The notes under the pieces are model-generated. The model was not told the origin of the DNA and did not search any database. It saw only the letters and a list, made by a program, of their open reading frames with translations. From positions 186,001 to 250,000 of the forward strand of contig NZ_JOEH01000021.1 in the NCBI RefSeq assembly GCF_000719095.1: 64,000 nt of DNA. Reading direction: 5' to 3'. Positions 1 through 64,000 of this stretch are shown piece after piece. This stretch comes from Streptacidiphilus jeojiense. Lineage in GTDB: Bacteria; Actinomycetota; Actinomycetes; Streptomycetales; Streptomycetaceae. Made by a program: the position numbers and the translations under genes. Each line of letters opens with the position of its first letter. The stretch's first letter is position 1.

Positions 1-1676
1 TCGACGAGGCATCGCAACTCGCTGATCCGGGAGCCGATTTCGTCGATCTGACGATCACCGTGCTGGGCCTGTCGGGCCAGCGGCGGGAGGCGGCCGAGGC
101 CACCCGGTGGCTGGACGCCGACGACCGGCAGCTGCTGTCGCTGTGGTGGATGGAGGTGGCCGGCCGGCTCACCCGCAGCGAACTGGCCGCCGCGATGAAG
201 CTGCCGCTGCCGCAGGCCGCGGTCCGGGTGCAGCGGATGAAGGCGCAGCTGGACGTGGCACGGGCGATCGTCCGCGCGCTCAGGGCGGTGCCGCGGTGTC
301 CGGAGACGGACCGGGTGCTGCGGGGCTGGGACGGACGGCCCACCGGCCTGTGGCGCAAGCGGCTGGCCAGGCATGTGCGCACCTGCGAGATGTGCGGCGG
401 GGTGCCGGTCGATCTGGTTCCGGCGGAGCGGCTGCTGGCCGATGTGGCGCTGGTGTCCGTCCCGCCGGTGCTGCTGCTGGGGCTGGCCGCCTCGGGACTG
501 GGAGCGGGGGCGGGAGCGGGAGGCGGCGCTGCGGGCGGCGCCGGGGCCCACACGGTGGCCGCCGCGGGCCGGGGTGCGGTCAGCACGGCGAGGCGGGCCG
601 CCTGGAAGACGGGCGGTGTCTCGGTCGGCAAGGGCGCGGTGCTCTCCTCGGTGGCGCTGGTCACCGCCACCGCGGCGACCGCCGCCTACGCCTTCGGGCT
701 GACCGGGCCGGCCCACGCCGGCGCCGCCGCGCCGGTGGCGACGGCGGCGCGCACGGTCGCCGCGGCGCCCTCCGCCACCCGGCCCGCGCCGACCCCCACG
801 CCCTCGCCCAGCGCCAAGCCCAGCCCCTCGCCGTCGCACAAGCCTGCGGCGCCGAAGCCGGCGGCGGTCGACAACACCGCGCTGCCGGTGCGGGCGGCCT
901 TCTACTACCCCTGGTACCCGGAGAACTTCAGCGGCGCGGGCAGCCAGTACACGCCCTCGGCGGGCAAGTACTCGGTGGACGTCCCGGCCACCGTCGACCG
1001 CCAGATCGAGGACATGCAGTACGGCGGTCTGCAGGCCGGCATCTCCTCCTGGTGGGGTGCGGGCAAGCGCGAGGACAAGCGGTTGCCGCTGCTGCTGTCC
1101 GAGGGCGCGAAGCTCGGCTTCTCCTGGACGGTGTACTACGAGCAGGAGGCGTACGGCGACCCCTCGGTGACGGCGATCCGGAGCGACCTGCAGTACCTGC
1201 GCAAGTACTCGGCCCAGAAGGCCTGGCTGCACATCGACGGCAAGCCGGTGATCTTCGTCTACGCCTCGGGCACCGACGGCTGCGGCATGGCCACCCGCTG
1301 GGCGCAGGCCAACCAGGGCGAGGGCTACTACGTGGTGCTGAAGGTCTTCGGCGGCTACCTCGGCTGCGCCGACCAGCCGCAGGGCTGGCACCAGTACGCC
1401 GACGTGCTGGACGTGCAGAAGGGCTACTCGGCGATCCTGTCGCCCGGGTTCTGGAAGAACGACGCCAAGACCCCGGCGGTCCCGCGCGACCTCGCCCGCT
1501 TCCGCAACGACGCCACCACCGTCGCCACCTCGGGCGCCCCGTTCCAGCTGGTGGTGACCTACAACGAATGGGGCGAGGGCACGGCGGTCGAGTCCGCCAC
1601 GGCCTGGTCCAGTGCCAGCGGCCACGGGGCGTACATGGACATCCTGCACCAGGTCTTCGCCGCGCATCCGCGCTGA
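1..1676 (+). CDS. ECF-type sigma factor tethered to a GH99-like extracellular domain (5' truncated)
   Basis: The window opens inside this gene; the frame is open from base 3. What remains is sigma-70 region 4 (helix-turn-helix at nt ~130-240, with LLSLWWMEVAGRLTRSELA), an H-x3-C-x2-C motif (nt 372-395) like that of zinc-binding anti-sigma folds, a hydrophobic membrane segment (nt ~636-701), a Pro/Ser/Thr-rich linker (nt ~780-870) and from nt ~889 a domain of about 260 residues. That domain has YYPWY near its start and NEWGEGT at nt 1563-1583, the arrangement of GH99-like alpha-mannan-active enzymes. The N-terminal region 2 lies outside the window. The gene is paralogous to the one at 58923-60683 through the sigma and zinc parts but not the outer domain. 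Inference: the cytoplasmic sigma part is held at the membrane and controlled by glycan sensing outside. Whether the outer domain is catalytic or only binds is open. Confidence 0.85.
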   Translation, partial: DEASQLADPGADFVDLTITVLGLSGQRREAAEATRWLDADDRQLLSLWWMEVAGRLTRSELAAAMKLPLPQAAVRVQRMKAQLDVARAIVRALRAVPRCPETDRVLRGWDGRPTGLWRKRLARHVRTCEMCGGVPVDLVPAERLLADVALVSVPPVLLLGLAASGLGAGAGAGGGAAGGAGAHTVAAAGRGAVSTARRAAWKTGGVSVGKGAVLSSVALVTATAATAAYAFGLTGPAHAGAAAPVATAARTVAAAPSATRPAPTPTPSPSAKPSPSPSHKPAAPKPAAVDNTALPVRAAFYYPWYPENFSGAGSQYTPSAGKYSVDVPATVDRQIEDMQYGGLQAGISSWWGAGKREDKRLPLLLSEGAKLGFSWTVYYEQEAYGDPSVTAIRSDLQYLRKYSAQKAWLHIDGKPVIFVYASGTDGCGMATRWAQANQGEGYYVVLKVFGGYLGCADQPQGWHQYADVLDVQKGYSAILSPGFWKNDAKTPAVPRDLARFRNDATTVATSGAPFQLVVTYNEWGEGTAVESATAWSSASGHGAYMDILHQVFAAHPR

Positions 1677-1696
1677 GGGCCACCCCGCCGGCGGTG

Positions 1697-2548
1697 CTAC
1701 TCGGCGATGCCGCGGGTGAGCAGCACCACGGTCACGAAGGTGCGGTAGAGGCGGATCGGGTCGTGGTCGTCCAGGTGGACCACGGTGGGGTCGGCCCGGT
1801 CCTGGGCGACCCCGGTGATCCAGGTCGCCATTTCGGCCAGGTCCGGGTTGCGGAAGCGGACGGTGAGGGTGGCGGGCAGGTCGATCCGGGGGAGCGAGGC
1901 GGTGGACAGCCCGGACACGGCACGGTGGGCGGCGGTGCGGATCGCCTCGCGGGCGTCGGCCGGGTGCAGGCTGTCGGCGGCGAAGCGGGAGACCGAGGTC
2001 TTCACCACGGCGGCGTGGACGTCGGGGCAGAACGGCTCGATCTCGGCGGCGGTGGTGTCGTCACCGGTGATCAGCACCACCGGGACCCGGTGCCCCAGCG
2101 CGACCAGCGCGTTGATCGCGCTCTCGCCGGCGACCGACCCGTTCAGCCGCACCTCGCTGATGGCCGCCGGGTTGTAGGTGTGCGAGAGGGCCGAGGAGGT
2201 GGCCATCGAGCCGTGGTAGGAGACGAAGAAGACGGCGTCGAAGGAGGAATCCAGGCCCTGCATCATGTAGAGCGGCTTGTGCCGGCCCGACAGGTAGCGG
2301 GCGCGTCCTGACAGGGTGTCGGGGCGGAGGTTGGCCATCCGTCCGTGCGAGTCGTTGACCAGGAAGCCGACCGCGGAGCCGTCCCCCGCGCCTTCGGCGG
2401 CGCCCTCGATCGCGCCCTCGATCGCGGCGTTGACCTCGGCCTGGAGCAGGTCGCGGTAGTAGGGGTAGTCGACCCCCGAGGGCCGGCACTGCTCCCAGTC
2501 GACGACCCCGGCGGTGCCCTCCATGTCGGTGGAGACGAAGATCTTCAC
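1697..2548 (-). CDS. M55 family D-aminopeptidase (DppA-like)
   Basis: A 283-residue protein of the M55 zinc peptidase family, which forms decamers and releases N-terminal D-amino acids. The N-terminus KIFVSTDMEGTAGVV carries the D-x-E metal ligands of the family; VNDSHGRMANL and VSYHGSMA supply the further histidines expected in the active site. The GTG start (2548) overlaps the stop of the upstream asparaginase gene (GTGA), so the two are translationally coupled. No signal peptide is seen, so it probably acts in the cytoplasm. Inference: with its partner it may recycle damaged or D-/iso-residue peptides. The assignment to the family is firm, the substrate is not. Confidence 0.9.
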   Translation of the reverse strand: MKIFVSTDMEGTAGVVDWEQCRPSGVDYPYYRDLLQAEVNAAIEGAIEGAAEGAGDGSAVGFLVNDSHGRMANLRPDTLSGRARYLSGRHKPLYMMQGLDSSFDAVFFVSYHGSMATSSALSHTYNPAAISEVRLNGSVAGESAINALVALGHRVPVVLITGDDTTAAEIEPFCPDVHAAVVKTSVSRFAADSLHPADAREAIRTAAHRAVSGLSTASLPRIDLPATLTVRFRNPDLAEMATWITGVAQDRADPTVVHLDDHDPIRLYRTFVTVVLLTRGIAE

Positions 2549-3492
2549 AGCACCGCCCTCGGGTGCATCCGCAGCTCGGGGGAGTGCTCGGTCATCACGG
2601 CGTAGGTGCTGCCCTGCTGGCCGGCGGCGCCGCCGTGGCGGCCGTCCGGGGTGAGCGCCAGCGCGCGCAGCTCGGCGCGGAAGTCGTCGGGCAGCGTCGC
2701 GGCCTCGGCCAGTGCCGAACGGCAGGCCTCGGCCGGATCCGCTCCGGCGGCGAGCAGGTCGACGATGGTGCGGGCGGTGCCGCCGCGCATGCTCAGCTCG
2801 CCGCGGCCGGTGCAGGCCGCGCCGCCGGCGCGCAGGTCGCACCAGTTCCCGGCGCCGGGGACGGCCGAATCGCCCACCCGGCCGGGGTACTTGAAGGGGT
2901 AGCCGGAGGTGGAGACGCCCACGCACAGCTCGCCGGAGGAGTCCAGCGCGATGATGTTGATGGTGCCCCAGGGGCCCTCGTGCGGTGCCAGCCTGCGGAC
3001 CAGGTCCAGCGCCGTGCGCCGGTAGAGCGCGTCTCCGTCGAGCGCTGCGGTGTTCTCGCCCTCGACCGACTCGCCGGAGGCCCGCAGCTGCTCCCGCCAC
3101 AGCGTCTTGGCCTCGTTGGTGAGCAGTTCGGCCCGGCGGAAGCCGTTCTCCTTGGCGAACAGCGCGGCGCCCTCGCCGACCAGCATGCAGTGCTGGGGCA
3201 GTCCCTCCAGCACCGCCCGGGCCACCGAGATCGGGTTGGGGTAGCCGCGCAGCGCCCCCACCGAGCCGAACCTGCGGTTGGAGCCCAGCATCACCGAGGC
3301 GTCGAGTTCGACCTCGCCCTGGGCGTTCGGCAGGCCGCCGGTGCCCACGTAGTGGTCGGCGAGGTTGTCCTCGCAGCAGCGCATCGCGGCCTCGACCGCG
3401 TCCAGGGCGGAACCGCCCCGCGCGAGCACCTCCATGCCGGTCGGCAGACCGGCCTCGCTGCGTTCGCTTCCGATGATGACGGCCTCTGGCAC
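2545..3492 (-). CDS. N4-(beta-N-acetylglucosaminyl)-L-asparaginase / isoaspartyl peptidase family (Ntn hydrolase)
   Basis: A 315-residue threonine-type Ntn hydrolase. The sequence GTINIIALD places the autoprocessing nucleophile at about Thr177, after an alpha chain of 176 residues, and the downstream GDSAVPGAGNWCD and ACTGRGE segments fit the beta-chain substrate pocket of glycosylasparaginases. The GTG start at 3492 is chosen because GGAG lies five bases upstream; an upstream in-frame start at 3567 has no such site and would add 25 residues without family likeness. The gene reads into the M55 aminopeptidase with a 4-base overlap. Known members cleave GlcNAc-Asn or beta-aspartyl bonds; which applies here cannot be told by eye. 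Confidence 0.9.
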   Translation of the reverse strand: MPEAVIIGSERSEAGLPTGMEVLARGGSALDAVEAAMRCCEDNLADHYVGTGGLPNAQGEVELDASVMLGSNRRFGSVGALRGYPNPISVARAVLEGLPQHCMLVGEGAALFAKENGFRRAELLTNEAKTLWREQLRASGESVEGENTAALDGDALYRRTALDLVRRLAPHEGPWGTINIIALDSSGELCVGVSTSGYPFKYPGRVGDSAVPGAGNWCDLRAGGAACTGRGELSMRGGTARTIVDLLAAGADPAEACRSALAEAATLPDDFRAELRALALTPDGRHGGAAGQQGSTYAVMTEHSPELRMHPRAVL

Positions 3493-3601
3493 GGGGGCTC
3501 CAGGATGACGGTGCGGTGGTGACGTTCCGGTTGTGTACCGGGCCACTCTCGCACGGCCGATGATCACCGCGGACCGCGGGGCGTCCCCGCGCCGGCGGCG
3601 G

Positions 3602-5806
3602 TCAGGCCGTCGGCGGGGCGGGGGCGGCCTCCGGGACGGGGTGGAAGGTCTCCTGGAGCCGGTTGCCCTCGATGTCCGGGTCGGGGACGTACTTGGCGAA
3701 CCACTGGGGGTGGTACCAGAGCTTGGAGCGGATGATGGCCATCACCGCGGGCACCAGGGTGAGCCGGACCACGAAGGCGTCCAGCAGCACGCCGGTGGCG
3801 AAGCTGAAGCCGATGGCCTTGATGGTGGGGTCGTTGGTGAACATGAAGGCCACGAAGATGGAGAACATGATCAGGGCGGCGGCGGTGACCACCCGGGCCG
3901 CCAGGCCGGTGCCGCTCTCGACCGCGCCGCGGGCGTCGTCGCTCTTGCTGAACTCCTCCTTGATCCGGGAGACCACGAAGACCTCGTAGTCGCTGGAGAG
4001 GCCGAAGATGATCGCGAGCATCAGGATCGGCAGGAAGCTGATGGTCTCGCTCGGGGTGATCCCGAAGATGTGCCGGCCCCAGCCCCACTGGAAGATCGCC
4101 ACCTGGGCCCCGAGCGCCGCCAGCACCGAGAGCAGGAAGCCGATGATGGACTTGATCGGGACCAGGATGGTGCGGAACGCGAAGGTCAGCAGGATGAAGG
4201 CGAGTCCGACCACGACCACCAGGAACACCGGCAGCGCGCTGTTGAGCTTGCTGGACACGTCGATGTTGGAGGCGGTGGTGCCGCCGACCAGGACGGTCGC
4301 CCCGGTGCTGCCCTCGACGGCGGCGCGCTGGTTGCGGATTCCGTGCACCAGGTCGGCGGTGGCCGGGTCGTTGGGGCCGGTCTTGGGGATCAGCCGGAAG
4401 ACCACGGTCTGCGGGGTCTGCACCGCCACGCTGGCGGTGTCCACGCCGGGGACCTTCTCCAGCCTGTCGAGGATCTGCTGGGTGTCGGCGCTGCCGGAGA
4501 TCCCGTCGGCGACCACCAGCAGCGGGCCGTTGAAGCCGGCCCCGAAACTGGCCGTGGTCAGGTCGTAGGCCTTGCGCGAGGTGTCCGAGGTGGGCTTGGA
4601 GGAACCGCTGGGCAGGCCCAGCTGCATGCTCCAGTACGGGATCGCCAGCACCACCAGGAAGGCCACCCCGGCGATCAGCATCGGCACCCGGAACCGGACC
4701 ACGAAGCGGGCCCAGCGGGCGCCGAAGGTGCGCTGCGGGGCGGTGGCGCCGATGGTGGCGACCTGCTCGTGGTGGCCGCGGCGCAGCGGGGTGTCGATGA
4801 ACTTGGTGACCTTGTGCCCGGCGAAGCCGAGCATGGCGGGCAGCAGGGTGAGCGCGATCAGCATAGCCATCAGCACCGCGGCCGCGGCGCTGAGGCCCAT
4901 CACGGTGAGGAACGGGATTCCGACCACGGACAGTCCGCACAGCGCGATGATCACGGTGAGCGCGGCGAAGACCACCGAGCTGCCGGCGGTGCCGGCGGCC
5001 AGTGCCGCGGAGTCCTCCACGCTGAGCCCGTTGAGCAGGTTGTTGCGGTGCCTGGACAGGATGAACAGGCCGTAGTCGATGCCGCAGGACAGGCCGAGCA
5101 TGATGGCGACGGTGGTGGAGGCGGAGGCGATGTCGACCACCGCGGCGACCGCGGTGACGCCCATCAGGGTGATCACCACGCCGATGATCGCGGTGAGGAT
5201 CGGCAGCCCGGCGGTGACCAGCGCGCCGAAGGTGATCACCAGGATGACGAAGGCGATGACCAGCCCGATCAGCTCGGGGGCCTCGGAGGGGACCAGCCGC
5301 CAGCCGGGGTAGACGCTGCCGGAGTACTCCACCTGGACGCCGGCCTGCTGGGCCGGCTTCACCGCGGTCTTCACGTCGTCCAGGGAGGCGTCCTTCACCT
5401 GCGCCGCGGCGACCGAGTACTGCACCTGGCCCAGGGCCACCCGACCGTCCGGGGAGACCGCGTGCGCCGTGTAGGGGTCGGAGACCGAGACCACCTGCGG
5501 GACCTTCTTCAGGTTCGCGAGCGCGGCCTCGACGCCGCTCTTGTAGGGCTCGGCGCTGATGTTCGAGCCCACCGGCGCCGCGAAGACGACCTGGGTCTGC
5601 GCACCGCTCAGTGCCGGCACCTTCTTCACCAGCAGGTCCGAGACGTGCTGGGACTCGGTGCCGGGGATGGTGAAGTTGTCGTTGGTCTTCCCGCCGCTGA
5701 GCTGGCCCAGCAGGATCGCGCCGACGGCGGCGAGCAGCCACAGCGCCAGCACCAGCCGGCGGCGCCGGAACGAGAACCGGGACAGCCGGAACAGGTACGT
5801 CGACAT
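3602..5806 (-). CDS. MMPL/RND family membrane transporter
   Basis: A 734-residue integral membrane protein with two repeats, each one helix, a large extracellular loop and a five-helix bundle. The start MSTYLFRLSRFSFRRRRLV gives a positively charged end before the first helix; the loop contains the NISAEPYKSGVEAAL and YSGSVYPGW segments common to actinomycete MMPL proteins, and the second half repeats the pattern around SSDYEVFVVSRIKEEF. Family members export lipids, siderophores or antibiotics using the proton gradient. It stands alone on this strand, ends 110 bases from the asparaginase start, and no regulator gene adjoins it. A palindrome overlapping its probable promoter (5976-5993) suggests control by a TetR-like repressor coded elsewhere. 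Confidence 0.92.
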   Translation of the reverse strand: MSTYLFRLSRFSFRRRRLVLALWLLAAVGAILLGQLSGGKTNDNFTIPGTESQHVSDLLVKKVPALSGAQTQVVFAAPVGSNISAEPYKSGVEAALANLKKVPQVVSVSDPYTAHAVSPDGRVALGQVQYSVAAAQVKDASLDDVKTAVKPAQQAGVQVEYSGSVYPGWRLVPSEAPELIGLVIAFVILVITFGALVTAGLPILTAIIGVVITLMGVTAVAAVVDIASASTTVAIMLGLSCGIDYGLFILSRHRNNLLNGLSVEDSAALAAGTAGSSVVFAALTVIIALCGLSVVGIPFLTVMGLSAAAAVLMAMLIALTLLPAMLGFAGHKVTKFIDTPLRRGHHEQVATIGATAPQRTFGARWARFVVRFRVPMLIAGVAFLVVLAIPYWSMQLGLPSGSSKPTSDTSRKAYDLTTASFGAGFNGPLLVVADGISGSADTQQILDRLEKVPGVDTASVAVQTPQTVVFRLIPKTGPNDPATADLVHGIRNQRAAVEGSTGATVLVGGTTASNIDVSSKLNSALPVFLVVVVGLAFILLTFAFRTILVPIKSIIGFLLSVLAALGAQVAIFQWGWGRHIFGITPSETISFLPILMLAIIFGLSSDYEVFVVSRIKEEFSKSDDARGAVESGTGLAARVVTAAALIMFSIFVAFMFTNDPTIKAIGFSFATGVLLDAFVVRLTLVPAVMAIIRSKLWYHPQWFAKYVPDPDIEGNRLQETFHPVPEAAPAPPTA

Positions 5807-6340
5807 CGGGGTCCTCCGCAGGTGCGCCCGCTCCGCCCGGGTGACGGGCCGTTGGAGCCATCATCGGGAGCGCGGGGCCGGGGGGCACGCCGGGGCGGTC
5901 ATTCGGGGGCATCCGGGCGCGGCGGCGGTGGCCGGTGGTCGGCGTCCGGTCCGGCGCACACGTACTGAGCGGATTGTCTACGTCAATGTAGACGGTCCCG
6001 GTCGGCCGGAGCGCGTAGCGGGGGTCGGTATCCGGTCACCGTTTTCGCACCTGCGGGGCGGATCCGGGGCCTGCGCCTGTACTGAAGCCGTGACCGGGCG
6101 TCAAGGGGTGTGCGGTTCCGCACCGCGCCGGGGGGATCTTGCCGATTCCGGCCCAAAGGGGCGTCAGAAGGCGGCCGGGAGGGGGCGGGAGCGCGTTCGG
6201 GCATTCCGGTGCGCCTCCCGGCAACGGGTCGGTTGCCGCTGATTGCACAAGCTAAGGCTTCACGACCGGGCACGGGCAACGGAGTAGAAACCCAGTGTTC
6301 ACGCGAGGGTCGCGGATCGGGGATTGCGGAGGCTTGACCA
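5807..6340. other. 534-base divergent intergenic region
   Basis: This stretch separates the MMPL gene (left, minus) from the ABC importer (right, plus). I see no credible coding frame in it. It holds the palindrome at 5976-5993 described separately. A GGAGG ribosome site at 6328-6332, eight bases before the GTG at 6341, sets the start of the importer gene. No convincing -35/-10 pair for the importer was found by eye. Confidence 0.7.
5959..5993 (-). promoter_or_regulatory. Palindromic operator overlapping a putative MMPL promoter
   Basis: GTCTAC (5976-5981) and GTAGAC (5988-5993) form a perfect inverted repeat with a 6-base spacer. On the minus strand the spacer contains TTGACG (5986 to 5981), a good -35 box, followed after 16 bases by TACGTG (5964 to 5959). 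Start of transcription would be about 145 bases before the MMPL start codon. The geometry fits a TetR-like repressor site that occludes the polymerase; the regulator is not in the window. Confidence 0.5.
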
Positions 6341-7555
6341 GTGAGACCTTACGGAAAGCGGCGGTTGATGTCCTGCGCGGCGTTCGTCGCCGCCTCGGCG
6401 GTACTGGCCGGATGCGGATCGAGCGGCAGCCAGGGCGCCGGCGGCGGTGCCTCGGGGAGCGGCTCCTCGGGGAGCGGCGCCGGCACGGGCAGCGCCTCCG
6501 CCGGGAGCGATCCGGTGGCGGCCGGCCTGGCCATGGCGGAGCAGCAGGTGGCCAAGCTCTCGGCGACGACCGCGACCTATCCGGTGCCCACCGCGAGCGT
6601 GTCCGGGACGGCGAAGTTCAAGGGCCGGACGGTGTACTACATCCCGCTGGTGCAGCAGATACCCGGCTTCGTGGTCACCGCCGCGACCATGAAGACGGCG
6701 CTGGCCAAGGCGGGCCTGTCGCTGCAGGTCTGCAACGGCCAGGGCCAGCCGTCGGCGGTCGCGGCCTGCGTGCAGCAGGCGGTCGGGGCCAACGCGGCCG
6801 GGATCATCACCGACGCCATCGAGTACGGCATGGCGAAGAACGCACTGGACGCCGCCAAGGCCAAGGGCGTCCCGATCGTCGTCGCCGACCAGATCCCGCC
6901 GACCGGCACTGCCAACGACAACGCGCTGACCTACGTCCCCGGCGCGGTCGACCAGCCGAGCCAGATCGCCTGGTGGCTGATCGCCGACTCCAAGGGCAAG
7001 GGCAACGAGATCATCGCCGCCGAGGCCGACTCCACGTCGTCGATGACGTACGTGACCGACTCCGAGCCGATCTACGCGAAGTACTGCCCCGACTGCAAGA
7101 TCACCGTCAAGACCATCACCGCCACCACCGACGCGCTGCTGGCCTCGGCCACCAGCTCCAATGTGCTCAGCAACCCCGGGGCGACCTACTACTACACCGA
7201 GTTCGAGGACAGCCTGCAGGACACCGTCCAGGGTCTGCAGCAGTCCGGGCGGGCCTCGTCCATGTCGCTGTCGGTGGCGGGCGGCTCGGTGAACGGATTG
7301 GGGCTGCTCAAGGGCGACTCCGTGGTCAAGGCCGTGGTGGCGGTGGACCAGCCCTACGCCGGTTGGGCGCTCACCGACGAGATCCTGCGGATGATGACCA
7401 AGTCCGGACCGGTCACCGAGACCTTCCCGACCCGGCTGTTCACCAAGCAGAACATCGGCAGCGTCCAGGTCACCCCGGCGGCCCAGGCCTCCGGGGAGTG
7501 GTTCGGCGACTCCTCGTTCGAGGCCGCCTTCGCCAAGCTGTGGGGCCAGGGGTGA
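6341..7555 (+). CDS. Sugar-type ABC transporter substrate-binding lipoprotein (importer A)
   Basis: A 404-residue lipoprotein with a type I periplasmic-binding fold (peripl_BP_4, as in ribose and galactose binding proteins). The signal ends in the lipobox VLAGC (Cys25) followed by a Gly/Ser linker. The mature part begins with a strand/helix pattern around FKGRTVYYIPLVQQIPGF. A GGAGG eight bases upstream sets the GTG start. The stop overlaps the start of the ATPase gene (GTGA), so the three genes 6341-10205 form one operon. The protein is closely similar to the binding protein at 19521-20741, including YPVPTA..SG and CV.QAVGA..A.I.TD segments. Pairs of cysteines in LQVCNGQ and AACVQQ are shared by both. 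The ligand is unknown; context suggests a small catabolic substrate. Confidence 0.92.
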   Translation: MRPYGKRRLMSCAAFVAASAVLAGCGSSGSQGAGGGASGSGSSGSGAGTGSASAGSDPVAAGLAMAEQQVAKLSATTATYPVPTASVSGTAKFKGRTVYYIPLVQQIPGFVVTAATMKTALAKAGLSLQVCNGQGQPSAVAACVQQAVGANAAGIITDAIEYGMAKNALDAAKAKGVPIVVADQIPPTGTANDNALTYVPGAVDQPSQIAWWLIADSKGKGNEIIAAEADSTSSMTYVTDSEPIYAKYCPDCKITVKTITATTDALLASATSSNVLSNPGATYYYTEFEDSLQDTVQGLQQSGRASSMSLSVAGGSVNGLGLLKGDSVVKAVVAVDQPYAGWALTDEILRMMTKSGPVTETFPTRLFTKQNIGSVQVTPAAQASGEWFGDSSFEAAFAKLWGQG

Positions 7556-9105
7556 CGCCCGCTGCGGGGCCGCACCGGCTGGAGGTCGCCGGGCTGTCCA
7601 AGACCTTCGGGCCGACCCGGGCGCTGCGCGGGGTCCGGCTGCAGGTCACTCCGGGGGAGCTGCACGGCCTGGTGGGGCAGAACGGATGCGGCAAGTCGAC
7701 CCTGGTGAAGATCCTGACCGGGGTGTACTCGCCCGATCCGGGCGGCAGCCTCACGGTGGACGGGCGCCCGCTGTCGCTGCCGGTGCGCCCGGCGGAGCAG
7801 CGGGAGGCCGGGGTCTCGGTGGTCCATCAGAACCTCGGCCTGGTCGACGAACGGACCGTCTGGGAGAACGTGCGGCTGGGCCGTTACCGGGCCGGGCGGC
7901 TGTCCCGGCGGATCGACCGGAAGCAGGAGCGGCGCGCGGTCGAGGAGGTGCTGGCCCGGCTGGGCCGCCCGCTGGACGTCGGAGAGCGGGTCGGCGCGCT
8001 GTCCGCCGAGGACCGTGCGGCGGTCGCCATCGCCCGGGCGATGCAGGACCACCGCCCCGGCAGCGGGCTGATCATCTTCGACGAGTCGACCCGGGCGCTG
8101 GGGCGGGAGGCCAGGTCCCGGTTCTTCGACCTGGTCAGATCGCTGATCGCGGGCGGGGCCTCGGTGCTGCTGATCTCCCATCAGCTGGAGGAGATCGTCG
8201 AGGTGACCGACCGGGTCACCGTGCTGCGGGACGGCGCCGTGATCGAGGCGGGCGTCCCCACCCGCGAGGTGGACGAGACCGCGCTCACCCGGATGATGCT
8301 GGGACGGCACCTGGTCACCCACGACCGGGTGGACACCCAGGCCCGGGAGGAGGCGCTGGCCTCGGTGCGGGGGCTGGCGGTCGGCCCGGTGGACGGACTG
8401 GACCTGGAGATCCGGCGCGGCGAGATCGTGGGGCTCACCGGGCTGGTCGGCTCGGGCTTCCAGGAGGCGGCCGAGGCGCTGGGCGGTGCGCGGCGGGCCC
8501 GGGCGGGCGGACTCACGGTCCGGGAACACGAGCTGGCGCTGGACCGCAGGCGCGGCTGCACCGGGGACTTCGTCGCTGCGGGGGTGGCCTTCGTACCCGA
8601 GCGCCGCCTGGAGGAGGGGCTGGCCGGCGAGCTGTCGGTGGCCGACAACCTGACGCTGCCCCGGGTCCGCAGCCGCGGCAACCCGCTGCGGATCGGCGCC
8701 GCCTGGCAGGCCGAGGAGACGGCCGCGATGATCGCGCTGCTGGACATCAGGCCGGCCGACCCCGGGGCACCGGTCGCCACCCTCAGCGGCGGCAACCAGC
8801 AGAAGGTGCTGCTGGGCAAGTGGCTGGCCGGCAAGCCGGACCTGCTGGTGCTGCACGAGCCCACGCAGGCGGTCGACGTCGGCGCCCGGCACGACATCAT
8901 CGACGCGGTCCGGGCCGCCGCCCGGGCCGGCTGTGGGGTGGTCCTGGCCTCGGTCGACGCGGTCGACCTGGCGGTGCTCTGCGACCGGGTGCTGGTCTTC
9001 CGCGACGGCCGGGTGGCCCGGGAACTCAGCGGCGACCTGGACCAGGACGCCATCGTGCACGCGACGTTCGGAGCGGATGAGAGCGGAGAGGGGTGGGTGG
9101 GCTGA
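7552..9105 (+). CDS. Sugar-type ABC transporter ATPase with two nucleotide-binding domains (importer A)
   Basis: A 517-residue protein of the RbsA/MglA type. The first domain has a normal Walker A (GQNGCGKSTLV) with a divergent signature (LSAEDR) and IIFDES Walker B; the second has a degenerate Walker A (GLVGSGFQE) but a full signature (LSGGNQQKVLLGKWLA) and LLVLHEP. This split is usual in the family. The GTG start at 7552 overlaps the stop of the binding-protein gene; the stop overlaps the permease start (TGATG). It energises import through the permease at 9105. Its paralogue is at 20742-22346. Confidence 0.92.
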   Translation: MTPAAGPHRLEVAGLSKTFGPTRALRGVRLQVTPGELHGLVGQNGCGKSTLVKILTGVYSPDPGGSLTVDGRPLSLPVRPAEQREAGVSVVHQNLGLVDERTVWENVRLGRYRAGRLSRRIDRKQERRAVEEVLARLGRPLDVGERVGALSAEDRAAVAIARAMQDHRPGSGLIIFDESTRALGREARSRFFDLVRSLIAGGASVLLISHQLEEIVEVTDRVTVLRDGAVIEAGVPTREVDETALTRMMLGRHLVTHDRVDTQAREEALASVRGLAVGPVDGLDLEIRRGEIVGLTGLVGSGFQEAAEALGGARRARAGGLTVREHELALDRRRGCTGDFVAAGVAFVPERRLEEGLAGELSVADNLTLPRVRSRGNPLRIGAAWQAEETAAMIALLDIRPADPGAPVATLSGGNQQKVLLGKWLAGKPDLLVLHEPTQAVDVGARHDIIDAVRAAARAGCGVVLASVDAVDLAVLCDRVLVFRDGRVARELSGDLDQDAIVHATFGADESGEGWVG

Positions 9106-10205
9106 TGGACGCCGCCCGACAGCACGACCAGGACATCGAACACGACGTCAGCCAGGGCGTCAGCCAGGGCGTCGACCAGGGCGTCGACCAGGGCGTCGAC
9201 CAGGGCGCCAGCCACGACGCCGATCGGGGCGTCCCGCGCCGGCCGGTGCCCGGCCTGGCCTCCCGGGTCCGCACCGTCTCCGCGCGCTACGCGGTGATCG
9301 CGGTCTGGGCGGCCATGATCGCGGTCTACGCCGCGGCCGAGCCAGGACTGTTCCTGCGGACGCCGACCTTCCAGACCATCTTCAGCTCGCAGCAGCCGCT
9401 GGTCTTCCTCACCATGGCCCTGCTGTGCACCATCTGCGTCGGTGAGTTCGTCGACCTCTCGGTCCCGGCGGTGTTCAGCTTCTCCGCGACGCTGCTGCCG
9501 GTGCTGGTGGTGGACCACGGCTGGGCGGTGTGGCCGGCGGCGGCCGTCGCGGTCCTGGCGGGGGTGGCGATCGGCGCGGTCAACGGCCTGCTGGTGGTCG
9601 TCGCCGAGGTGAACACCATCGTGGTGACGCTGGGGATGAGCACCCTGCTCGGCGGCATCTCGCTGTGGATGTCCCATCTGAACTCGGTCAGCGGACTGTC
9701 GGCCGGCTTCGGCAGGATCGCGCTGTACGAGGTGGGCGGCCTGCCGGTGTCCTTCTACTACGGCCTGGTGCTGGTGGCCGGCTTCGCCTATCTGCTGGCG
9801 TTCTCGCCGCTGGGGAGGCACATGCGCTTCGTGGGGGCCAGCCGGGAGGTCAGCCGGCTCTCCGGGGTCAGGGTCGACCGGATCCGCTTCGGCTCCTTCG
9901 TCGCGGCCGGGCTGCTCTGCGGCGTCGGCGCGGTGATCGCGGTCGCGGCCCTGGGCGGCTACAACCCGACGACGGCCGACAGCTATCTGCTGCCAACCTT
10001 CGCCGCGGTCTTCCTGGGCACCGCGATCATCGAGCCGGGGACCTTCAACCCCGTCGGCACCCTGATCGGGATCTACTTCCTGGAGACCGGGATCCTCGGG
10101 CTGCAACTGCTGGGCCTGCAGGCCTGGGTGTCGCCGGTGTTCTACGGCGGCGTGCTGGTGGTGGCGGTGACGCTGTCGACGCTGCTGCGCCGGCGAAGGC
10201 GCTAG
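9105..10205 (+). CDS. Sugar-type ABC transporter permease (importer A)
   Basis: A 366-residue RbsC-like permease with about ten membrane helices; GEFVDLSVPAVFSF and GRHMRFVGASREVSRLSGV are typical of the family. The ATG at 9105 overlaps the ATPase stop (TGATG); a GTG at 9093 is the alternative. Unlike its paralogue at 18451, the cytoplasmic N-terminus carries a 20-residue tandem repeat (VSQG twice, VDQG three times) encoded by a 12-base DNA repeat. The gene ends in a 4-base overlap with a convergent gene. It forms the channel for the binding protein at 6341 and the ATPase at 7552. Confidence 0.9.
   Translation: MDAARQHDQDIEHDVSQGVSQGVDQGVDQGVDQGASHDADRGVPRRPVPGLASRVRTVSARYAVIAVWAAMIAVYAAAEPGLFLRTPTFQTIFSSQQPLVFLTMALLCTICVGEFVDLSVPAVFSFSATLLPVLVVDHGWAVWPAAAVAVLAGVAIGAVNGLLVVVAEVNTIVVTLGMSTLLGGISLWMSHLNSVSGLSAGFGRIALYEVGGLPVSFYYGLVLVAGFAYLLAFSPLGRHMRFVGASREVSRLSGVRVDRIRFGSFVAAGLLCGVGAVIAVAALGGYNPTTADSYLLPTFAAVFLGTAIIEPGTFNPVGTLIGIYFLETGILGLQLLGLQAWVSPVFYGGVLVVAVTLSTLLRRRRR
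9147..9206 (+). repeat. Five tandem 12-base repeats inside the permease gene
   Basis: Units of GTCAGCCAGGGC (twice) and GTCGACCAGGGC (three times), followed by a decayed copy, encode VSQG and VDQG. The unit is a multiple of three, so copy changes keep the reading frame. Confidence 0.9.
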
Positions 10206-10504
10206 GACGCTTCGAGCGGTACCAGGTCGTGCCGGTGACGCTCCGCCAGGAACGGCAGGGTCCCCTGCCGCAGCCACTGCTCGAAATGGTCCGAGGCGAG
10301 GTGCGCCTCGAACGCGGCCTGGTCCGTGTACTCCTCGCAGAGGACGAAAGCCGCTTCGTCCTGGGGATCGCGGTAGACGTCGTAGCGCAGATTTCCGCTT
10401 TCCGCGCGGGTGGGTGCCAGCATGTTCCGCAGGGATTCCCCGACCTGCTTCTCGGAACCCGGCTGGGCGCGGTAGCGCGCAATCACGACGTACGACATGG
10501 CCAT
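10202..10504 (-). CDS. ABM-domain monooxygenase-like protein
   Basis: A 100-residue antibiotic-biosynthesis-monooxygenase (ABM) ferredoxin-like protein; SYVVIARYRAQPGSEKQV, the SGNLRYDVYRD strand and the HLASDHFEQW helix match the family, whose members are cofactor-free oxygenases, haem-degrading enzymes or aldehyde-producing isomerases. Start at 10504 (MAMSYVV) is preferred because GGAC lies about seven bases upstream; 10498 is possible. It lies convergent with the permease and overlaps its stop by four bases, and is divergent from the aldehyde dehydrogenase operon, so it may share regulation with the catabolic island. Function otherwise unknown. Confidence 0.85.
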   Translation of the reverse strand: MAMSYVVIARYRAQPGSEKQVGESLRNMLAPTRAESGNLRYDVYRDPQDEAAFVLCEEYTDQAAFEAHLASDHFEQWLRQGTLPFLAERHRHDLVPLEAS

Positions 10505-10731
10505 CCGTTTCGTCCGCGGGCAGGCGGCCCGCGATGGGTACTCGCTGGTGGTGCTCGGTGCGCCGATGTGCGCGGAGCGCCTCCCATAGTGGCCTACGCG
10601 GTGGCGCCGGCGAAGCCGCCGACCACGTCCGGACCGTAAACCAAAGCTTGCAAATCCGCATGGTCCGCACACGCTTTCTCGCTCCTATGCTCAGGTCACT
10701 CGGTTGGATTGAGGAAGAAGGTTCGGCGCGT

Positions 10732-12198
10732 ATGTCAGTGAAATCAGTGCCGCGATTGGTCGGCGGGGAGTGGCGGATGCCGGCGGACGGGCGCACGCTC
10801 GACGTGCTCGACCCTGCCGACGTCCGCCGGGTGGTCGCCCGGATCCCGGCGATGACCGCTCCCGAGGTGACCGAGCTGTACGACCGGGCCGCCGGGGCGG
10901 CAGCGGGCTGGGCCGCGCTGTCCCCGATCGACCGTGCCGCGGTGATGAGCCGGGCCGCCGACACGCTGCGCGAGCGGCACGAGGAGATCGCCGCGGACCT
11001 GGTGGCGGAGATGGGCAAGACCCGGGCCGAGGCCGAGGGGGAGGTCGAGAAGGCCGCCGACTTCTTCGACTACTACGCCGGCTTCGCCCGCCGGCCGTGG
11101 GGCGAGCTGCTCGCCGACGGACGGCCGGGCACCCGCACCAGCGTCCGCCGCGAACCGGTCGGGGTGGTGCTGCTGGTCACCCCCTGGAACGACCCGCTGC
11201 TCACCCCGGCCCGCAAGCTGGCCCCGGCGCTGATCGCCGGCAACACCGTGGTGCTCAAGCCGGCCACCCAGACGCCGCTGGTCTCGCTGCACCTGGCCCG
11301 GGCGCTGCACGACTCCGGACTGCCGGCCGGTGTGCTGGGGGTCGCCGTCGGCAGCATCCGGCAGATCGAGGAGGCGCTGCTGGACGACGTCCGGCTGGAC
11401 GCGGTCTCCTTCACCGGCAGCACCCCGGTGGGCCGCTCGCTGCAGCGGCGGCTGGCCGGACGCAACGTCAGGCTGCAGACGGAGCTGGGCGGAAAGAACG
11501 CCTCGGCGGTGCTCGCCGACGCCGACCTGGAGCTGGCCGTGCGCACCATCGCCTCGGCGGCCTTCGGCCAGACCGGGCAGCGCTGCACCGCCACCAGCCG
11601 GGTCGTGGTGGACCGGGCCGTCGCCGAACAGGTCGTCAGCGGCCTGGTGGCGCAGGCCGATGCGCTGCAGGTCGGACCGGGCGAGGAGAAGGAGACGGTG
11701 ATCGGCCCGCTGGCGGACCCGGGGCACCGGGACAGCGTGCTGGAGCACATCGGCCGGGCGGCCGCGCAGGGCGCCGGGATCGCCGCCGGGGGAGCGGCGC
11801 CGGAGGGCGAGCAGTACGCCCACGGCTGCTACGTCCGGCCGACCGTGCTGGTCGGGGTGGACCGGGAGATGGACATCTGGCGCGAGGAGGTCTTCGGACC
11901 GGTGATCGCGGTGCAGGTGGTGGACGGGTTCGACGCGGCGGTCGAGGCGGTCAACGACTCCGTCTACGGGCTGAGTTCGGCCGTGTTCACCCGGGACCTG
12001 CGGCAGGCGGAGGCGTTCAGCGACCGGGTCAGGACCGGTCAGGTGTCGGTGAACCTGCCGACCATGGGCTGGGACGTGCACATGCCCTTCGGCGGCTTCG
12101 GCGACTCCGGCTCCCCGTTCAAGGAGCAGGGCAGCGAGGCGCTGAACTTCTACACCCGGGTCAAGACCGTCGCCGTCCGCTACGACACGGGGATCTGA
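10732..12198 (+). CDS. NAD(P)-dependent aldehyde dehydrogenase
   Basis: A 488-residue ALDH-superfamily enzyme oxidising an aldehyde to the acid. The fold is complete: PWNDP at ~151, LKPATQTP (NAD-binding Lys176), FTGSTPVG, the general base Glu251 in TELGGKN and the catalytic Cys285 in GQRCTATSR. The ATG at 10732 follows AAGAAGG. The next gene starts one base after its stop, so this is the first gene of the run 10732-17197. The neighbouring ThDP-dependent decarboxylase-like enzyme would produce an aldehyde that this enzyme could oxidise; that link is an inference. Closest in feel to 2-oxoglutarate-semialdehyde dehydrogenases. Confidence 0.92.
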   Translation: MSVKSVPRLVGGEWRMPADGRTLDVLDPADVRRVVARIPAMTAPEVTELYDRAAGAAAGWAALSPIDRAAVMSRAADTLRERHEEIAADLVAEMGKTRAEAEGEVEKAADFFDYYAGFARRPWGELLADGRPGTRTSVRREPVGVVLLVTPWNDPLLTPARKLAPALIAGNTVVLKPATQTPLVSLHLARALHDSGLPAGVLGVAVGSIRQIEEALLDDVRLDAVSFTGSTPVGRSLQRRLAGRNVRLQTELGGKNASAVLADADLELAVRTIASAAFGQTGQRCTATSRVVVDRAVAEQVVSGLVAQADALQVGPGEEKETVIGPLADPGHRDSVLEHIGRAAAQGAGIAAGGAAPEGEQYAHGCYVRPTVLVGVDREMDIWREEVFGPVIAVQVVDGFDAAVEAVNDSVYGLSSAVFTRDLRQAEAFSDRVRTGQVSVNLPTMGWDVHMPFGGFGDSGSPFKEQGSEALNFYTRVKTVAVRYDTGI

Positions 12199-12199
12199 C

Positions 12200-13414
12200 A
12201 TGGCGACTCTCCCATCCTCCCAGGTGCGGCCTGTCGGCGTCGTCGGGGCGGGACTGGTCGGACTGGCCGTGGCCCGGCTGCTGACCCAGCGCGGCCACGA
12301 GGTGGTGGTCTTCGAGAAGGAGCCGGAGGTCTCGCTGCACCAGTCGGGGCACAACTCCGGCGTGGTCCACTCCGGGATCTACTACACGCCGGGCTCGCTC
12401 AAGGCCGTGCTCTGCCGGCGCGGGGTGACGCTGATCCAGGAGTTCTGCGCCAAGCACGAACTGGAGTACCGGGAGATCGGCAAGGTCATCGTCGCGCACT
12501 CGGACGCGGAGCTGGAGCGGCTGCGCGACCTGGAGACCCGGGCCGAGGCCAACGGCGTGCCGGGGGTGCGCTGGCTGGAGCCGGCGCAGCTGCGCGAGAT
12601 CGAGCCCAACGTCCAGGGGCTGGCCGCGCTGCACTCGCCGACCACCGCGATCGTGGACTACCGGCAGATCGCCAGGGCGATGGCCGACGAGATCACCGAG
12701 GCCGGCGGGAGGGTGCTGCTCGGCTGCCCGGTCACCGCGATCACCCCGAACCCGCACCGCGGCGTGACGGTCCGCAGCGGGGAGCAGCAGTACCAGCTGG
12801 ACCGGCTGGTGATCTGCGCCGGACTGCAGTCGGACACCGTGGCCGGGCTGGCCGGTGACCAGCCGTCACCCGCCATCATCGCCTTCCGCGGCGAGTACTA
12901 CCGGCTCCGGCCGGAGCGGGCCGGCCTGGTGCGCGGGCTGGTCTACCCGGTGCCGGACCCGGAGTACCCGTTCCTCGGCACCCACCTCACCCCCAGGGTC
13001 GACGGGACCGTGGACGTCGGCCCCAACGCGGTCTTCGCCTTCGCCCGCGAGGGCTACCGGCGCAGCGACGTCAACCTGCGCGAGCTGGGCCGGGCGCTGG
13101 CCTGGCCGGGCACCCGCCGGCTGGCCAGGGAGCACTGGCGGATGGGGCTGCGCGAGATGCGCGGCTCGCTGTCCAAGCGGGTGTTCACCGCCGCCGCCCA
13201 GCAGTACGTGCCGGACCTGCGGCCGGACGACCTGGTGCCGGCCCCGGCCGGGGTCCGGGCGCAGGCCCTGGACGAGCGCGGGCAGCTGGTGGACGACTTC
13301 CGGATATCCACGGTCGGCCCGGTCACCGCCGTCCGCAACGCGCCCTCGCCGGCCGCCACCTCCTGCATGGCGATCGCCGAGCACGTGGTCGACCGGCTGG
13401 CTCCGACGTCCTGA
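12200..13414 (+). CDS. lhgO: L-2-hydroxyglutarate oxidase-type FAD enzyme
   Basis: A 404-residue DAO-fold flavoprotein. VGVVGAGLVGLAVARLL is the Rossmann FAD motif at residues 12-28; HQSGHNSGVVHSGIYYTPGS is the near-diagnostic segment of LhgO/L2HGDH, and MGLREMRGSLSKRVF and the C-terminal NAPSPAATSC also fit. LhgO oxidises L-2-hydroxyglutarate to 2-oxoglutarate, passing electrons to the membrane or to oxygen. Within this island it may instead oxidise another 2-hydroxy acid. It is coupled to the upstream aldehyde dehydrogenase with a one-base gap. Confidence 0.88.
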   Translation: MATLPSSQVRPVGVVGAGLVGLAVARLLTQRGHEVVVFEKEPEVSLHQSGHNSGVVHSGIYYTPGSLKAVLCRRGVTLIQEFCAKHELEYREIGKVIVAHSDAELERLRDLETRAEANGVPGVRWLEPAQLREIEPNVQGLAALHSPTTAIVDYRQIARAMADEITEAGGRVLLGCPVTAITPNPHRGVTVRSGEQQYQLDRLVICAGLQSDTVAGLAGDQPSPAIIAFRGEYYRLRPERAGLVRGLVYPVPDPEYPFLGTHLTPRVDGTVDVGPNAVFAFAREGYRRSDVNLRELGRALAWPGTRRLAREHWRMGLREMRGSLSKRVFTAAAQQYVPDLRPDDLVPAPAGVRAQALDERGQLVDDFRISTVGPVTAVRNAPSPAATSCMAIAEHVVDRLAPTS

Positions 13415-13509
13415 CGGTCCGTCGGTCCGAGGCCTTCTTCTCCTTTACTGAATCTGATCACCTGTCACTTCGTCGCCATCCCGGCGGACATTCACGAAAG
13501 AGGACCCGC

Positions 13510-14412
13510 ATGTTCATCGTCGACACCCAGATCCACGTCTGGAAGGAAGAGACCCCGGACCGCCCCTGGGTGCCCGGTGCCCGTGAGCGGATCCGGCTGA
13601 ACGGCCACCGCGAGGAAGCCTTCAGCTACCAGGAGGCCATCGGCCTGATGGACGAGGCCGGAGTGGACCGCGCGCTGATCCTGCCGCCGTCCTGGGAGGG
13701 CGACCGGATCGACTACTCCCTGGAGGCCTGTGAGGCGTACCCGGACCGTTTCGGCATCATGGCCCGGATCCCGCAGAACAAGCCGGCCGAGGGTGCCGCG
13801 ATGATGCGTGACTTCGCCCAGAACCCGCACGTCAAGGGCACCCGGCTGACCTTCCACCGGCCGATCGACCGTAACTGGATGATCGACGGCACCAATGACT
13901 GGTACTGGCCGCTGGCCGAGGAGCTCGACATCCCGACCATGGTGCACGCGCCGGTCTGGAAGGCCGAGCTGGGCACCATCGCCGGCAACCACCCCGGTCT
14001 GAAGATCATCATCGACCACATGGGCATCATGGCCCGCTGCGTGGACGACGCCATCGGCTACTGGGCCCAGGAGACCGCTGACCTGTACGAGCACCCCAAC
14101 ATCTATGTCAAGGTCTCGGCCATCCCCGGCTACTCCACCCAGCCCTTCCCCAACCTGAACATCGCCAAGTACGTGCACGCGATGGTGGACCGGATGGGCA
14201 AGGAGCGCTGCTTCTGGGGCACCGACATCACCCGTCTCATGGGCCACGGCCTGACCTGGAAGGACACCATCGACCAGTTCACCGAGCACTTCGGCTTCAC
14301 CGAGGAGCAGCTTGAGTGGATCATGGGCCGCGGCATCAGCGAGGTGCTGGGCTGGCCGATCCCGGCCCAGACGCCGGCCGAGGCACCGGCCAAGGTGGAG
14401 GCCGCGCGATGA
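13510..14412 (+). CDS. Amidohydrolase-2 family metal-dependent hydrolase or decarboxylase
   Basis: A 300-residue TIM-barrel protein of the PF04909 family. The N-terminus has DTQIHVW, where the usual H-x-H is Q-x-H, as in a subset of the family; further expected ligands are in MVHAPVWK, IIDHMGIM and FWGTDITR. Family members include lactonases and non-oxidative aromatic decarboxylases. AGAGGA nine bases before the ATG sets the start. The stop overlaps the next start (ATGA). In context it may open a lactone or decarboxylate an aromatic acid; I cannot choose between them. Confidence 0.85.
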   Translation: MFIVDTQIHVWKEETPDRPWVPGARERIRLNGHREEAFSYQEAIGLMDEAGVDRALILPPSWEGDRIDYSLEACEAYPDRFGIMARIPQNKPAEGAAMMRDFAQNPHVKGTRLTFHRPIDRNWMIDGTNDWYWPLAEELDIPTMVHAPVWKAELGTIAGNHPGLKIIIDHMGIMARCVDDAIGYWAQETADLYEHPNIYVKVSAIPGYSTQPFPNLNIAKYVHAMVDRMGKERCFWGTDITRLMGHGLTWKDTIDQFTEHFGFTEEQLEWIMGRGISEVLGWPIPAQTPAEAPAKVEAAR

Positions 14413-16094
14413 CCGACGAGCGCCTCGACGGCGGCGAGGCCGTCCTGGCCGCCTGTCGGAGCCTGGGCGTGGACGTGGTCTTCGCATCCTCCGGCTCGGA
14501 GTGGGCCCCGGTCTGGGAGGCGCTGGCGCGCCAGGACCGGGACGGCACCGCGGGGCCGCGCTACGTGGACCTGCTGCACGAGACCCTGGCGGTGGCCATG
14601 GCCACCGGCTACGGCCTGGTGACCCGCCGGCCGCAGCTGGTGCTGGTGCACGCGGTGCCCGGACTGCTGCAGGGCGCCTGCGGGGTGCACGGCGCGCTGC
14701 TGGCCGGGGTGCCGATGGTGGTGGCCTCCTCGGAGTCCACCAGCTACGGCGACGGCCACGGCGCCGACCCCGGCTCGCAGTGGTACCGCAACCTCTCGAT
14801 CGTGGGCGGCCCGCAGGCCGTGGCCGCCCCCTGGACCAAGTGGTCCACGCAGGTCGGCGACGTCTCCACGGTGTACGGCTCGGTGGTGCGGGCGGCGGAG
14901 ATCGCCGCCCGTCCCACCGCGGGACCGGTCTACCTGAACATCCCGGTTGAGGTGTTGCTCGACGAGTGGACGCCGCCCGCGCTGGTCGGCCGGGCGATCC
15001 CGGAGGCCGGCCGGCGGGTCAGCACCTCGGCCGATCTGGAGCAGGCCGCCCGGCGGCTGCTGGCCGCCGAGCGTCCGGTGATCGTGACCGAGTCGGCCGG
15101 ACGGCACGAGGACGGGTTCGAGGCGCTGCTGGAACTGGCCGAGACCCTCGCCGTCCCGGTGATCGAGCCGCAGGCGGCGGTGTGCGCCAACTTCCCGCGC
15201 ACCAGTGCGCTGCACCGCGGCGGCGACACCGCCTCGGCGGTCGCCGACGCCGACCTGGTGGTGCTGCTCTGCTGCCGGGCGCCCTGGTACCCGCCGAGCG
15301 ACCGGCCGGTGGCCGCGGACGTCCTGGTCATTGACGACGTACCGCACCGCCCCTACGTGGACTACCAGGTGCTGGGCGCCGACCAGTACCTGGAGGGCGA
15401 CATCGGCCCCACCCTGCGCGCGCTGACCGGCGCCGTCCGGGAGCTGGGCGTGGACGAGCAGAAGGTGGCCGCCAGGCTCGCCGCGCTGACCGTGCCCCGC
15501 ACCGCGCCGGCCCCCCGGCAGCCCGCCGAGCACTGGATCGACCCCGGCGACGTGGTGGACTGCCTGCGCGAACTGCTGGACCCGGACGCGGCGGTGGTCG
15601 ACGAGACCATCACCCACGCCCGGACCGTGCAGCAGCGCCTGCGGGCCGACCGCCCCGGCCGCTACAGCTACGTCCAGGGCGGACTGGGCCAGGGCATCGG
15701 GGTGGCCCTCGGGGTCAAGATGGCCGACACCGACCGGGAGGTGGCACTGGTCATCGGGGACGGGGCGATGCTCTACAACCCGATCGTCCAGTCGCTGTCC
15801 GCGGCCCGGCAGTTGGACCTGCCGATCCTGATCGTGGTCTTCAACAACCGCCAGTACCGCTCCATGAAACTCAACCACCTGCGCTTCTACCCCGACGGTG
15901 CGGCGGTGCGCGAGGACGACTTCCGCGGCGTCGACCTCGACGGGCAGCCCGAACTGGCCAAGGTGGCCGAGTCGTTGGGTGTGCTCGGGCTCAGCCTCAC
16001 CGAGCCGGAGCAGCTCAAGTCCGGCCTGGCGCAGGCGCTGGCGAGCGTCCGCAGCGGGGTCAGTGCCCTGGTGGACGTCCGCGTCTCGATCTGA
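14409..16094 (+). CDS. Thiamine diphosphate-dependent enzyme (acetolactate synthase / benzoylformate decarboxylase-like)
   Basis: A 561-residue enzyme with three domains: the Pyr domain with catalytic Glu58 (LLHETLAVAMATGYG), a central Rossmann-like domain (~190-330) and the PP domain with GDG (450-452) and NN (479-480), the Mg-ThDP motif. Such enzymes decarboxylate 2-oxo acids or join them to aldehydes. It overlaps the amidohydrolase stop and sits near an aldehyde dehydrogenase and a 2-hydroxyacid dehydrogenase, which would fit a route hydroxy acid to oxo acid to aldehyde to acid. That route, similar in logic to mandelate catabolism, is inference. No small regulatory subunit of acetolactate synthase is nearby, which argues against a biosynthetic role. 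Confidence 0.9.
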   Translation: MTDERLDGGEAVLAACRSLGVDVVFASSGSEWAPVWEALARQDRDGTAGPRYVDLLHETLAVAMATGYGLVTRRPQLVLVHAVPGLLQGACGVHGALLAGVPMVVASSESTSYGDGHGADPGSQWYRNLSIVGGPQAVAAPWTKWSTQVGDVSTVYGSVVRAAEIAARPTAGPVYLNIPVEVLLDEWTPPALVGRAIPEAGRRVSTSADLEQAARRLLAAERPVIVTESAGRHEDGFEALLELAETLAVPVIEPQAAVCANFPRTSALHRGGDTASAVADADLVVLLCCRAPWYPPSDRPVAADVLVIDDVPHRPYVDYQVLGADQYLEGDIGPTLRALTGAVRELGVDEQKVAARLAALTVPRTAPAPRQPAEHWIDPGDVVDCLRELLDPDAAVVDETITHARTVQQRLRADRPGRYSYVQGGLGQGIGVALGVKMADTDREVALVIGDGAMLYNPIVQSLSAARQLDLPILIVVFNNRQYRSMKLNHLRFYPDGAAVREDDFRGVDLDGQPELAKVAESLGVLGLSLTEPEQLKSGLAQALASVRSGVSALVDVRVSI

Positions 16095-16138
16095 TCAATC
16101 GTCAATCATCAAGCCCTCTCGACCTCATGGAGGTTACT

Positions 16139-17197
16139 GTGGCCAAACCACGCACCATCGTGCCGGAGAAGGCGCTGCGCACGCTGGTCAGCGACCTCTT
16201 CGTCGTGTCAGGGACCAGCCGGGAGCACGCCGACACCGTCGCCGACGTCCTGGTCTGGGCGAATCTGCGGGGGGTGGACTCCCACGGGGTGTCCCGGGTC
16301 CCGCGCTACCTGGAGCTCCTGGAGAGCGGCGAGGCCAAGGCCAGGCCGCGGATCCAGGTGGACCGGTTCAAGTCGGCCGTCGCCATGGTCGACGCCGACT
16401 CGGCCCCGGGCCCGGTCGCACTGACCCGGGCCATGGACGAGGCCGTGACCATGGCCCGCGAGGCCGGTGCGGCCTGGGTCGCGGTGCGCGGAACCGTGCA
16501 CACCGGCGCCATCGGCTACTACACCGAACGGGCCGCCCAGTACGGGATGATCGGCCTGGGCATCGTGGCGGGCGTTCCCAACATGGCCTACCCGGGCGGC
16601 TCCGGCGCGGCCGTGGCGACCAGCCCGCTCTCGGTCGCCGTCCCCGCCGGACGCCATCCGACGGTGCTGCTGGACATGGCCACCGCGGTGATCGCGCTCG
16701 GCCGGATCGCCCAGCACAAGGCCGCCGGGACGCCCCTGCCCGAGGGGGCCGCCCTGGCCAAGGACGGGCAGCCGACCACCGATCCGGCGCTGGCGGCGGT
16801 GCCGCTGCCGATGGGCGGGGCCAAGGGGGCCGGCATGTCGCTGGTCTTCGAGCTGATGGCCAGTGGACTGACGGCCAACCCGATCGTCAGCTCCTTCCAC
16901 AGCGACGACCCCGAGGGGCGGAAGCACCGTCAGAACGCGCTGCTGATGGCCATCGACATCGCCGCCTTCACGCCGGTCGAGCAGTTCCGGTCGCTGGTCG
17001 ACGAGACCGTGGAGACCATCAAGGCACTGCCGAAGAGCGACCCGGACGGCAGGCTGCTGCTGCCCGGTGAGCGGGGTTCCCGCACGCTCGACGAGCGCAT
17101 CCTCAAGGGCGTGCCGGTGCCGGACGCGCTGCTGGCCAAGCTGGTCGCGCAGGCCCAGGCCCGCAAGGTCGCCGTACCGGAGGGGATCCCCCACTAG
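16139..17197 (+). CDS. Malate/L-lactate dehydrogenase family (Ldh2) oxidoreductase
   Basis: A 352-residue NAD(P)-dependent 2-hydroxyacid (or delta-1-piperideine-2-carboxylate type) oxidoreductase. VDSHGVSRVPRY, the catalytic histidine in VRGTVHTGAIGYY and PMGGAKGAGMSLVFE are family hallmarks. The start is taken as the GTG at 16139: the ATG twelve bases earlier (16127) reads ATGGAGG, and its GGAGG (16129-16133) is the ribosome site for the GTG, five bases away. It closes the upper catabolic run and is followed by a convergent hairpin terminator. Confidence 0.88.
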   Translation: MAKPRTIVPEKALRTLVSDLFVVSGTSREHADTVADVLVWANLRGVDSHGVSRVPRYLELLESGEAKARPRIQVDRFKSAVAMVDADSAPGPVALTRAMDEAVTMAREAGAAWVAVRGTVHTGAIGYYTERAAQYGMIGLGIVAGVPNMAYPGGSGAAVATSPLSVAVPAGRHPTVLLDMATAVIALGRIAQHKAAGTPLPEGAALAKDGQPTTDPALAAVPLPMGGAKGAGMSLVFELMASGLTANPIVSSFHSDDPEGRKHRQNALLMAIDIAAFTPVEQFRSLVDETVETIKALPKSDPDGRLLLPGERGSRTLDERILKGVPVPDALLAKLVAQAQARKVAVPEGIPH

Positions 17198-17214
17198 GCA
17201 CGGCGAAAGGCGAC

Positions 17215-17249
17215 GGTCCGGACCGGGGGCGGGCACCCCGGTCCGGACC
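17215..17249. terminator. Convergent hairpin terminator
   Basis: GGTCCGGACCGGGG (17215-17228) pairs perfectly with 17236-17249 around a 7-base loop, between the Ldh2 gene and the convergent cupin gene. No T-tract follows, which is usual for actinomycete hairpins. Confidence 0.75.
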
Positions 17250-17264
17250 GCGTCGTTGTGGCCC

Positions 17265-17675
17265 TCAGCTGTCGGCGACCATCCGGTCCTCCGGGGTCAG
17301 GTGTTCCACGGTGACCCCGGTGGCCATGAAAGTACGCGTGACATATCCGGAGTCGTACACCCACAGAATGGTCATCGGAGTGTCTCCGGTGTTACGGAAA
17401 AGATGGGGTATTCCGGCTTCGACATAAGTCGTGTCGTACTGCTGCAACGCGGTCGTCACACCGTCGATCTCGACCTCCGCGGAGCCGCCGAGGATCGTGA
17501 CGTGTTCCACGCAATTGTGGGTGTGCAAAGGCGCCCCGGTGCCCACCGGGTACGTACTGATGCCAGAAGTCAAGGTGGTCTTCTCGACCGCGCTGGCACG
17601 GGTGACCAACGGGATCGTCTCCACGCTGCCACCCCTGTTGAGCCTGGTCACAGCCGCTGCTTTGATGATGGTCAC
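17265..17675 (-). CDS. Cupin-domain protein
   Basis: A 136-residue single cupin. Motif 1 is in PLHTHNCVEHVTILGGSAEVEIDG and motif 2 near EAGIPHLFRNTGDTP, giving a His-rich metal site. The GTG start at 17675 is set by GAGGAG upstream; a longer reading to 17813 lacks any ribosome site. It is divergent from the carboxymuconolactone-decarboxylase-like gene. Small cupins in such clusters act as isomerases, dioxygenases or substrate-binding regulators; which applies here is unknown. Confidence 0.85.
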   Translation of the reverse strand: MTIIKAAAVTRLNRGGSVETIPLVTRASAVEKTTLTSGISTYPVGTGAPLHTHNCVEHVTILGGSAEVEIDGVTTALQQYDTTYVEAGIPHLFRNTGDTPMTILWVYDSGYVTRTFMATGVTVEHLTPEDRMVADS

Positions 17676-17869
17676 GGGGTCTCCTCTAGGTTTCTTCCGG
17701 TGCCCGGTCAGGCTAGACCGCACCCGGTCCGAGCAGCGCCGCAGGACGCGCACACTAATGTTTCGCCGCCTGCACCATGAATCATCGGCCGACTGTGGAC
17801 AGCCACTCGGCATTTCAGCAGTGTTAACCCACCACCAACTCCGGCGGTCTTACGAAGGAGGACGCGACG

Positions 17870-18454
17870 ATGCGTCTTGGACCCCTTACCGATCTCAGCC
17901 CCCGGCAGCAGGAGATAAGCGACCGAATCACCGCCCGCCGGGGCGGTACCCGTGGCCCGTTCCTGGTGTGGCTGCGCAGCCCGGAACTGTGCGAGAAGGT
18001 CGAGGCGCTCGGCGCCTACTGCCGCTTCGAGTCCTCGCTGCCGCTGCGGCTGACCGAGCTCTCGCTGCTGATCGCGGCGCGCCACTTCGACGCCCAGTAC
18101 TCGTGGAACGCCCACATCGACAAGGCCGTCGAGGCCGGCGTCTCCCGCGCCGCGATCGAGCGGCTGGCCCGGGACGAGGACCCGCAGTTCGACGCCAAGG
18201 ACGAGCAGCTGCTGTACGCCTTCGCCACCGAGGTGCTCCAGGAGCACTTCGTCGCCGACGCCGTCTTCGCCGAGGCGCTCGCGGCCTTCGGCGAGCGGGG
18301 CCTGGTCGACATCATCGGCTGCCTCGGCAACTTCTCCATGCTCTCCATGCTGCTGAACACCTTCCAGGTGGACCTGCAGGCCGACCGCGAGCCGCCCTAC
18401 CCGGACATCCGCGGCTACACCAGGGTCGCGCCCCGTTCCCGGAAGACGGCGTGA
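17870..18454 (+). CDS. Carboxymuconolactone decarboxylase (CMD)-like family protein
   Basis: A 194-residue helical protein of the CMD/AhpD superfamily. ELSLLIAARHFDAQYSWNAH is the core motif with the paired aromatic and His residues. The C-x-x-C of AhpD peroxidases is absent, so a peroxidase role is unlikely; decarboxylase, dehydrochlorinase-like or unknown lyase functions remain. A strong GAAGGAGG site precedes the ATG. Its stop overlaps the start of the importer B permease (GTGA), tying it to substrate uptake. Confidence 0.82.
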   Translation: MRLGPLTDLSPRQQEISDRITARRGGTRGPFLVWLRSPELCEKVEALGAYCRFESSLPLRLTELSLLIAARHFDAQYSWNAHIDKAVEAGVSRAAIERLARDEDPQFDAKDEQLLYAFATEVLQEHFVADAVFAEALAAFGERGLVDIIGCLGNFSMLSMLLNTFQVDLQADREPPYPDIRGYTRVAPRSRKTA

Positions 18455-19443
18455 GCGCCACCCTCCAGGACACCCGGCTCGAACAGCCCGGCCGGGCGAA
18501 CCTGGTCCACACCATCGGTTCGCGCTTCTCGCTGATCGGCGTCTGGGTGGTCCTGGCCGTCGTCTACGCCGCCACCGAGCCGGGCACCTTCCTGACCTCC
18601 GGTACCTTCCAGACCATCTTCGGCAGCCAGCAGGCGCTGGTGTTCCTGACCGCCGCGCTGCTGTGCACCATCACCATCGGCGAGTTCGTGGACATGTCGG
18701 TGGCCTCGACGCTGGGCCTGTCGGCCATCCTGGTACCGGTGCTGACGGTCGACCACGGCTGGAACGTCTGGCTCGCCTCAGTGGTGGCGATCGCGGCGGC
18801 GGCCCTGGTCGGAGCCGTCAACGGCTGGCTGATCGTGCGCCTGGGCGTCAACACCATCGTGGTCACCCTGGGCATGGCGACCTTCCTGCTCGGCATCGCG
18901 CTCTGGGTCAGCAACCTGACCCCGGTCAGCGGACTGAGCCACAGCTTCTCGCTGATCGCCCTGCAGGACGTGGCCGGCCTGCCGCTGGGCTTCTGGGAGG
19001 GGCTGGTGCTGATGCTCGGCTTCGCCTACCTGCTCGCCTGGACCCCGCTGGGCCGCAACATGCGCTTCGTCGGCGCCAACCGCGAGGTCAGCCGACTGGC
19101 CGGGATCCAGGTCAACCGGATCCGGTTCGGCTCCTTCGTCGCCGCCGGCACCATCGCCGGCGTGGGCGGGGTGCTCTCCTCGGCCGCCACCGGCGGGTTC
19201 GACCCCACCATCTCGCAGAGCTACCTGCTCCCCATCTTCGCGGCCACCTTCCTCGGCACGGCCGTGCTGGAACCGGGCCGGTTCAACCCGCTCGGCACGC
19301 TGATCGCCGTCTACTTCCTGGCCACCGGCATCCTCGGCCTGCAGCTGCTCGGTGTGGCCGGCTGGGTCTCCGACGTGTTCTACGGCGGCGCCCTGGTGAT
19401 CGCGGTGACCCTGTCCACCCTGCTGCGCAGGCGCTCGGTCTGA
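18451..19443 (+). CDS. Sugar-type ABC transporter permease (importer B)
   Basis: A 330-residue RbsC-like permease, clearly paralogous to the one at 9105-10205 along its whole membrane part (for example IGEFVDMSV, NTIVVTLGMATFL, GRNMRFVGANREVSRLAGI) but with a short N-terminus without the tandem repeat. The GTG start overlaps the preceding CMD gene. Here the permease gene comes first and the binding protein and ATPase follow, the reverse of importer A. Confidence 0.92.
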   Translation: MSATLQDTRLEQPGRANLVHTIGSRFSLIGVWVVLAVVYAATEPGTFLTSGTFQTIFGSQQALVFLTAALLCTITIGEFVDMSVASTLGLSAILVPVLTVDHGWNVWLASVVAIAAAALVGAVNGWLIVRLGVNTIVVTLGMATFLLGIALWVSNLTPVSGLSHSFSLIALQDVAGLPLGFWEGLVLMLGFAYLLAWTPLGRNMRFVGANREVSRLAGIQVNRIRFGSFVAAGTIAGVGGVLSSAATGGFDPTISQSYLLPIFAATFLGTAVLEPGRFNPLGTLIAVYFLATGILGLQLLGVAGWVSDVFYGGALVIAVTLSTLLRRRSV

Positions 19444-19520
19444 GCACCGCCGCCCGTCCCACCCCCACCCCCCTTTTCTTCAAGGCCCGTACAGCCCGTA
19501 CAGAGGAAGGCGCTACCGCT

Positions 19521-20741
19521 ATGCGTAAAACCGCTCTGACGTTCCGCTCCGGCCGTTCCACCGGTTCCACCAGACCGCTCGGCCGCCGTGCCGCGGCGCC
19601 GGTGGCGCTGGCCGCCGTCGTCGCCATGGCGCTGAGTGCCTGTTCCTCGTCGTCGACCGGTACCGGCGGCAGCGCCGGCGCCTCCGGTTCGGCCCCCGCC
19701 GTCGGCGGAACCGCCACCGCCACCGCCAATGTGGCCAAGCTGACCGAGGCGCTCAGCAGTTATCCGGTGCCCACCGCCACCCTGTCCGGGGTGTCCGCGC
19801 TCAAGGGCAAGACCGTCTACTACATCCCGATCACCCAGCAGGCGGCCCAGTTCACGGTCACCGGCACGGCGCTGAAGCAGGCTCTCGCCTCGGTCGGCGT
19901 CAACCTGCAGATCTGCAACGGCGGTTCCAACCCCTCGACCATCGCCGCCTGCGTCAACCAGGCGGTCGGCGCGGGTGCCGGGGCCATCGTCACCGACTCC
20001 ATCCCCTACGCGCTGGCCGGCAACGCCCTGGACGCGGCCCGGGCCAAGAAGATCCCGGTGCTGGTCACCGACCAGATCGCGGACAGCGCCCACCCGGCCG
20101 ACTCCACCCTCGGCTACATCGAGGGCGCCGGCAGCGCGCAGCTGGTCGCCATCGCCGACTGGATCATCGCCGATTCCAACGGCAAGGCCAAGGTCGTCCT
20201 CAACGAGAGCACCGACTCCCCGTCCACCGTCGCCTATGTGACGAAGGCTCAGGAGGAGTTCAAGCAGCTCTGCCCGGACTGCTCGGTGACCGTCAACAAG
20301 ATCTCCTCGGCCAACTTCTCGCTGATCGCCTCCTCGACCAGCTCCACCGTCCTGCGCACCCCCGGGGTGCAGTACGTGGTCTCCGAGTTCGACCAGTACC
20401 TGCAGGTCACCCAGGGCGGGGTGCAGCAGTCCGGCAAGGCCGCCTCGGTCAAGGGCGTCTCCTCGGCGGCGGGGACCGCCGGACTGACGCAGCTCAAGTC
20501 GAAGAACTTCCTCTACGTCGACGCCGGCCAGGCCTCGGCCTACCAGGGCTGGGCGACCGCGGACGCGGCGCTGCGGCTGATGCTGGGTCAGACCCTGCCC
20601 GACTACACCATTCCGATGCGCCTGTTCACCCGGGACAACGTCGGCTCGATCACCATAGACAGCGCCAACGAGGCGTCCGGCGCCTGGTTCGGGCCGACCG
20701 ACTTCACCTCGAAGTTCAAGACCCTCTGGGGGGCGGCGTAG
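19521..20741 (+). CDS. Sugar-type ABC transporter substrate-binding lipoprotein (importer B)
   Basis: A 406-residue lipoprotein; the long basic N-terminus leads to a lipobox ALSAC (Cys41). The type I binding fold begins at LKGKTVYYIPITQQAAQF and is closely similar to that of the binding protein at 6341. GAGGAAGG precedes the ATG at 19521. The ATPase ATG follows directly on its TAG. Differences in the ligand-facing segment (QQAAQFTVTG against QQIPGFVVTA) suggest related but not identical ligands. Confidence 0.92.
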   Translation: MRKTALTFRSGRSTGSTRPLGRRAAAPVALAAVVAMALSACSSSSTGTGGSAGASGSAPAVGGTATATANVAKLTEALSSYPVPTATLSGVSALKGKTVYYIPITQQAAQFTVTGTALKQALASVGVNLQICNGGSNPSTIAACVNQAVGAGAGAIVTDSIPYALAGNALDAARAKKIPVLVTDQIADSAHPADSTLGYIEGAGSAQLVAIADWIIADSNGKAKVVLNESTDSPSTVAYVTKAQEEFKQLCPDCSVTVNKISSANFSLIASSTSSTVLRTPGVQYVVSEFDQYLQVTQGGVQQSGKAASVKGVSSAAGTAGLTQLKSKNFLYVDAGQASAYQGWATADAALRLMLGQTLPDYTIPMRLFTRDNVGSITIDSANEASGAWFGPTDFTSKFKTLWGAA

Positions 20742-22346
20742 ATGACTGCCGAGCACTTCGCCGGGCCCGGCGGGCCCGGCGCCGTGCCGCGGCTCCAGGT
20801 GACCGGGGTGAGCAAGACCTTCGGTTCCAACCGGGCCCTGCACGAGGTGAGCCTGGAGGTGGCCGCGGGCGAGATCCACGGACTGATCGGGCAGAACGGC
20901 TGCGGCAAGTCCACCCTGACCAAGATCCTCACCGGCTACCACGCGGCCGACCCCGGCGGCTCCATCCGGGTCGACGGCCAATCGCTGCGCCAGCCGGTGC
21001 GGCCGCTGGACGCCCGCGCCCACGGGGTGGGCGTGGTGCACCAGAGCCTGGGTCTGGTCGACGACCGCACCGTGGTGGAGAACCTGCGGCTGGGCCGGTT
21101 CCGCGCGCACGGCGTGGCCCGGCACATCGCCTGGCGGCACGAGCGCGAGCAGGCCCGGGCGGTGCTGGAGCGGCTGGGCCGCCCGCTGCCGCTGCAGGCG
21201 CTGGTGGGCAGCCTGTCCGAGGAGGAGCGCGCCACCGTCGCCATCGCCCGGGCGCTGCAGGACACCCAGGACGGCCGGGGCGTGGTGGTCTTCGACGAGT
21301 CCACCCGCTCGCTGACCCGGGCCGCGCTGGAGGCCTTCTACGCGATGCTCGACGACGTCGTGGCGACCGGCACCTCGGTGCTGCTGATCAGCCACAGCCT
21401 GGAGGAGGTGCTCGCCGCCACCGACCGGGTCACCGTGCTGCGCGACGGACGGACCGTGGAGTCCGGCCTGCGCACCGCCGAGCTCAGCGAGGCGGACCTG
21501 GTCCACGCGCTGCTGGGCCGGGCGCTCGACGGCGCCGGGGCCCGCAAGCCGGCGGACCCGGACCGACCGGTGGTGGAGATCCGCGCGGTGGCCGGCAAGG
21601 GCGTGCAGGAGGCCGGGCTGGACATCGCCCGGGGCGAGATCGTCGGGGTCACCGGACTGACCGGGGCCGGACACGAGGAACTGCCCTACCTGCTGACCGG
21701 CGTCAGGACGGCGGAGCAGGGAACGGTGTCGATCGACGGCAGGGCCGTGCGGCTGGCCGGACTGGACTGCGCCGGAGCGATCGAGGCCGGCATCGTGCTG
21801 GTGCCGGAGGGCCGGGAGCGGCAGGGGCTGGCCCTGGAGCTGTCGGTGTCCGAGAACCTGGTGCTGCCGCAGCGCGGCGGCCCGGGACGCCGGGCGCTGT
21901 CCCGGCTGGACCGTTCCCAGGACCGCGAGCTGGTGGCGGAGTGGGTGCGGACCCTGGACATCAAGCCGCCGCGGCCCGACCTGAACGTGGGTCAGCTCAG
22001 CGGCGGCAACCAGCAGAAGGTGCTGCTGGCCAAGTGGCTGGCGACCCGGCCGCAGCTGCTGGTGCTGCACGAGCCCACCCAGGCGGTGGACGTCGGGGCG
22101 CGCCATGCCATCGCCGAGGCGATCAGGGCCGCGGCCGACGCGGGCTGCGCGGTGCTGGTGGCCGGCTCCGACGAGAACGAACTGGCGGTGCTCTGTGACC
22201 GGGTGCTGGTCTTCCGCGAGGGCCGGATCGCGGAGGAGCTGACCGACGACGTGCCCGCCGAGCGGATCGTCCAGGCAATCTATCGGGATGCTGTGCGGCG
22301 ACCTTTGCGCAGGTCAAGGGTTCCGCAGCAGACGAGGAGAACGTAA
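20742..22346 (+). CDS. Sugar-type ABC transporter ATPase with two nucleotide-binding domains (importer B)
   Basis: A 534-residue RbsA-like ATPase. Domain 1 has GQNGCGKSTLT, LSEEER and VVFDES; domain 2 has a degenerate Walker A (GLTGAGHEE), LSGGNQQKVLLAKWLA and LLVLHEP. The start abuts the binding-protein stop. The last 15 residues are basic and unlike importer A. It ends 80 bases before the LysR gene on the same strand. Confidence 0.92.
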   Translation: MTAEHFAGPGGPGAVPRLQVTGVSKTFGSNRALHEVSLEVAAGEIHGLIGQNGCGKSTLTKILTGYHAADPGGSIRVDGQSLRQPVRPLDARAHGVGVVHQSLGLVDDRTVVENLRLGRFRAHGVARHIAWRHEREQARAVLERLGRPLPLQALVGSLSEEERATVAIARALQDTQDGRGVVVFDESTRSLTRAALEAFYAMLDDVVATGTSVLLISHSLEEVLAATDRVTVLRDGRTVESGLRTAELSEADLVHALLGRALDGAGARKPADPDRPVVEIRAVAGKGVQEAGLDIARGEIVGVTGLTGAGHEELPYLLTGVRTAEQGTVSIDGRAVRLAGLDCAGAIEAGIVLVPEGRERQGLALELSVSENLVLPQRGGPGRRALSRLDRSQDRELVAEWVRTLDIKPPRPDLNVGQLSGGNQQKVLLAKWLATRPQLLVLHEPTQAVDVGARHAIAEAIRAAADAGCAVLVAGSDENELAVLCDRVLVFREGRIAEELTDDVPAERIVQAIYRDAVRRPLRRSRVPQQTRRT

Positions 22347-22426
22347 GGTCACGGCCAGAGCGGTACCCGCGGGGCAGTTCCTCCGCGCAGCAGTCAAGCA
22401 CCATGCACACAGCACGAAGGAGTCCT

Positions 22427-23356
22427 GTGGATCGCATAACCGTGATGCGGAGCTTTGTGAGCGTCGGCGAGCAGGGCAGCTTCAGCCAGGCCGCCCGCCG
22501 CCTCGGCGTCTCCGGCTCGCTGGTCTCCCGGCACATCACCGAACTGGAGCACCAGTTGGGGACCCGGCTGGTGAACCGGACCGCCCGGGCGGTCACCCTC
22601 ACCGCCACCGGACGCCGGTACTTCGACTTCGCCCAGCGCATCATCGACGAGATCGACACCGAGGACGCCGCGCTGCGGGGGGCGCAGGACAAGGCCGAGG
22701 GCCAGCTCGCGGTGATCTGCCCGAAGTGGATCGGGAACCTGGACCTGGGGGAGGCGATCGCGGACTTCGCGGTCGACCATCCGAAGATCCATGTCCGATT
22801 CGAGGTGGGCGGAATGTCGGACCGCACCTTCGACTTCCTGGACCGCGGTTATGACGTCGCTTTCCACACCAGGGGGCTGCGCGATTCCACCCTCCTTGTG
22901 CGGAAGGTGTCCGACCTCGATTTCATGCTGTGCGCGTCGCCGGACTACCTCAAGCGGCACCAGCCGCTCGTGGACCCGTCCATGCTCGCCGACCACGAAT
23001 GCCTCGTGCACATCAACGACCCGCTCTGGCGGCTCTACCGCGAGGGCCAGGAGACGCACCTCAAGGTGCTGCCGACGGTCTACTCCTCCAACAGCTACCT
23101 GACCCTGCGCAAGGCCGCGGTCCGCGGCCGCGGGCTGGCCCTGATGCCGGTGCGCACCGTGGCCGAGGACATCAGGAGCGGGGTGCTGGAGCGGGTGCTG
23201 CCCGAGTACGCGGGCCCGGCCCGGTCCCTGTACGCGGTGCACTCGCCCGGCGCGCACACGATGCGCAAGGTCAGGGTGTTCCTGGACTACATCTCGGCCT
23301 GGTTCAAGCGGAACCCGATGACCACCGCCGGGACCCTGCACGACGTGCAACCTTAA
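22427..23356 (+). CDS. LysR-family transcriptional regulator
   Basis: A 309-residue LysR protein. The winged helix-turn-helix is at residues ~3-60 (SQAARRLGVSGSLVSRHITELE), followed by a type II periplasmic-like effector domain. The GTG at 22427 is preferred to an ATG 24 bases upstream because GAAGGAG sits five bases before it. It lies between importer B and the lower catabolic operon, the natural regulator of one or both. The effector is presumably the substrate or a ring-cleavage intermediate. Confidence 0.9.
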   Translation: MDRITVMRSFVSVGEQGSFSQAARRLGVSGSLVSRHITELEHQLGTRLVNRTARAVTLTATGRRYFDFAQRIIDEIDTEDAALRGAQDKAEGQLAVICPKWIGNLDLGEAIADFAVDHPKIHVRFEVGGMSDRTFDFLDRGYDVAFHTRGLRDSTLLVRKVSDLDFMLCASPDYLKRHQPLVDPSMLADHECLVHINDPLWRLYREGQETHLKVLPTVYSSNSYLTLRKAAVRGRGLALMPVRTVAEDIRSGVLERVLPEYAGPARSLYAVHSPGAHTMRKVRVFLDYISAWFKRNPMTTAGTLHDVQP

Positions 23357-23383
23357 TGTGCCGGCTGCTGCCGTCCACCGCCC

Positions 23384-23413
23384 TTGAAGGGTGCGGGCCG
23401 CCCCGCCTAGGCT
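23384..23413 (+). promoter_or_regulatory. Putative promoter of the lower catabolic operon
   Basis: TTGAAG (23384-23389) and TAGGCT (23408-23413) are separated by 18 bases. Transcription would begin near 23420, giving a leader of about 80 bases before the ATG at 23500. Confidence 0.5.
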
Positions 23414-23415
23414 GG

Positions 23416-23429
23416 CCGTGAATTCACGG
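23416..23429. promoter_or_regulatory. Perfect 14-base palindrome at the predicted start of transcription
   Basis: CCGTGAATTCACGG is fully self-complementary and covers the expected transcription start, a position usual for repressor operators. LysR sites are normally upstream of -35, so this may belong to another regulator. A partly similar sequence, CCATGAATCATCGG, lies at 17775-17788 upstream of the CMD gene. Confidence 0.5.
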
Positions 23430-23499
23430 GGCCGGCAATTCCGGGGTATCGCCCCCATTTCCGAGTGCGCGAGTTCGCCGAATACGACGGGAAGGCCCC

Positions 23500-24450
23500 A
23501 TGGCAATTATCCGGATTGAGCGCGCGGTGTACGGGGTCGAGGACGTGGCCGAGTGCACCAGGTTCTTCGAGGATTTCGGACTCGACCCGGTGCCGAAGTC
23601 CGGCACTGCGGTCGGTGCGTCGGTCGAACTGGCCACCAGGACCGGTCAGATCGTGGAACTGCGGCCGCTCGACGACCCCGACCTGCCGGCCGGCGTCGAG
23701 CCCGGGTCCACGATCCGCGAGATCGTCTGGGGCGTGGAGTCCCAGGCCGACCTGGACCGGCTGCACGCCGAGCTGAGCCGGGACCGCGAGGTCACCGTGG
23801 ACGGCGACGGGGTGCTGCACACCGTGGACGAGACCGGCTACGGCATCGGCTTCGCGGTCGTCGCGCCGCAGGACTCACAGCCTGAGGATTCACAGCCAAC
23901 TGACAGGCCGGTGAACCAGCATGGGGACGTCCGGCGCTGGAACGCCCCGATCGACCCCTTCGGGCGGGTCCGGCCGCTGCGGCTGTGCCATGTCGCGCTG
24001 AACATCCCCAAGGAGGGGCGCGAACGGGCCACGGGGTTCTACCTGGACCGGCTGGGCTTCCGCGCCACCGACGTGGTCAAGCCGATGGGCACCTTCATGC
24101 GTGCCGAGGGCGACTCCGACCAGCACACCATGCTGCTGTGCCACCGCCCGGACCGGGCCGGCCTCAACCACACCGCCTACGAGGTACGGGACTTCGACGA
24201 GGTCGTGCTCGGCGCCAACCACATGATCGAGCAGGGCTGGCGCGAGGCGCGGAAGCTGGGCCGGCACACGGTCGGCTCCAATGTCTTCCGCTTCGTGCAC
24301 GCCCCCTGCGGCGGCCGGGTGGAGTACGCGGCCGACATGGACCGTGCGGACGACAGCTTCGAGACCCGGGTGCACGAGACCACGCCGCCGCACCACATCT
24401 GGACCCTGCAGACCAACCGCGACAACGACCGAGAGGGCGACCCGGCATGA
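23500..24450 (+). CDS. Two-domain VOC (extradiol dioxygenase-like) protein
   Basis: A 316-residue protein with two vicinal-oxygen-chelate domains (~3-125 and ~155-300). The second carries the H-H-E triad of type I extradiol dioxygenases: His in LRLCHVALNIP, His in GLNHTAYEVRD and Glu in GGRVEYAADMD. The first domain is degenerate, as in true extradiol enzymes. This makes ring cleavage of a catechol-like compound the leading hypothesis. The stop overlaps the next start (ATGA). Confidence 0.85.
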   Translation: MAIIRIERAVYGVEDVAECTRFFEDFGLDPVPKSGTAVGASVELATRTGQIVELRPLDDPDLPAGVEPGSTIREIVWGVESQADLDRLHAELSRDREVTVDGDGVLHTVDETGYGIGFAVVAPQDSQPEDSQPTDRPVNQHGDVRRWNAPIDPFGRVRPLRLCHVALNIPKEGRERATGFYLDRLGFRATDVVKPMGTFMRAEGDSDQHTMLLCHRPDRAGLNHTAYEVRDFDEVVLGANHMIEQGWREARKLGRHTVGSNVFRFVHAPCGGRVEYAADMDRADDSFETRVHETTPPHHIWTLQTNRDNDREGDPA

Positions 24451-25898
24451 CCACCGCCACCAGCTCCTACCCGCCCCTGGCGCTGTACATCGACGGCGCG
24501 TGGACCGAGGGCAGCGGCACCCGCCGGGAGCCCGTCGTGGACCCGGCCACCGGGCAGGTGCTCGGCGAGCTCCCGCTCGCCGAGCCGGCCGACCTGGACG
24601 CCGCGCTGGAGGCCGCCGACCGCGGCTGGCGCAGCTGGCGGGACACCCCGATCGAGACCCGCTCGCGGATCCTGCACACCGCCGCCCGGCTGCTGCGCGA
24701 ACGCGCGCAGGAGATCGGCCGGGTGATGACCATGGAGCAGGGCAAGCCGCTGGCTGAGGCCGCCGGCGAGGTGCAGCGGGTGGCCAACCTGCTGGAGTGG
24801 GACTGCGAGGAGGCCCGCCGGGCCTACGGCCGGATCATCCCGACCGGGCCGGGCGAGAACCTCACCGTGCTGCGCGAGCCGATCGGCCCGGTCGCCGCCT
24901 TCGTACCGTGGAACTTCCCGGCCGGCAGCCCGATGCGGAAGATCGCCGCCGCGGTGTCGGCCGGCTGCTCCATCGTCATCAAGGCCTCGGAGGAGGTTCC
25001 CGGCACCGCCGTCCTGATCACCCGGGCGTTCCACGACGCCGGGCTGCCGGCCGGGGTGCTCAACCTGGTCTTCGGCGTGCCGGAGGAGGTCTCCAGCCAT
25101 GTGATCGTCTCCCCGGTGATCCGGTTCGTCGCCTTCACCGGGTCCATCCCGGTGGGCAAGCACCTGGCCCAGCGGGCCGCCTCGGTGATGAAGCCCTCGG
25201 CCATGGAGCTGGGCGGCCACGCCCCGGTGATCGTCTGCGCGGACGCCGACCCCAAGTCGGCGGCGGTGGCCTGCGCCCGCGGCAAGTACGCCAACGCCGG
25301 CCAGGTCTGCACCTCGCCCAGCCGCTTCTTCGTGCACCGCTCCATCGCCGAGGAGTTCACCACCGCCCTGGTCGAGGCCAGCGAGGCGGTCCGGGTCGGC
25401 AACGGCCTGGAGCCCGGGGTGCAGATGGGCCCGCTGGTCAACGCCCGCCGCCGGGAGGCGGTGCACCGACTGGTCACCGACGCCAGGGAGAAGGGCGCCA
25501 CGGTCCTGACCGGTGGTGAGATCCCGGACGGGCCGGGCTACTTCTACCCGCCCACGGTGCTGGTCGACGTCCCGGCGGACGCGGCGATCCTCTCCGACGA
25601 GCCGTTCGGCCCGCTCGCCCCGGTGATCGTCTTCGACGACCTGGACGAGGCGCTGCGGCAGGCCAACGCGCTGCCCTACGGCCTGGCGGCCTACGGCTTC
25701 ACCAACCGCGCCGACACTGCGGACCGGCTGGTCCGCGGCTTCGAGGCGGGCATCCTGTCGATCAACCACACCGGCGGCTCGGTGCCGCAGGCGCCCTCCG
25801 GCGGCTACAAGGAGAGCGGCTACGGACGCGAGGGCGGCGCCGAGGGCCTGGACGGCTACCTGGTCACCAAGCGGGTCTCGCACCGGCTGCAGGCCTGA
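24447..25898 (+). CDS. NAD(P)-dependent (semi)aldehyde dehydrogenase, GabD-like
   Basis: A 483-residue ALDH with FVPWNFP, FTGSIPVGKHLA, general base Glu254 (MELGGHAP) and catalytic Cys288 (NAGQVCTSPSR). The overall pattern resembles succinate-semialdehyde and related dehydrogenases. It starts in a 4-base overlap with the VOC gene and precedes the FAH-family hydrolase, matching the order of meta-cleavage pathways where a ring-opened semialdehyde is oxidised. It is not closely related to the aldehyde dehydrogenase at 10732. Confidence 0.92.
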   Translation: MTTATSSYPPLALYIDGAWTEGSGTRREPVVDPATGQVLGELPLAEPADLDAALEAADRGWRSWRDTPIETRSRILHTAARLLRERAQEIGRVMTMEQGKPLAEAAGEVQRVANLLEWDCEEARRAYGRIIPTGPGENLTVLREPIGPVAAFVPWNFPAGSPMRKIAAAVSAGCSIVIKASEEVPGTAVLITRAFHDAGLPAGVLNLVFGVPEEVSSHVIVSPVIRFVAFTGSIPVGKHLAQRAASVMKPSAMELGGHAPVIVCADADPKSAAVACARGKYANAGQVCTSPSRFFVHRSIAEEFTTALVEASEAVRVGNGLEPGVQMGPLVNARRREAVHRLVTDAREKGATVLTGGEIPDGPGYFYPPTVLVDVPADAAILSDEPFGPLAPVIVFDDLDEALRQANALPYGLAAYGFTNRADTADRLVRGFEAGILSINHTGGSVPQAPSGGYKESGYGREGGAEGLDGYLVTKRVSHRLQA

Positions 25899-25913
25899 CA
25901 TGGGAGTCCTGAG

Positions 25914-26720
25914 ATGAGGTGGATACGCTTCCGGGCCGGTGGGCGCACCGGCTTCGCCGCACTGGACGAGGTGGGGGTGCACCCGGTGCACGGCGAGCCC
26001 TGGGCCGAACCCGAGCCCACCGGTGAGCTGCTGACGCTGGATCAGGTCGAGCTGCTGCCACCGGTGGTGCCGCCGACCTTCTACGCGGTGGGCTACAACT
26101 ACGCCGACCACGTCCGCCACGTCGCCGAGCGGATGGGGACGAAGCCCAACCTGCCCGAGCGGCCCGAGGTCGGCTACCGCGCCGCCAACGCGCTGACCGG
26201 CCACGGGCAGCCGGTGGTCCGTCCGGCCGACTTCACCGGACTGCTGGAGGCCGAGGGCGAGTTGGTGGCGGTCATCGGCCGGCGGCTGCGCCGCTGCTCG
26301 CGGGAGGAGGCCAGGGCCGGGGTCTTCGGCTGGACGATCGGCAACGACGTCAGCGCCCGCGAGTGGCAGCGCGCCGACCGCACCTTCTGGCGGGCGAAGA
26401 ACAGCGACAGCTTCAAACCGATGGGGCCGTGGATCGAGACCGAGGTCGACCCGATGGCCTCCACCACCACGGTGACGCTGAACGGGGTCACCGCCGCCGA
26501 GTTCGCCACCGGCGGCATGATCTTCGACCCCTACGACTACATCGTCGAGACCTCCCGCTACATCACCCTGCACCCGGGCGATGTGCTGTGGATGGGCGCC
26601 GACGCGACCGTGGCGATGAACGTCGGCGACACGCTCTCCGTCGAGATCTCCGGTATCGGCGTCCTGAGCAATCCCGTCGTCCAAGAGGAGCCGCCCTCGG
26701 CGGCCGAGGAGAACCCATGA
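25914..26720 (+). CDS. Fumarylacetoacetate hydrolase (FAH)-family protein
   Basis: A 268-residue protein of the FAH superfamily, which includes acylpyruvate hydrolases, 2-oxo-hept-diene-dioate isomerases and hydratases. The sequence AVGYNYADHVRH opens the catalytic barrel; GLLEAEGELVAVIGRR gives the E-x-E metal ligands and GWTIGNDVSAREWQ the Asp. It would act on the ring-opened oxo-acid from the dioxygenase. The ATG at 25914 follows GGAGTCCTGAG; the stop overlaps the next start. Confidence 0.9.
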   Translation: MRWIRFRAGGRTGFAALDEVGVHPVHGEPWAEPEPTGELLTLDQVELLPPVVPPTFYAVGYNYADHVRHVAERMGTKPNLPERPEVGYRAANALTGHGQPVVRPADFTGLLEAEGELVAVIGRRLRRCSREEARAGVFGWTIGNDVSAREWQRADRTFWRAKNSDSFKPMGPWIETEVDPMASTTTVTLNGVTAAEFATGGMIFDPYDYIVETSRYITLHPGDVLWMGADATVAMNVGDTLSVEISGIGVLSNPVVQEEPPSAAEENP

Positions 26721-27127
26721 GTACCCGACCTGCCTACATCCACCACGTCAACTTCCCCACCACCGACCCCGATCGGACCGCCGCCTGGTACACCCAGGTG
26801 TTCGGCCTGAAGCGGATCACGCCCAAGAGCAACACCAAGGTCGTGCTGATGACGCGCGGCAACTTCGACCTGCACTTCACCCCGGTCGAGGAGATGGACC
26901 GGATGTCGCCGTACCACTTCGCGATGGAGGTGGAGGACTGGGACGAGTTCCTGGAGCACCTCAAGTCGCTGGGGATCCGGCACACCCGGCCGATCGAGCG
27001 CCCGGAGAACAACTCCAAGTTCTGCTACATCCACGACCCCGACCACACCATGATCGAGCTGGTCTACCACGGCAACCGACCGCCCCTGGGCGGCGGCAAG
27101 CCGGCGACCGCGCACGGAGCTGAGTGA
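26717..27127 (+). CDS. Single-domain VOC family protein
   Basis: A 136-residue glyoxalase-fold protein with His in YIHHVNFPTTDPDRT, FAMEVEDWDEF in the middle and the C-terminal metal glutamate in DHTMIELVYHG. It overlaps the FAH gene by four bases. It could be a lyase, epimerase or a second small dioxygenase; the sequence does not decide. Confidence 0.85.
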   Translation: MSTRPAYIHHVNFPTTDPDRTAAWYTQVFGLKRITPKSNTKVVLMTRGNFDLHFTPVEEMDRMSPYHFAMEVEDWDEFLEHLKSLGIRHTRPIERPENNSKFCYIHDPDHTMIELVYHGNRPPLGGGKPATAHGAE

Positions 27128-27131
27128 CCCG

Positions 27132-27944
27132 ATGCCTTACGCGAAGACTGCTGACGGCACGTCCGTCTACTACGAGACCCACGGCGAAGGTCCCGCCGTC
27201 GTCCTGGTGCACGGCTCCGGCGGGCACCATGCCGCCTGGTGGCAGCAGGTGTCGGCGCTGAGCCGCCGCTACACCGTGGTCACCCTGGACCTGCGCGGCT
27301 TCGGCCGCACCTCGGACGCGGCCGCCGCGGTCGACCTCAGCGAGGGGCTGGACGCCGGGCTGTTCCCCGGCGACATCATCGCGGTGCTCAAGGACGCCGG
27401 GATCGACCGGGCCGTGCTGGCCGGCCAGTCCATCGGCGCGGTGGCCGCGCTGCGCGCGGCGCTGGCCGAGCCGGGGCTGGTGGCCGGGGTGGTGCTGGCG
27501 CACTCGCTGGGCGGCATCAGCGACCCCGAGCTGTCCCCGCTGGTCGCCGCCGACCGGGCCGAGGCGGTGAAGCTGCCGGTGCTGGACCGGCTGCTGACCC
27601 GGGCCTTCCGGGAGACCGACCCGGCCAAGACCTTCCTGTTCCGGCAGATGGGCACCTTCAACCGGGCCAAGATGCAGGACCTGCGGAACCTGGACACCGA
27701 CGGCCCGACGGTGGCCGAGATCAACGCCTCCGGCATCCCGATCTACTTCCTGGCCGGCGCGGACGACGCGGTGCTCAGCGGCAAGACCGTGACCCGGGCC
27801 GCCGAACTGCTGGACCACGCGCACCTGGACCTGGTCCCGGACGCGCCGCACGCCATGTACTGGGAGAAGCCGGAGCTGTTCAACGCGGCCCTGGAACGCT
27901 TCCTCCAGCTGGCCTACCCCAACGAGGAGACGGTGACCGCATGA
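27132..27944 (+). CDS. Alpha/beta-fold hydrolase
   Basis: A 270-residue hydrolase. VVLVHGSGGHHAAWW is the oxyanion region, Ser100 in AGQSIGAV the nucleophile, Asp in LAGADDAVLSG and His in PDAPHAMYWEKPE the rest of the triad. Similar enzymes hydrolyse meta-cleavage products, enol lactones or esters. It is four bases after the VOC gene and overlaps the next gene (ATGA). Confidence 0.9.
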   Translation: MPYAKTADGTSVYYETHGEGPAVVLVHGSGGHHAAWWQQVSALSRRYTVVTLDLRGFGRTSDAAAAVDLSEGLDAGLFPGDIIAVLKDAGIDRAVLAGQSIGAVAALRAALAEPGLVAGVVLAHSLGGISDPELSPLVAADRAEAVKLPVLDRLLTRAFRETDPAKTFLFRQMGTFNRAKMQDLRNLDTDGPTVAEINASGIPIYFLAGADDAVLSGKTVTRAAELLDHAHLDLVPDAPHAMYWEKPELFNAALERFLQLAYPNEETVTA

Positions 27945-28405
27945 GCGCCCCATCCCTGGCCCTGGCCACCCGGCTGATCGAGGACGCGCGCAAGCACGCC
28001 ACCGAGCTGGGCAAGGCGCTGAGCATCGCCGTCGTCGACTACGGCGGCTTCATCGTGGCGGTGGAGCGGATGGACGGCGCCCGCCCGATGACCCCGAGCA
28101 TCGCCCTGTCCAAGGCCTACTCGGCGGCCGTGATGCAGCGTCCGACCGTCAAGCTGCAGGGCTGGTCCGCCAGCGACCCGGTCTTCTTCAGCCAGGTCGC
28201 CCGGATGGGCCAGCACCCGATCGTCGCCACCAAGGGCGGCTTCACCCTCAAGCAGGACGACGAGATCATCGGCGGTGTCGGCATCTCCGGCGGCAGCCCC
28301 GACGAGGACGAGGCGATCGTCCGGGCGATCGTCGCCGCCGCCGGCCTGAGCACCGACTTCCCGGACTGGGCCGGCCTCAAGAAGGATGTCGAGAACCGTG
28401 GCTGA
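27941..28405 (+). CDS. HbpS/GlcG family (haem-binding-like) protein
   Basis: A 154-residue protein of the PF03928 family; LATRLIEDARKHATELGKAL, AVVDYGGFIVAVERMDGA and GFTLKQDDEIIGGVGISGG are family features. There is no signal peptide, unlike secreted HbpS. Such proteins recur inside catabolic operons but their role is not established. It is coupled to both neighbours. Confidence 0.85.
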   Translation: MSAPSLALATRLIEDARKHATELGKALSIAVVDYGGFIVAVERMDGARPMTPSIALSKAYSAAVMQRPTVKLQGWSASDPVFFSQVARMGQHPIVATKGGFTLKQDDEIIGGVGISGGSPDEDEAIVRAIVAAAGLSTDFPDWAGLKKDVENRG

Positions 28406-29483
28406 CGACTTCAAGTACCACATCGACCACCACGCGGGCCTGACCCCGCCGGCCGCGCTGCTGGAGGCACGGGCCGCCAACCTGCGCGGCGAGCTGGACG
28501 ACGCCGGGCTGGACGCGGCCGAGGACGCCGCCGTCGCCGAGGCGGTCAGCACCCAGCGCCGGCTGGGCCTGGCGGCGGTCAGCGACGGCTGGTTCCGCAG
28601 GTCCGACCCGCTGAGCGTGGTCCACGACGGTGTCTCCGGCTTCGGGCCGGAGCTGCTCGGCGGGCCGGTGGCGGAGCTGCTCGGCGCTTCGGTCCCGGTG
28701 CGCCGCAGGGCGGTCGGGCCGCTGGAGCGGGCGGCGCGGCTGGCGCAGCACGAGAGCAGCGCCCTGCGCGGGGTCACCGAGTTCCCGCTGCTGGTCTCGC
28801 TGCCGTCGCCCGGCTACGTCGCCGAGCTCTCGGCCGTCGAGGGCGAGCAGCCGAAGGCCGTCGAGGAGGCCGGTGCGGCCCTGGGCGCGATCATCGGTGC
28901 GGAGGTCGCCGCGCTGGCGGCCGAGGGCGTGGCCTACGTACTGCTGCACAACCCGCTCTACGGCTTCCTGCTCAGCGCGCGGGGGGCCGAACGCGCCGCC
29001 GGACTGGGCCTGGACGCCGTCGAGCTGGTGGAGCGGATGCTGGCCGCGGACGCGGCCGTCCTCGACGGCCTGGAGACCCCGGACACCTTCCACCTGGGCC
29101 TGGACCTCAGCACCGGCGGAGCCGCCGACCTCAGCGCCGGCTATGCCGACGCGCCGCTGGCCGTCTTCCAGGAGCGCCAGCCGTTCGACCGGATCTGCGT
29201 CGAGTACCCGGTCCAGGAACAGGCCCGCTTCCCGCTGTCCGGGGTACGCCCCGGCGTCGTGGTCTCACTGGGCCTGGTCGACGTCCGCACCCCCGAACTG
29301 GAGTCGGTGGACGAGATCGTGGCCCGGGTGGACGCCGCAGCCGAACAACTCGACATCGACGACATCGCCCTGTCGACCAACGGCGCCTTCACGGCGGAGA
29401 ACAGCCTGACCGCCAATCAGGAGCGGCTCAAGCTCCAGCTGGTGGAGATGGCAGCGCGGTACTTCTGGGGCAACGAGCTCTGA
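28398..29483 (+). CDS. MetE-like (cobalamin-independent methionine synthase fold) protein, zinc ligands not evident
   Basis: About 361 residues of the UROD/MetE-like barrel. AVSDGWFRRSDP corresponds to the TDGE-RR segment near the N-terminus and VSLGLVDVRTPELESVDEI to the G-vDv---ELE segment near the C-terminus. The zinc-binding positions expected in MetE do not match: the H-x-C stretch reads FHLGLDLS and the final CG motif reads STNGAF. So methyl transfer to a thiol by the usual mechanism looks unlikely. The GTG at 28398 overlaps the preceding stop; an ATG at 28386 is the alternative. It is the last gene before a strong terminator. Confidence 0.75.
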   Translation: MADDFKYHIDHHAGLTPPAALLEARAANLRGELDDAGLDAAEDAAVAEAVSTQRRLGLAAVSDGWFRRSDPLSVVHDGVSGFGPELLGGPVAELLGASVPVRRRAVGPLERAARLAQHESSALRGVTEFPLLVSLPSPGYVAELSAVEGEQPKAVEEAGAALGAIIGAEVAALAAEGVAYVLLHNPLYGFLLSARGAERAAGLGLDAVELVERMLAADAAVLDGLETPDTFHLGLDLSTGGAADLSAGYADAPLAVFQERQPFDRICVEYPVQEQARFPLSGVRPGVVVSLGLVDVRTPELESVDEIVARVDAAAEQLDIDDIALSTNGAFTAENSLTANQERLKLQLVEMAARYFWGNEL

Positions 29484-29492
29484 CCGCGGGCG

Positions 29493-29542
29493 GGTGCTGT
29501 CCAGCGAGCGACCGGGGGGACGCTCGCCGGGCAGCACCTTTT
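29493..29542. terminator. Strong hairpin terminator between convergent operons
   Basis: An 18-base stem (29493-29510 with 29521-29538, two G:U-type mismatches) with a 10-base loop is followed by TTTT. It closes the catabolic operon on the plus strand and can also stop the LacI transcript coming the other way. Confidence 0.85.
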
Positions 29543-29568
29543 GCGTTGCGCCGGACGGCGGCGCCCGG

Positions 29569-30591
29569 TCACGCCGACTCGCGTACCACCAGGCGGCAGG
29601 GGACCTGGTGCAGTCCCGGGCTGGGGTTGGTGTCGATGGCCTCCAGCAGGCGCAGGGCCGCGATCCGGCCGATCTCGACCAGGTCGACGTCGATGGTGGT
29701 CAGCGGGGGGCGGGCGGCCAGGGTCATGGTGTCCCAGTTGTCGTAGCCCACCACCGCGACCTGTTCCGGCACCGGCACGCCGCGTTCGCGCAGGGTGTCG
29801 GTGACCCCTCGGGCGATCTGGTCGTTGCCGCAGAAGATGGCGTCCGTGTCGGGCGCCGCGCGCAGCACCGCGTCCGCGGCGCGGCGGCCCCAGGCCTCGC
29901 TCCAGTCGCCGAAGTGCACGCGCCCGGTGGAGAGTTCGAGGGACGCCTGCTGCAGCAGGCTGGTGGTGAAGCGGGCCCGGTCGCTGGCGGCGGCGTGGTG
30001 CGCCGGTCCGGTGACATGGGCGATCCGGGTGCGGCCGGAGCCGAGCAGGTAGTCGACGGCCAGCTGGCAGCCGTGTCTCTCGTCGGAGACCACCGAGGTG
30101 TCGGCCGGGTCGGTCGACGGTGACAGGGCGTAGACCACCGGGATCTCCCTGACCCCGGTCAGCGGCGGACGCGGATCGGTGCGGCGGCCGGTGACGATGA
30201 TGCCGTCCACCCGACGGTCCATCAGATTGCCCAGATGGTGCTGCTCGCGGATCTGGTCGCCCCTGGTGTCGCAGAGCAGCACCGAGATCTTCCCGGCGCC
30301 CAGCGCGTCCTCCGCGCCCAGCAGGACCGGGGTGCTGAAGCGGCCGATGCCGTCGGTGGTCATCAGCCCGACGGTCCAGCTGCGCCCGGTGTGCAGGCTC
30401 TGGGCCTGCGGGTTGGGGCGGAAGTCCAGGGCCTGGACGGCGTCCAGCACGCGTTGGCGGGTCTCGGGACGCATCCTGCCGTTGCCACTGAGGGCTTTGG
30501 ACGCGGTCCCGACGCTCACACCGGCGAGCGTGGCCACGTCCGTGAGGGTGGTGGCCCTCGTCCTGGCGGGAGAGCGAACCGGGTCCGACAC
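29569..30591 (-). CDS. LacI-family transcriptional regulator
   Basis: A 340-residue LacI/GalR repressor. The N-terminal TLTDVATLAGVSVGTASKAL is the helix-turn-helix with the minor-groove hinge after it; the rest is a type I binding-protein fold (VDGIIVTGRR, AIFCGNDQIARGV, VGYDNWDTM). The GTG at 30591 is preferred because AAAGGA lies about seven bases upstream; a GTG at 30609 would place that site inside the gene. It is divergent from the GH127 arabinofuranosidase and most likely represses that operon, responding to an arabinose-containing sugar. Confidence 0.92.
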   Translation of the reverse strand: MSDPVRSPARTRATTLTDVATLAGVSVGTASKALSGNGRMRPETRQRVLDAVQALDFRPNPQAQSLHTGRSWTVGLMTTDGIGRFSTPVLLGAEDALGAGKISVLLCDTRGDQIREQHHLGNLMDRRVDGIIVTGRRTDPRPPLTGVREIPVVYALSPSTDPADTSVVSDERHGCQLAVDYLLGSGRTRIAHVTGPAHHAAASDRARFTTSLLQQASLELSTGRVHFGDWSEAWGRRAADAVLRAAPDTDAIFCGNDQIARGVTDTLRERGVPVPEQVAVVGYDNWDTMTLAARPPLTTIDVDLVEIGRIAALRLLEAIDTNPSPGLHQVPCRLVVRESA

Positions 30592-30678
30592 GGGCAATCC
30601 TTTTCTCACTTGGGCTTGGTTCCCTCATAGTGCCAGCGAAGACCCGTGCTGACCAGTCGTGGGCAGACGAAAACCCGT

Positions 30679-30688
30679 CTTGCGCAAG
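30679..30688. promoter_or_regulatory. Candidate LacI-family operator (TTGCGCAA type)
   Basis: CTTGCGCAAG is a perfect 10-base palindrome with the central CG step typical of LacI-family sites. It lies immediately upstream of the -35 box of the GH127 promoter and within the LacI/GH127 divergent region. Confidence 0.55.
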
Positions 30689-30691
30689 CCC

Positions 30692-30720
30692 TTGACGGCC
30701 CGCCAGGTTGACCTTACGTT
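30692..30720 (+). promoter_or_regulatory. Putative promoter of the GH127/ABC operon
   Basis: TTGACG (30692-30697) and TACGTT (30715-30720) with a 17-base spacer form a strong housekeeping-type promoter. An inverted repeat, TGGAAA (30728-30733) and TTTCCA (30747-30752), lies just downstream over the likely start of transcription and is a second operator candidate. Confidence 0.6.
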
Positions 30721-30789
30721 TCCGGCTTGGAAAAGGTTTGCTCAGCTTTCCAGCTCTCCTGCTTTCCCGGCAACGAACTTGGGAGTTCC

Positions 30790-32778
30790 ATGTCCCGCAC
30801 CGTCCCCACCTCCACCTCCACCTCAACCGCGACTGGTCCGGTCCGGCTCGGCCCGCAGGCGCGGGCCGCTCTGCGACCCACGGCCGGGCCGACGGTGACC
30901 GCGGGGTTCTGGGCCGAACGACGGCTGGCCAATGCCCGGGTGAGCATCCCGCAGGGCCCGGAGCTGCTCGAATCCGCCGGCAATCTGCACAATCTGCGTC
31001 TGGTCGCCGGAGCCGAGGAGGGGGCCTTCGAGGGCCACTACCCCTTCGTGGACTCCGACGTCTACAAGTGGCTGGAGGCCGCGTCCTGGCAGCTGGCCCA
31101 GGGCGACGGCGACACCGGCGCGCTGGCCGCCGAGGTCGAGCGCATCATCGCGCTGGTCGCGCAGGCGCAGGAGGACGACGGCTACCTCAACACCTGGTTC
31201 CAGACCGGAAAGGGCGAGGGCCGCTACTCGGACCTGCGCTGGGGCCACGAGCTCTACTGCGCGGGCCACCTTATCCAGGCCGCCGTCGCGCACCACCGGG
31301 CCACCGGGGGCGGGCAACTGCTCGCCGTCGCACGGCGTTTCGCCGACCACATCGACTCCGTCTTCGGACCGGAGCACAGCGGGCGGCCGATCGACGGCTT
31401 CGACGGCCACCCCGAGGTGGAGACCGCCCTGGTGGAGCTGTACCGGGAGACCGGCGAGCAGCGCTACCTGGACCTGGCCGGCTACTTCGTGGACCGGCAC
31501 GGCCACGGGCTGCACGGCAACGAGGCCTACTGCCAGGACCGGGTCCCGCTGCGTGAGGCGGAGACGGTGGAGGGCCACGCGGTGCGCCAGCTCTACCTGC
31601 TGGCCGCCGCCGCCGACCTGGCGACGGAGACCGGCGAGGCTGCGCTGACCGAGGCGTCCGAGCGGCTCTGGCACGCCATGGCCACCACCAAGACCCATCT
31701 GACCGGCGGGGTCGGCGCGCACCACGACAAGGAGGACTTCGGCGACCCCTACGAACTCCCCAACGAGCGCGCCTACTGCGAGACCTGTGCCGCCATCGCC
31801 TCGATCCAGTTCAGCTGGCGGCTGGCCCTGCTCACCGGGCGGGCCCGGTACAGCGACCTGATCGAGCGCACCCTGTTCAACGGTTTCCTGGCCGGGGTCT
31901 CGCTGGACGGGGAGACCTGGCTGTACGTCAATCCGCTCCAGGTGCGCGACGGTTACGTCGACGCCGGCGGCGACCAGTCGTCGCGCCGCACCCGCTGGTT
32001 CCGCTGCGCCTGCTGCCCGCCGAACGTGATGCGGCTGCTGGCCAGCCTGGAGCACTACCTCAGCTCCACCGACGGGAACGGCCTGCAACTGCACCAGTAC
32101 GCCTCGGGCCGTTTCAGCGGGGACGCCGCCGGCGCGCCCGCAGTTGTGAGCGTTAACACCGACTATCCGCGGGACGGCCGGATCCGGGTCACCGTGGAGC
32201 AGAGCCCCGAGCAGCCGTGGACGCTGTCGCTGCGCATCCCGGAGTGGTGCGACCGCTACTCGCTCCGGCACGGCGGCAGCGGCGACCCGGTCGCCGAAGC
32301 CGAAGCCGTCGCCGCCGAGGGGTGGCTGCGGGTGGAGCGGACCTGGGCGCCCGGGGACGAGGTGGTCCTGGAGCTCGACCTGACCCCGCGTCTGGTGGTC
32401 GCCGACCCGCGGGTCGACGCGGTGCGCGGCTGCGCGGCGATCGAGCGCGGCCCGCTGGTGTACTGCCTGGAACAGGCCGACCACCCCGGCGGCGGGCTCG
32501 ACGACGTGTCGATCGACCCGGCCGTCCCGCTCACCGTCAAGGAGCGCCCCGACCTGCTCGGCGGCGTGGTCACCGTCCTCGCGGCCGGCAACCGGAGCAC
32601 TCCGCCGCCCACCGCGTCCGGCTGGTGGCCCTACCGCGCCCGTCCGGAGGCGCAGGGCGAGGGCGGTCCCGTGCCGGCCCCGGACGGGGGGACCGCCATC
32701 GAGCTGACCGCCATCCCGTACTACGCCTGGGCCAACCGGAGCAGCGGCGCCATGCGCATCTGGCTGCCGACCGACTGA
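30790..32778 (+). CDS. GH127 beta-L-arabinofuranosidase
   Basis: A 662-residue enzyme of glycoside hydrolase family 127, which uses a zinc-bound cysteine as nucleophile. The zinc/nucleophile set is present: Glu331 and Cys333 in AYCETCAAIAS, and Cys408-Cys409 in RCACCPPNVMR. No signal peptide is seen, so it acts inside the cell on imported oligosaccharides. The ATG at 30790 follows GGGAG. It is the first gene of an operon with the ABC binding protein and permeases downstream and is probably repressed by the divergent LacI protein. Known members cut beta-1,2-linked arabinofuranose from plant hydroxyproline-rich glycoproteins. Confidence 0.92.
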   Translation: MSRTVPTSTSTSTATGPVRLGPQARAALRPTAGPTVTAGFWAERRLANARVSIPQGPELLESAGNLHNLRLVAGAEEGAFEGHYPFVDSDVYKWLEAASWQLAQGDGDTGALAAEVERIIALVAQAQEDDGYLNTWFQTGKGEGRYSDLRWGHELYCAGHLIQAAVAHHRATGGGQLLAVARRFADHIDSVFGPEHSGRPIDGFDGHPEVETALVELYRETGEQRYLDLAGYFVDRHGHGLHGNEAYCQDRVPLREAETVEGHAVRQLYLLAAAADLATETGEAALTEASERLWHAMATTKTHLTGGVGAHHDKEDFGDPYELPNERAYCETCAAIASIQFSWRLALLTGRARYSDLIERTLFNGFLAGVSLDGETWLYVNPLQVRDGYVDAGGDQSSRRTRWFRCACCPPNVMRLLASLEHYLSSTDGNGLQLHQYASGRFSGDAAGAPAVVSVNTDYPRDGRIRVTVEQSPEQPWTLSLRIPEWCDRYSLRHGGSGDPVAEAEAVAAEGWLRVERTWAPGDEVVLELDLTPRLVVADPRVDAVRGCAAIERGPLVYCLEQADHPGGGLDDVSIDPAVPLTVKERPDLLGGVVTVLAAGNRSTPPPTASGWWPYRARPEAQGEGGPVPAPDGGTAIELTAIPYYAWANRSSGAMRIWLPTD

Positions 32779-32810
32779 AGAACCGTCAGCACCACCCCTG
32801 TCCCATTCCC

Positions 32811-32825
32811 GTGTCGTACCGACAC
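32811..32825. repeat. Short inverted repeat before the binding-protein gene
   Basis: GTGTCG (32811-32816) and CGACAC (32820-32825) with a 3-base loop lie 24 bases before the ATG at 32849. It could act as an mRNA stabiliser or partial attenuator between the enzyme and transporter genes. Confidence 0.4.
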
Positions 32826-32848
32826 CGCAGACAACGAGGTCTACCAGC

Positions 32849-34102
32849 ATGAGACATCTGAGCCGTACCCTCCTGGCCACCCTGCTGGCCACCGGCACGC
32901 TCGCCTCCGCAGTCGCCTGTTCCTCCGGCGGCGGCTCGGCGACCGGTTCCGGAACCGCCAAGGCGTCCACGTACACCTTCTGGGACCCGTACCCGCAGTT
33001 CGACGCCGGCTCCGCCTGGGCCAAGCTGGTCGCCTCGTGCGGCACCCAGGCCGGGGTGACCGTCAAGCGCACCGGGATGGACACCACCGACCTGGGCAAC
33101 AAGGCCCTGCTCGCCGCCCAGCAGGGCAACGCCCCGGACGTGATGCTGGTCGACAACCCGGTGGTGTCCACGCTGGTGCAGGCCGGAATCCTGAACAAGA
33201 CCAGCGACCTGGGCCTGGACACCTCCGCGATCCAGGCGAACATCATCGGCGCCGGGACGGTCGACGGCTCCGCCTACGGCATCCCGATCGGGGCCAACAC
33301 CCTGGCGCTGTACTACAACAAGAACGTGCTGAAGGCCGCCGGGGTGGACCCGACGGCGATCAAGGACTGGGCCTCGCTCACCGCGGCGCTGAACAAGGTC
33401 AAGGCCGCCGGCAAGAAGGGCATCACCTTCTCCGCGATCGGCACCGAGGAGGGCAGCTTCCAGTTCCTGCCCTGGTTCTGGGGCGCCGGCGGCGACCTGA
33501 CCAAGCTGAACAACGCCAACGGCGCAGCCGCGCTGTCGCTGTGGAAGGGCTGGGTCTCCGACGGGCTGGCCCCCAACGACGTGCTCAGCAACACCCAGAC
33601 CACCAGCTGGCAGGAGTTCGCCACCGGGCAGTACGCCTTCGGCGAGAACGGCACCTGGCAGCTGGCCAACGCCGACAAGGCCGGGTTCCCGTACGGCGTG
33701 ATCAGCATCCCGGCGCAGAACGGCGGGGCAGCCCCGGCGCCGACCGGCGGCGAGTTCGTCACCGTCCCGGTGCAGAAGGACTCCTCCCGGTACGACACCA
33801 CCAAGAAGATCGTCACCTGCCTGACCAGCTCCGCCAACCTGCTCTCCACCGACACCACGCTGTCCTACATCGCGCCCACCAGCGCGGTGCAGACCCAGCA
33901 GGTGGCGGCCAACGCCGAGTTGAAGCCCTGGGTGACCGCGGTGGCCGCGGCCAAGGGGCGGACCAGCGGCGGTCTGGGCACCAAGTACCCGGTGATCTCC
34001 GAGCAGATGTGGACCGCGGTGCAGTCGGCGCTGTCCGGCGGCAAGAGCCCGCAGGCCGCCCTCGACGCGGCGCAGACCGCCGTCGCCAACCACCAGGGCT
34101 GA
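32849..34102 (+). CDS. Extracellular solute-binding lipoprotein, family 1 (oligosaccharide type)
   Basis: A 417-residue type II binding protein for carbohydrates, like MalE. The signal is followed by Cys24 in a slightly atypical lipobox (AVAC). The mature part has YTFWDPYPQF near its start, AYGIPIGANTLALYYNK, the hinge segment common to family 1 proteins, and FGENGTWQLAN. Placed after GH127 and before two permeases, it should bind the arabinose-containing oligosaccharide. Confidence 0.92.
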   Translation: MRHLSRTLLATLLATGTLASAVACSSGGGSATGSGTAKASTYTFWDPYPQFDAGSAWAKLVASCGTQAGVTVKRTGMDTTDLGNKALLAAQQGNAPDVMLVDNPVVSTLVQAGILNKTSDLGLDTSAIQANIIGAGTVDGSAYGIPIGANTLALYYNKNVLKAAGVDPTAIKDWASLTAALNKVKAAGKKGITFSAIGTEEGSFQFLPWFWGAGGDLTKLNNANGAAALSLWKGWVSDGLAPNDVLSNTQTTSWQEFATGQYAFGENGTWQLANADKAGFPYGVISIPAQNGGAAPAPTGGEFVTVPVQKDSSRYDTTKKIVTCLTSSANLLSTDTTLSYIAPTSAVQTQQVAANAELKPWVTAVAAAKGRTSGGLGTKYPVISEQMWTAVQSALSGGKSPQAALDAAQTAVANHQG

Positions 34103-34164
34103 GCGGGACCCCCTTCGAGGGCCTGTCCCTGGACGTCGCCACCGCACCGAGGAGCCCCGTCAGC

Positions 34165-35157
34165 ATGACCACCGTCCGAGCCGATCGCCTCCAGCGGTCA
34201 CCAGCCACGTCCAGGGCGACCCCCGCCGAACCGACCGAACCGCTCGACCCCGCCGCGCGGACCCGGCGGCGCCGGCAGCGCCGCCGCAGCCAGCTCACCG
34301 CTTGGGCGTTCATCGCGCCCCTGGTCGGCTACCTCGCCGCCTTCTACCTCTATCCGCTGTACCGCAACCTCGATCTGAGCCTGCACCACTACACGGTCCG
34401 CTCCTTCGTCGACAACGACGCCCCGTTCTCGGGCTGGGCCAACTACTCCCAGGTGCTGCACGACCCGACGTTCTGGCCGGCCATGCGCAACACCATGGTG
34501 TTCACGCTGGTGTCGATCCTGCTGCAGTACGCGGCCGGACTGGCGCTGGCGGTCTTCTTCAACCGCGGCTTCCGGCTGTCCGGCACGCTGCGGGCGCTGT
34601 TCCTGGTGCCCTGGCTGCTCCCGCTGATCGTGTCCTCCTCGACCTGGGCCTGGATGCTCAACAGCGAGTCCGGGGTGGTCAACTACGGTCTGCACCTGGT
34701 GGGGCTTGCGCCGGTGGACTGGCTCACCTCGCCCAGCTGGGCGCTGACCTCGGTGATCGTCGCCAACATCTGGATCGGCATCCCGTTCAACCTGGTGATC
34801 CTCTACAGCGGCCTGCAGAACATCCCCGGCGAGCTCTACGAGGCGGCCTCGCTCGACGGCGCCGGGACCTGGCAGCAGTTCCGCCGGATCACCTTCCCGC
34901 TGCTGCGGCCGGTCTCGGCGATCACCCTGCTGCTCGGCCTGGTCTACACGCTCAAGGTCTTCGACCTGATCTGGATCATGACCAAGGGCGGTCCCGGGAA
35001 CGCCTCGTCCACCCTGGCCACCTGGTCCTACCGGTTCGGATTCGGCTCGCTGCTGCCGCAGTTCGGCCCCGGGGCCGCGGTCGGCAACATCCTCATCCTG
35101 ATCGCCCTGGTCTTCGGCCTGCTCTACATCCGCGTCCAGAGGAGGCAGAACGCATGA
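34165..35157 (+). CDS. Carbohydrate ABC permease, MalF/UgpA type
   Basis: A 330-residue permease with six helices after a 45-residue basic cytoplasmic end. The EAA loop, ELYEAASLDGAGTWQQFRRITFP, is intact and contacts an ATPase. GGAG ten bases before the ATG sets the start. The stop overlaps the start of the second permease. No ATPase gene is in the operon; streptomycete sugar importers of this class commonly use a shared ATPase (MsiK), which is the probable case here. Confidence 0.92.
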   Translation: MTTVRADRLQRSPATSRATPAEPTEPLDPAARTRRRRQRRRSQLTAWAFIAPLVGYLAAFYLYPLYRNLDLSLHHYTVRSFVDNDAPFSGWANYSQVLHDPTFWPAMRNTMVFTLVSILLQYAAGLALAVFFNRGFRLSGTLRALFLVPWLLPLIVSSSTWAWMLNSESGVVNYGLHLVGLAPVDWLTSPSWALTSVIVANIWIGIPFNLVILYSGLQNIPGELYEAASLDGAGTWQQFRRITFPLLRPVSAITLLLGLVYTLKVFDLIWIMTKGGPGNASSTLATWSYRFGFGSLLPQFGPGAAVGNILILIALVFGLLYIRVQRRQNA

Positions 35158-35966
35158 CCCGCTCCCGCACCAGGACGGCCGTCGGCGTCGTGCTCACCGC
35201 ACTGATGCTGTTCCCGGTCTACTGGATGGTCAATGTCTCGCTGACGCCGCAGCAGGACATGCGCAAGGACCCGCCGGACCTCTTCCCGCTGCATCCCACC
35301 TTCCAGGGCTACCAGGCCGTCCTCAACGACCAGCTGCCCTATCTGCTCACCAGCCTGCTGATCGGCCTGGGCACCGTGGCGCTGACCCTCGCGGTCTCCG
35401 CCCCGGCCGCCTATGCGCTGGCCAGGCTGCGCCCCCGGGGCGGCGGGGTGCTCGGCATGGTGCTGCTGATCGCGCAGATGATCCCCGGCATCGTGATGGC
35501 CATGGGATTCTACGGGATCTTCCTCAACTACGGTCTGATGAACACCTGGTGGGGCCTGATCGTGGCCGACTCCACCATCGCCGTCCCGTTCGGCGTGATG
35601 ATCTTCACCGCGTTCATGTCCGGCATCCCGGACGAGCTGACCGCCGCCGCGCTGATCGACGGCGCCGGCAGCGTCCGCACCTTCTGGTCGGTGGTGCTGC
35701 CGGTCAGCCGCAACGCGCTGGTGACCGTCTCGCTGTTCAGCTTCCTGTGGGCCTGGTCCGACTTCGTCTTCGCCAACACCCTCGACAGCGGCGGCTCCAT
35801 GCAGCCGATCACCCTCGGCATCTACCGCTACATCGGCAACAACAACCAGGAGTGGAACGCCATCATGGCCACCGCCGTGGTGGCCTCGATCCCCGCCGCG
35901 CTCCTGCTCGTGCTGGCCCAGCGCTATGTCGCGGCCGGCGTCACCGCCGGTGCGGTCAAGGACTGA
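35154..35966 (+). CDS. Carbohydrate ABC permease, MalG type
   Basis: A 270-residue six-helix permease partnering the one just upstream (ATGA overlap). The EAA-type loop reads DELTAAALIDGAGSVRTFWSVVLP. The first helix follows a short basic end. It is the last transporter gene; the secreted glycosidase starts 88 bases on and may be read from the same transcript. Confidence 0.92.
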   Translation: MTRSRTRTAVGVVLTALMLFPVYWMVNVSLTPQQDMRKDPPDLFPLHPTFQGYQAVLNDQLPYLLTSLLIGLGTVALTLAVSAPAAYALARLRPRGGGVLGMVLLIAQMIPGIVMAMGFYGIFLNYGLMNTWWGLIVADSTIAVPFGVMIFTAFMSGIPDELTAAALIDGAGSVRTFWSVVLPVSRNALVTVSLFSFLWAWSDFVFANTLDSGGSMQPITLGIYRYIGNNNQEWNAIMATAVVASIPAALLLVLAQRYVAAGVTAGAVKD

Positions 35967-36054
35967 ACCGCCGCCGGCCCCTCGTACCGCTCCTCCGCAC
36001 CACGGCACCAACCGCCCGGCACCACCCACCCGGCACCCGTCAGGAGAGCACCCC

Positions 36055-37806
36055 GTGACCACAGCAGGTTCCCGTGCGGGCAGGGCAACCGCCCTGCTCG
36101 GCACCGTAGCCCTCGCCGTCTCGGCCACCACCCTGGGCAGCACCGCCGCCCATGCCGCACCCAGCGCCGCCACCACCCTGGTGGTCGACGCCAACCAGCC
36201 CTTCCGCACCGTCACCCATGTCGCCTCGGGCAGCCTCTACGGGCTGGCCAACGCCGGAGTCCCGGCCGCGAGCGTGGTAGCCCCGCTGCACCCCAACACC
36301 TTCGTCCAGATGGCGCCGGGCGGTACCCAGCTGCCCAACGGCGAGCCGGCCCCGGCCGGCGACGCGCTGAAGGTGGCCGCCGAGGCTGCCGGCGCCGGGG
36401 CCAAGGTGGTGGTCCGGATGCCCGACTGGTACCCCAACTTCCCCTACCAGTGGGTGAGCTGGAGCAACTGGCTGTCCGCCGTGGACACCCAGGTCGCCTC
36501 GGTCAAGGCGTCCGGCGCGAGCAACATCAGCGCCTACGAGCTGTGGAACGAACCCGACTGGACCTGGAACACCAGCTCGGCGGGCAGCTTCGACTCCGGC
36601 TGGGCCACCACCTACAAGGAGGTCCGCGCCAAGGACACCACCACACCGATCCAGGGCCCGAGCTACTCGGCCTGGAACCTCGGCTGGATGACCACCTTCC
36701 TCACCGACGCCAAGGCCAGCGGCACCCTCCCCGACATCGTCAGCTGGCACGAGCTCCAGGGCGACGCCAACATCGCCGCGGACGTGGCCGCCTACCGCAA
36801 CCTGGAGACCACTCTGGGGATCAGCCCGCGGCCGATCGCCATCGAGGAGTACGGCACCACCAGCGAGGTCGGCGTGCCCGGCGCGATGGTCGGCTATGTC
36901 GCCAAGTTCGAGCGCGCCGGGGTGAACAACGCCGAGATGGCCTTCTGGAACCACTACGGCACCCTCGGCGACACCCTGGTGGACACCGGCGGCGCACCCA
37001 ACGGCGCCTACTGGCTCTACTCCTGGTACGGGTCGATGACCGGCAGCATGGTCACCACCGTGCCGCCCGCGCAGACCGGCATCGACGGCGCCGCCTCCGT
37101 CAACAGCGCCGGCAACCAGGTCAGCGTGGTCTTCGGCGGCGGCAGCGGCGCCAGCGCGGTCACCGTCAACGGGCTCGGCTCGCTGAGCGCCTTCGGCAGC
37201 ACCGTGCACGTCAAGCTGGAGTACGCCCCCTCGCTGGGCCGCACCACCGCCGTCTCCGCCCCGTTCACCATCTCCGACACGGACTACCCGGTCGTCAACG
37301 GCTCGATCACGGTACCGGTGGCCACCAACGCGGCCTACGGCTACCACCTGGTGGTCACCCCCAGCGGCAGCTCCAGCACGCTGGCCGGGACCTACCAGAT
37401 CACCAACGTCAACAGCGGCCTGGCACTGGACACCGCGGGCGCCGGCACCGCCCAGGGCACCCTGGTCGACCAGGCCGCCTCCAGCAGCGGCAGCGACCAG
37501 TCCTGGACGCTGACGGCCGCCGGATCCGGCCTCTACAAGATCGTCAACAAGGCCAGTGGTCTGCTGCTGGGCATCACCAACGCCGGCACCGCCGACGGCG
37601 GAACCGCGCTGATCTGGGGCGACAACGGCACCGCGGACCACCTGTGGCAGCTGATCCCGGCCGGCAGCGGCCACTACAAGATCGCCAACTACAACAGCGG
37701 TCTGCTGCTCGGCGTCAGCGGCATGAGCACCGCCTCCGGCGCGCAGGTGCTGCAGTGGGACGACAACGGCACCGCCGACCACCTGTGGAACCTGACCGCC
37801 CGCTGA
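36055..37806 (+). CDS. Secreted clan-A glycoside hydrolase with C-terminal ricin-type (CBM13-like) domain
   Basis: A 583-residue secreted enzyme. A signal peptide ends near residue 35 (AAHA/AP). The (beta/alpha)8 domain (~40-335) has YELWNEPDW with the acid/base Glu (~166) and IAIEEYGTTSE with the nucleophile Glu (~264), as in clan GH-A families such as GH39. A beta-sandwich (~345-440) follows, then a ricin B-like lectin with repeated segments (GLALDT, GLLLGIT, GLLLGVSG; W at repeat ends). The GTG at 36055 is set by AGGAGA. Context suggests it attacks a plant arabinoglycan outside the cell, feeding the importer just upstream. The exact family is uncertain. Confidence 0.85.
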   Translation: MTTAGSRAGRATALLGTVALAVSATTLGSTAAHAAPSAATTLVVDANQPFRTVTHVASGSLYGLANAGVPAASVVAPLHPNTFVQMAPGGTQLPNGEPAPAGDALKVAAEAAGAGAKVVVRMPDWYPNFPYQWVSWSNWLSAVDTQVASVKASGASNISAYELWNEPDWTWNTSSAGSFDSGWATTYKEVRAKDTTTPIQGPSYSAWNLGWMTTFLTDAKASGTLPDIVSWHELQGDANIAADVAAYRNLETTLGISPRPIAIEEYGTTSEVGVPGAMVGYVAKFERAGVNNAEMAFWNHYGTLGDTLVDTGGAPNGAYWLYSWYGSMTGSMVTTVPPAQTGIDGAASVNSAGNQVSVVFGGGSGASAVTVNGLGSLSAFGSTVHVKLEYAPSLGRTTAVSAPFTISDTDYPVVNGSITVPVATNAAYGYHLVVTPSGSSSTLAGTYQITNVNSGLALDTAGAGTAQGTLVDQAASSSGSDQSWTLTAAGSGLYKIVNKASGLLLGITNAGTADGGTALIWGDNGTADHLWQLIPAGSGHYKIANYNSGLLLGVSGMSTASGAQVLQWDDNGTADHLWNLTAR

Positions 37807-37838
37807 CCCGGCGGCGCCACCGGCCCGCCCCCGCCGTC

Positions 37839-37877
37839 CTGCCCCCGCCGTCCTGGACCTCAGGGCGGCGGGGGCAG
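37839..37877. terminator. Hairpin between convergent genes
   Basis: A 17-base stem, 37839-37855 with 37861-37877, one mismatch, loop of five. The right arm and loop overlap the stop codon and last codons of the minus-strand phosphatase gene, so one hairpin can serve both directions. Confidence 0.7.
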
Positions 37878-39992
37878 CGGCTGTTCGGACCAGATGGTCT
37901 TGCCCCGGGGGTTGTAGCGGGTGCCCCAGCGGCTGCTGATGTGCATCACCAGGAACAGCCCGCGGCCGCCCTCGTCGCCGTCGGCGGCCAGCCGCATGTG
38001 CGGTGCGCTGCTGCTGGCGTCGGAGACCTCGCAGGAGAGCGTGCCGGCCCGGATCAGCCGCAGCGTCACCGCCCCCTGGCCGTAGCGGATGGCGTTGGTG
38101 ACCAGCTCGCTGACGATCAGTTCGGTGGAGTCGACCAGCTCGTCGAGCCCCCAGGCGGTGAGCTGGCGCCGGGTCAGATCGCGGGCGGTGGAGACGATGG
38201 ACGGCTCGGCCGGCAGGGTCCAGTGCGCGACCTGGTCGGCGTCCAGCACGCTGGTGCGGGCCAGCAGCAGGATGGCGTCCTGCTCGGGGCGGTCGGTGGC
38301 CAGGGCGTAGGCGACGGCGTCGCACAGCGACTGCAGGTCCTGGTCGGGCTGGGCCAGCACCTGGGCCAGCCGGCCGCTGCCGTTCCCGCTGCCGTTCCCG
38401 GCTCCGTCGGCGTTCCCGTTCCCGCTCGCGCCGCCCGCGGCCCGCAGGCCGTCGGTGGCCAGGGCGAGCAGGCTGCCGGCCGGCAGCCGCAGCTGCGCCG
38501 AGGGGTAGCCCGCCTCGCCGGAGCCCAGCCGGGCTCCCACCGGGACGTCCAGCGGCAGCTCGGTGCCGTCCGGGCCGAGGACCAGCGGTGTGCGGTGCCC
38601 GGCGCTGGCACCGTCGCAGCCGCCGGTGACCGGGTCGTAGACCAGGTAGAGGCAGGAGGCGGTGGCCGGCTCGCCGCCGCTGTCGCGGGCCAGCCGCTGC
38701 ATGGTCTCGTCCAGCCGGCCCAGCAGCTCGTCCGGGGCCAGGTCCTGGGCGGCCAGGGTCTGCACCGCGGTGCGCAGCTGGCCCATGGCCGCGGCGGTCT
38801 CGATGCCGTGGCCGGCGACCTCCCCCACCACCAGGGCCACCCGGGCCCCGGACAGCGGGACCAGGTCGTACCAGGCGCCGCCGGTGCCCGCGGGCAGGTA
38901 GAGGTGGGCGGTGGTGATCGCGGCCAGCGGCGGGGGCGGGGAGGGCAGCAGATGGCGCTGGAGCGCGGTGGCGATCGAGCGCTGCCGGGTGAAGCTGTGC
39001 GCCCGTTCGACGCTCATGGCGGCCCGCGCGGCCAGCTCCCCGGCCAGTTCCAGGTCCCGCTCGGTGAAGGGCTCCCGGTGCCGGTCCCGGTAGAAGCCGA
39101 CCAGGCCGAAGAGCACCCCGTGCGCGGCCAGCGGGGCCACGATCAGCGAGTCCACCAGGGCGTCGTCCACCTGGCCGGCGCCGGGGGAGCGCAGGTAGGG
39201 CCACTGGTCCCGGCCCTGTTCGGCCAGGTCGGTGAGCAGCCGCGGCCGCAGGTCCTCCAGGCTCTGGGTGAACGGGGTGGGGAACGGCACCGTGGTCAGC
39301 GCGCCGAGCTCCACGGTGACGAGCTGCTGCGCGCCGGTGGAGCGGTGCGCCACCCGGCGCAGCGGCAGTGCGGCGTCCACCGGGCCCGGGCGCAGTTCCT
39401 GGCCGCGCAGGGCGTCGTCGCGCAGGTCCACCACGACCGTGTCGGCGAACCTGGGCACCGCGACCACCGCCAGCTCGTCGGCGGTGGCGGCCGGGTCCAG
39501 CGAGGTCCCGATGGTCCGGTGGCCCTCGTGCAGGGTGGCCAGGCGCTCCAGGGCCTGCTCACGCTCGGTGACGTCCTCGACCACGGCGGCGAGACCCAGC
39601 ACCTGCCGCGCCTCGTCCCTGAGCCGGAACAGCGAGACCGAGGCCACCATCTCCCGGGTCGGGTCGCCGGGCGGGAAGCCGCGCACCAGCCGGCCTCGGA
39701 CGGCGGTTCCGGAGGCCAGCACGGCGCGGGCGAGGTCGGCCACCTCCGGGGTGATCATGTCCGGGGCGACCTCGTCCAGCCGGTGGCCGCGCACGTCGTC
39801 GTCGGGCAGGCCGCGGACGCCGCGCGCGGTGTGGTTGAAGCGGACCACCCGGAACTCGTCGTCCAGGATGAACAGGCCGGACAGGGCCTCCTGGAACAGG
39901 GCGTCCAGCAGGGCCGTGTCGGTCGCGGCCGGCCGTCTCCCGGGCATCTCCGCCTCCGTCCCTGCTCCGTCGCGCCGGTTCACCATCAGCAT
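37860..39992 (-). CDS. PAS-GAF-PP2C(SpoIIE-type)-HATPase fusion, anti-anti-sigma/anti-sigma regulator
   Basis: About 710 residues: PAS (~25-145), GAF (~150-340), SpoIIE/RsbU-type PP2C domain (~355-580) and an RsbW-like serine-kinase HATPase domain (~595-710). The kinase motifs look intact (ELIVSELVTNAIRYG, GRGLFLV). In the PP2C domain two usual metal-binding aspartates are changed: the GGDWYD motif reads GGAWYD (Ala373) and GDVxGHG reads GEVAGHG (Glu391). A Gly/Asn/Ser repeat (~522-540) interrupts the domain end. The ATG at 39992 has GGAG seven bases upstream; a GTG at 40097 is a poor alternative. Such proteins steer stress sigma factors by (de)phosphorylating anti-anti-sigma partners, none of which is coded here. 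Confidence 0.88.
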   Translation of the reverse strand: MLMVNRRDGAGTEAEMPGRRPAATDTALLDALFQEALSGLFILDDEFRVVRFNHTARGVRGLPDDDVRGHRLDEVAPDMITPEVADLARAVLASGTAVRGRLVRGFPPGDPTREMVASVSLFRLRDEARQVLGLAAVVEDVTEREQALERLATLHEGHRTIGTSLDPAATADELAVVAVPRFADTVVVDLRDDALRGQELRPGPVDAALPLRRVAHRSTGAQQLVTVELGALTTVPFPTPFTQSLEDLRPRLLTDLAEQGRDQWPYLRSPGAGQVDDALVDSLIVAPLAAHGVLFGLVGFYRDRHREPFTERDLELAGELAARAAMSVERAHSFTRQRSIATALQRHLLPSPPPPLAAITTAHLYLPAGTGGAWYDLVPLSGARVALVVGEVAGHGIETAAAMGQLRTAVQTLAAQDLAPDELLGRLDETMQRLARDSGGEPATASCLYLVYDPVTGGCDGASAGHRTPLVLGPDGTELPLDVPVGARLGSGEAGYPSAQLRLPAGSLLALATDGLRAAGGASGNGNADGAGNGSGNGSGRLAQVLAQPDQDLQSLCDAVAYALATDRPEQDAILLLARTSVLDADQVAHWTLPAEPSIVSTARDLTRRQLTAWGLDELVDSTELIVSELVTNAIRYGQGAVTLRLIRAGTLSCEVSDASSSAPHMRLAADGDEGGRGLFLVMHISSRWGTRYNPRGKTIWSEQPLPPPP

Positions 39993-40117
39993 CACAGCGC
40001 TCCGGTTCGCCGCAACTCGGCCGGCCGGACGGTTGCTCCGCCGGGGATGGGTGGGAGACGTGTCGGTCCCCGATGAATCGGTGGTCTGCCGTTCCACGAA
40101 CGTTCAACCGTCCGCCC

Positions 40118-40146
40118 CTGACTGCGGTGTGGTCATGTCATAGGTT
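40118..40146 (+). promoter_or_regulatory. Putative promoter of the ABC exporter operon
   Basis: CTGACT (40118-40123) and TAGGTT (40141-40146) are spaced by 17 bases. Transcription would start near 40153, about 20 bases before the ATG at 40173, leaving a short leader with the GAGAAGGGG ribosome site. Confidence 0.5.
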
Positions 40147-40172
40147 CCCTGAGTGTCTTGTGAGAAGGGGCT

Positions 40173-41120
40173 ATGGGGACGCAACGTGTGGTGCGGGCTC
40201 GTGGGGTGACCAAGTGCTTCGGCGATGTCGTCGCACTGGACGGTGTCGATCTGGATCTGCTGCCCGGGCGGATCCACGGTCTGGTCGGGCCGAACGGCGC
40301 GGGCAAGACGACGCTGCTCGGGCTGCTGCTCGGGCTGGCCGTCGCCGACTCCGGCGACCTCGAGATCCTGGGCAGGCCGGTCGGGCGGGCCCTGGCGGCC
40401 CCCGGCGGCGTCGCCGGATTCGTGGACGGGCCCGGCCTGTACCCCTCGCTGACCGCCCGGCAGAACCTGGCCGCACTGGCCGCCCTGCGCGGTCAGAACG
40501 CCCGGACGGCGCGGCCGCGGATCGACGGCGCGCTGGCCGAGGTCGGGCTCACCGACGTCGCCGACGACAAGGCGCGCGGCTTCTCGCTGGGGATGCGTCA
40601 GCGGCTCGGTCTGGCCGCCGCCCTGCTGACCGACCCCCGGCTGCTGGTGCTGGACGAGCCCGCCAACGGTCTCGACCCGGCCGGCAAGAAGCACGTGCAC
40701 GGCGTGCTCACCCGGCTCGCGGCCGAGGGCACCACGGTGGTGCTCTCCAGCCACCGGATGGACGACCTGGAGGCGCTCTGCTCCGAGGTCACCATCCTGG
40801 CCACCGGACGGGTCCGCTTCTCCGGCCCGCTGGACAAGCTGGCGGGCGAGAGCCGTGAGCTGGAGTACCGGCTGCTCAGCTCCGCCCCGGAGGCCGCGCG
40901 CCGGCTGGCGGCCGGGACGGCCGGGATCCGCGTGGTCGAGGAGTCGGCGGCCTGGCGCGGCGCCGAGGCGCTGGTCGTCAGCGCCCAGCTGCCCGCCCTG
41001 GACGAACTGGTGGCCGCACTGGTGCGGGCGGACATCGCGGTGCGCGAGCTGGCCCCCGTGGTGTCGCCGCTGGAGGCCGCGTTCCTGGCCCTGACCGAGC
41101 AGCAGGAGGCCGACGCATGA
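40173..41120 (+). CDS. ABC transporter ATP-binding protein
   Basis: A 315-residue single ATPase of the exporter/DrrA-like type: Walker A GPNGAGKTTLL, signature FSLGMRQRLGLA, Walker B LLVLDEPANGLDP, H-loop SSHRMDDLE, and a C-terminal extension of about 100 residues. It pairs with the membrane protein that starts in its stop codon. The cargo is unknown. Confidence 0.92.
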   Translation: MGTQRVVRARGVTKCFGDVVALDGVDLDLLPGRIHGLVGPNGAGKTTLLGLLLGLAVADSGDLEILGRPVGRALAAPGGVAGFVDGPGLYPSLTARQNLAALAALRGQNARTARPRIDGALAEVGLTDVADDKARGFSLGMRQRLGLAAALLTDPRLLVLDEPANGLDPAGKKHVHGVLTRLAAEGTTVVLSSHRMDDLEALCSEVTILATGRVRFSGPLDKLAGESRELEYRLLSSAPEAARRLAAGTAGIRVVEESAAWRGAEALVVSAQLPALDELVAALVRADIAVRELAPVVSPLEAAFLALTEQQEADA

Positions 41121-42499
41121 CCATGACCGTCGCCGACGACCAGGTCGACGGCACCGAGGCCGGCCCCGAGCCCGACGCGGTCCAGGTCCCGGTGACCCGC
41201 GCCTACCGCTTCGAACTGGTCAAGCTGGTCTCGCAGTGGCGGATCCGGCTGCTGGTGCTGGTCTGCTGGACGGTGCCGGGGCTGTTCGTCGCCGCGGTGA
41301 GCCAGCAGAGCACGCTGCCCACCGACACCCTCTTCGGCCGCTGGATGCACGCCACCGGATGGGCCGGACCGCTGGTGGTGCTGGGCTTCGCCGGCTCCTG
41401 GGCGCTGCCGCTGATCACCTCGGTGGTCGCCGGCGACGTGTTCGCCGCCGAGGACCGGCTCGGGACCTGGCGCCATCTGCTGGTGGCGGTCCGCTCGCTG
41501 CGGCGGATCTTCGCGGCCAAGGCGCTGGCGGCGCTGACCGTCATCCTGCTGCTGGTGGCCGGGCTGGTGGCGTCCGCCTCGGTCGGCGGCCTGCTGTCGG
41601 TCGGCGACCAGCGGCTGGTCGGCCTCGACGGTCATCTGCTGTCGCCCTCCGGCGCGGCCGGGAACGTGCTGCTCGCCTGGGTCTGCGTGCTCGCCCCCAC
41701 GCTGGCACTGGCCGCGATCGGGCTGCTCGGGTCGGTCGTGCTGGGGCGCTCCCCGATGGGGCTGCTGCTGCCGGCGCTGGTCGCGGTCGCGATGCAGCTG
41801 GCGCAGATGCTGCCGCTGCCGGTCGCGCTGCGCCTGGCCCTGCCCGGCTACGCCTTCATCGCCTGGCACGGACTGTTCACCAGCCCGGGGCAGCCGCGCG
41901 AGCTGCTGATCTCGGTCGCGGTCAGCCTGGTGTGGACGGCGGTGGCCACCTGGCTGGCCTACCGGCTGTTCCTGCGGCGGGACTTCACCAATGCGAGCGA
42001 CGACGGCATCGGCCGCCGCGCGCTCCCGGTGGCGCTGCTGCCGCTGGTCGCCCTGCTGGCCGTCGGCTTCGGCGCCGTCGCGGTGGCCACGCCCTCGCTG
42101 GGTTCCGGGATCTCGCAGGCCAAGGTGCAGCAGTCGGTGGCAACCGCCTTCGCCCACCTCTACCGGCTGCAGACCGAGCAGCTGCAGCGCCCCGCCGTCA
42201 CCGAGGCGCAGCTGCAGGCCACCGCGGTGTGCGACCGCAGCGACGGCCAGGTCGACCCCGAGGGTCCGGGCAACGACTGGCGCTGCGTCGTCAGCTGGCA
42301 CCTGCCCGGCGCCGCGGCCCCCGGGTCGGCGGTCTACCAGCTCGACGTCACCTCGGACGGCCGGATCGAGGCCGACGGTGACGGTCCGAAGGACGTGAAC
42401 GGCTATTTCCTGGTGCGGACCCCGACCGGGGACGCGCCGAACCCGCTGTGGCAGTTCGACAGCGATGTCGAGCTGATCCCCGCCTCCCCGAAGGGATGA
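41117..42499 (+). CDS. ABC transporter permease with C-terminal extracytoplasmic domain
   Basis: A 460-residue membrane protein with about seven helices up to residue ~325 (last helix ALLPLVALLAVGFGAVAVA), then a soluble tail of about 130 residues. The tail contains two cysteines (TAVCDRSDG, DWRCVVSW) that could form a disulphide and ends with a beta-rich stretch. This tail is not a usual part of ABC-2 permeases. The gene overlaps the ATPase by four bases and is followed four bases later by the secreted phosphoesterase, making a three-gene unit. Confidence 0.85.
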   Translation: MTMTVADDQVDGTEAGPEPDAVQVPVTRAYRFELVKLVSQWRIRLLVLVCWTVPGLFVAAVSQQSTLPTDTLFGRWMHATGWAGPLVVLGFAGSWALPLITSVVAGDVFAAEDRLGTWRHLLVAVRSLRRIFAAKALAALTVILLLVAGLVASASVGGLLSVGDQRLVGLDGHLLSPSGAAGNVLLAWVCVLAPTLALAAIGLLGSVVLGRSPMGLLLPALVAVAMQLAQMLPLPVALRLALPGYAFIAWHGLFTSPGQPRELLISVAVSLVWTAVATWLAYRLFLRRDFTNASDDGIGRRALPVALLPLVALLAVGFGAVAVATPSLGSGISQAKVQQSVATAFAHLYRLQTEQLQRPAVTEAQLQATAVCDRSDGQVDPEGPGNDWRCVVSWHLPGAAAPGSAVYQLDVTSDGRIEADGDGPKDVNGYFLVRTPTGDAPNPLWQFDSDVELIPASPKG

Positions 42500-42503
42500 G
42501 TCC

Positions 42504-45272
42504 ATGCAGGTAACGCGCCGCCGCCGGGATGTCGAGAAGGAGCAGCTGGTCCTCCTCGGAAGATCCGTCAGCCGCCGGGCCACGCTGGTCACCGCATGCG
42601 TGACCGCGCTGGCCCTGGCCGCCACCGGCACTGCCTTCGCCTCGACGCACCAGTTCGGCACCCAGCAGGTCGGCCAGGTCACCTCAAAGGGCCAGGTCAT
42701 CTCCAGCGACCAGTACATCGCCCCGTACGGCAGCCGGCTGGTCATCAACGACGGCAAGATCATGTCGTCCACGGTCAGCCCGGACGGCGGCCACCTCGCC
42801 GCCGCGGTCACCGACGGCGACGCCGCGCTGGTGGTGGTGGACCTGAAGACCGGTCAGGTGAAGCAGCGGATCGGCAGCGCCGCCGCGGACGACCTGCACA
42901 TCAGCAGCAGCTCGGTGGGCCAGGAGGGCCCGACGTACTCGCCCGACGGCACGCAGCTGTGGCTGGGTCAGACCGACGGCTACACCAGGTTCACCGTGAA
43001 CCCGGACGGCACCCTGGCCAACCCGGTGGCCGTGCCGATCGCGGCCGACGGCGCCAAGCACGCGCTGGTCGGCGCGGCGGTGTTCTCGGCCGACGGCTCG
43101 ACCGTGTACTCCGCCGTCAACGGGCAGAACCGGGTGGTGGCCATCGACGCCGCCACCGGGACGGTCGAGCAGAGCTGGGCGGTGGGCAACGCCCCGCGCG
43201 GCCTGGCCCTGGTCGGCGGCAAGCTCTACGTCAGCAACGAGGGCGGACGGGCGGCGAAGGCCGGGGAGTACACCCTCAACTCCTACAACACCCAGGTGCC
43301 GGCCAGCCCGGTGACCGGTGCCACCACCACCGGCACGGTCAGCGTCATCGACCTGACGAACCCCTCCGCCGCCGTCGGCAGCATCGACGTCGGGCTGCAC
43401 CCGACCGCGGTGTACGCCAAGCAGGGAGCGGTGTTCGTCACCGACACCGCCAGCAACGACGTCGCGGTCATCGACACCAAGCGCGGCAGGGTCGTGCAGA
43501 CCATCGCCACCCAGCCCTGGCCGGAGGCGTCGGTGGGCTACGAGCCCGACGCGGTCACACTGACCGACGACGGCCACCTGCTGGTGACGCTCGGCCGGGC
43601 CAACGCGGTCGCCGTCTACCGCTACACCCGGCCGCAGGAGCCGGTCAGCTATGTCGGCCTGCTGCCGACCGACTACTTCCCCGCCGAGATCACCACCGTG
43701 GGCAACAAGGTGGTGGTCTCCAACACCCGTGGTATCGACGCCCTGCGGCCCACCACCGCGGCCGGCCACGACACCCACGACACCACCTCCAGCCTGACCC
43801 AGTTCACGCTGCCCAGCGACAGTGTCATCAGGGCCCAGACCGCCAAGGTCTTCCAGCAGAACGGCTGGACCAAGGGCGCGGTCACGCTGGCCAAGGGCAA
43901 GGCGAGCAGCCACGCCAAGCCGGTGCCGGTCCCGGCGCAGATAGGCGCCCCGTCGACGATCAAGCACGTCTTCCTGATCGTCAAGGAGAACCGCACCTAC
44001 GACCAGCTGTTCGGCGACATGGCGCAGGGCAACGGCGATGCCGCGCTGGCCCAGTTCGGCGAGAACGTGACGCCCAACCAGCACGCGCTGGCCGAGCAGT
44101 TCGGTCTCTACGACAACACCTACGACATCGGCACCAACTCCGCCGAGGGCCACAACTGGCTGATGCAGGCCGACGACCCGGAGTACACCGAGTCCTCGGC
44201 CGGCGAGTACCTGCGCAGTTACGACACCGAGGACGACGCGCTCGGGCACCAGGAGTCCGGCTTCCTGTGGACCGGAGCGCAGGCGGCCGGCAAGACCGTG
44301 CGGGACTTCGGCGAGTTCCAGCAGTTCCTCACCAAGCCGGCCACGGCCAGCTGGCAGAACCTGTACTGCGACGCCAAGACCATGGACGCCACCGGCCAGG
44401 GCACCGCCTACACCCTGAACTCCTCCTCGCCGATCCCCTCGCTCAACAGCGTGTCGGTGCCCGGCTTCCCCAAGTTCGACACCAGCGTCCCGGACCTGTA
44501 CCGGTACGAGATCTGGAAGCAGGACTTCGAGAAGAACGGTCCGGCGAACCTGAACATGTTCTGGCTCTCCAGCGACCACACCGGCGGACCGGCGAGCCCG
44601 GCCGCGCAGGTCGCCGACAACGACCTGGCCACCGGAAAGATGATCGACGAGATCACCCACAGCAAGTACTGGAAGGACTCGGCGATCTTCGTCGTCGAGG
44701 ACGACTCCCAGGCCGGCCTGGACCACGTCGACGGCCACCGGGCCCCGATCCAGATCATCAGCCCCTACGCCCAGCGCACCGGCGTGGTCGACGACCACTA
44801 CTACACGCAGATCACGATGATCCGCACCATCGAGCAGATCCTCGGGATCCACCCGATGAACCAGAAGGACAGCGCGGCCACCCCGATGACCGCGGCCTTC
44901 ACCAGCAAGCCGAACTACACGCCGTTCACCGCGCTGCCCAACCGGACCTCGCTGACCGACGGCCTCGCCACGCCGCCCAGTTGCGGCGTCGACACCCCGG
45001 CGCCGCAGGACCCCGCCGCCGCGGCGGTGCCGGCCACGACCACGCCGCCGGCCAGTGAGAAGGCGGTCGCGGCCAAGTGGGCCGGCTGGAAGGCGCAGCA
45101 GCGGCTCACCGGCACCAACGCGGTGCCCGACTACGCCAACCCGGCCCAGATGAACCACCTGACCTGGTACGAGACCCACAACTGGAAGACGCCCTACCCG
45201 GGCGAGACCACGATCTACGCCCCGAACGACGTGCCCGGCGCGTACATCCCCTCCTCCGACACCGACGGCTGA
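42504..45272 (+). CDS. Secreted beta-propeller / phosphoesterase (acid phosphatase or phospholipase C family) protein
   Basis: A 922-residue exported protein. A signal with SRRATLV before the hydrophobic stretch could use the Tat route; cleavage is likely near residue 47. Residues ~75-450 form a YncE-like seven-bladed beta propeller (repeated SPDG, DLKTGQV, VIDTKRGRVVQT). Residues ~485-800 are a PF04185 phosphoesterase: IVKENRTYDQLFGD carries the metal/nucleophile region and VVEDDSQAGLDHVDGHRAP the second metal cluster. It starts four bases after an ABC permease. The substrate could be a phospholipid, phosphodiester or sugar phosphate. Confidence 0.88.
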   Translation: MQVTRRRRDVEKEQLVLLGRSVSRRATLVTACVTALALAATGTAFASTHQFGTQQVGQVTSKGQVISSDQYIAPYGSRLVINDGKIMSSTVSPDGGHLAAAVTDGDAALVVVDLKTGQVKQRIGSAAADDLHISSSSVGQEGPTYSPDGTQLWLGQTDGYTRFTVNPDGTLANPVAVPIAADGAKHALVGAAVFSADGSTVYSAVNGQNRVVAIDAATGTVEQSWAVGNAPRGLALVGGKLYVSNEGGRAAKAGEYTLNSYNTQVPASPVTGATTTGTVSVIDLTNPSAAVGSIDVGLHPTAVYAKQGAVFVTDTASNDVAVIDTKRGRVVQTIATQPWPEASVGYEPDAVTLTDDGHLLVTLGRANAVAVYRYTRPQEPVSYVGLLPTDYFPAEITTVGNKVVVSNTRGIDALRPTTAAGHDTHDTTSSLTQFTLPSDSVIRAQTAKVFQQNGWTKGAVTLAKGKASSHAKPVPVPAQIGAPSTIKHVFLIVKENRTYDQLFGDMAQGNGDAALAQFGENVTPNQHALAEQFGLYDNTYDIGTNSAEGHNWLMQADDPEYTESSAGEYLRSYDTEDDALGHQESGFLWTGAQAAGKTVRDFGEFQQFLTKPATASWQNLYCDAKTMDATGQGTAYTLNSSSPIPSLNSVSVPGFPKFDTSVPDLYRYEIWKQDFEKNGPANLNMFWLSSDHTGGPASPAAQVADNDLATGKMIDEITHSKYWKDSAIFVVEDDSQAGLDHVDGHRAPIQIISPYAQRTGVVDDHYYTQITMIRTIEQILGIHPMNQKDSAATPMTAAFTSKPNYTPFTALPNRTSLTDGLATPPSCGVDTPAPQDPAAAAVPATTTPPASEKAVAAKWAGWKAQQRLTGTNAVPDYANPAQMNHLTWYETHNWKTPYPGETTIYAPNDVPGAYIPSSDTDG

Positions 45273-45282
45273 CGGTCCGTCA

Positions 45283-45309
45283 TAACGCTGCTTCTCTGAG
45301 GCGGCGTTA
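45283..45309 (+). terminator. Hairpin after the phosphoesterase gene
   Basis: TAACGCTGC (45283-45291) pairs with GCGGCGTTA (45301-45309), one wobble, around a 9-base loop, 11 bases after the stop codon. No T-tract follows. Confidence 0.6.
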
Positions 45310-45400
45310 AGGCCGGCCGATGGGTGCCCGAAGGCGCGGTTGGTGTGCTGGTCGAGGTGTCGGGGACGGACCCCGGCACCTCGACCGGAAGAAGGACACC

Positions 45401-45844
45401 ATGCGTTCCAAGACCCGTCTCGCGGTCGCGACCGTGGCGATCGCCCTGCTGACCGGCGGCAGCGTGGCCGCCGCCGAGGCCTCGACCGCCACCCCGTCCA
45501 GCACCTCGCCGACCGTCACCTGCAAGACGCCCGCACCGGGCGGCTCCGCCAACCCGGGCCCCGGCGGCAAGAAGCCCATGGTGCCGCCGGGTACCCCGGA
45601 CCCGCAGGAGAGCGCGGCCCTCGCCAGGATCCTCGGCGTGAGCCGGGCCCGGGCCACCGCCGTCCTGGAGCGGCTCGACGTCCTCTCCCGCGGGACCGCC
45701 CACGGCGTCGAGGTCACCGACCCGGGGTTCCGCTCGCTGGCCGCTTCGCTGGGACTGACGCCCACTCAGTTCAACGCGGATCTCATGCACATGAAGGAGT
45801 CGCTGTCCGCCGTGCCGGCTCCGTCCGGGTCCGCGAAGAGCTGA
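45401..45844 (+). CDS. Small secreted protein of unknown function
   Basis: A 147-residue protein with an N-terminal signal peptide ([20 protein letters not shown], cleavage near 26). A Gly/Pro/Ser-rich stretch with one cysteine is followed by a helical region ([19 protein letters not shown], then [20 protein letters not shown]). I do not recognise the family. GAAGGA sets the ATG. It ends 34 bases before a response regulator gene on the same strand and may be co-transcribed with it, so it could be a target or a signal protein of that two-component system. Confidence 0.7.
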
Positions 45845-45878
45845 CGGTGCGTCGGTCCGGGCGGAGCACAATGGGCTG

Positions 45879-46559
45879 ATGCGGATCCTGGTGGCCGACG
45901 ACGACCCGGCCGTGCGGCGGTCCCTCGGCCATGCGCTGCGCCGCGACGGCTTCACCGTCACCGAGGCGGCGGACGGCACGGCCGCGCTGGCGGGCGTCGT
46001 CGAGGCGCGGCCGGCTGCGATCGTGCTGGATGTGATGATGCCCGAGCCGAACGGGCTCGAGGTGTGCCGGATCCTGCGCCGGCGCGGGGACGAGACCCCG
46101 ATCCTCATCCTGACCGCCCGCGACCTGGTCGCCGACCGGGTCGCCGGGCTGGACGCGGGCGCCGACGACTACCTGGTCAAGCCGTTCGCCCTGGACGAGC
46201 TGCGGGCCCGGCTCCGGGCGCTGCTGCGGCGCAGCTCGCGGACGCTGGAGGCGCGGGAACTGCTGCGCTACGCGGACCTGGAGCTGGACGCCGCGCAGTG
46301 CCGGGTCCACCGCGGCGGCCGGCTGCTGGCGCTGACCCGCACCGAGTACGCGCTGCTGGAGCTGTTCCTGCGCAACCCGCGCCGGGTGCTGGGCCGCAGT
46401 GCGATCTTCGAGGCGGTCTGGGGCTACGACTTCGGTCCCGGGTCCAATGCGCTCTGGGTCTACATCAGCTATCTGCGGGGCAAGTTGGAGGCCGGGGGCG
46501 AGCCGCGGCTGATCCAGACCGTGCGCGGACTCGGCTATGTGCTGCGGGAGGAGCCGTGA
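45879..46559 (+). CDS. OmpR-family response regulator
   Basis: A 226-residue regulator: receiver domain (1-115) with acidic pair DDD near residue 8 and phospho-acceptor Asp51 ([10 protein letters not shown]), Lys in LVKPFAL, and a winged-helix DNA-binding domain (~130-225; [16 protein letters not shown]). It pairs with the kinase immediately downstream. The 3' end carries a 15-base triplication with three in-frame TGA codons. Confidence 0.93.
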
Positions 46560-46594
46560 CCCGAGGAGCGGTGACCCGAGGAGCCGTGACCGGG
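46550..46594 (+). repeat. Three tandem 15-base repeats at the regulator/kinase junction
   Basis: GGAGCCGTGACCCGA (46550), GGAGCGGTGACCCGA (46565) and GGAGCCGTGACCGGG (46580) are near-identical. Each holds a GGAG site and a TGA in the response-regulator frame (46557, 46572, 46587). The third GGAG is ten bases before the kinase GTG. Confidence 0.85.
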
Positions 46595-47991
46595 TGAGCC
46601 TGCGGAACCGCGTCGCGCTGGCCGGCGGACTGGTGGTGGCCGCCGCCCTGCTGCTGGCCGCACTGGTGCTCTACCCCTCGGCCGACCGCGACCTGCACGA
46701 CCAGTTGGACAGCACCCTGGTGTCCACCGCGGCCAGCTCGCCCAGGTTCAGCCAGGCGCTGAAGCAGAAGGTGTCCCAGTCCGGCGACGGCTTCCCGGCC
46801 ACCGGCGTGCTGGACATCGGGGGCACGCTGGTGCAGTTCCTGCCGTCACCGGTGCAGCCCGGCAAGGCGGAACTGGCCGACGTCACCGTCCAGGACACCG
46901 CCGTCGCCACCGGCAGCCGGCCCGCCTACTTCAGCGACGCCGACTACCAGGGCCGCGCCTACCGGGTCTACACCTCCCAGTTCGACAGCAGCAGCGGCTC
47001 CCTGGTCCGGGTCGCCAAGCCGCTGTCGGACACCCTGGACGCGCTGCACCGGCTGGAGCTGCTGCTGGTCGGACTGGTCCTCGGCGGCGCGCTGACAGCC
47101 GCCTTCGCGGCCCGACTGCTGGCCGGTCGGCTGCTGCGTCCGGTCGGCCGGTTGACCGAGACCGTCGAGCAGGTGACGGTGACTCAGGATCTGACCTCCC
47201 GGGCGGACGGCGGCCTCGCCGACATCGGTGGCCGGGACGAGATCGGACGGCTGGCACGGTCCTTCTCGGCGATGATGGGGGCGCTGGACGGCTCGGTCTC
47301 CGCCCAGCGCCAGCTGGTCGCGGACGCCTCGCACGAGCTGCGCACCCCGCTGACCAGCATCACCACCAACCTGGAGCTGCTGGCGGAGCCGGGCGGACTC
47401 GCCGATCCGCAGGCGCCGGCCCTGGTGCGGGCCGCGCTGGAGCAGAGCGAGGAGCTGAAGCGCCTGGTCAACGACCTGGTCGAGCTGGCCCGCTACGGCC
47501 GCGCGCAGGTGCACACCGAGGAGGTCAGGGTCGACCTGCTGGCCCAGGAGGTGGTCGACCGGGCCGCCCGGCGCTCGCCCGGACTGCGCTTCGCCGTACT
47601 GCCGCCGCCCGACCCGGAGGACTGCGTGATGCTCGCCGACCCGGAGGCGCTGGCCCGGGCGCTGGGCAACCTGGTCGACAACGCCGCCAAGTGGAGCCCG
47701 GACGGCGGCGCGGTCGAGCTCGCGGTGGCCTTCGCGCCCGGACGGGACCGGATCTGCTGCACCGTCACCGACCAGGGCCCCGGCATAGACGAGGCCGACC
47801 GGCCGTTCGTCTTCGACCGCTTCTACCGCGCCACCGCGGCCCGGGCCCGACCGGGCTCGGGCCTGGGCCTGTCCATCGTCCGACAGATCGCGGAGACCCA
47901 CGGCGGGACCGTCGCGGTGCTGCCCGCCGAGCGCGGTGCGCGGCTGCGCCTGGAACTACCCCTGGAGGCGGTTCATCAGGGCAGTACGTAG
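46594..47991 (+). CDS. Membrane sensor histidine kinase
   Basis: A 465-residue kinase: helix 1 (~5-27), an extracellular domain of ~120 residues, helix 2 (~150-172), HAMP, HisKA with His247 (VADASHELRTPLTS), and HATPase (DNAAKWSPDGG, DQGPGIDEADRPF, GSGLGLSIV). The GTG start at 46594 follows the third copy of a 15-base repeat that supplies its ribosome site. The 3' end overlaps the convergent phosphodiesterase gene by 16 bases. The stimulus is unknown. Confidence 0.92.
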   Translation: MSLRNRVALAGGLVVAAALLLAALVLYPSADRDLHDQLDSTLVSTAASSPRFSQALKQKVSQSGDGFPATGVLDIGGTLVQFLPSPVQPGKAELADVTVQDTAVATGSRPAYFSDADYQGRAYRVYTSQFDSSSGSLVRVAKPLSDTLDALHRLELLLVGLVLGGALTAAFAARLLAGRLLRPVGRLTETVEQVTVTQDLTSRADGGLADIGGRDEIGRLARSFSAMMGALDGSVSAQRQLVADASHELRTPLTSITTNLELLAEPGGLADPQAPALVRAALEQSEELKRLVNDLVELARYGRAQVHTEEVRVDLLAQEVVDRAARRSPGLRFAVLPPPDPEDCVMLADPEALARALGNLVDNAAKWSPDGGAVELAVAFAPGRDRICCTVTDQGPGIDEADRPFVFDRFYRATAARARPGSGLGLSIVRQIAETHGGTVAVLPAERGARLRLELPLEAVHQGST

Positions 47992-49013
47992 GTGGCCTGG
48001 ACCGGGTAGTGGTCGCTGGGGGCGTTGGTGTCCAGCTGTCCGCTGGTCCAGCCGCCCTGCGGGTCGAAGTCGATGTGCACGGTCGGCAGCGCGGCCGGGA
48101 CCGGGCGGGTGCCGTCCTGGAGGTAGCCCAGGTAGTCCAGGTCGTCCTGGTAGGTGCTGGCGAACGACTCGACACCGGACATGTACTGGCACCACGAGGA
48201 CACCGGGCAGTCCATGGTGTACCGGCTCTGGGACGGGTCCAGGGCCGGGCTGCCGAGCACGCCGCCGACGGCGGCCTGGGCGTTGGCGTAGTCGCCGCGG
48301 GAGGCGCCAGCGTAGTACTCGACATTGAGGTCGCCGCCGATCAGGACCGGCGCGGAGGTGCCGACGATCTGGTCGGTCCAGCTCCGGATCTCGCCGAGCT
48401 GGGCCAGCCGGGTGCGCTGGGTGGTGTCGGTGGAGGTCCCCGACTGGTCGGCCTGCAGATGGGTGCCGACCACCCAGGTGGGGGTGCCGTTGACGTCGAG
48501 CTCGGCCAGGGCCGCGCCCTTGTTGGCGTTGTAGTCCCAGGTGCCGGAGGTGGAGTTGGAGAAGATGTGCGCGTACTGGGCCAGGATGGGGTACTTGGAC
48601 AGGATCAGGGTGCCGCCGTTGATGACGAACGGGGAGTTGGAGCAGTCGCCGCTGATGCCGGTCCAGCCGCCGCCCGAGCAGACCTTGCCGACCACCGGTG
48701 TGGCGTAGGGGTAGAGGTCGGCCAGGGCGGCCGGGATCTTGGCGTCGGAGGTGTTGTTGAAGGCCTCGTCCAGGATGACCACGTCGGCGTCGTTCTTGCG
48801 GATGATCGCCTCGACGGTGGGGGTGCGTCCGGCGGCGTTCTCCTTCTCGACCGTGTCGACCACGGCGGTGCCCAGGTCCACGTTCCAGGCGAACACCGAC
48901 AGCGTGGTCGGCGCCGCCGCGGCGGCGTGGGCGGGCGCGGCGGCGAGGCCGGCGACGGTGATCGCCGCGGCGACCGCGTGACCGAGGCGGCGCATCGGAA
49001 GACTGGCGTTCAT
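47976..49013 (-). CDS. Secreted EEP-fold phosphodiesterase (sphingomyelinase C / DNase I-like)
   Basis: A 345-residue secreted protein; signal cleavage follows AHA near residue 31. The endonuclease/exonuclease/phosphatase motifs are all present: FAWNVDLG, the metal Glu in ILDEAFNN, GTHLQADQ, GGDLNVEYY and the terminal APSDHYPVQ. The arrangement resembles bacterial sphingomyelin phosphodiesterases. The ATG at 49013 is set by GGAG five bases upstream rather than a start 102 bases earlier. Substrate may be a phospholipid or nucleic acid. Confidence 0.87.
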   Translation of the reverse strand: MNASLPMRRLGHAVAAAITVAGLAAAPAHAAAAAPTTLSVFAWNVDLGTAVVDTVEKENAAGRTPTVEAIIRKNDADVVILDEAFNNTSDAKIPAALADLYPYATPVVGKVCSGGGWTGISGDCSNSPFVINGGTLILSKYPILAQYAHIFSNSTSGTWDYNANKGAALAELDVNGTPTWVVGTHLQADQSGTSTDTTQRTRLAQLGEIRSWTDQIVGTSAPVLIGGDLNVEYYAGASRGDYANAQAAVGGVLGSPALDPSQSRYTMDCPVSSWCQYMSGVESFASTYQDDLDYLGYLQDGTRPVPAALPTVHIDFDPQGGWTSGQLDTNAPSDHYPVQATYVLP

Positions 49014-49031
49014 GGGGACTCCAAGCGTCAT

Positions 49032-49045
49032 CTTGTCTGAACAAG
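49032..49045. promoter_or_regulatory. Short palindrome in the phosphodiesterase leader
   Basis: CTTGT (49032-49036) and ACAAG (49041-49045) flank four bases, about 20 bases before the start codon on the minus strand. This position could hold a repressor site or a leader hairpin. Confidence 0.35.
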
Positions 49046-49162
49046 TGAAGGACGAGAAGGACGCTAGAGGTTCACGGGGAAGAAGGGAATACCCACCAGT
49101 AACTATCTGATGCACGCTCAGTGACCCGTCTGGTCAGCCGAGATGAACGTTCGGTGGCGAAC

Positions 49163-50566
49163 CTAGCGGTGCCGGCTGCCGCGGTCCCTGCGCACCAGGG
49201 CCAGGGTGGCGGTGCCGACAGCGGTCAGGGCCAGGGCCCCGAGGAGTACCTCGGGCTGGGTGGGGTCGGTGCCGGTCGCGGCCAGGTCCGGGCGGTGGGT
49301 GTGCGCTTCGTTCTCGTCGCTGCTCGGCGCGGGGGTGCTCGACGAGGTTCCGGAGCCGGACGACGAGGACGACGTGGGGGACGCGGACCCGGACGGGGTC
49401 GGGATGTCGGTGTTGGCCGGGCTCGGGCTGGCGCTGGTGCAGCTGATGGTGGCGGTGAACGGGAAGTAGTGCAGCTCGCCGGCGTTGACGGCCGATCCGG
49501 AGGACGGGATCAGCGGCCCGTGGACCAGTGAGCGGACGATGATGTCGCCCTCGATGTTGGACGGGTCGACGTCGGTCAGCAGCGCCCGCGGGGCGTAGAT
49601 GGTGCCTTCGATGCTGTCGCCGGTGGACACGGTGATGTCGGTGGCGTCGGGGAAGTTCCACAGCAGCGAGGAGATGGCGGTCTTCTGCAGCCCGGCCATG
49701 TTCGGGGTGTTCCAGACGAAGCTGCCGCCGGTGGCGGTGGTGTCCACCACGATCATCAGCGGTCCGCTGCTGCTGGGCTGGTCCAGGAAGGTCAGCTCGG
49801 AGATGTTGTTGAGCATCGCCCCGGTGAGGTGCAGCACATTGGTGTGGCTGCCGGAGAGGTGGATCTTGATGTTGGAGCCGGCCGGGATCACGTTCTGGTC
49901 GGGCAGCGCGACGCCGTTGCCGTCCAGCAGGGTGACATTGGTGGGGCAGGCGGCCATGTCCGTGGAGCGTTGGCGGTAGGCGGCGAACAGCGCGTCGAAG
50001 TCGATCAGGCCGGGGTGCGGGCCGACCGCGCTGAGGGGTTCCTGGCTGTTGAGCTCGATCCGCGGCACGCTGTTGTAGCCGGCGCCGGAGACCACCTCCT
50101 GGGTGTTGACCGAGGCCCCGTTGCCGTCGGTGTTCAGCACGTCGGCCCCGGTCAGCGAGCCCACCTTGAGGTAGCCGCCGGAGAGCACCTTCAGCACCCC
50201 GGTCGGGGAGCTGCCGGCGAAGTCCACCGAGCCGTTGACCAGCAGGGCGGTCGGTTTGCTGTCGCCGGGGGCGGTGTAGCCCCCGGCGGAGTTCAGCGAG
50301 ACGTTGTACCCCGGGCCGAAGCTCAGGTTGCCGCCGATGGCGATCGGTCCCTCGGACTCGGTGCTCCCCAGCACGGCGTTGTTCTCGACCACCACGCCGA
50401 AGCCCTTGCTCCCGTCCACCGGGTTGCCGCTGTAGCCGCCGGCTCTGGCCCCGGCGGCCGGGGACAGCTGAGGCGGCGTCATGGCCACTGCCGTCGAGGC
50501 GAGCAGGAGGCCTCCGCCCAGGGCGGTCACACACAGGGAGAGCGGGCTGCGCAGGGTGATGATCAC
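49163..50566 (-). CDS. Sortase-anchored choice-of-anchor-A surface protein
   Basis: About 467 residues. The start at GTG 50566 gives an N-terminal signal (SLCVTALGGGLLLASTAVA). The bulk (~30-370) is the choice-of-anchor-A beta-helix domain seen in surface proteins (VVVENNAVLGSTESEGPIAIGG, LFAAYRQRSTDMAACP, VWNTPNMAG). A Ser/Pro/Thr stalk follows, then LAATG, a hydrophobic helix and a basic tail: a class E sortase signal that links the protein to peptidoglycan. No sortase gene lies nearby. The ribosome site is weak, so the start is less sure. Likely an adhesin or matrix protein of the cell surface. Confidence 0.82.
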   Translation of the reverse strand: MIITLRSPLSLCVTALGGGLLLASTAVAMTPPQLSPAAGARAGGYSGNPVDGSKGFGVVVENNAVLGSTESEGPIAIGGNLSFGPGYNVSLNSAGGYTAPGDSKPTALLVNGSVDFAGSSPTGVLKVLSGGYLKVGSLTGADVLNTDGNGASVNTQEVVSGAGYNSVPRIELNSQEPLSAVGPHPGLIDFDALFAAYRQRSTDMAACPTNVTLLDGNGVALPDQNVIPAGSNIKIHLSGSHTNVLHLTGAMLNNISELTFLDQPSSSGPLMIVVDTTATGGSFVWNTPNMAGLQKTAISSLLWNFPDATDITVSTGDSIEGTIYAPRALLTDVDPSNIEGDIIVRSLVHGPLIPSSGSAVNAGELHYFPFTATISCTSASPSPANTDIPTPSGSASPTSSSSSGSGTSSSTPAPSSDENEAHTHRPDLAATGTDPTQPEVLLGALALTAVGTATLALVRRDRGSRHR

Positions 50567-50655
50567 CCGCAGGACGCTAGCCAGCGGTCCCTCCCGGGCC
50601 ACGGTGGCGCGCCGCCCTTCGGCCGGACGTACCCGTCCGGAGCAGGCGTTCGGTG

Positions 50656-50689
50656 GCGGCCCGGCGGGGAGCAAGCCCCGCCGGGCCGC
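50656..50689 (-). terminator. Hairpin after the chitinase gene
   Basis: A perfect 14-base GC stem (50656-50669 with 50676-50689) and a 6-base loop lie 15 bases past the chitinase stop on the minus strand, ahead of the next gene. No T-tract. Confidence 0.75.
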
Positions 50690-50704
50690 GTGCAGGGACC
50701 GGGT

Positions 50705-52360
50705 TCAGCCGGTGTAGCCGGCGAACATCTTGGAGAACTCGTAGGGCGTCTGGGCGATGTCGGTGCACTGGGACAGTCCGCCGGTGCAGGCGTTGGCGTC
50801 CCGGGTGACCTCCCAGAAGGCCAGCTCCGCGAGGTGGTCCTGCTTGGCGAAGGTGATCAGCTGCTGGGCGTCGGCCAGGCCGAAGACCTCGCTGGGGTTG
50901 TCGTTCTGCCCCAGCATCGGGGTGATCCCGACCATGGCCCAGGCCTGGGCGTCGGTCAGACCCGTCCAGACCTGCTTGATCTGCGCCTGGGTGGACTGCG
51001 CGGACTGGATCGCGTAGGTGCCCATCTTCCCGGCGGGCGACGGCGCGGCCGAGTCGCCGAAGTCCATCGCCATCACGTTGACGGCGTTGACCACCACGCC
51101 GGCGTTCTTGGCGGACTGCAGGACGTAGACGCCGTCGGCGGTCAGGCCGTTGGGCAGCACCGGCAGCGTCAGGGTGACCTTGAGGTCCCGCCCCTTGGCC
51201 CGCTGCGCCGCCTGGACCTGGGCGATCGCCGCCGACCTGCGGTCGATGGAGGCGTGGTCGGCCACCGCGGAGCCCTCGATGTCGAAGTCGATGCGGTCCA
51301 GCGCGTAGGCGTCGACCACCTTCTGGTACTGCGCCGCCAGCGCCGCCACGGTGGTGCAGGACTGGGCCAGCTCGGTGCCGTTGGCGCCGCCGAAGGAGGG
51401 CCGGACGTCGCCGCCGGCCGCCCGGATCGCGTCGAAGTCGGCCTTCTCCCAGCCGGAGGCCGGATCGTAGGCGCCGAACCAGCTGGCGGTGCAGGGGGTG
51501 CTGCCGTTGATGAGGAAGCCCAGCGAGAACTGCTTGAGCCCGGTCGCCGCCGCGATCGCCGGCAGGCTGGGCGTGGGCCAGGCGCCGAGGTCCACATAGG
51601 GCGCGGCGGTGCCGGGGACGGTGCCGCTGCCGGCGACCCCGGTCACCGCGGCCGAGTGCGGCGACTCGTTGCCGGCCGCGTCGAAGGCGGCGACGCTGAC
51701 GGTGTGGCTGCTGCCGGCCAGCAGTCCGGTGAGGTTGGCGGTGGTCGCGGTGACCGTCGCCACCAGCGCGGTGCCCTCGTAGAGGTGGTATCCGGCGACG
51801 CCGACATTGTCGGTGGAGGCCTTCCAGGACAGCGAGATGCTGCCGGGCCCGGTGCCGCTGACGGCCAGTCCGGTGGGCGTCGAGGGCGCGACCGTGTCGG
51901 CCGGGACGCCCTGGCAGGGCTGACTGTTGATCAGGCAGTCGGCCGGCGGGGTCTGGGTGGCACCGGTGGAGATGTCCATGCCGACCACATCGGCGGTCGC
52001 GCCCGGGGCGAGCGGGGACGCCCAGCTGGGGGCGGTGATGGTGTAGGTGTTGCCGGACTTGGTGAGGGTGCCGTTCCAGACGCTGGTGACCGCTTCGCCG
52101 CTGGGCAGGTCGAAGACCAGGGACCAGGTGTTGACGGTCGCGTTGGTGTTGTTGGTGATGGTGTAGGTGCCCTCGAGACCGCCTTGCCAGCTCTGGGTGA
52201 CGGCGAAGGTGGCCATCAGTCCGGTGAGGCCGGAGGCGGCCCGGGCAGTGGCGGGAGCCAGGAGCGGCGCAGCGAGCAGGGCCGCGGCGGCTGCCGTCGC
52301 GGTGGCGGTGGCGGCGAGTCTGGACCGGGCCGCGGTCGAGGGCATGGCGGGACGCCTCAT
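50705..52360 (-). CDS. Secreted GH18 chitinase with CBM2 and fibronectin III domains
   Basis: A 551-residue secreted protein: signal peptide (to ~42), cellulose/chitin-binding CBM2 (~45-145, with WQGGLEGTYTITNN and WNGTLTKSGNTY), a fibronectin III domain (~155-240), and a GH18 barrel (~252-551) with the D-x-x-D-x-D-x-E motif in DRIDFDIEG. It cleaves chitin outside the cell. GAGGAG nine bases before the ATG sets the start. A DasR-like site in the promoter points to control by GlcNAc supply, as for streptomycete chitinases. Confidence 0.93.
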   Translation of the reverse strand: MRRPAMPSTAARSRLAATATATAAAAALLAAPLLAPATARAASGLTGLMATFAVTQSWQGGLEGTYTITNNTNATVNTWSLVFDLPSGEAVTSVWNGTLTKSGNTYTITAPSWASPLAPGATADVVGMDISTGATQTPPADCLINSQPCQGVPADTVAPSTPTGLAVSGTGPGSISLSWKASTDNVGVAGYHLYEGTALVATVTATTANLTGLLAGSSHTVSVAAFDAAGNESPHSAAVTGVAGSGTVPGTAAPYVDLGAWPTPSLPAIAAATGLKQFSLGFLINGSTPCTASWFGAYDPASGWEKADFDAIRAAGGDVRPSFGGANGTELAQSCTTVAALAAQYQKVVDAYALDRIDFDIEGSAVADHASIDRRSAAIAQVQAAQRAKGRDLKVTLTLPVLPNGLTADGVYVLQSAKNAGVVVNAVNVMAMDFGDSAAPSPAGKMGTYAIQSAQSTQAQIKQVWTGLTDAQAWAMVGITPMLGQNDNPSEVFGLADAQQLITFAKQDHLAELAFWEVTRDANACTGGLSQCTDIAQTPYEFSKMFAGYTG

Positions 52361-52717
52361 CGGCGGGTTCTCCTCAGCGTGGGGGCAGCACAGGTCATGT
52401 GCTGCTCAGGTGTGTGGGGGCGTACTGCCGCGGCCCTCTCACGATGGTCCAGACCAATACTCGGCGTCAAGGGAATGGCCGGTACATGACCGGTTCCGGT
52501 AATGCGCTTTCCAGGGCGCCCGGCTGACGGTTAGTCTCCCAGCGACCCGAAACCCCCGAGGAGTTGGAATGCCCGGCCGATCGAGCACGCGCTGACGCCG
52601 TAGGTCCTGACCGACCTGTCCGACCTGTCATCGCGTGCTGCCCGTGGAGTGCGGCACAGCGACCTTTCTCGCGCCGGTACGCCGGCGGTTCTGTGCTGAG
52701 CAGCTTCAGGGGTTTCC
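52361..52717. other. 357-base divergent intergenic region
   Basis: Between the chitinase (minus) and the MFS transporter (plus). It contains the chitinase promoter with its DasR-like site. The right half has no coding frame that I can support and no clear promoter for the MFS gene. Confidence 0.65.
52445..52470 (-). promoter_or_regulatory. Chitinase promoter with a DasR-responsive-element-like palindrome
   Basis: TGGTCCAGACCA (52445-52456) matches the core of the known dre consensus TGGTCTAGACCA at 11 of 12 bases. A minus-strand -35 box, TTGACG (52470 to 52465), lies just upstream, so the site falls in the spacer and -10 region, 85 bases before the chitinase ATG. DasR represses chitinase genes in streptomycetes until amino-sugar phosphates release it. 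Confidence 0.7.
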
Positions 52718-54010
52718 GTGTCGTGTGTCCGTTCCAGTCGTTCCGACCGATCGCAGCCGCCGCCGCAGAGCCTGTGGCGGGACGGTGACTTCCGCAGGCT
52801 CTGGGCGGGGCAGACCGCCTCGCAGTTCGGCGAGCAGTCCGCGCAGACGGTGCTGCCGCTGGTCGCGGTGCTCACGCTCGGCGCGGGGGCCGAACAGCTC
52901 GGCGCCCTGCGCGCGGTCGAGCAGGCGCCGATCCTGCTGTGCTCGCTGCTGGTCGGGGCATGGGTGGACCGCAGGCGGACCCGATCGGTGATGGTGCCGG
53001 CGGATCTCGGCCGGGCGGTGGCGCTGGCCCTGGTCCCGGTCGCGGGTCTGCTCGGAGTGCTGGGTATGCCGGTGCTGTTCTCGGTCGCCCTGGTGGTCGG
53101 CCTGCTCTCGGTGTTCTTTGGGGTGGCCTGCCAGGCCTCGCTGGTGCGGCTGGTGCCGCGGGACCGGCTGGTGCGGGGCACCGTCGCGCTGGAGGGCAGC
53201 CGCTCCGCCGCGCAGCTGGGCGGCCCGGCCCTGGGCGGTGGGCTGGTGTCGCTGCTGTCGGCGCCGGTCGCTGTCCTCGCGGCGGCGCTCTGCTTCGCGC
53301 TGTCCTCGCTGTCGGTCCAGCGGATCCGGCGGGCCGAGACGGTGCCACCGGCGGCCGCGGGGGAGGTCCGGACGGGTCGTCAGATCCGGGAGGGGCTACG
53401 GTTCGTGGCCGCGGACCCGGTGCTGCGCACGGTGGCGGTCTGCTCGGCCGCCTTCCAGTTCTCCTTCGCCGCGCTGATGACGGTCTACCTGCTGTTCCTG
53501 CCGCGCGCGCTGCACCTGTCCGGGGCGCAGGTGGGGCTGGTGTTCGCGGCCATGGGCCCGGGCGCGCTGGCGGGCTCGGTGCTGGCCGCCTGGCTGCCGG
53601 GGCGACTCGGCTACGGTCTGGTGCTGGTGGCCTCGGCGGCGCTCGGCGACGGGCTGGCGCTCTGGCTGCCGGCCCTGCACGGATCCGCCGCGGTCACGGT
53701 CCCGCTGCTGATGGCGGGCAACCTGGTCTTCGGCGCCTGCGGCCAACTGGTCGACGTCACGGTGACGGCCGTACGGCAGGCGGTCACGCCGGTGCGGATC
53801 CAGGGCCGGGTGGTGGCCACGCTCAACTTCGTCGGCCTGGGTCCGACCCCGCTCGGCTCGCTGCTGGGCGGCTGGCTGGCCGGGCAGTGGGGGCTGCGCA
53901 CGGCGCTGCTGGTGGCCGCCGCCGGGCAGCTGCTCTCCCCCTTGATCATGTCCCTGTCCCCGCTGGGCCGACTGGGGCGGAGCCTGCCGTCACCCGGTCA
54001 GGACGGGTGA
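52718..54010 (+). CDS. MFS transporter
   Basis: A 430-residue major-facilitator protein with about 12 helices. The N-terminal RDGDFRRLWAGQTASQFGEQ and the loop VDRRRTRSVMVPADLGRA are typical of the MFS_3/enterobactin-exporter-like group. Start is a GTG with a weak AGGGG site. The stop lies in a convergent hairpin. Export of a metabolite or drug is the likely role; no regulator adjoins it. Confidence 0.88.
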   Translation: MSCVRSSRSDRSQPPPQSLWRDGDFRRLWAGQTASQFGEQSAQTVLPLVAVLTLGAGAEQLGALRAVEQAPILLCSLLVGAWVDRRRTRSVMVPADLGRAVALALVPVAGLLGVLGMPVLFSVALVVGLLSVFFGVACQASLVRLVPRDRLVRGTVALEGSRSAAQLGGPALGGGLVSLLSAPVAVLAAALCFALSSLSVQRIRRAETVPPAAAGEVRTGRQIREGLRFVAADPVLRTVAVCSAAFQFSFAALMTVYLLFLPRALHLSGAQVGLVFAAMGPGALAGSVLAAWLPGRLGYGLVLVASAALGDGLALWLPALHGSAAVTVPLLMAGNLVFGACGQLVDVTVTAVRQAVTPVRIQGRVVATLNFVGLGPTPLGSLLGGWLAGQWGLRTALLVAAAGQLLSPLIMSLSPLGRLGRSLPSPGQDG

Positions 54011-54017
54011 CGGCAGG
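53983..54017. terminator. Convergent hairpin terminator
   Basis: CCTGCCGTCACCCG (53983-53996) pairs perfectly with 54004-54017 around a 7-base loop. The right arm includes the MFS stop codon; the hairpin lies 25 bases past the stop of the minus-strand oxidoreductase. Confidence 0.8.
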
Positions 54018-54042
54018 TCGGCCGGGGGTGTGCGCGGACCGG

Positions 54043-55176
54043 TCAGACCAGGGTGCGCAGCGCCGCCGGGTTGTAGTCGGCCAGCTGGTCGAATCGGCCG
54101 GCGAGGACCTTGGCGGCCCACTCCGGGTCCTGCAGCAGCGCCCGGCCGACGGCGACCAGGTCGAACTCGTCCCGCTCCAGTCGGTCCAGCAGGTCGTCGA
54201 TGCCCCGGACCGGGGCGCTCTCGCCCTGGAAGCCGCGGATGAAGTCGCCGTCCAGGCCGATCGAGCCGACCGTGATCACCGGCTTGCCGGTGAGCTTCCT
54301 GGTCCAGCCGGCCAGGTTCAGGTCCGAGCCGTCGAACTCGGGCAGCCAGTAGCGGCGGGTGGAGGCGTGGAAGGCGTCCACGCCCGCCGCGGCCAGCGGG
54401 GCGAGCACCGCGTCGAGCTCGGCCGGGGTGGCGGCGATCCGGGCGTCGTAGTTGTCGGACTTCCACTGCGAGTAGCGGAAGATCACCGGGAAGTCCGGGG
54501 AGACGGCGGCACGCACCGCGGCCACGATCTCGGCGCCGAACCTGGTGCGGGCCACCGGGTCGCCGCCGTAGCCGTCGGCGCGGCGGTTGGTGCCGTGCCA
54601 CAGGAACTGGTCGATGAGGTAGCCGTGGGCACCGTGCAGCTCGACGCCGTCGAAGCCGATCCGCTCGGCGTCGGCCGCGCCCTGGGCGAAGGCGGCGATG
54701 ACGTCGTCCAGGTCGGCCTGGGTCATCGCCTTCCCGGCGCCCTCGGTGCCGTCCAGCCGGATCCCCGAGGGGCCCACCGCGGGGGCGTCAGCGTACGGGG
54801 GCTGGCCGGCGTTCCGGGCCATGCCGATGTGCCACAGCTGCGGGACGATGGTGCCGCCCTCCGCGTGCACCGCCTCGGCGACCTTCGCCCAGCCGGCCAG
54901 CTGCTCCTCGCCGTGGAAGCGTGGGACGTTGTCGCTCGACCCGGCGGATTCGTGGTCGACGTAGGTTCCCTCGGTCACGATCAGCCCGACACCGCCGGCG
55001 GCACGCCGGGCGTAGTAGGCCGCGACGGCCTTGCCGGGGATCCCTCCGGGCGAGAACTGCCGGGTCATCGGGGCCATCGCGATCCGGTTCGGCACGGTCA
55101 GACCGCCGATGGTGATCGGTCGCGACAGAAGCTGGGCCGCGCGGGCGGCGGAGGGGCTGGAGGGACTGACGGACAC
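54043..55176 (-). CDS. Old Yellow Enzyme family NADH:flavin oxidoreductase
   Basis: A 377-residue FMN barrel enzyme: ITIGGLTVPNRIAMAPMTRQF, the catalytic HGAHGYLIDQFLWHGTN and RRADGYGGD. It reduces activated double bonds or detoxifies electrophiles. The GTG at 55176 is set by GGAG eight bases upstream; a start 72 bases earlier has no such site. It is divergent from the GH16 gene. Confidence 0.9.
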   Translation of the reverse strand: MSVSPSSPSAARAAQLLSRPITIGGLTVPNRIAMAPMTRQFSPGGIPGKAVAAYYARRAAGGVGLIVTEGTYVDHESAGSSDNVPRFHGEEQLAGWAKVAEAVHAEGGTIVPQLWHIGMARNAGQPPYADAPAVGPSGIRLDGTEGAGKAMTQADLDDVIAAFAQGAADAERIGFDGVELHGAHGYLIDQFLWHGTNRRADGYGGDPVARTRFGAEIVAAVRAAVSPDFPVIFRYSQWKSDNYDARIAATPAELDAVLAPLAAAGVDAFHASTRRYWLPEFDGSDLNLAGWTRKLTGKPVITVGSIGLDGDFIRGFQGESAPVRGIDDLLDRLERDEFDLVAVGRALLQDPEWAAKVLAGRFDQLADYNPAALRTLV

Positions 55177-55581
55177 GGGTGGGGCTCCAGGGATCGGGAA
55201 CGGTGAACGACTACCGAGGACGGACAACCGTGCCGAGGGCCGTGGCATTCCACCCCCGCCGGGGCGTTGCCGCAGCTCAGATGTCCGATATAAGGCCTAT
55301 GTGAACCCCGGCACATTCCATTGCCTCCGGGCGGAGCGCCTGCCTAGCCTGCTGGTTCCGCCGCACGCGGACCTCGCCACCGGGACGCCGAATCCTGTCC
55401 GCCCGGTGGCAGGAACTCGAATCGCTCCACGGGCAGGAGCGGGGGACCCAGGTCAGTCGCCGGACCGAGCGCCGTGACAGGCGCCACCGGCTAGGGGTGA
55501 ACGTCGCACCACGCGCGACCGGGCGTCCTCCGTGCCCGAACCCGACAGCTCACCTCGCAGGCGTCGCAGAGGAACCCCTTC
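55177..55581. other. 405-base divergent intergenic region
   Basis: Between the Old Yellow Enzyme gene (minus) and the GH16 gene (plus). It holds a likely GH16 promoter (55321-55350) and an inverted repeat CGCTCC / GGAGCG (55423-55428, 55436-55441) in the leader. No gene seen. Confidence 0.65.
55321..55350 (+). promoter_or_regulatory. Putative GH16 promoter
   Basis: TTGCCT (55321-55326) and TAGCCT (55345-55350) with an 18-base spacer. The transcript would carry a leader of about 225 bases before the ATG at 55582. Confidence 0.4.
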
Positions 55582-56766
55582 ATGCGCATACCTGCCACTG
55601 CCTCCGCACGCCTCGGCGCGGCCGTCGGGATGGCCGGTGCCGCCGCGCTGGCCGCCGTCTCGCTGGCCACCCCGGCCCAGGCCGCGACCAGGGTCACCCA
55701 GGACCGGCTCACCCCGACCTCGCTGACCGCCGGCACCGCGTCGACCGCCGGGCTCACGGTGCACTCCAGCCGCTGCTTCACAGCCGCCACGCTAGGCGTC
55801 GGCGTCCGCGACGCGGCCGGGAACAACCTGGACTTCCCCGGGTCGGCGTCCGACGTCCGGATCTGCCCGGGCGGGGTCTCCATCACCACCGGCAGCCGCA
55901 CGCTGCCCGCCGGGAGCTACACCGAGTTCGGCTTCTGGCAGGACAGCGCGGGCGCCTGGCACAACCTGGCCTCGCAGACCCTGACCGTCACCGCCGCGGC
56001 GGCCTCCGGCGGCACGGCCTCCTCCGGTACCAGCTCCACCGGCACCACCTCCTCCGGCACCACCTCCACCGCGGCGGCCGCCGCCGGAAAGTCGCTGACC
56101 TGGTCCGACGAGTTCAGCAGCCCGATCTCCTGGGGATCGCGCTGGGTCGGCGACACCAGCAGCTCCTACGCCTACGGCGACCACAACCCGGGCGACAACA
56201 AGCTCGACTGGCTCGACCAGAACGACGTCAGCGTCGCCGACGGCGTCGCCACCTTCACCGCGCAGCCGTCCTCGCACACCCTGGAGAACGGCAAGCAGGC
56301 CTGGACCACCGGCCTGCTCACCACCGAGGGCTCGAAGGAGGGTTTCCAGGTCAGGACCGGCGACTATGTCGAAGCCCGGGTCAAGCTGCCCTCCGCCGCT
56401 GGCGCCTGGCCGGCCCTGTGGACCTGGAAGGACGGCAACGGGGAGATCGACTCCTTCGAGTACCACCCCGACAACGCCGACCTGCTGGAGCTGACCAACC
56501 ACGTCAACGCCGCGCAGGACTACTACACCAACGCCTCGGCGGTGGCCCCCGGCAGCTGGGTGACCATCGGCACCTACTACGGCGCGAACTCGGTGGACTG
56601 GTACGTCAACGGCACCAAGGTGTACTCGGACGACACCGGCGTCGGCGCCAACTGGTCCGCCTACCTGATCCTCAATCTGTCGATCAGCGCCGGGCAGTAC
56701 CACTCGGCGCCGACCTCCACCAGCCCGATCAGCTTCTCCGCCGACTACGTCCGGGTCTACCGCTGA
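55582..56766 (+). CDS. Secreted GH16 beta-glucanase
   Basis: A 394-residue secreted enzyme: signal to ~35 (TPAQA/AT), an Ig-like beta domain (~38-140), a Ser/Thr/Gly linker with repeated SSGT, and a GH16 jelly-roll (~165-394). The catalytic motif GEIDSFEYH supplies nucleophile Glu288, Asp290 and acid/base Glu293. Family members cut beta-1,3(4)-glucans, galactans or related polymers. GAGGAA before the ATG sets the start. It ends one base before a convergent gene. Confidence 0.9.
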   Translation: MRIPATASARLGAAVGMAGAAALAAVSLATPAQAATRVTQDRLTPTSLTAGTASTAGLTVHSSRCFTAATLGVGVRDAAGNNLDFPGSASDVRICPGGVSITTGSRTLPAGSYTEFGFWQDSAGAWHNLASQTLTVTAAAASGGTASSGTSSTGTTSSGTTSTAAAAAGKSLTWSDEFSSPISWGSRWVGDTSSSYAYGDHNPGDNKLDWLDQNDVSVADGVATFTAQPSSHTLENGKQAWTTGLLTTEGSKEGFQVRTGDYVEARVKLPSAAGAWPALWTWKDGNGEIDSFEYHPDNADLLELTNHVNAAQDYYTNASAVAPGSWVTIGTYYGANSVDWYVNGTKVYSDDTGVGANWSAYLILNLSISAGQYHSAPTSTSPISFSADYVRVYR

Positions 56767-56767
56767 C

Positions 56768-58816
56768 CTAGCGCCGACGACCCGTGCGCCGGCGGTGTCC
56801 GCCGCCGGCCCCTGCGGCGGACCTGCGGCGGTTGCGCAGCAGCAGGGTGGCGCCGGTCGCCAGCAGGGCGGCGGTCGCACCGGCCAGGCCGAGGGTGGGC
56901 ACGGAGCTGCCGGTCTGCGCCAGGTCGCCGGACGCGCCGGCGACCTGGGCGGGGGAGGCGGACGCGGCGGCTGCTGCCGCAGTGCTGCCCGTCGACGTCG
57001 CTCCGGTCGCCGCCGCGGTGGCGCCGGTGCTCGCGCTCGGGTGCGCGTCGGCCGTCGCCTGCTCGGCCGTCCCGGTGGTCCAGCCGTGCCCGGCCGGGAC
57101 GGCCTTGTCGGTCAGGGTCAGTGAGCCGCTGCCGGTCTTGTTCAGCGTCCCGCCGACGATCCGGCCGCTGAAGACGGTGGACGCGGAGGTGTCCACGGTC
57201 AGGGTGTTGTCGCCGAGCAGGATGGTGCTGCCCTGGACGCCGGACAGGCTGTGGACGGTCTGGTCGCCCGCCTTGCGCAGGTCCAGCACCGCTCCCGGGC
57301 GGGTCAGCGCGACGCCGCTGCCGGTGGCCAGGCTGCCGCCGGTGACGGCGAGGGTTCCCGCGGAGACGGTGGTGCTGCCGGTGTAACTGGTCGCGCCGGT
57401 CAGCGTGGTGGTGCCGGAGCCGGCCTGGAGCAGGGAGCCGGAGCCGCTGATCCGGGACAGCGAGACCGCCTTGGCGGTGTTGCGGACCACCAGGGTGCCC
57501 CGGTCGTCGATGCTGTCCGCGGCCGTCCCGGTGAGCAGGCTGGAGTCGCCGCCCGCGGCCCCGGTGCCCAGGGTCAGTGTGGCCCCGGCGCCGATGGTGG
57601 TGGTGCCGTGGTAGTTCATCGGCGTCGCGAAGGTCACCGCGTTGCCCGGGTGGGCGATCAGGCTGATGTCGCTGTACGCGGGGGTGCTGAGCGAGTTGTG
57701 GTAGACGCCGCCGGATATCGGGGTGTCCAGGGTGACCGGCCCGTCGTAGTCGAAGGCCAGCGTGCCGTTGTTGTGGATGTTGATGTAGGAGTTGGCGGGG
57801 GTGGCCGGGAGGAAGAACCGGCTGGTGGTCCCGTCGCCCCACTGCACGTGCGCGCCTTCGATGTTGACGCCGCGGGTGTTGGCGTTGCCCACCGAGGTAC
57901 TGAGGTTGAGCGACGGGTTGCTCAACGAGGGGTTGTTCGGCACCCCCTGGTCCGCGTAGCTGTACACCCCGCTGACGACGACCAGGCCGCCGCGCGCGGT
58001 GTGGAAGTTGATGTCGTTGCCGTAGTGGTCCTCGTAGAAGTCCTGACGCAGCCTCAGGGTGTAGTCGTACGGGGTGCCGACGATGGCCGAGCCCTCGTTG
58101 ACGATGGCCTTGGCGTTGGGCAGCGCCAGCGGGTACCACGGCTTGGCCAGCGCCATTCCGGTGCCGTTGTAGATGACGCCGCTGAACGGGTGGGTGCCGG
58201 CCAGGTCCAGGGTCCCCCAGGTGAAGCGCGGTTGGATGACCAGCCCCGAGCCGCTGATGGTGCCGAGGTTGTAGTTCCGGTTCACGGTCTGCAGCACCAG
58301 GGTGCCGTCGACCCGGATGTTGTCCTCGTTCAGCGCGTAGCCCGGGGTGCCGTAGGGGTAGTGGCCGATGATGCCGGTCGAGCCGCCGGAGCTGTACTGC
58401 AGGGTGGCGCCGCGGCTGACGATCACGGCCGGCTGGTCGGGGTCGGTGACCGTGGTCACCGGATGGGCCGACCTGGTCGTGGTCACCGTCTGGTGGCGGC
58501 GCGACGCGGGCAGGGTGAAGTCGCTGTCCTTGGTGAGCACCAGGGTGCCGGAGCCGCCGGGGGCGTTCACGGTGAGCGTTCCGGTGCCGCTGATGACGCC
58601 GTTGTAGGTGGTGGTCCCGGTGGGCAGGTTCACCACCGCGTCGCCGGTGAGGGTGACGTCCTGCCCGGCCCGGATCGCGGCGGTGATGTCGGTGGTGGCC
58701 GCCGAGGCCGTCAACTGCGAGGCCAGGAGCGGCGCGCCCACGGCCGCGAGTGCCACCGACCCGGCGACCACGACCCGTCCGCGGCGAATCCGGTGTGCGC
58801 CAGTCTGCTTGCCCAT
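56768..58816 (-). CDS. Sortase-anchored surface protein with autotransporter-type beta-strand repeats
   Basis: A 682-residue exported protein. Signal cleavage is likely near residue 40. The body is a long beta-helix with repeats of the type seen in autotransporter-associated (PATR) proteins: GTTTYNGVISGTGTLTV, GTTTLTGATSYTGSTTVSAG, GSTILLGDNTLTV, GGTLNKTGSGSLTL. An Ala/Thr/Ser stalk leads to LAQTG, a hydrophobic helix and an Arg-rich tail, a class E sortase signal. Passenger domains with such repeats are best known from Gram-negative autotransporters; here the outer-membrane barrel is replaced by a cell-wall anchor. The ATG follows GGGAG. Function probably adhesion; no enzyme motif seen. Confidence 0.82.
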   Translation of the reverse strand: MGKQTGAHRIRRGRVVVAGSVALAAVGAPLLASQLTASAATTDITAAIRAGQDVTLTGDAVVNLPTGTTTYNGVISGTGTLTVNAPGGSGTLVLTKDSDFTLPASRRHQTVTTTRSAHPVTTVTDPDQPAVIVSRGATLQYSSGGSTGIIGHYPYGTPGYALNEDNIRVDGTLVLQTVNRNYNLGTISGSGLVIQPRFTWGTLDLAGTHPFSGVIYNGTGMALAKPWYPLALPNAKAIVNEGSAIVGTPYDYTLRLRQDFYEDHYGNDINFHTARGGLVVVSGVYSYADQGVPNNPSLSNPSLNLSTSVGNANTRGVNIEGAHVQWGDGTTSRFFLPATPANSYINIHNNGTLAFDYDGPVTLDTPISGGVYHNSLSTPAYSDISLIAHPGNAVTFATPMNYHGTTTIGAGATLTLGTGAAGGDSSLLTGTAADSIDDRGTLVVRNTAKAVSLSRISGSGSLLQAGSGTTTLTGATSYTGSTTVSAGTLAVTGGSLATGSGVALTRPGAVLDLRKAGDQTVHSLSGVQGSTILLGDNTLTVDTSASTVFSGRIVGGTLNKTGSGSLTLTDKAVPAGHGWTTGTAEQATADAHPSASTGATAAATGATSTGSTAAAAAASASPAQVAGASGDLAQTGSSVPTLGLAGATAALLATGATLLLRNRRRSAAGAGGGHRRRTGRRR

Positions 58817-58922
58817 GTGCCGTGTCTCCCGATGGTCGGATCGATTGCGATGCTCACCCTGGGAGATGCGGACGGCGCCGCCGCGATAACAGCTTTCGTC
58901 AGGACATGCGTCAGGTCATTCC

Positions 58923-60683
58923 TCAGGACGTCAGCCGGGACTGCTGGGCGACCGAGAAGGGGTCGGCGGGGGAGGAGCGGGTCAGGTACTGCGGTACCGG
59001 GGCGGTGTCGTCGCCGGTGTCCCGGACCAGGCCGTAGCGGACCAGGCCGGCCGCCGGGTCGGGAGCCTGGTCGATGTCGTCGCTGACGGCCTGCCAGGTG
59101 CTGGGGGCGACGATCAGCGAGTAGCGCAGGCCGGCCTGGTCCAGGTGCACGGTGACCGTGCCGTCCAGGTAGAAGTACTCGTTCTGCCACATCTGCTGGG
59201 CCCCCGCAACCAGCGTGTCGTAGCCCTGGGCGCGGTCGCCCATCCAGGTGCCGGCGACGGTGCTGCCCGGCTTGGGGTCGTCCATCCGCCGCCCGCCGCC
59301 GGAGGCGACATGGAACAGCCTGCCGCCGAGCCCGGTCCAGGTCGGCGGGAAGATCTGACCCACGGTCGGGAGCTGCCAGCGCACCAGGAGGTAGCCGCGG
59401 CCGGTGATGGTGAGGTTGTCGCCGCGGTGGTCCAGCACGTACATCTCGCCGGTGGCGCCGGGGTGTTGGGCCCCGAACGTGCCGGACAGGGCCAGCGGCG
59501 CGGTCTGCGGCCGCACCGGCAGCGGGCCGGGCTTCACGGTGGCGGGCGGGGCGGACTCCGCCTGGTCCACGGTCTGGCCGTAGACCGGGGCCGTGGGGGA
59601 GGCGGACGGCGTCGGAACGGCGCTGAGTGAGGCGGTGGGCGTGGCGGTGCTGACGGCCGTCGGGGAGGTGCTGGATGCGGTGGTCGCTGCGAGCTGATGC
59701 GCCGGCTTGTGCGGGGGCCGGTCCAGGACGGCGTACCCGGCTGCGGCGCCGCCGCCCAGCGCCAGCGCGCCCGCGGCGGCGACGGCGACGGGTTTGGCCA
59801 TCAGGTACTGCACCAGGTGCGCGGCGCGTCCGCCCAGGCCGGCGGCGTGGGTCGCGGTGGCATGGCCGGTGACGGCATGGGCGGCTCCCCCGTGCAGGAA
59901 GGTGAATGTGCCGACGCCCAGCCCCGGTGGTGGCGGCACCAGCGCGATCCCGGCGAGCAGTCCCTCCGGCGGCAGCAGGTCGCGCCAGTGCAGGGAGCAG
60001 TTCCGGCAGTCGGTGGCGTGCCGCACCACCCGCCTGCGCCAGAGCGGGGCCGGTGTCCCGTCCCAACGGTCGGTCAGCGCGACCAGGTCCGGGCAGGGCG
60101 GGGTGCCGCGCAGTGCCCGGACCACGACCCTGGCCGCCTCCAGCCGTTCCTTGACCCGCTGCACCCGCACCGCCGTGTGCTGCGGTGTGAGGTGCAGCGC
60201 CTCGGCCAGCTCGGACCGGGTGAGCCGGCCGGCCGCCTCCAGCCACCACAGCGACAGCACGTCGCGCTCGGACGGCTCGATCCAGCGGGTGGCCTCAGCC
60301 AACTCCTGGCGCTGGTCCGACAGTTCCAGGCGGATGATGGTGACGTCGACGAAGTCCGCGTCCGGGTCGGGCAGGCCGAGCATCTCGTCCAGGAAACCGG
60401 GCGCCGGCCGGGCCTGCTGCCGGCGCCACCGTTCGCGGACCTTCTGCATGGCGATCGAGACCAGCCAGGACCGGAAGCGCTCCGCGTCGCGCAGCCGGTC
60501 CAGGCCGTTGACCACGCTCAGCATGGTGTCCTGGACCACGTCGTCCACGTCCGCGTGGCCGCTCAGCGCCCGGCCCACGACGTTGTAGACCAGCGGCAGG
60601 CAGTCCGCGACCAGGTCGTCCAGAGCCCGTGGGTCCCCGGCGGTCGCGGCGGCCACGAGCTCGGTGTCCGGATTGTGCAGCAC
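58923..60683 (-). CDS. ECF sigma factor with zinc motif, membrane anchor and extracellular domain
   Basis: About 586 residues: sigma region 2 (~21-90; VDDVVQDTMLSVVNGLDRL), region 4 (~130-185; VLSLWWLEAAGRLTRSELA), H222-x3-C226-x2-C229, a membrane helix (~298-320), a Ser/Thr/Pro stalk (~331-370) and an outer domain (~375-586) of beta-rich, carbohydrate-binding-like appearance that I do not recognise. Sigma and zinc parts closely match the gene at the left edge (DADFVDVTII / GADFVDLTIT; ATRWIEPSERDVLSLWW / ATRWLDADDRQLLSLWW), but the outer domains differ. GTG 60683 has GAGAGGA 11 bases upstream; GTG/ATG choices up to 60755 are possible. Inference: a one-protein signal device with sensor, anchor, anti-sigma-like switch and sigma factor. 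Confidence 0.85.
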   Translation of the reverse strand: MLHNPDTELVAAATAGDPRALDDLVADCLPLVYNVVGRALSGHADVDDVVQDTMLSVVNGLDRLRDAERFRSWLVSIAMQKVRERWRRQQARPAPGFLDEMLGLPDPDADFVDVTIIRLELSDQRQELAEATRWIEPSERDVLSLWWLEAAGRLTRSELAEALHLTPQHTAVRVQRVKERLEAARVVVRALRGTPPCPDLVALTDRWDGTPAPLWRRRVVRHATDCRNCSLHWRDLLPPEGLLAGIALVPPPPGLGVGTFTFLHGGAAHAVTGHATATHAAGLGGRAAHLVQYLMAKPVAVAAAGALALGGGAAAGYAVLDRPPHKPAHQLAATTASSTSPTAVSTATPTASLSAVPTPSASPTAPVYGQTVDQAESAPPATVKPGPLPVRPQTAPLALSGTFGAQHPGATGEMYVLDHRGDNLTITGRGYLLVRWQLPTVGQIFPPTWTGLGGRLFHVASGGGRRMDDPKPGSTVAGTWMGDRAQGYDTLVAGAQQMWQNEYFYLDGTVTVHLDQAGLRYSLIVAPSTWQAVSDDIDQAPDPAAGLVRYGLVRDTGDDTAPVPQYLTRSSPADPFSVAQQSRLTS

Positions 60684-60791
60684 TGCCGTCGGTATCCTCT
60701 CGCGACTCTCGGACCCCCCTGTGGGCAGATGCGATGAGGCAGGTGAGGATAACAAGAACTGCTGTCCCGATTTCGGCGGCCGGTCGGGCGG

Positions 60792-63176
60792 TCAGCCGGC
60801 GGTGATCTCCGGATGCAGGCGCCGGGTGTGGTCGACGGTGCGGACCGGTCCGGTGAGGGTCAGTCGGACGGCGTGGCGGGTCTCGGTGCTGGAGGCCGCC
60901 AGCCGCAGCTCCAGGTCGCCGGGCTCGACGATCCGCCGGCCCTCGCGTCCGGTGAAGGACGCCAGGTCGGCCGGCAGGGTGATCCGCAGCCGGGACCGCT
61001 CGCCGGGGTCCAGGGTGATCCGCCGGTAGCCGACCAGCCGTTGCACCGGCTGGACCACCGAGGCCACCGGGTCGTGCAGGTACAGCTGGACCACCTCGGT
61101 GCCGCTGCGCCGGCCGGTGTTGCGCACGGTCAGGGCGATCCGGAACTCCCCGGCGGTGTCGGCGGTGTCCTGGAGCAGTTGCAGGTCGGACCAGTCGAAG
61201 TCGGTGTAGGACAGTCCGTGGCCGAAGCCGTAGGCCGGGGTCGGGTCGGTGCTGGAGACATCGCTGGCCTGGGCGAGCCTGGCCGCCAGGTATGTGGACG
61301 GCTGGACGCCGGGACGGCCCGGGACGCTGACCGGCAGCCGGCCGGAGGGGTTGATCCGGCCGCCGATCACCCCGGCCACCGCCCGGGCGCCGGCCTCGCC
61401 GGGGAAGAAGGACTGGACGATGCCGGCTGCCTCGCCCACCGCGCGGCCCAGCGCATAGGGGCGTCCGGCCAGCAGGACGACCACTACCGGGGTGCCGGCG
61501 TCCAGCAATGCGTCGAGCAACTGCTGTTGCAGTCCCGGGAGTTCGAGTGACTCGGCATCGCAGCCCTCGCCGCTGGTGCCGCGTCCGAACAGCCCGGCCC
61601 GGTCGCCCAGGGCGAGTAGCACCACGTCCGCGCCCCGGGCCAGCTCCACCGCCTCGGCGATGCCCGAGGCGTCGCCGCCGTCGACGGTGGTACCGGGTGC
61701 GGTGACCACCTCGCTGTCCGGGAACTCGGCGCTGACCTGGTCGAGCAGCGTGGGCAGGTCGATGCCGAGCGGTACCTGCGGGTGCTTGCCGCCGACGTGC
61801 ACCGGGAAGGCGTAGCAGCCGAGCAGGGCGCGCGGAGTGTCGGCGTTGGGGCCGATCACCGCGATCCGGCCCGGACGGTCCAGCGGCAGGGTGCCGTCGT
61901 TGCGCAGCAGCACCACGGCCTGTTCGGCGACCTCCTCGGCCAGCGCCCGGTTGGCCGCGGGGTCCAGGTCGATGCGGCCGCGCAGGGCGCCCGGCGGCAG
62001 TGTGTCGTAGGTCGCCGGGTCGGTGCCGGTGCCGGCCAGGGCGGGCGGGACCGGGTTCCAGTCGGGGTCCAGCAGCCCCAGTTCGGCCTTCTGCACCAGG
62101 ACCCGCCGCAGCGCGCGGTCCACCAGTCGCTCGGGTACCGCGCCCGAGCCGACGGCGGCCAGCAGCGGTTCGCCGAAGGCCTTGACGGTGGGCAGTTCCA
62201 CGTCGACCCCGCCGGCCAGCGCGAGGCCCGCCGCGTCGCCCAGGTCCGCGGCCACCCCGTGCAGGGTCCGCAGGAAGGCGATGCCGAAGTAGTCGGCGAC
62301 CACGGTCCCGGTGAAGCCCCAGACGTCCCGGAGCAGGGTGGTCAGCAGCTCCTGGTCGGCGGCGGAGGGGATCCCGTCGGTGTCGGTGTAGGCGGACATC
62401 ACCGAGCGCGGACGGCCCTCGCGCAGGGCCATCTCGAACGGGGGCAGGATGACGTCGGCGCGCTCGCGCGGGCCCATCGGGACCGGGGCGAGGTTGCGGC
62501 CGGCGACGGAGGCGGAGTAGCCGGCGAAGTGCTTGAGGGTGGCGACGATCCCGGCGGACTCCAGCCCCAGCACATAGCCGGTGGCGATGGTGCCGACCAG
62601 GTAGGGGTCCTCGCCGATGGTCTCCTCCACCCGCCCCCAGCGGGCGTCGCGGACCACGTCGAGGACCGGGGCCAGGCCCTGGTGCACGCCCACGGCGCGC
62701 ATGTCCCGGCCGATGGCGGCGGCCATCGCCCGGACCAGCTCCGGGTTGAAGGTGGCGCCCCAGGACAGCGGCACCGGGTAGGCGGTGGCCCCCCAGGCCG
62801 CGAAGCCGGCCAGGCACTCCTCGTGGGCCAGCGCCGGTATCCCGAACCGGTTGGCGGCGGCGATGCGGCGCTGACTGCGCATCAGCGAGACGGCGCCGAG
62901 GGCGGGGTCGATCGGGGTGGTGCCGAACGGGCGGGTCAACTGGCCTAGGCCGTAAGGGAGCAGGGCGTCGAGATCGACCGGCTCCTCCATGTCGTGCTGG
63001 TAGGGGGCGACCTCGCCGCCGTCGGCGGAGGCGCCGACCCAGACGCCCACCAGTTGGGCGAGTTTCTCGCGCAGGGTCATCGCGGCGATCAGGGCGTCGG
63101 CGCGTTCGCCGGCCGGCAGCGAGGTGTCCTGCCAGTCCGGGACGGCGGTACGGGTGGTGTTCACGCGCTCTCTCAT
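60792..63176 (-). CDS. GH3 beta-glycosidase (beta-glucosidase/beta-xylosidase type)
   Basis: A 794-residue GH3 enzyme: N-terminal barrel with KHFAGYSAS at ~215 and the nucleophile Asp295 in TVVADYFGI, the alpha/beta sandwich with the region around GDRAGLFGRGTSGEGCDAE, and a C-terminal fibronectin III-like domain. No signal peptide, so it hydrolyses imported oligosaccharides in the cytoplasm. The ATG overlaps the upstream permease stop (ATGA), making it the last gene of a sugar uptake operon that extends past the window. Confidence 0.93.
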   Translation of the reverse strand: MRERVNTTRTAVPDWQDTSLPAGERADALIAAMTLREKLAQLVGVWVGASADGGEVAPYQHDMEEPVDLDALLPYGLGQLTRPFGTTPIDPALGAVSLMRSQRRIAAANRFGIPALAHEECLAGFAAWGATAYPVPLSWGATFNPELVRAMAAAIGRDMRAVGVHQGLAPVLDVVRDARWGRVEETIGEDPYLVGTIATGYVLGLESAGIVATLKHFAGYSASVAGRNLAPVPMGPRERADVILPPFEMALREGRPRSVMSAYTDTDGIPSAADQELLTTLLRDVWGFTGTVVADYFGIAFLRTLHGVAADLGDAAGLALAGGVDVELPTVKAFGEPLLAAVGSGAVPERLVDRALRRVLVQKAELGLLDPDWNPVPPALAGTGTDPATYDTLPPGALRGRIDLDPAANRALAEEVAEQAVVLLRNDGTLPLDRPGRIAVIGPNADTPRALLGCYAFPVHVGGKHPQVPLGIDLPTLLDQVSAEFPDSEVVTAPGTTVDGGDASGIAEAVELARGADVVLLALGDRAGLFGRGTSGEGCDAESLELPGLQQQLLDALLDAGTPVVVVLLAGRPYALGRAVGEAAGIVQSFFPGEAGARAVAGVIGGRINPSGRLPVSVPGRPGVQPSTYLAARLAQASDVSSTDPTPAYGFGHGLSYTDFDWSDLQLLQDTADTAGEFRIALTVRNTGRRSGTEVVQLYLHDPVASVVQPVQRLVGYRRITLDPGERSRLRITLPADLASFTGREGRRIVEPGDLELRLAASSTETRHAVRLTLTGPVRTVDHTRRLHPEITAG

Positions 63177-63994
63177 TTTCCGCCGACCCCCATCAGCCCG
63201 CGCACCAGGGCGCGGCGGGCGAACAGGTAGACGACCAGGATCGGCAGCATGGACAGCAGGACCGCGCTGAGCAGGGCCGGGACGTCGACCCCGTGCTCGG
63301 TCTGGAAGTTGAACAGGCCCAGGGTGATCACCCGGGTGGAGTCGGACTGGGTCAGCACCAGCGGGAAGAGGAAGCCGTTCCAGGCCTGCAGCGCGGCGAA
63401 GACGACGATGGTGGACAGCCCGCCCTTGGACAGCGGCACCACCAGCTGCCGGAACACCCGCGCCGGTGACGCGCCGTCAACCGCCATGGCCTCGTAGAGA
63501 TCGGGGGTGATGTCCCGCATCGCCCCGGTCAGGATCAGGGTGCAGATGGGCAGGCAGAAGGCGGCGGTGGGCAGGATGATGCCGAGCAGGTTGTCGTAGA
63601 GGCCGGCCTTGCTGATGACGTAGAACATCGGCACGATCACCGCCTGGGCGGGGATGGCCAGGCCGAGCAGGAAGATCCGGAAGACGGTGCTCATGGTGCG
63701 GTGGCGGCTTCTGACGATGGCGTAGGCCAGTGGCGGGACGACCAGCAGCACGATGGCGACCACGGACAGGGTGACCACGATGGTGTTGAGGAAGTCCCGG
63801 CCGAAGCCGTTGGAGAAGTCGTCCAGGTAGTTCTGCAGGGTCAGATGGGTGGGGAAGCTGAGCGGCCCGGAGGTGGAGTAGTCGGACTGGGTGCGCAGGG
63901 TCGCGGTCAGCATCACGTACAGCGGCAGGCCGACCAGGAAGAGCCAGATCAGCGAGCCGAAGCCGGCCAGGTAGTTGGGGCGGTGGCGCATCAC
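63173..63994 (-). CDS. Carbohydrate ABC permease, MalG type
   Basis: A 273-residue six-helix permease; the EAA-type loop reads DLYEAMAVDGASPARVFRQLVVP. It starts six to nine bases from the window end (GTG 63994 or ATG 63991), probably overlapping the stop of a MalF-type partner outside. It couples to the GH3 gene by a 4-base overlap. Confidence 0.9.
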   Translation of the reverse strand: MMRHRPNYLAGFGSLIWLFLVGLPLYVMLTATLRTQSDYSTSGPLSFPTHLTLQNYLDDFSNGFGRDFLNTIVVTLSVVAIVLLVVPPLAYAIVRSRHRTMSTVFRIFLLGLAIPAQAVIVPMFYVISKAGLYDNLLGIILPTAAFCLPICTLILTGAMRDITPDLYEAMAVDGASPARVFRQLVVPLSKGGLSTIVVFAALQAWNGFLFPLVLTQSDSTRVITLGLFNFQTEHGVDVPALLSAVLLSMLPILVVYLFARRALVRGLMGVGGK

Positions 63995-64000
63995 AGTCCC

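What the first reader, a model, noticed from the sequence alone, without database searches (positions are those of the whole stretch)
1..1676. Sigma factor fused through the membrane to a GH99-like domain
One reading frame joins sigma region 4, an H-x3-C-x2-C motif, a membrane helix, a Pro/Ser/Thr stalk and a complete GH99-like domain with NEWGEGT (1563-1583). ECF sigma factors with C-terminal membrane extensions are known in Actinobacteria surveys, but a glycosidase-like outer domain retaining its acidic active-site motif suggests direct glycan sensing, perhaps of alpha-mannan. Release of the sigma part would need proteolysis or a conformational switch.
Basis: partly seen in the sequence, partly recalled or inferred. 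Interest (0 to 1): 0.75.

Follow-up and report, generated by a model that had tools for sequence, protein, structure and literature searches.

The report
Glycan-sensing sigma factor with GH99 domain
A single bacterial protein carries a gene-switching sigma factor inside the cell and, across the membrane, a sugar-cleaving-type domain outside, and sequence evidence suggests it switches on its own gene and glycan-handling genes when that outer domain meets its sugar; the general idea is known, this version and its likely target genes are worked out here.

The parts
1..1676 (+). 3' part of the fused sigma gene (residues 102-658 from base 3, stop at 1674-1676); the gene starts 301 bases before the window
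102..284 (+). sigma region 4 (helix-turn-helix, residues about 135-195); sigma region 2 lies upstream of the window
   Evidence: helices in model; sub-threshold HTH hit 138-181 and Sigma70_r2 24-90; TIGR02937 19-184
372..395 (+). zinc-binding anti-sigma motif HxxxCxxC (HVRTCEMC, residues 225-232)
   Evidence: 79 of 80 homologue rows
432..503 (+). first hydrophobic stretch with Pro-Pro (residues 245-268), uneven among homologues, probably not membrane-spanning
   Evidence: 65 of 75 rows reach KD19 1.6
636..695 (+). membrane helix (residues about 313-332), preceded by the near-invariant Lys311 and a positively charged stretch
   Evidence: 75 of 75 rows reach KD19 1.4, 71 reach 1.6; Lys in 74 of 75; net charge before it median +5
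699..878 (+). Pro/Ser/Thr/Ala-rich stalk (residues about 334-393)
885..1673 (+). GH99-like (beta/alpha)8 domain (residues 396-658)
   Evidence: PF16317; AlphaFold pLDDT 90.8, pTM 0.91; Foldseek and VIA-align to GH99
1281..1283 (+). Cys528, invariant, possible disulfide with Cys556
   Evidence: 75 of 75 rows
1365..1367 (+). Cys556, invariant, possible disulfide with Cys528
   Evidence: 75 of 75 rows
1563..1583 (+). NEWGEGT; Glu623 (1566-1568) and Glu626 (1575-1577) align with the GH99 catalytic pair of EWHE
58923..60683 (-). paralogous fused sigma gene of the same family (sigma + zinc motif + membrane helix + stalk + C-terminal domain without a Pfam match)
60792..63176 (-). GH3 glycosidase gene directly upstream of and collinear with the paralogue
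   Evidence: same arrangement in L155
56768..58816 (-). secreted PATR-repeat protein gene directly downstream of the paralogue
   Evidence: same arrangement by sequence in L155 and L157

Best explanation
It is a one-polypeptide, membrane-anchored glycan receptor. In the resting state sigma regions 2 and 4 are held at the inner membrane face by the fused zinc anti-sigma segment, with a GH99-type barrel outside on a stalk. Binding or cleavage of a glycan by the barrel leads to proteolysis in the stalk and membrane helix, which frees the sigma part. The freed sigma factor reads promoters of the form TTTCTGTTAT-N18-CCCTCC, first its own (positive feedback) and, where present, those of adjacent secreted glycoside hydrolases. 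Shown by sequence: the layout, its conservation, the predicted fold, the kept acidic pair, the single clade of the sigma half, the promoter footprint and its recurrence at partner genes. Inferred: that this sigma factor reads that promoter, that a glycan is the signal, that release is proteolytic. Unknown: which glycan.
For: Fold and catalytic pair. Sigma half of the GH99 type (15 of 42 rows) forms one clade, support 100/99, in 100% of 200 bootstrap trees. Nearest free-standing relatives of the domain have a signal peptide or lipoprotein start by eye (P0122-P0124), placing the domain outside; two invariant cysteines and a positive stretch before the helix agree. A glycosidase-family gene is an immediate neighbour in 6 of 9 GH99-type loci: four by Pfam matches above cut-off, two (own, L024) by a GH99 match below cut-off. 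Footprint upstream of 8 aligned orthologues; in an actinomycete MAG the same promoter form also precedes the neighbouring GH99/71-like gene. Sister types give the same logic: sigma-GH128 and its divergent thaumatin-family gene share a promoter form in own, L153 and L154 and again in G062, whose sigma part is nearest to the own GH128 type; the pattern adds a thaumatin-family gene on another contig in two genomes. Pattern over 15 genomes: 35 sites against 3 for the reversed pattern; 24 of 35 lie at fused sigma genes (16) or thaumatin-family (6), PATR-like (1) or alginate-lyase-like (1) genes. A site-2 protease gene (Peptidase_M50) lies near sigma-CAP in 3 of 5 loci.
Against: In the own genome the promoter model finds only the gene's own promoter (next match E 1.17), so the GH99 type has no predicted distant target there, and the divergent GH99/71-like neighbour is frame-broken as assembled and lacks the motif. 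Three of 9 GH99-type loci show no obvious glycosidase neighbour (not every neighbour was scanned). The general pattern does not match the loci of the unassigned and pectate-lyase-like sigma types (L011, L151, L152, L155, L157, L159), nor, in exact form, the GH99-type loci L020, L021 and L024, which carry variants. The CAP-type sister has no clear glycan link. Nine of 15 sites of the first family-wide pattern, with a shorter spacer, belong to what looks like one orthologous LacI-type gene, where the element could be an ordinary -10. The shorter pattern had one site but also one control site. The general pattern was drawn partly from the same genes it finds again; 11 of its 35 sites are at unrelated or unexamined genes. 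No protease, cleavage site or ligand was tested.
Confidence: 0.6

Rival explanations
1. The outer barrel is chiefly a surface-tethered working enzyme, and the sigma half reports membrane or envelope state rather than glycan; the two functions share one anchor.
For: Catalytic motif kept in 78 of 80 rows; close free-standing relatives look like secreted or lipoprotein enzymes, one with ricin-type lectin repeats.
Against: Outer domain types vary on the same sigma chassis and several match neighbouring or co-promoted genes, which fits sensing better than coincidence.
Confidence: 0.15
2. Signal release is conformational: ligand binding shifts the zinc segment off the sigma part with no cleavage.
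For: No known domain was found between helix and barrel, only a low-complexity stalk.
Against: A stalk of about 60 residues transmits shape changes poorly (inference); a site-2 protease gene lies near a sister type in 3 of 5 loci; the review expects proteolysis for ECF48/52/53.
Confidence: 0.2
3. The ligand is a polymer of the bacterium's own envelope, so the system senses wall state or development, as SCO4117 (ECF52) affects differentiation.
For: SCO4117 deletion delays sporulation and alters antibiotic production (abstract and passages); for the CAP type no glycan-degrading neighbour was noticed.
Against: Partners of the other types are degradative genes: alpha-1,3-glucanase family, GH5, GH42-like, GH3, and pectinesterase plus GH28.
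Confidence: 0.15
4. Both hydrophobic stretches span the membrane, so the barrel is cytoplasmic and senses imported sugars.
For: 65 of 75 rows have a first stretch of KD19 at least 1.6.
Against: The first stretch holds Pro-Pro and falls below the threshold in 10 of 75; the 30 residues before the second helix are positively charged; the barrel has two invariant cysteines and relatives that look exported.
Confidence: 0.05

Closest known systems
ECF52 / ECF53 sigma factors of Actinobacteria (SCO4117 is ECF52)
   Same: ECF sigma domain, zinc-finger segment, membrane helix or helices, and extracytoplasmic extension in one protein; proline-rich stalk and carbohydrate-binding domain in ECF52; some members with predicted glycosidase domains (passages of PMC8999054, PMC10766802 and PMC5826349)
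   Different: The outer domain of SCO4117 is a carbohydrate-binding module, here a GH99-type barrel. The promoter proposed for SCO4117 (CSGYN-17bps-SRHA) does not look like the signature found here. Whether the two founding surveys (Huang 2015, Pinto 2019) list a GH99 form could not be read.
SigI/RsgI of Clostridium thermocellum
   Same: Outer glycan-binding or glycosidase domain on a membrane anti-sigma protein controls polysaccharide genes; several paralogues with different sensors (passages of PMC12203970)
   Different: There sigma and anti-sigma are two proteins and an autocleaving periplasmic domain starts the cascade; here sigma and anti-sigma are fused and no such domain was found.
IutY (ECF243) of Pseudomonas putida
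   Same: Sigma factor fused to its membrane anti-sigma part, released by Prc and RseP
   Different: Its signal is an iron carrier in a Gram-negative envelope; no glycosidase domain is mentioned.
GH99 endo-alpha-mannosidases and endomannanases (MANEA, BtGH99, BxGH99)
   Different: 17-20% identity in the listed GH99 rows, H[I/L]EPY motif absent and first loop apparently shorter; activity unknown.

Membership tests
ECF sigma factor | ECF-type sigma-70 domain (regions 2 and 4) | tested here: met
   Sigma70_r2 24-90; TIGR02937 19-184, 53.9 bits over a cut-off of 42.9
ECF52/ECF53-type fusion | Zinc-finger anti-sigma segment, membrane helix and extracytoplasmic extension in one chain | tested here: met
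   HxxxCxxC in 79 of 80 rows; helix in 75 of 75 at KD19 1.4; GH99 fold; no Pfam zinc-finger match was returned
ECF53 (named group) | Placement by the published ECF group models | not testable with these tools
   No ECF group models or reference sequences on hand; survey papers not held
GH99 | EW[H/G]E catalytic motif | tested here: met
   NEWGEGT aligned with NEWHEGT of BtGH99; motif as given in PMC11025385
GH99 | GH99 (beta/alpha)8 fold | tested here: met
GH99 | H[I/L]EPY motif | tested here: not met
   Aligned stretch reads YYEQEAY
GH99 | Long loop (about 50 residues) between first strand and first helix | tested here: inconclusive
   About 40 residues between the aligned blocks in BtGH99 against about 10 here, but the first block is not a significant alignment; loop described in PMC12394665
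GH99 | Endo-alpha-mannosidase activity | not testable with these tools
   Needs enzyme assay
GH71 | DYGE motif | tested here: not met
   EWGE here; motif from PMC13421300
RsgI-like anti-sigma sensor | Separate sigma factor and autocleaving periplasmic domain | tested here: not met
   Sigma is fused; only a low-complexity stalk lies between helix and barrel

The most novel reading that the evidence does not exclude
One sigma chassis in Actinobacteria has taken on different catalytic-fold outer domains (GH99-like, GH128, pectate-lyase-like, others), each giving a one-piece receptor that reads a polysaccharide with the fold of an enzyme that cuts it and that drives its own gene plus matching secreted genes through type-specific versions of TTTSYGTKRY-N17-19-YCTCC, so that glycan specificity can be predicted from the sensor and the regulon from the promoter.
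Probability: 0.45. Interest if true: 0.75.

Novelty: new variant of a known kind. Interest (0 to 1): 0.6.

Why it matters
For membrane-anchored ECF52/53 sigma factors the signal is not established in the passages read, and targets are reported there for one protein, SCO4117. The promoter signature and the match between sensor type and partner genes turn that question into simple reporter tests, and suggest a ready-made, swappable glycan sensor in soil bacteria that degrade fungal and plant polymers.

Tried and rejected
Rejected: a frameshift between sigma and barrel, and with it a two-protein reading (frame open, layout kept in about 80 rows). Rejected: sigma start at base 60. Rejected as targets: the nine spacer-15 sites at one LacI-type orthologue, named by eye, and 11 of 35 sites of the general pattern that lie at genes with no evident link (9) or were not examined (2: G042:C67, G042:C85). 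Considered and left open: GH71 instead of GH99 (lower Z, other motif); a second motif copy about 100 nt upstream in the own genome and S. jiangxiensis. A Phycisphaerae locus that first looked like an independent fusion (L091) holds two neighbouring genes. Led nowhere: paper searches returned no paper; one search added nothing. The whole-chain model is poor outside the folded parts.

Full report
What is there. The window is G000:C21:186001-250000, so it cuts the gene 301 bases after its start. The full ORF gives 658 residues: Sigma70_r2 at 24-90 and Glyco_hydro_99 at 413-523, above its cut-off. Between them lie region 4, HxxxCxxC, two hydrophobic stretches and a stalk. The frame is open throughout. 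Contig lengths show that G002, G042 and G021 are the Streptacidiphilus carbonis, S. jiangxiensis and Actinacidiphila soli records; G002 and G042 are marked as the same genus as the window's genome.

Conservation. A search of 5.8 billion proteins gave 3475 hits; of the 120 listed, 79 carry both Sigma70_r2 and Glyco_hydro_99, 7 the GH99 domain only, 6 the sigma domain only, 25 sigma plus CAP and 3 sigma plus GH128 (Glyco_hydro_cc). Of 80 rows (P0001-P0081 without P0077), 79 have HxxxCxxC and 78 NEW[G/V]EGT; P0023 reads NEYGEG, P0074 has no such motif and P0050 no zinc motif.

Topology. In 75 aligned rows the stretch after Lys311 reaches hydropathy 1.4 in 75 and 1.6 in 71; the earlier one reaches 1.6 in 65. 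The 30 residues up to that Lys carry a median net charge of +5, those after the helix +1. Cys528 and Cys556 are invariant in the 75. The nearest sigma-free relatives P0122-P0124 begin with what look by eye like a signal peptide (P0122) or lipoprotein signals (P0123, P0124) and share the same kind of stalk (no signal predictor was run). One membrane pass with the barrel outside is therefore most likely.

Origin. In a 59-row tree of the domain (one row, P0148, dropped because its start motif was not found), 25 sigma-fused and 5 free-standing rows form one supported group (100/99); two changes of label are needed and one origin is not ruled out. In a 42-row tree of the sigma plus zinc part, the GH99 type (15 rows) is one clade (100/99, 100% of 200 bootstrap trees); the other types are not clearly single (B4_P0235 dropped because its start was not found).

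Family in the genome. The own genome has three such fusions at E below 1e-70: this one, one with GH128 (C27) and one inside the window at 58923-60683 with an unassigned C-terminal domain. Eight further genomes gave 18 matches.

Neighbours. GH99 type, nine loci: a glycosidase-family gene is an immediate neighbour in six. Above Pfam cut-off: S. carbonis, downstream CatAgl alpha-1,3-glucanase family, then a GH99/71-like gene; S. jiangxiensis, divergent GH42 with a lectin match below cut-off; Catenulispora rubra, downstream GH42, then CatAgl; Actinoplanes palleronii, downstream GH5. Below cut-off: the divergent gene of the own genome, frame-broken as assembled, and the upstream gene of MAG L024, 64% identical over 350 residues, both with weak Glyco_hydro_99 matches; GH99/71-like is my label for them. 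L024 ends inside its barrel, whose start is readable. None was obvious in G019, Actinacidiphila soli and S. hyaluromycini (not every neighbour was scanned). No background rate was measured. GH128 type: a divergent thaumatin-family gene in 3 of 4 loci, a ricin-lectin gene in the fourth. Pectate-lyase-like type: divergent pectinesterase plus GH28 protein. Unassigned types: GH3 upstream in own and L155, PATR-type protein downstream in own, L155 and L157, where the contig edge hides the upstream side; alginate-lyase family next to L152. CAP type: M50 site-2 protease in 3 of 5 loci and DUF5709-type protein in 4 of 5.

Promoters. Upstream regions of eight orthologues share TTTCTGTTAT (or a close variant) and CCCTCC about 18 bases apart; where CCCTCC lies 6-7 bases before the start codon I see no ribosome site, and in Catenulispora and L024 the start is further down with one (reading of the alignment). 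CTGTTAT-N15-19-CCCTCC occurs once in the 9.16 Mb own genome, at this gene; its reversed control also has one site. In 297 family genomes TTTSTGWTAT-N15-18-CCCTCC has 15 sites against 2 for its reversed control: six at sigma-GH99 genes and nine, with a shorter spacer, at one gene that looks LacI-type. In L024 the motif also precedes the GH99/71-like gene. A nine-sequence model finds only the own promoter in the own genome (E 8.1e-9; next 1.17).

Footprints for sister types differ in detail: GH128 TTTCCGTTGT-N16-CGTCTCC, CAP TTTCTGTGAC-N17-GGTCTCC; the unassigned type shares a conserved TTCTTGTTAT. The divergent thaumatin-family gene carries the GH128 version in own, L153 and L154. In 550,047 bases of loci, some of them duplicates, the general pattern has 21 sites, all at a fused sigma gene or at that thaumatin-family gene, and none in the reversed sequence. 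It does not match the sigma loci L011, L151, L152, L155, L157, L159 (unassigned and pectate-lyase-like types) or, exactly, L020, L021 and L024. Across 15 genomes (own, 13 of its genus and G021) TTTCYGTKRY-N17-19-YCTCC has 35 sites against 3 controls: 16 fused sigma genes; 6 thaumatin-family genes, two of them on another contig than the sigma gene; 1 PATR-like start (54% over 89 residues) and 1 alginate-lyase-like start (72% over 32 residues), both short reading frames as assembled; 11 other or unexamined. The pattern was drawn from some of these same genes, so the independent part is the thaumatin-family genes on other contigs, the PATR-like and alginate-lyase-like starts, and sigma genes in genomes not used to draw it (G058, G062, G066, G074).

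Reading. The simplest account is a self-activating, one-piece glycan receptor, as proposed in general form for ECF52/53 (passages of PMC8999054, PMC10766802 and PMC5826349) and working like RsgI (passages of PMC12203970). What this work adds is the GH99-type member in detail, the family of exchangeable sensors around it, and a promoter code that ties some sensors to partner genes. The ligand, the cleavage and the activity are not shown. Whether a GH99 form is already in print could not be settled: no title, abstract or passage seen names one, but most listed papers were not opened and the two key surveys are not held.

Noticed in passing
window 58923-60683 (-), with 60792-63176 and 56768-58816: A second fused sigma gene of the same family lies inside the window between a GH3 gene and a secreted PATR protein gene; what look like sugar ABC transporter genes lie further upstream in L011. 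Its C-terminal domain has no Pfam match although its family is large.
   Followed up: partly
L009:about 4035-5426 (-), just upstream of the window: The divergent GH99/71-like neighbour (TAT-type start by eye) is split by a frame change near L009:5140-5240 as assembled; it could be an assembly error or real decay.
   Followed up: partly
L009:2-2536: A GH92 (alpha-mannosidase family) gene and an enolase-like gene (named by eye) lie upstream of the sigma gene.
   Followed up: no
L147:5716-6831, L148:9983-11095, L150:10049-11143: A site-2 protease (Peptidase_M50 with CBS) and a DUF5709-type protein neighbour the CAP-type fused sigma gene, a possible dedicated releasing protease.
   Followed up: partly
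L091:5055-8462: In a Phycisphaerae MAG a GH99-like protein gene is followed by a gene for a sigma-like protein with a long C-terminal extension: the same two parts as neighbours, not fused.
   Followed up: partly
L009:5562 and L019:9823: A second copy of TCTGTTAT lies about 100 bases upstream of the main promoter in the own genome and in S. jiangxiensis, same orientation.
   Followed up: no
L098-L100, L102-L107: TTTSTGTTAT-N15-CCCTCC is conserved in front of one gene that looks LacI-type in one genus of the family.
   Followed up: partly
window 1697-3567 (-): A gene starting MKIFVSTDMEGTAG (D-aminopeptidase DppA-like, named from memory) and an asparaginase-like gene (likewise) follow the sigma gene on the other strand.
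   Followed up: no
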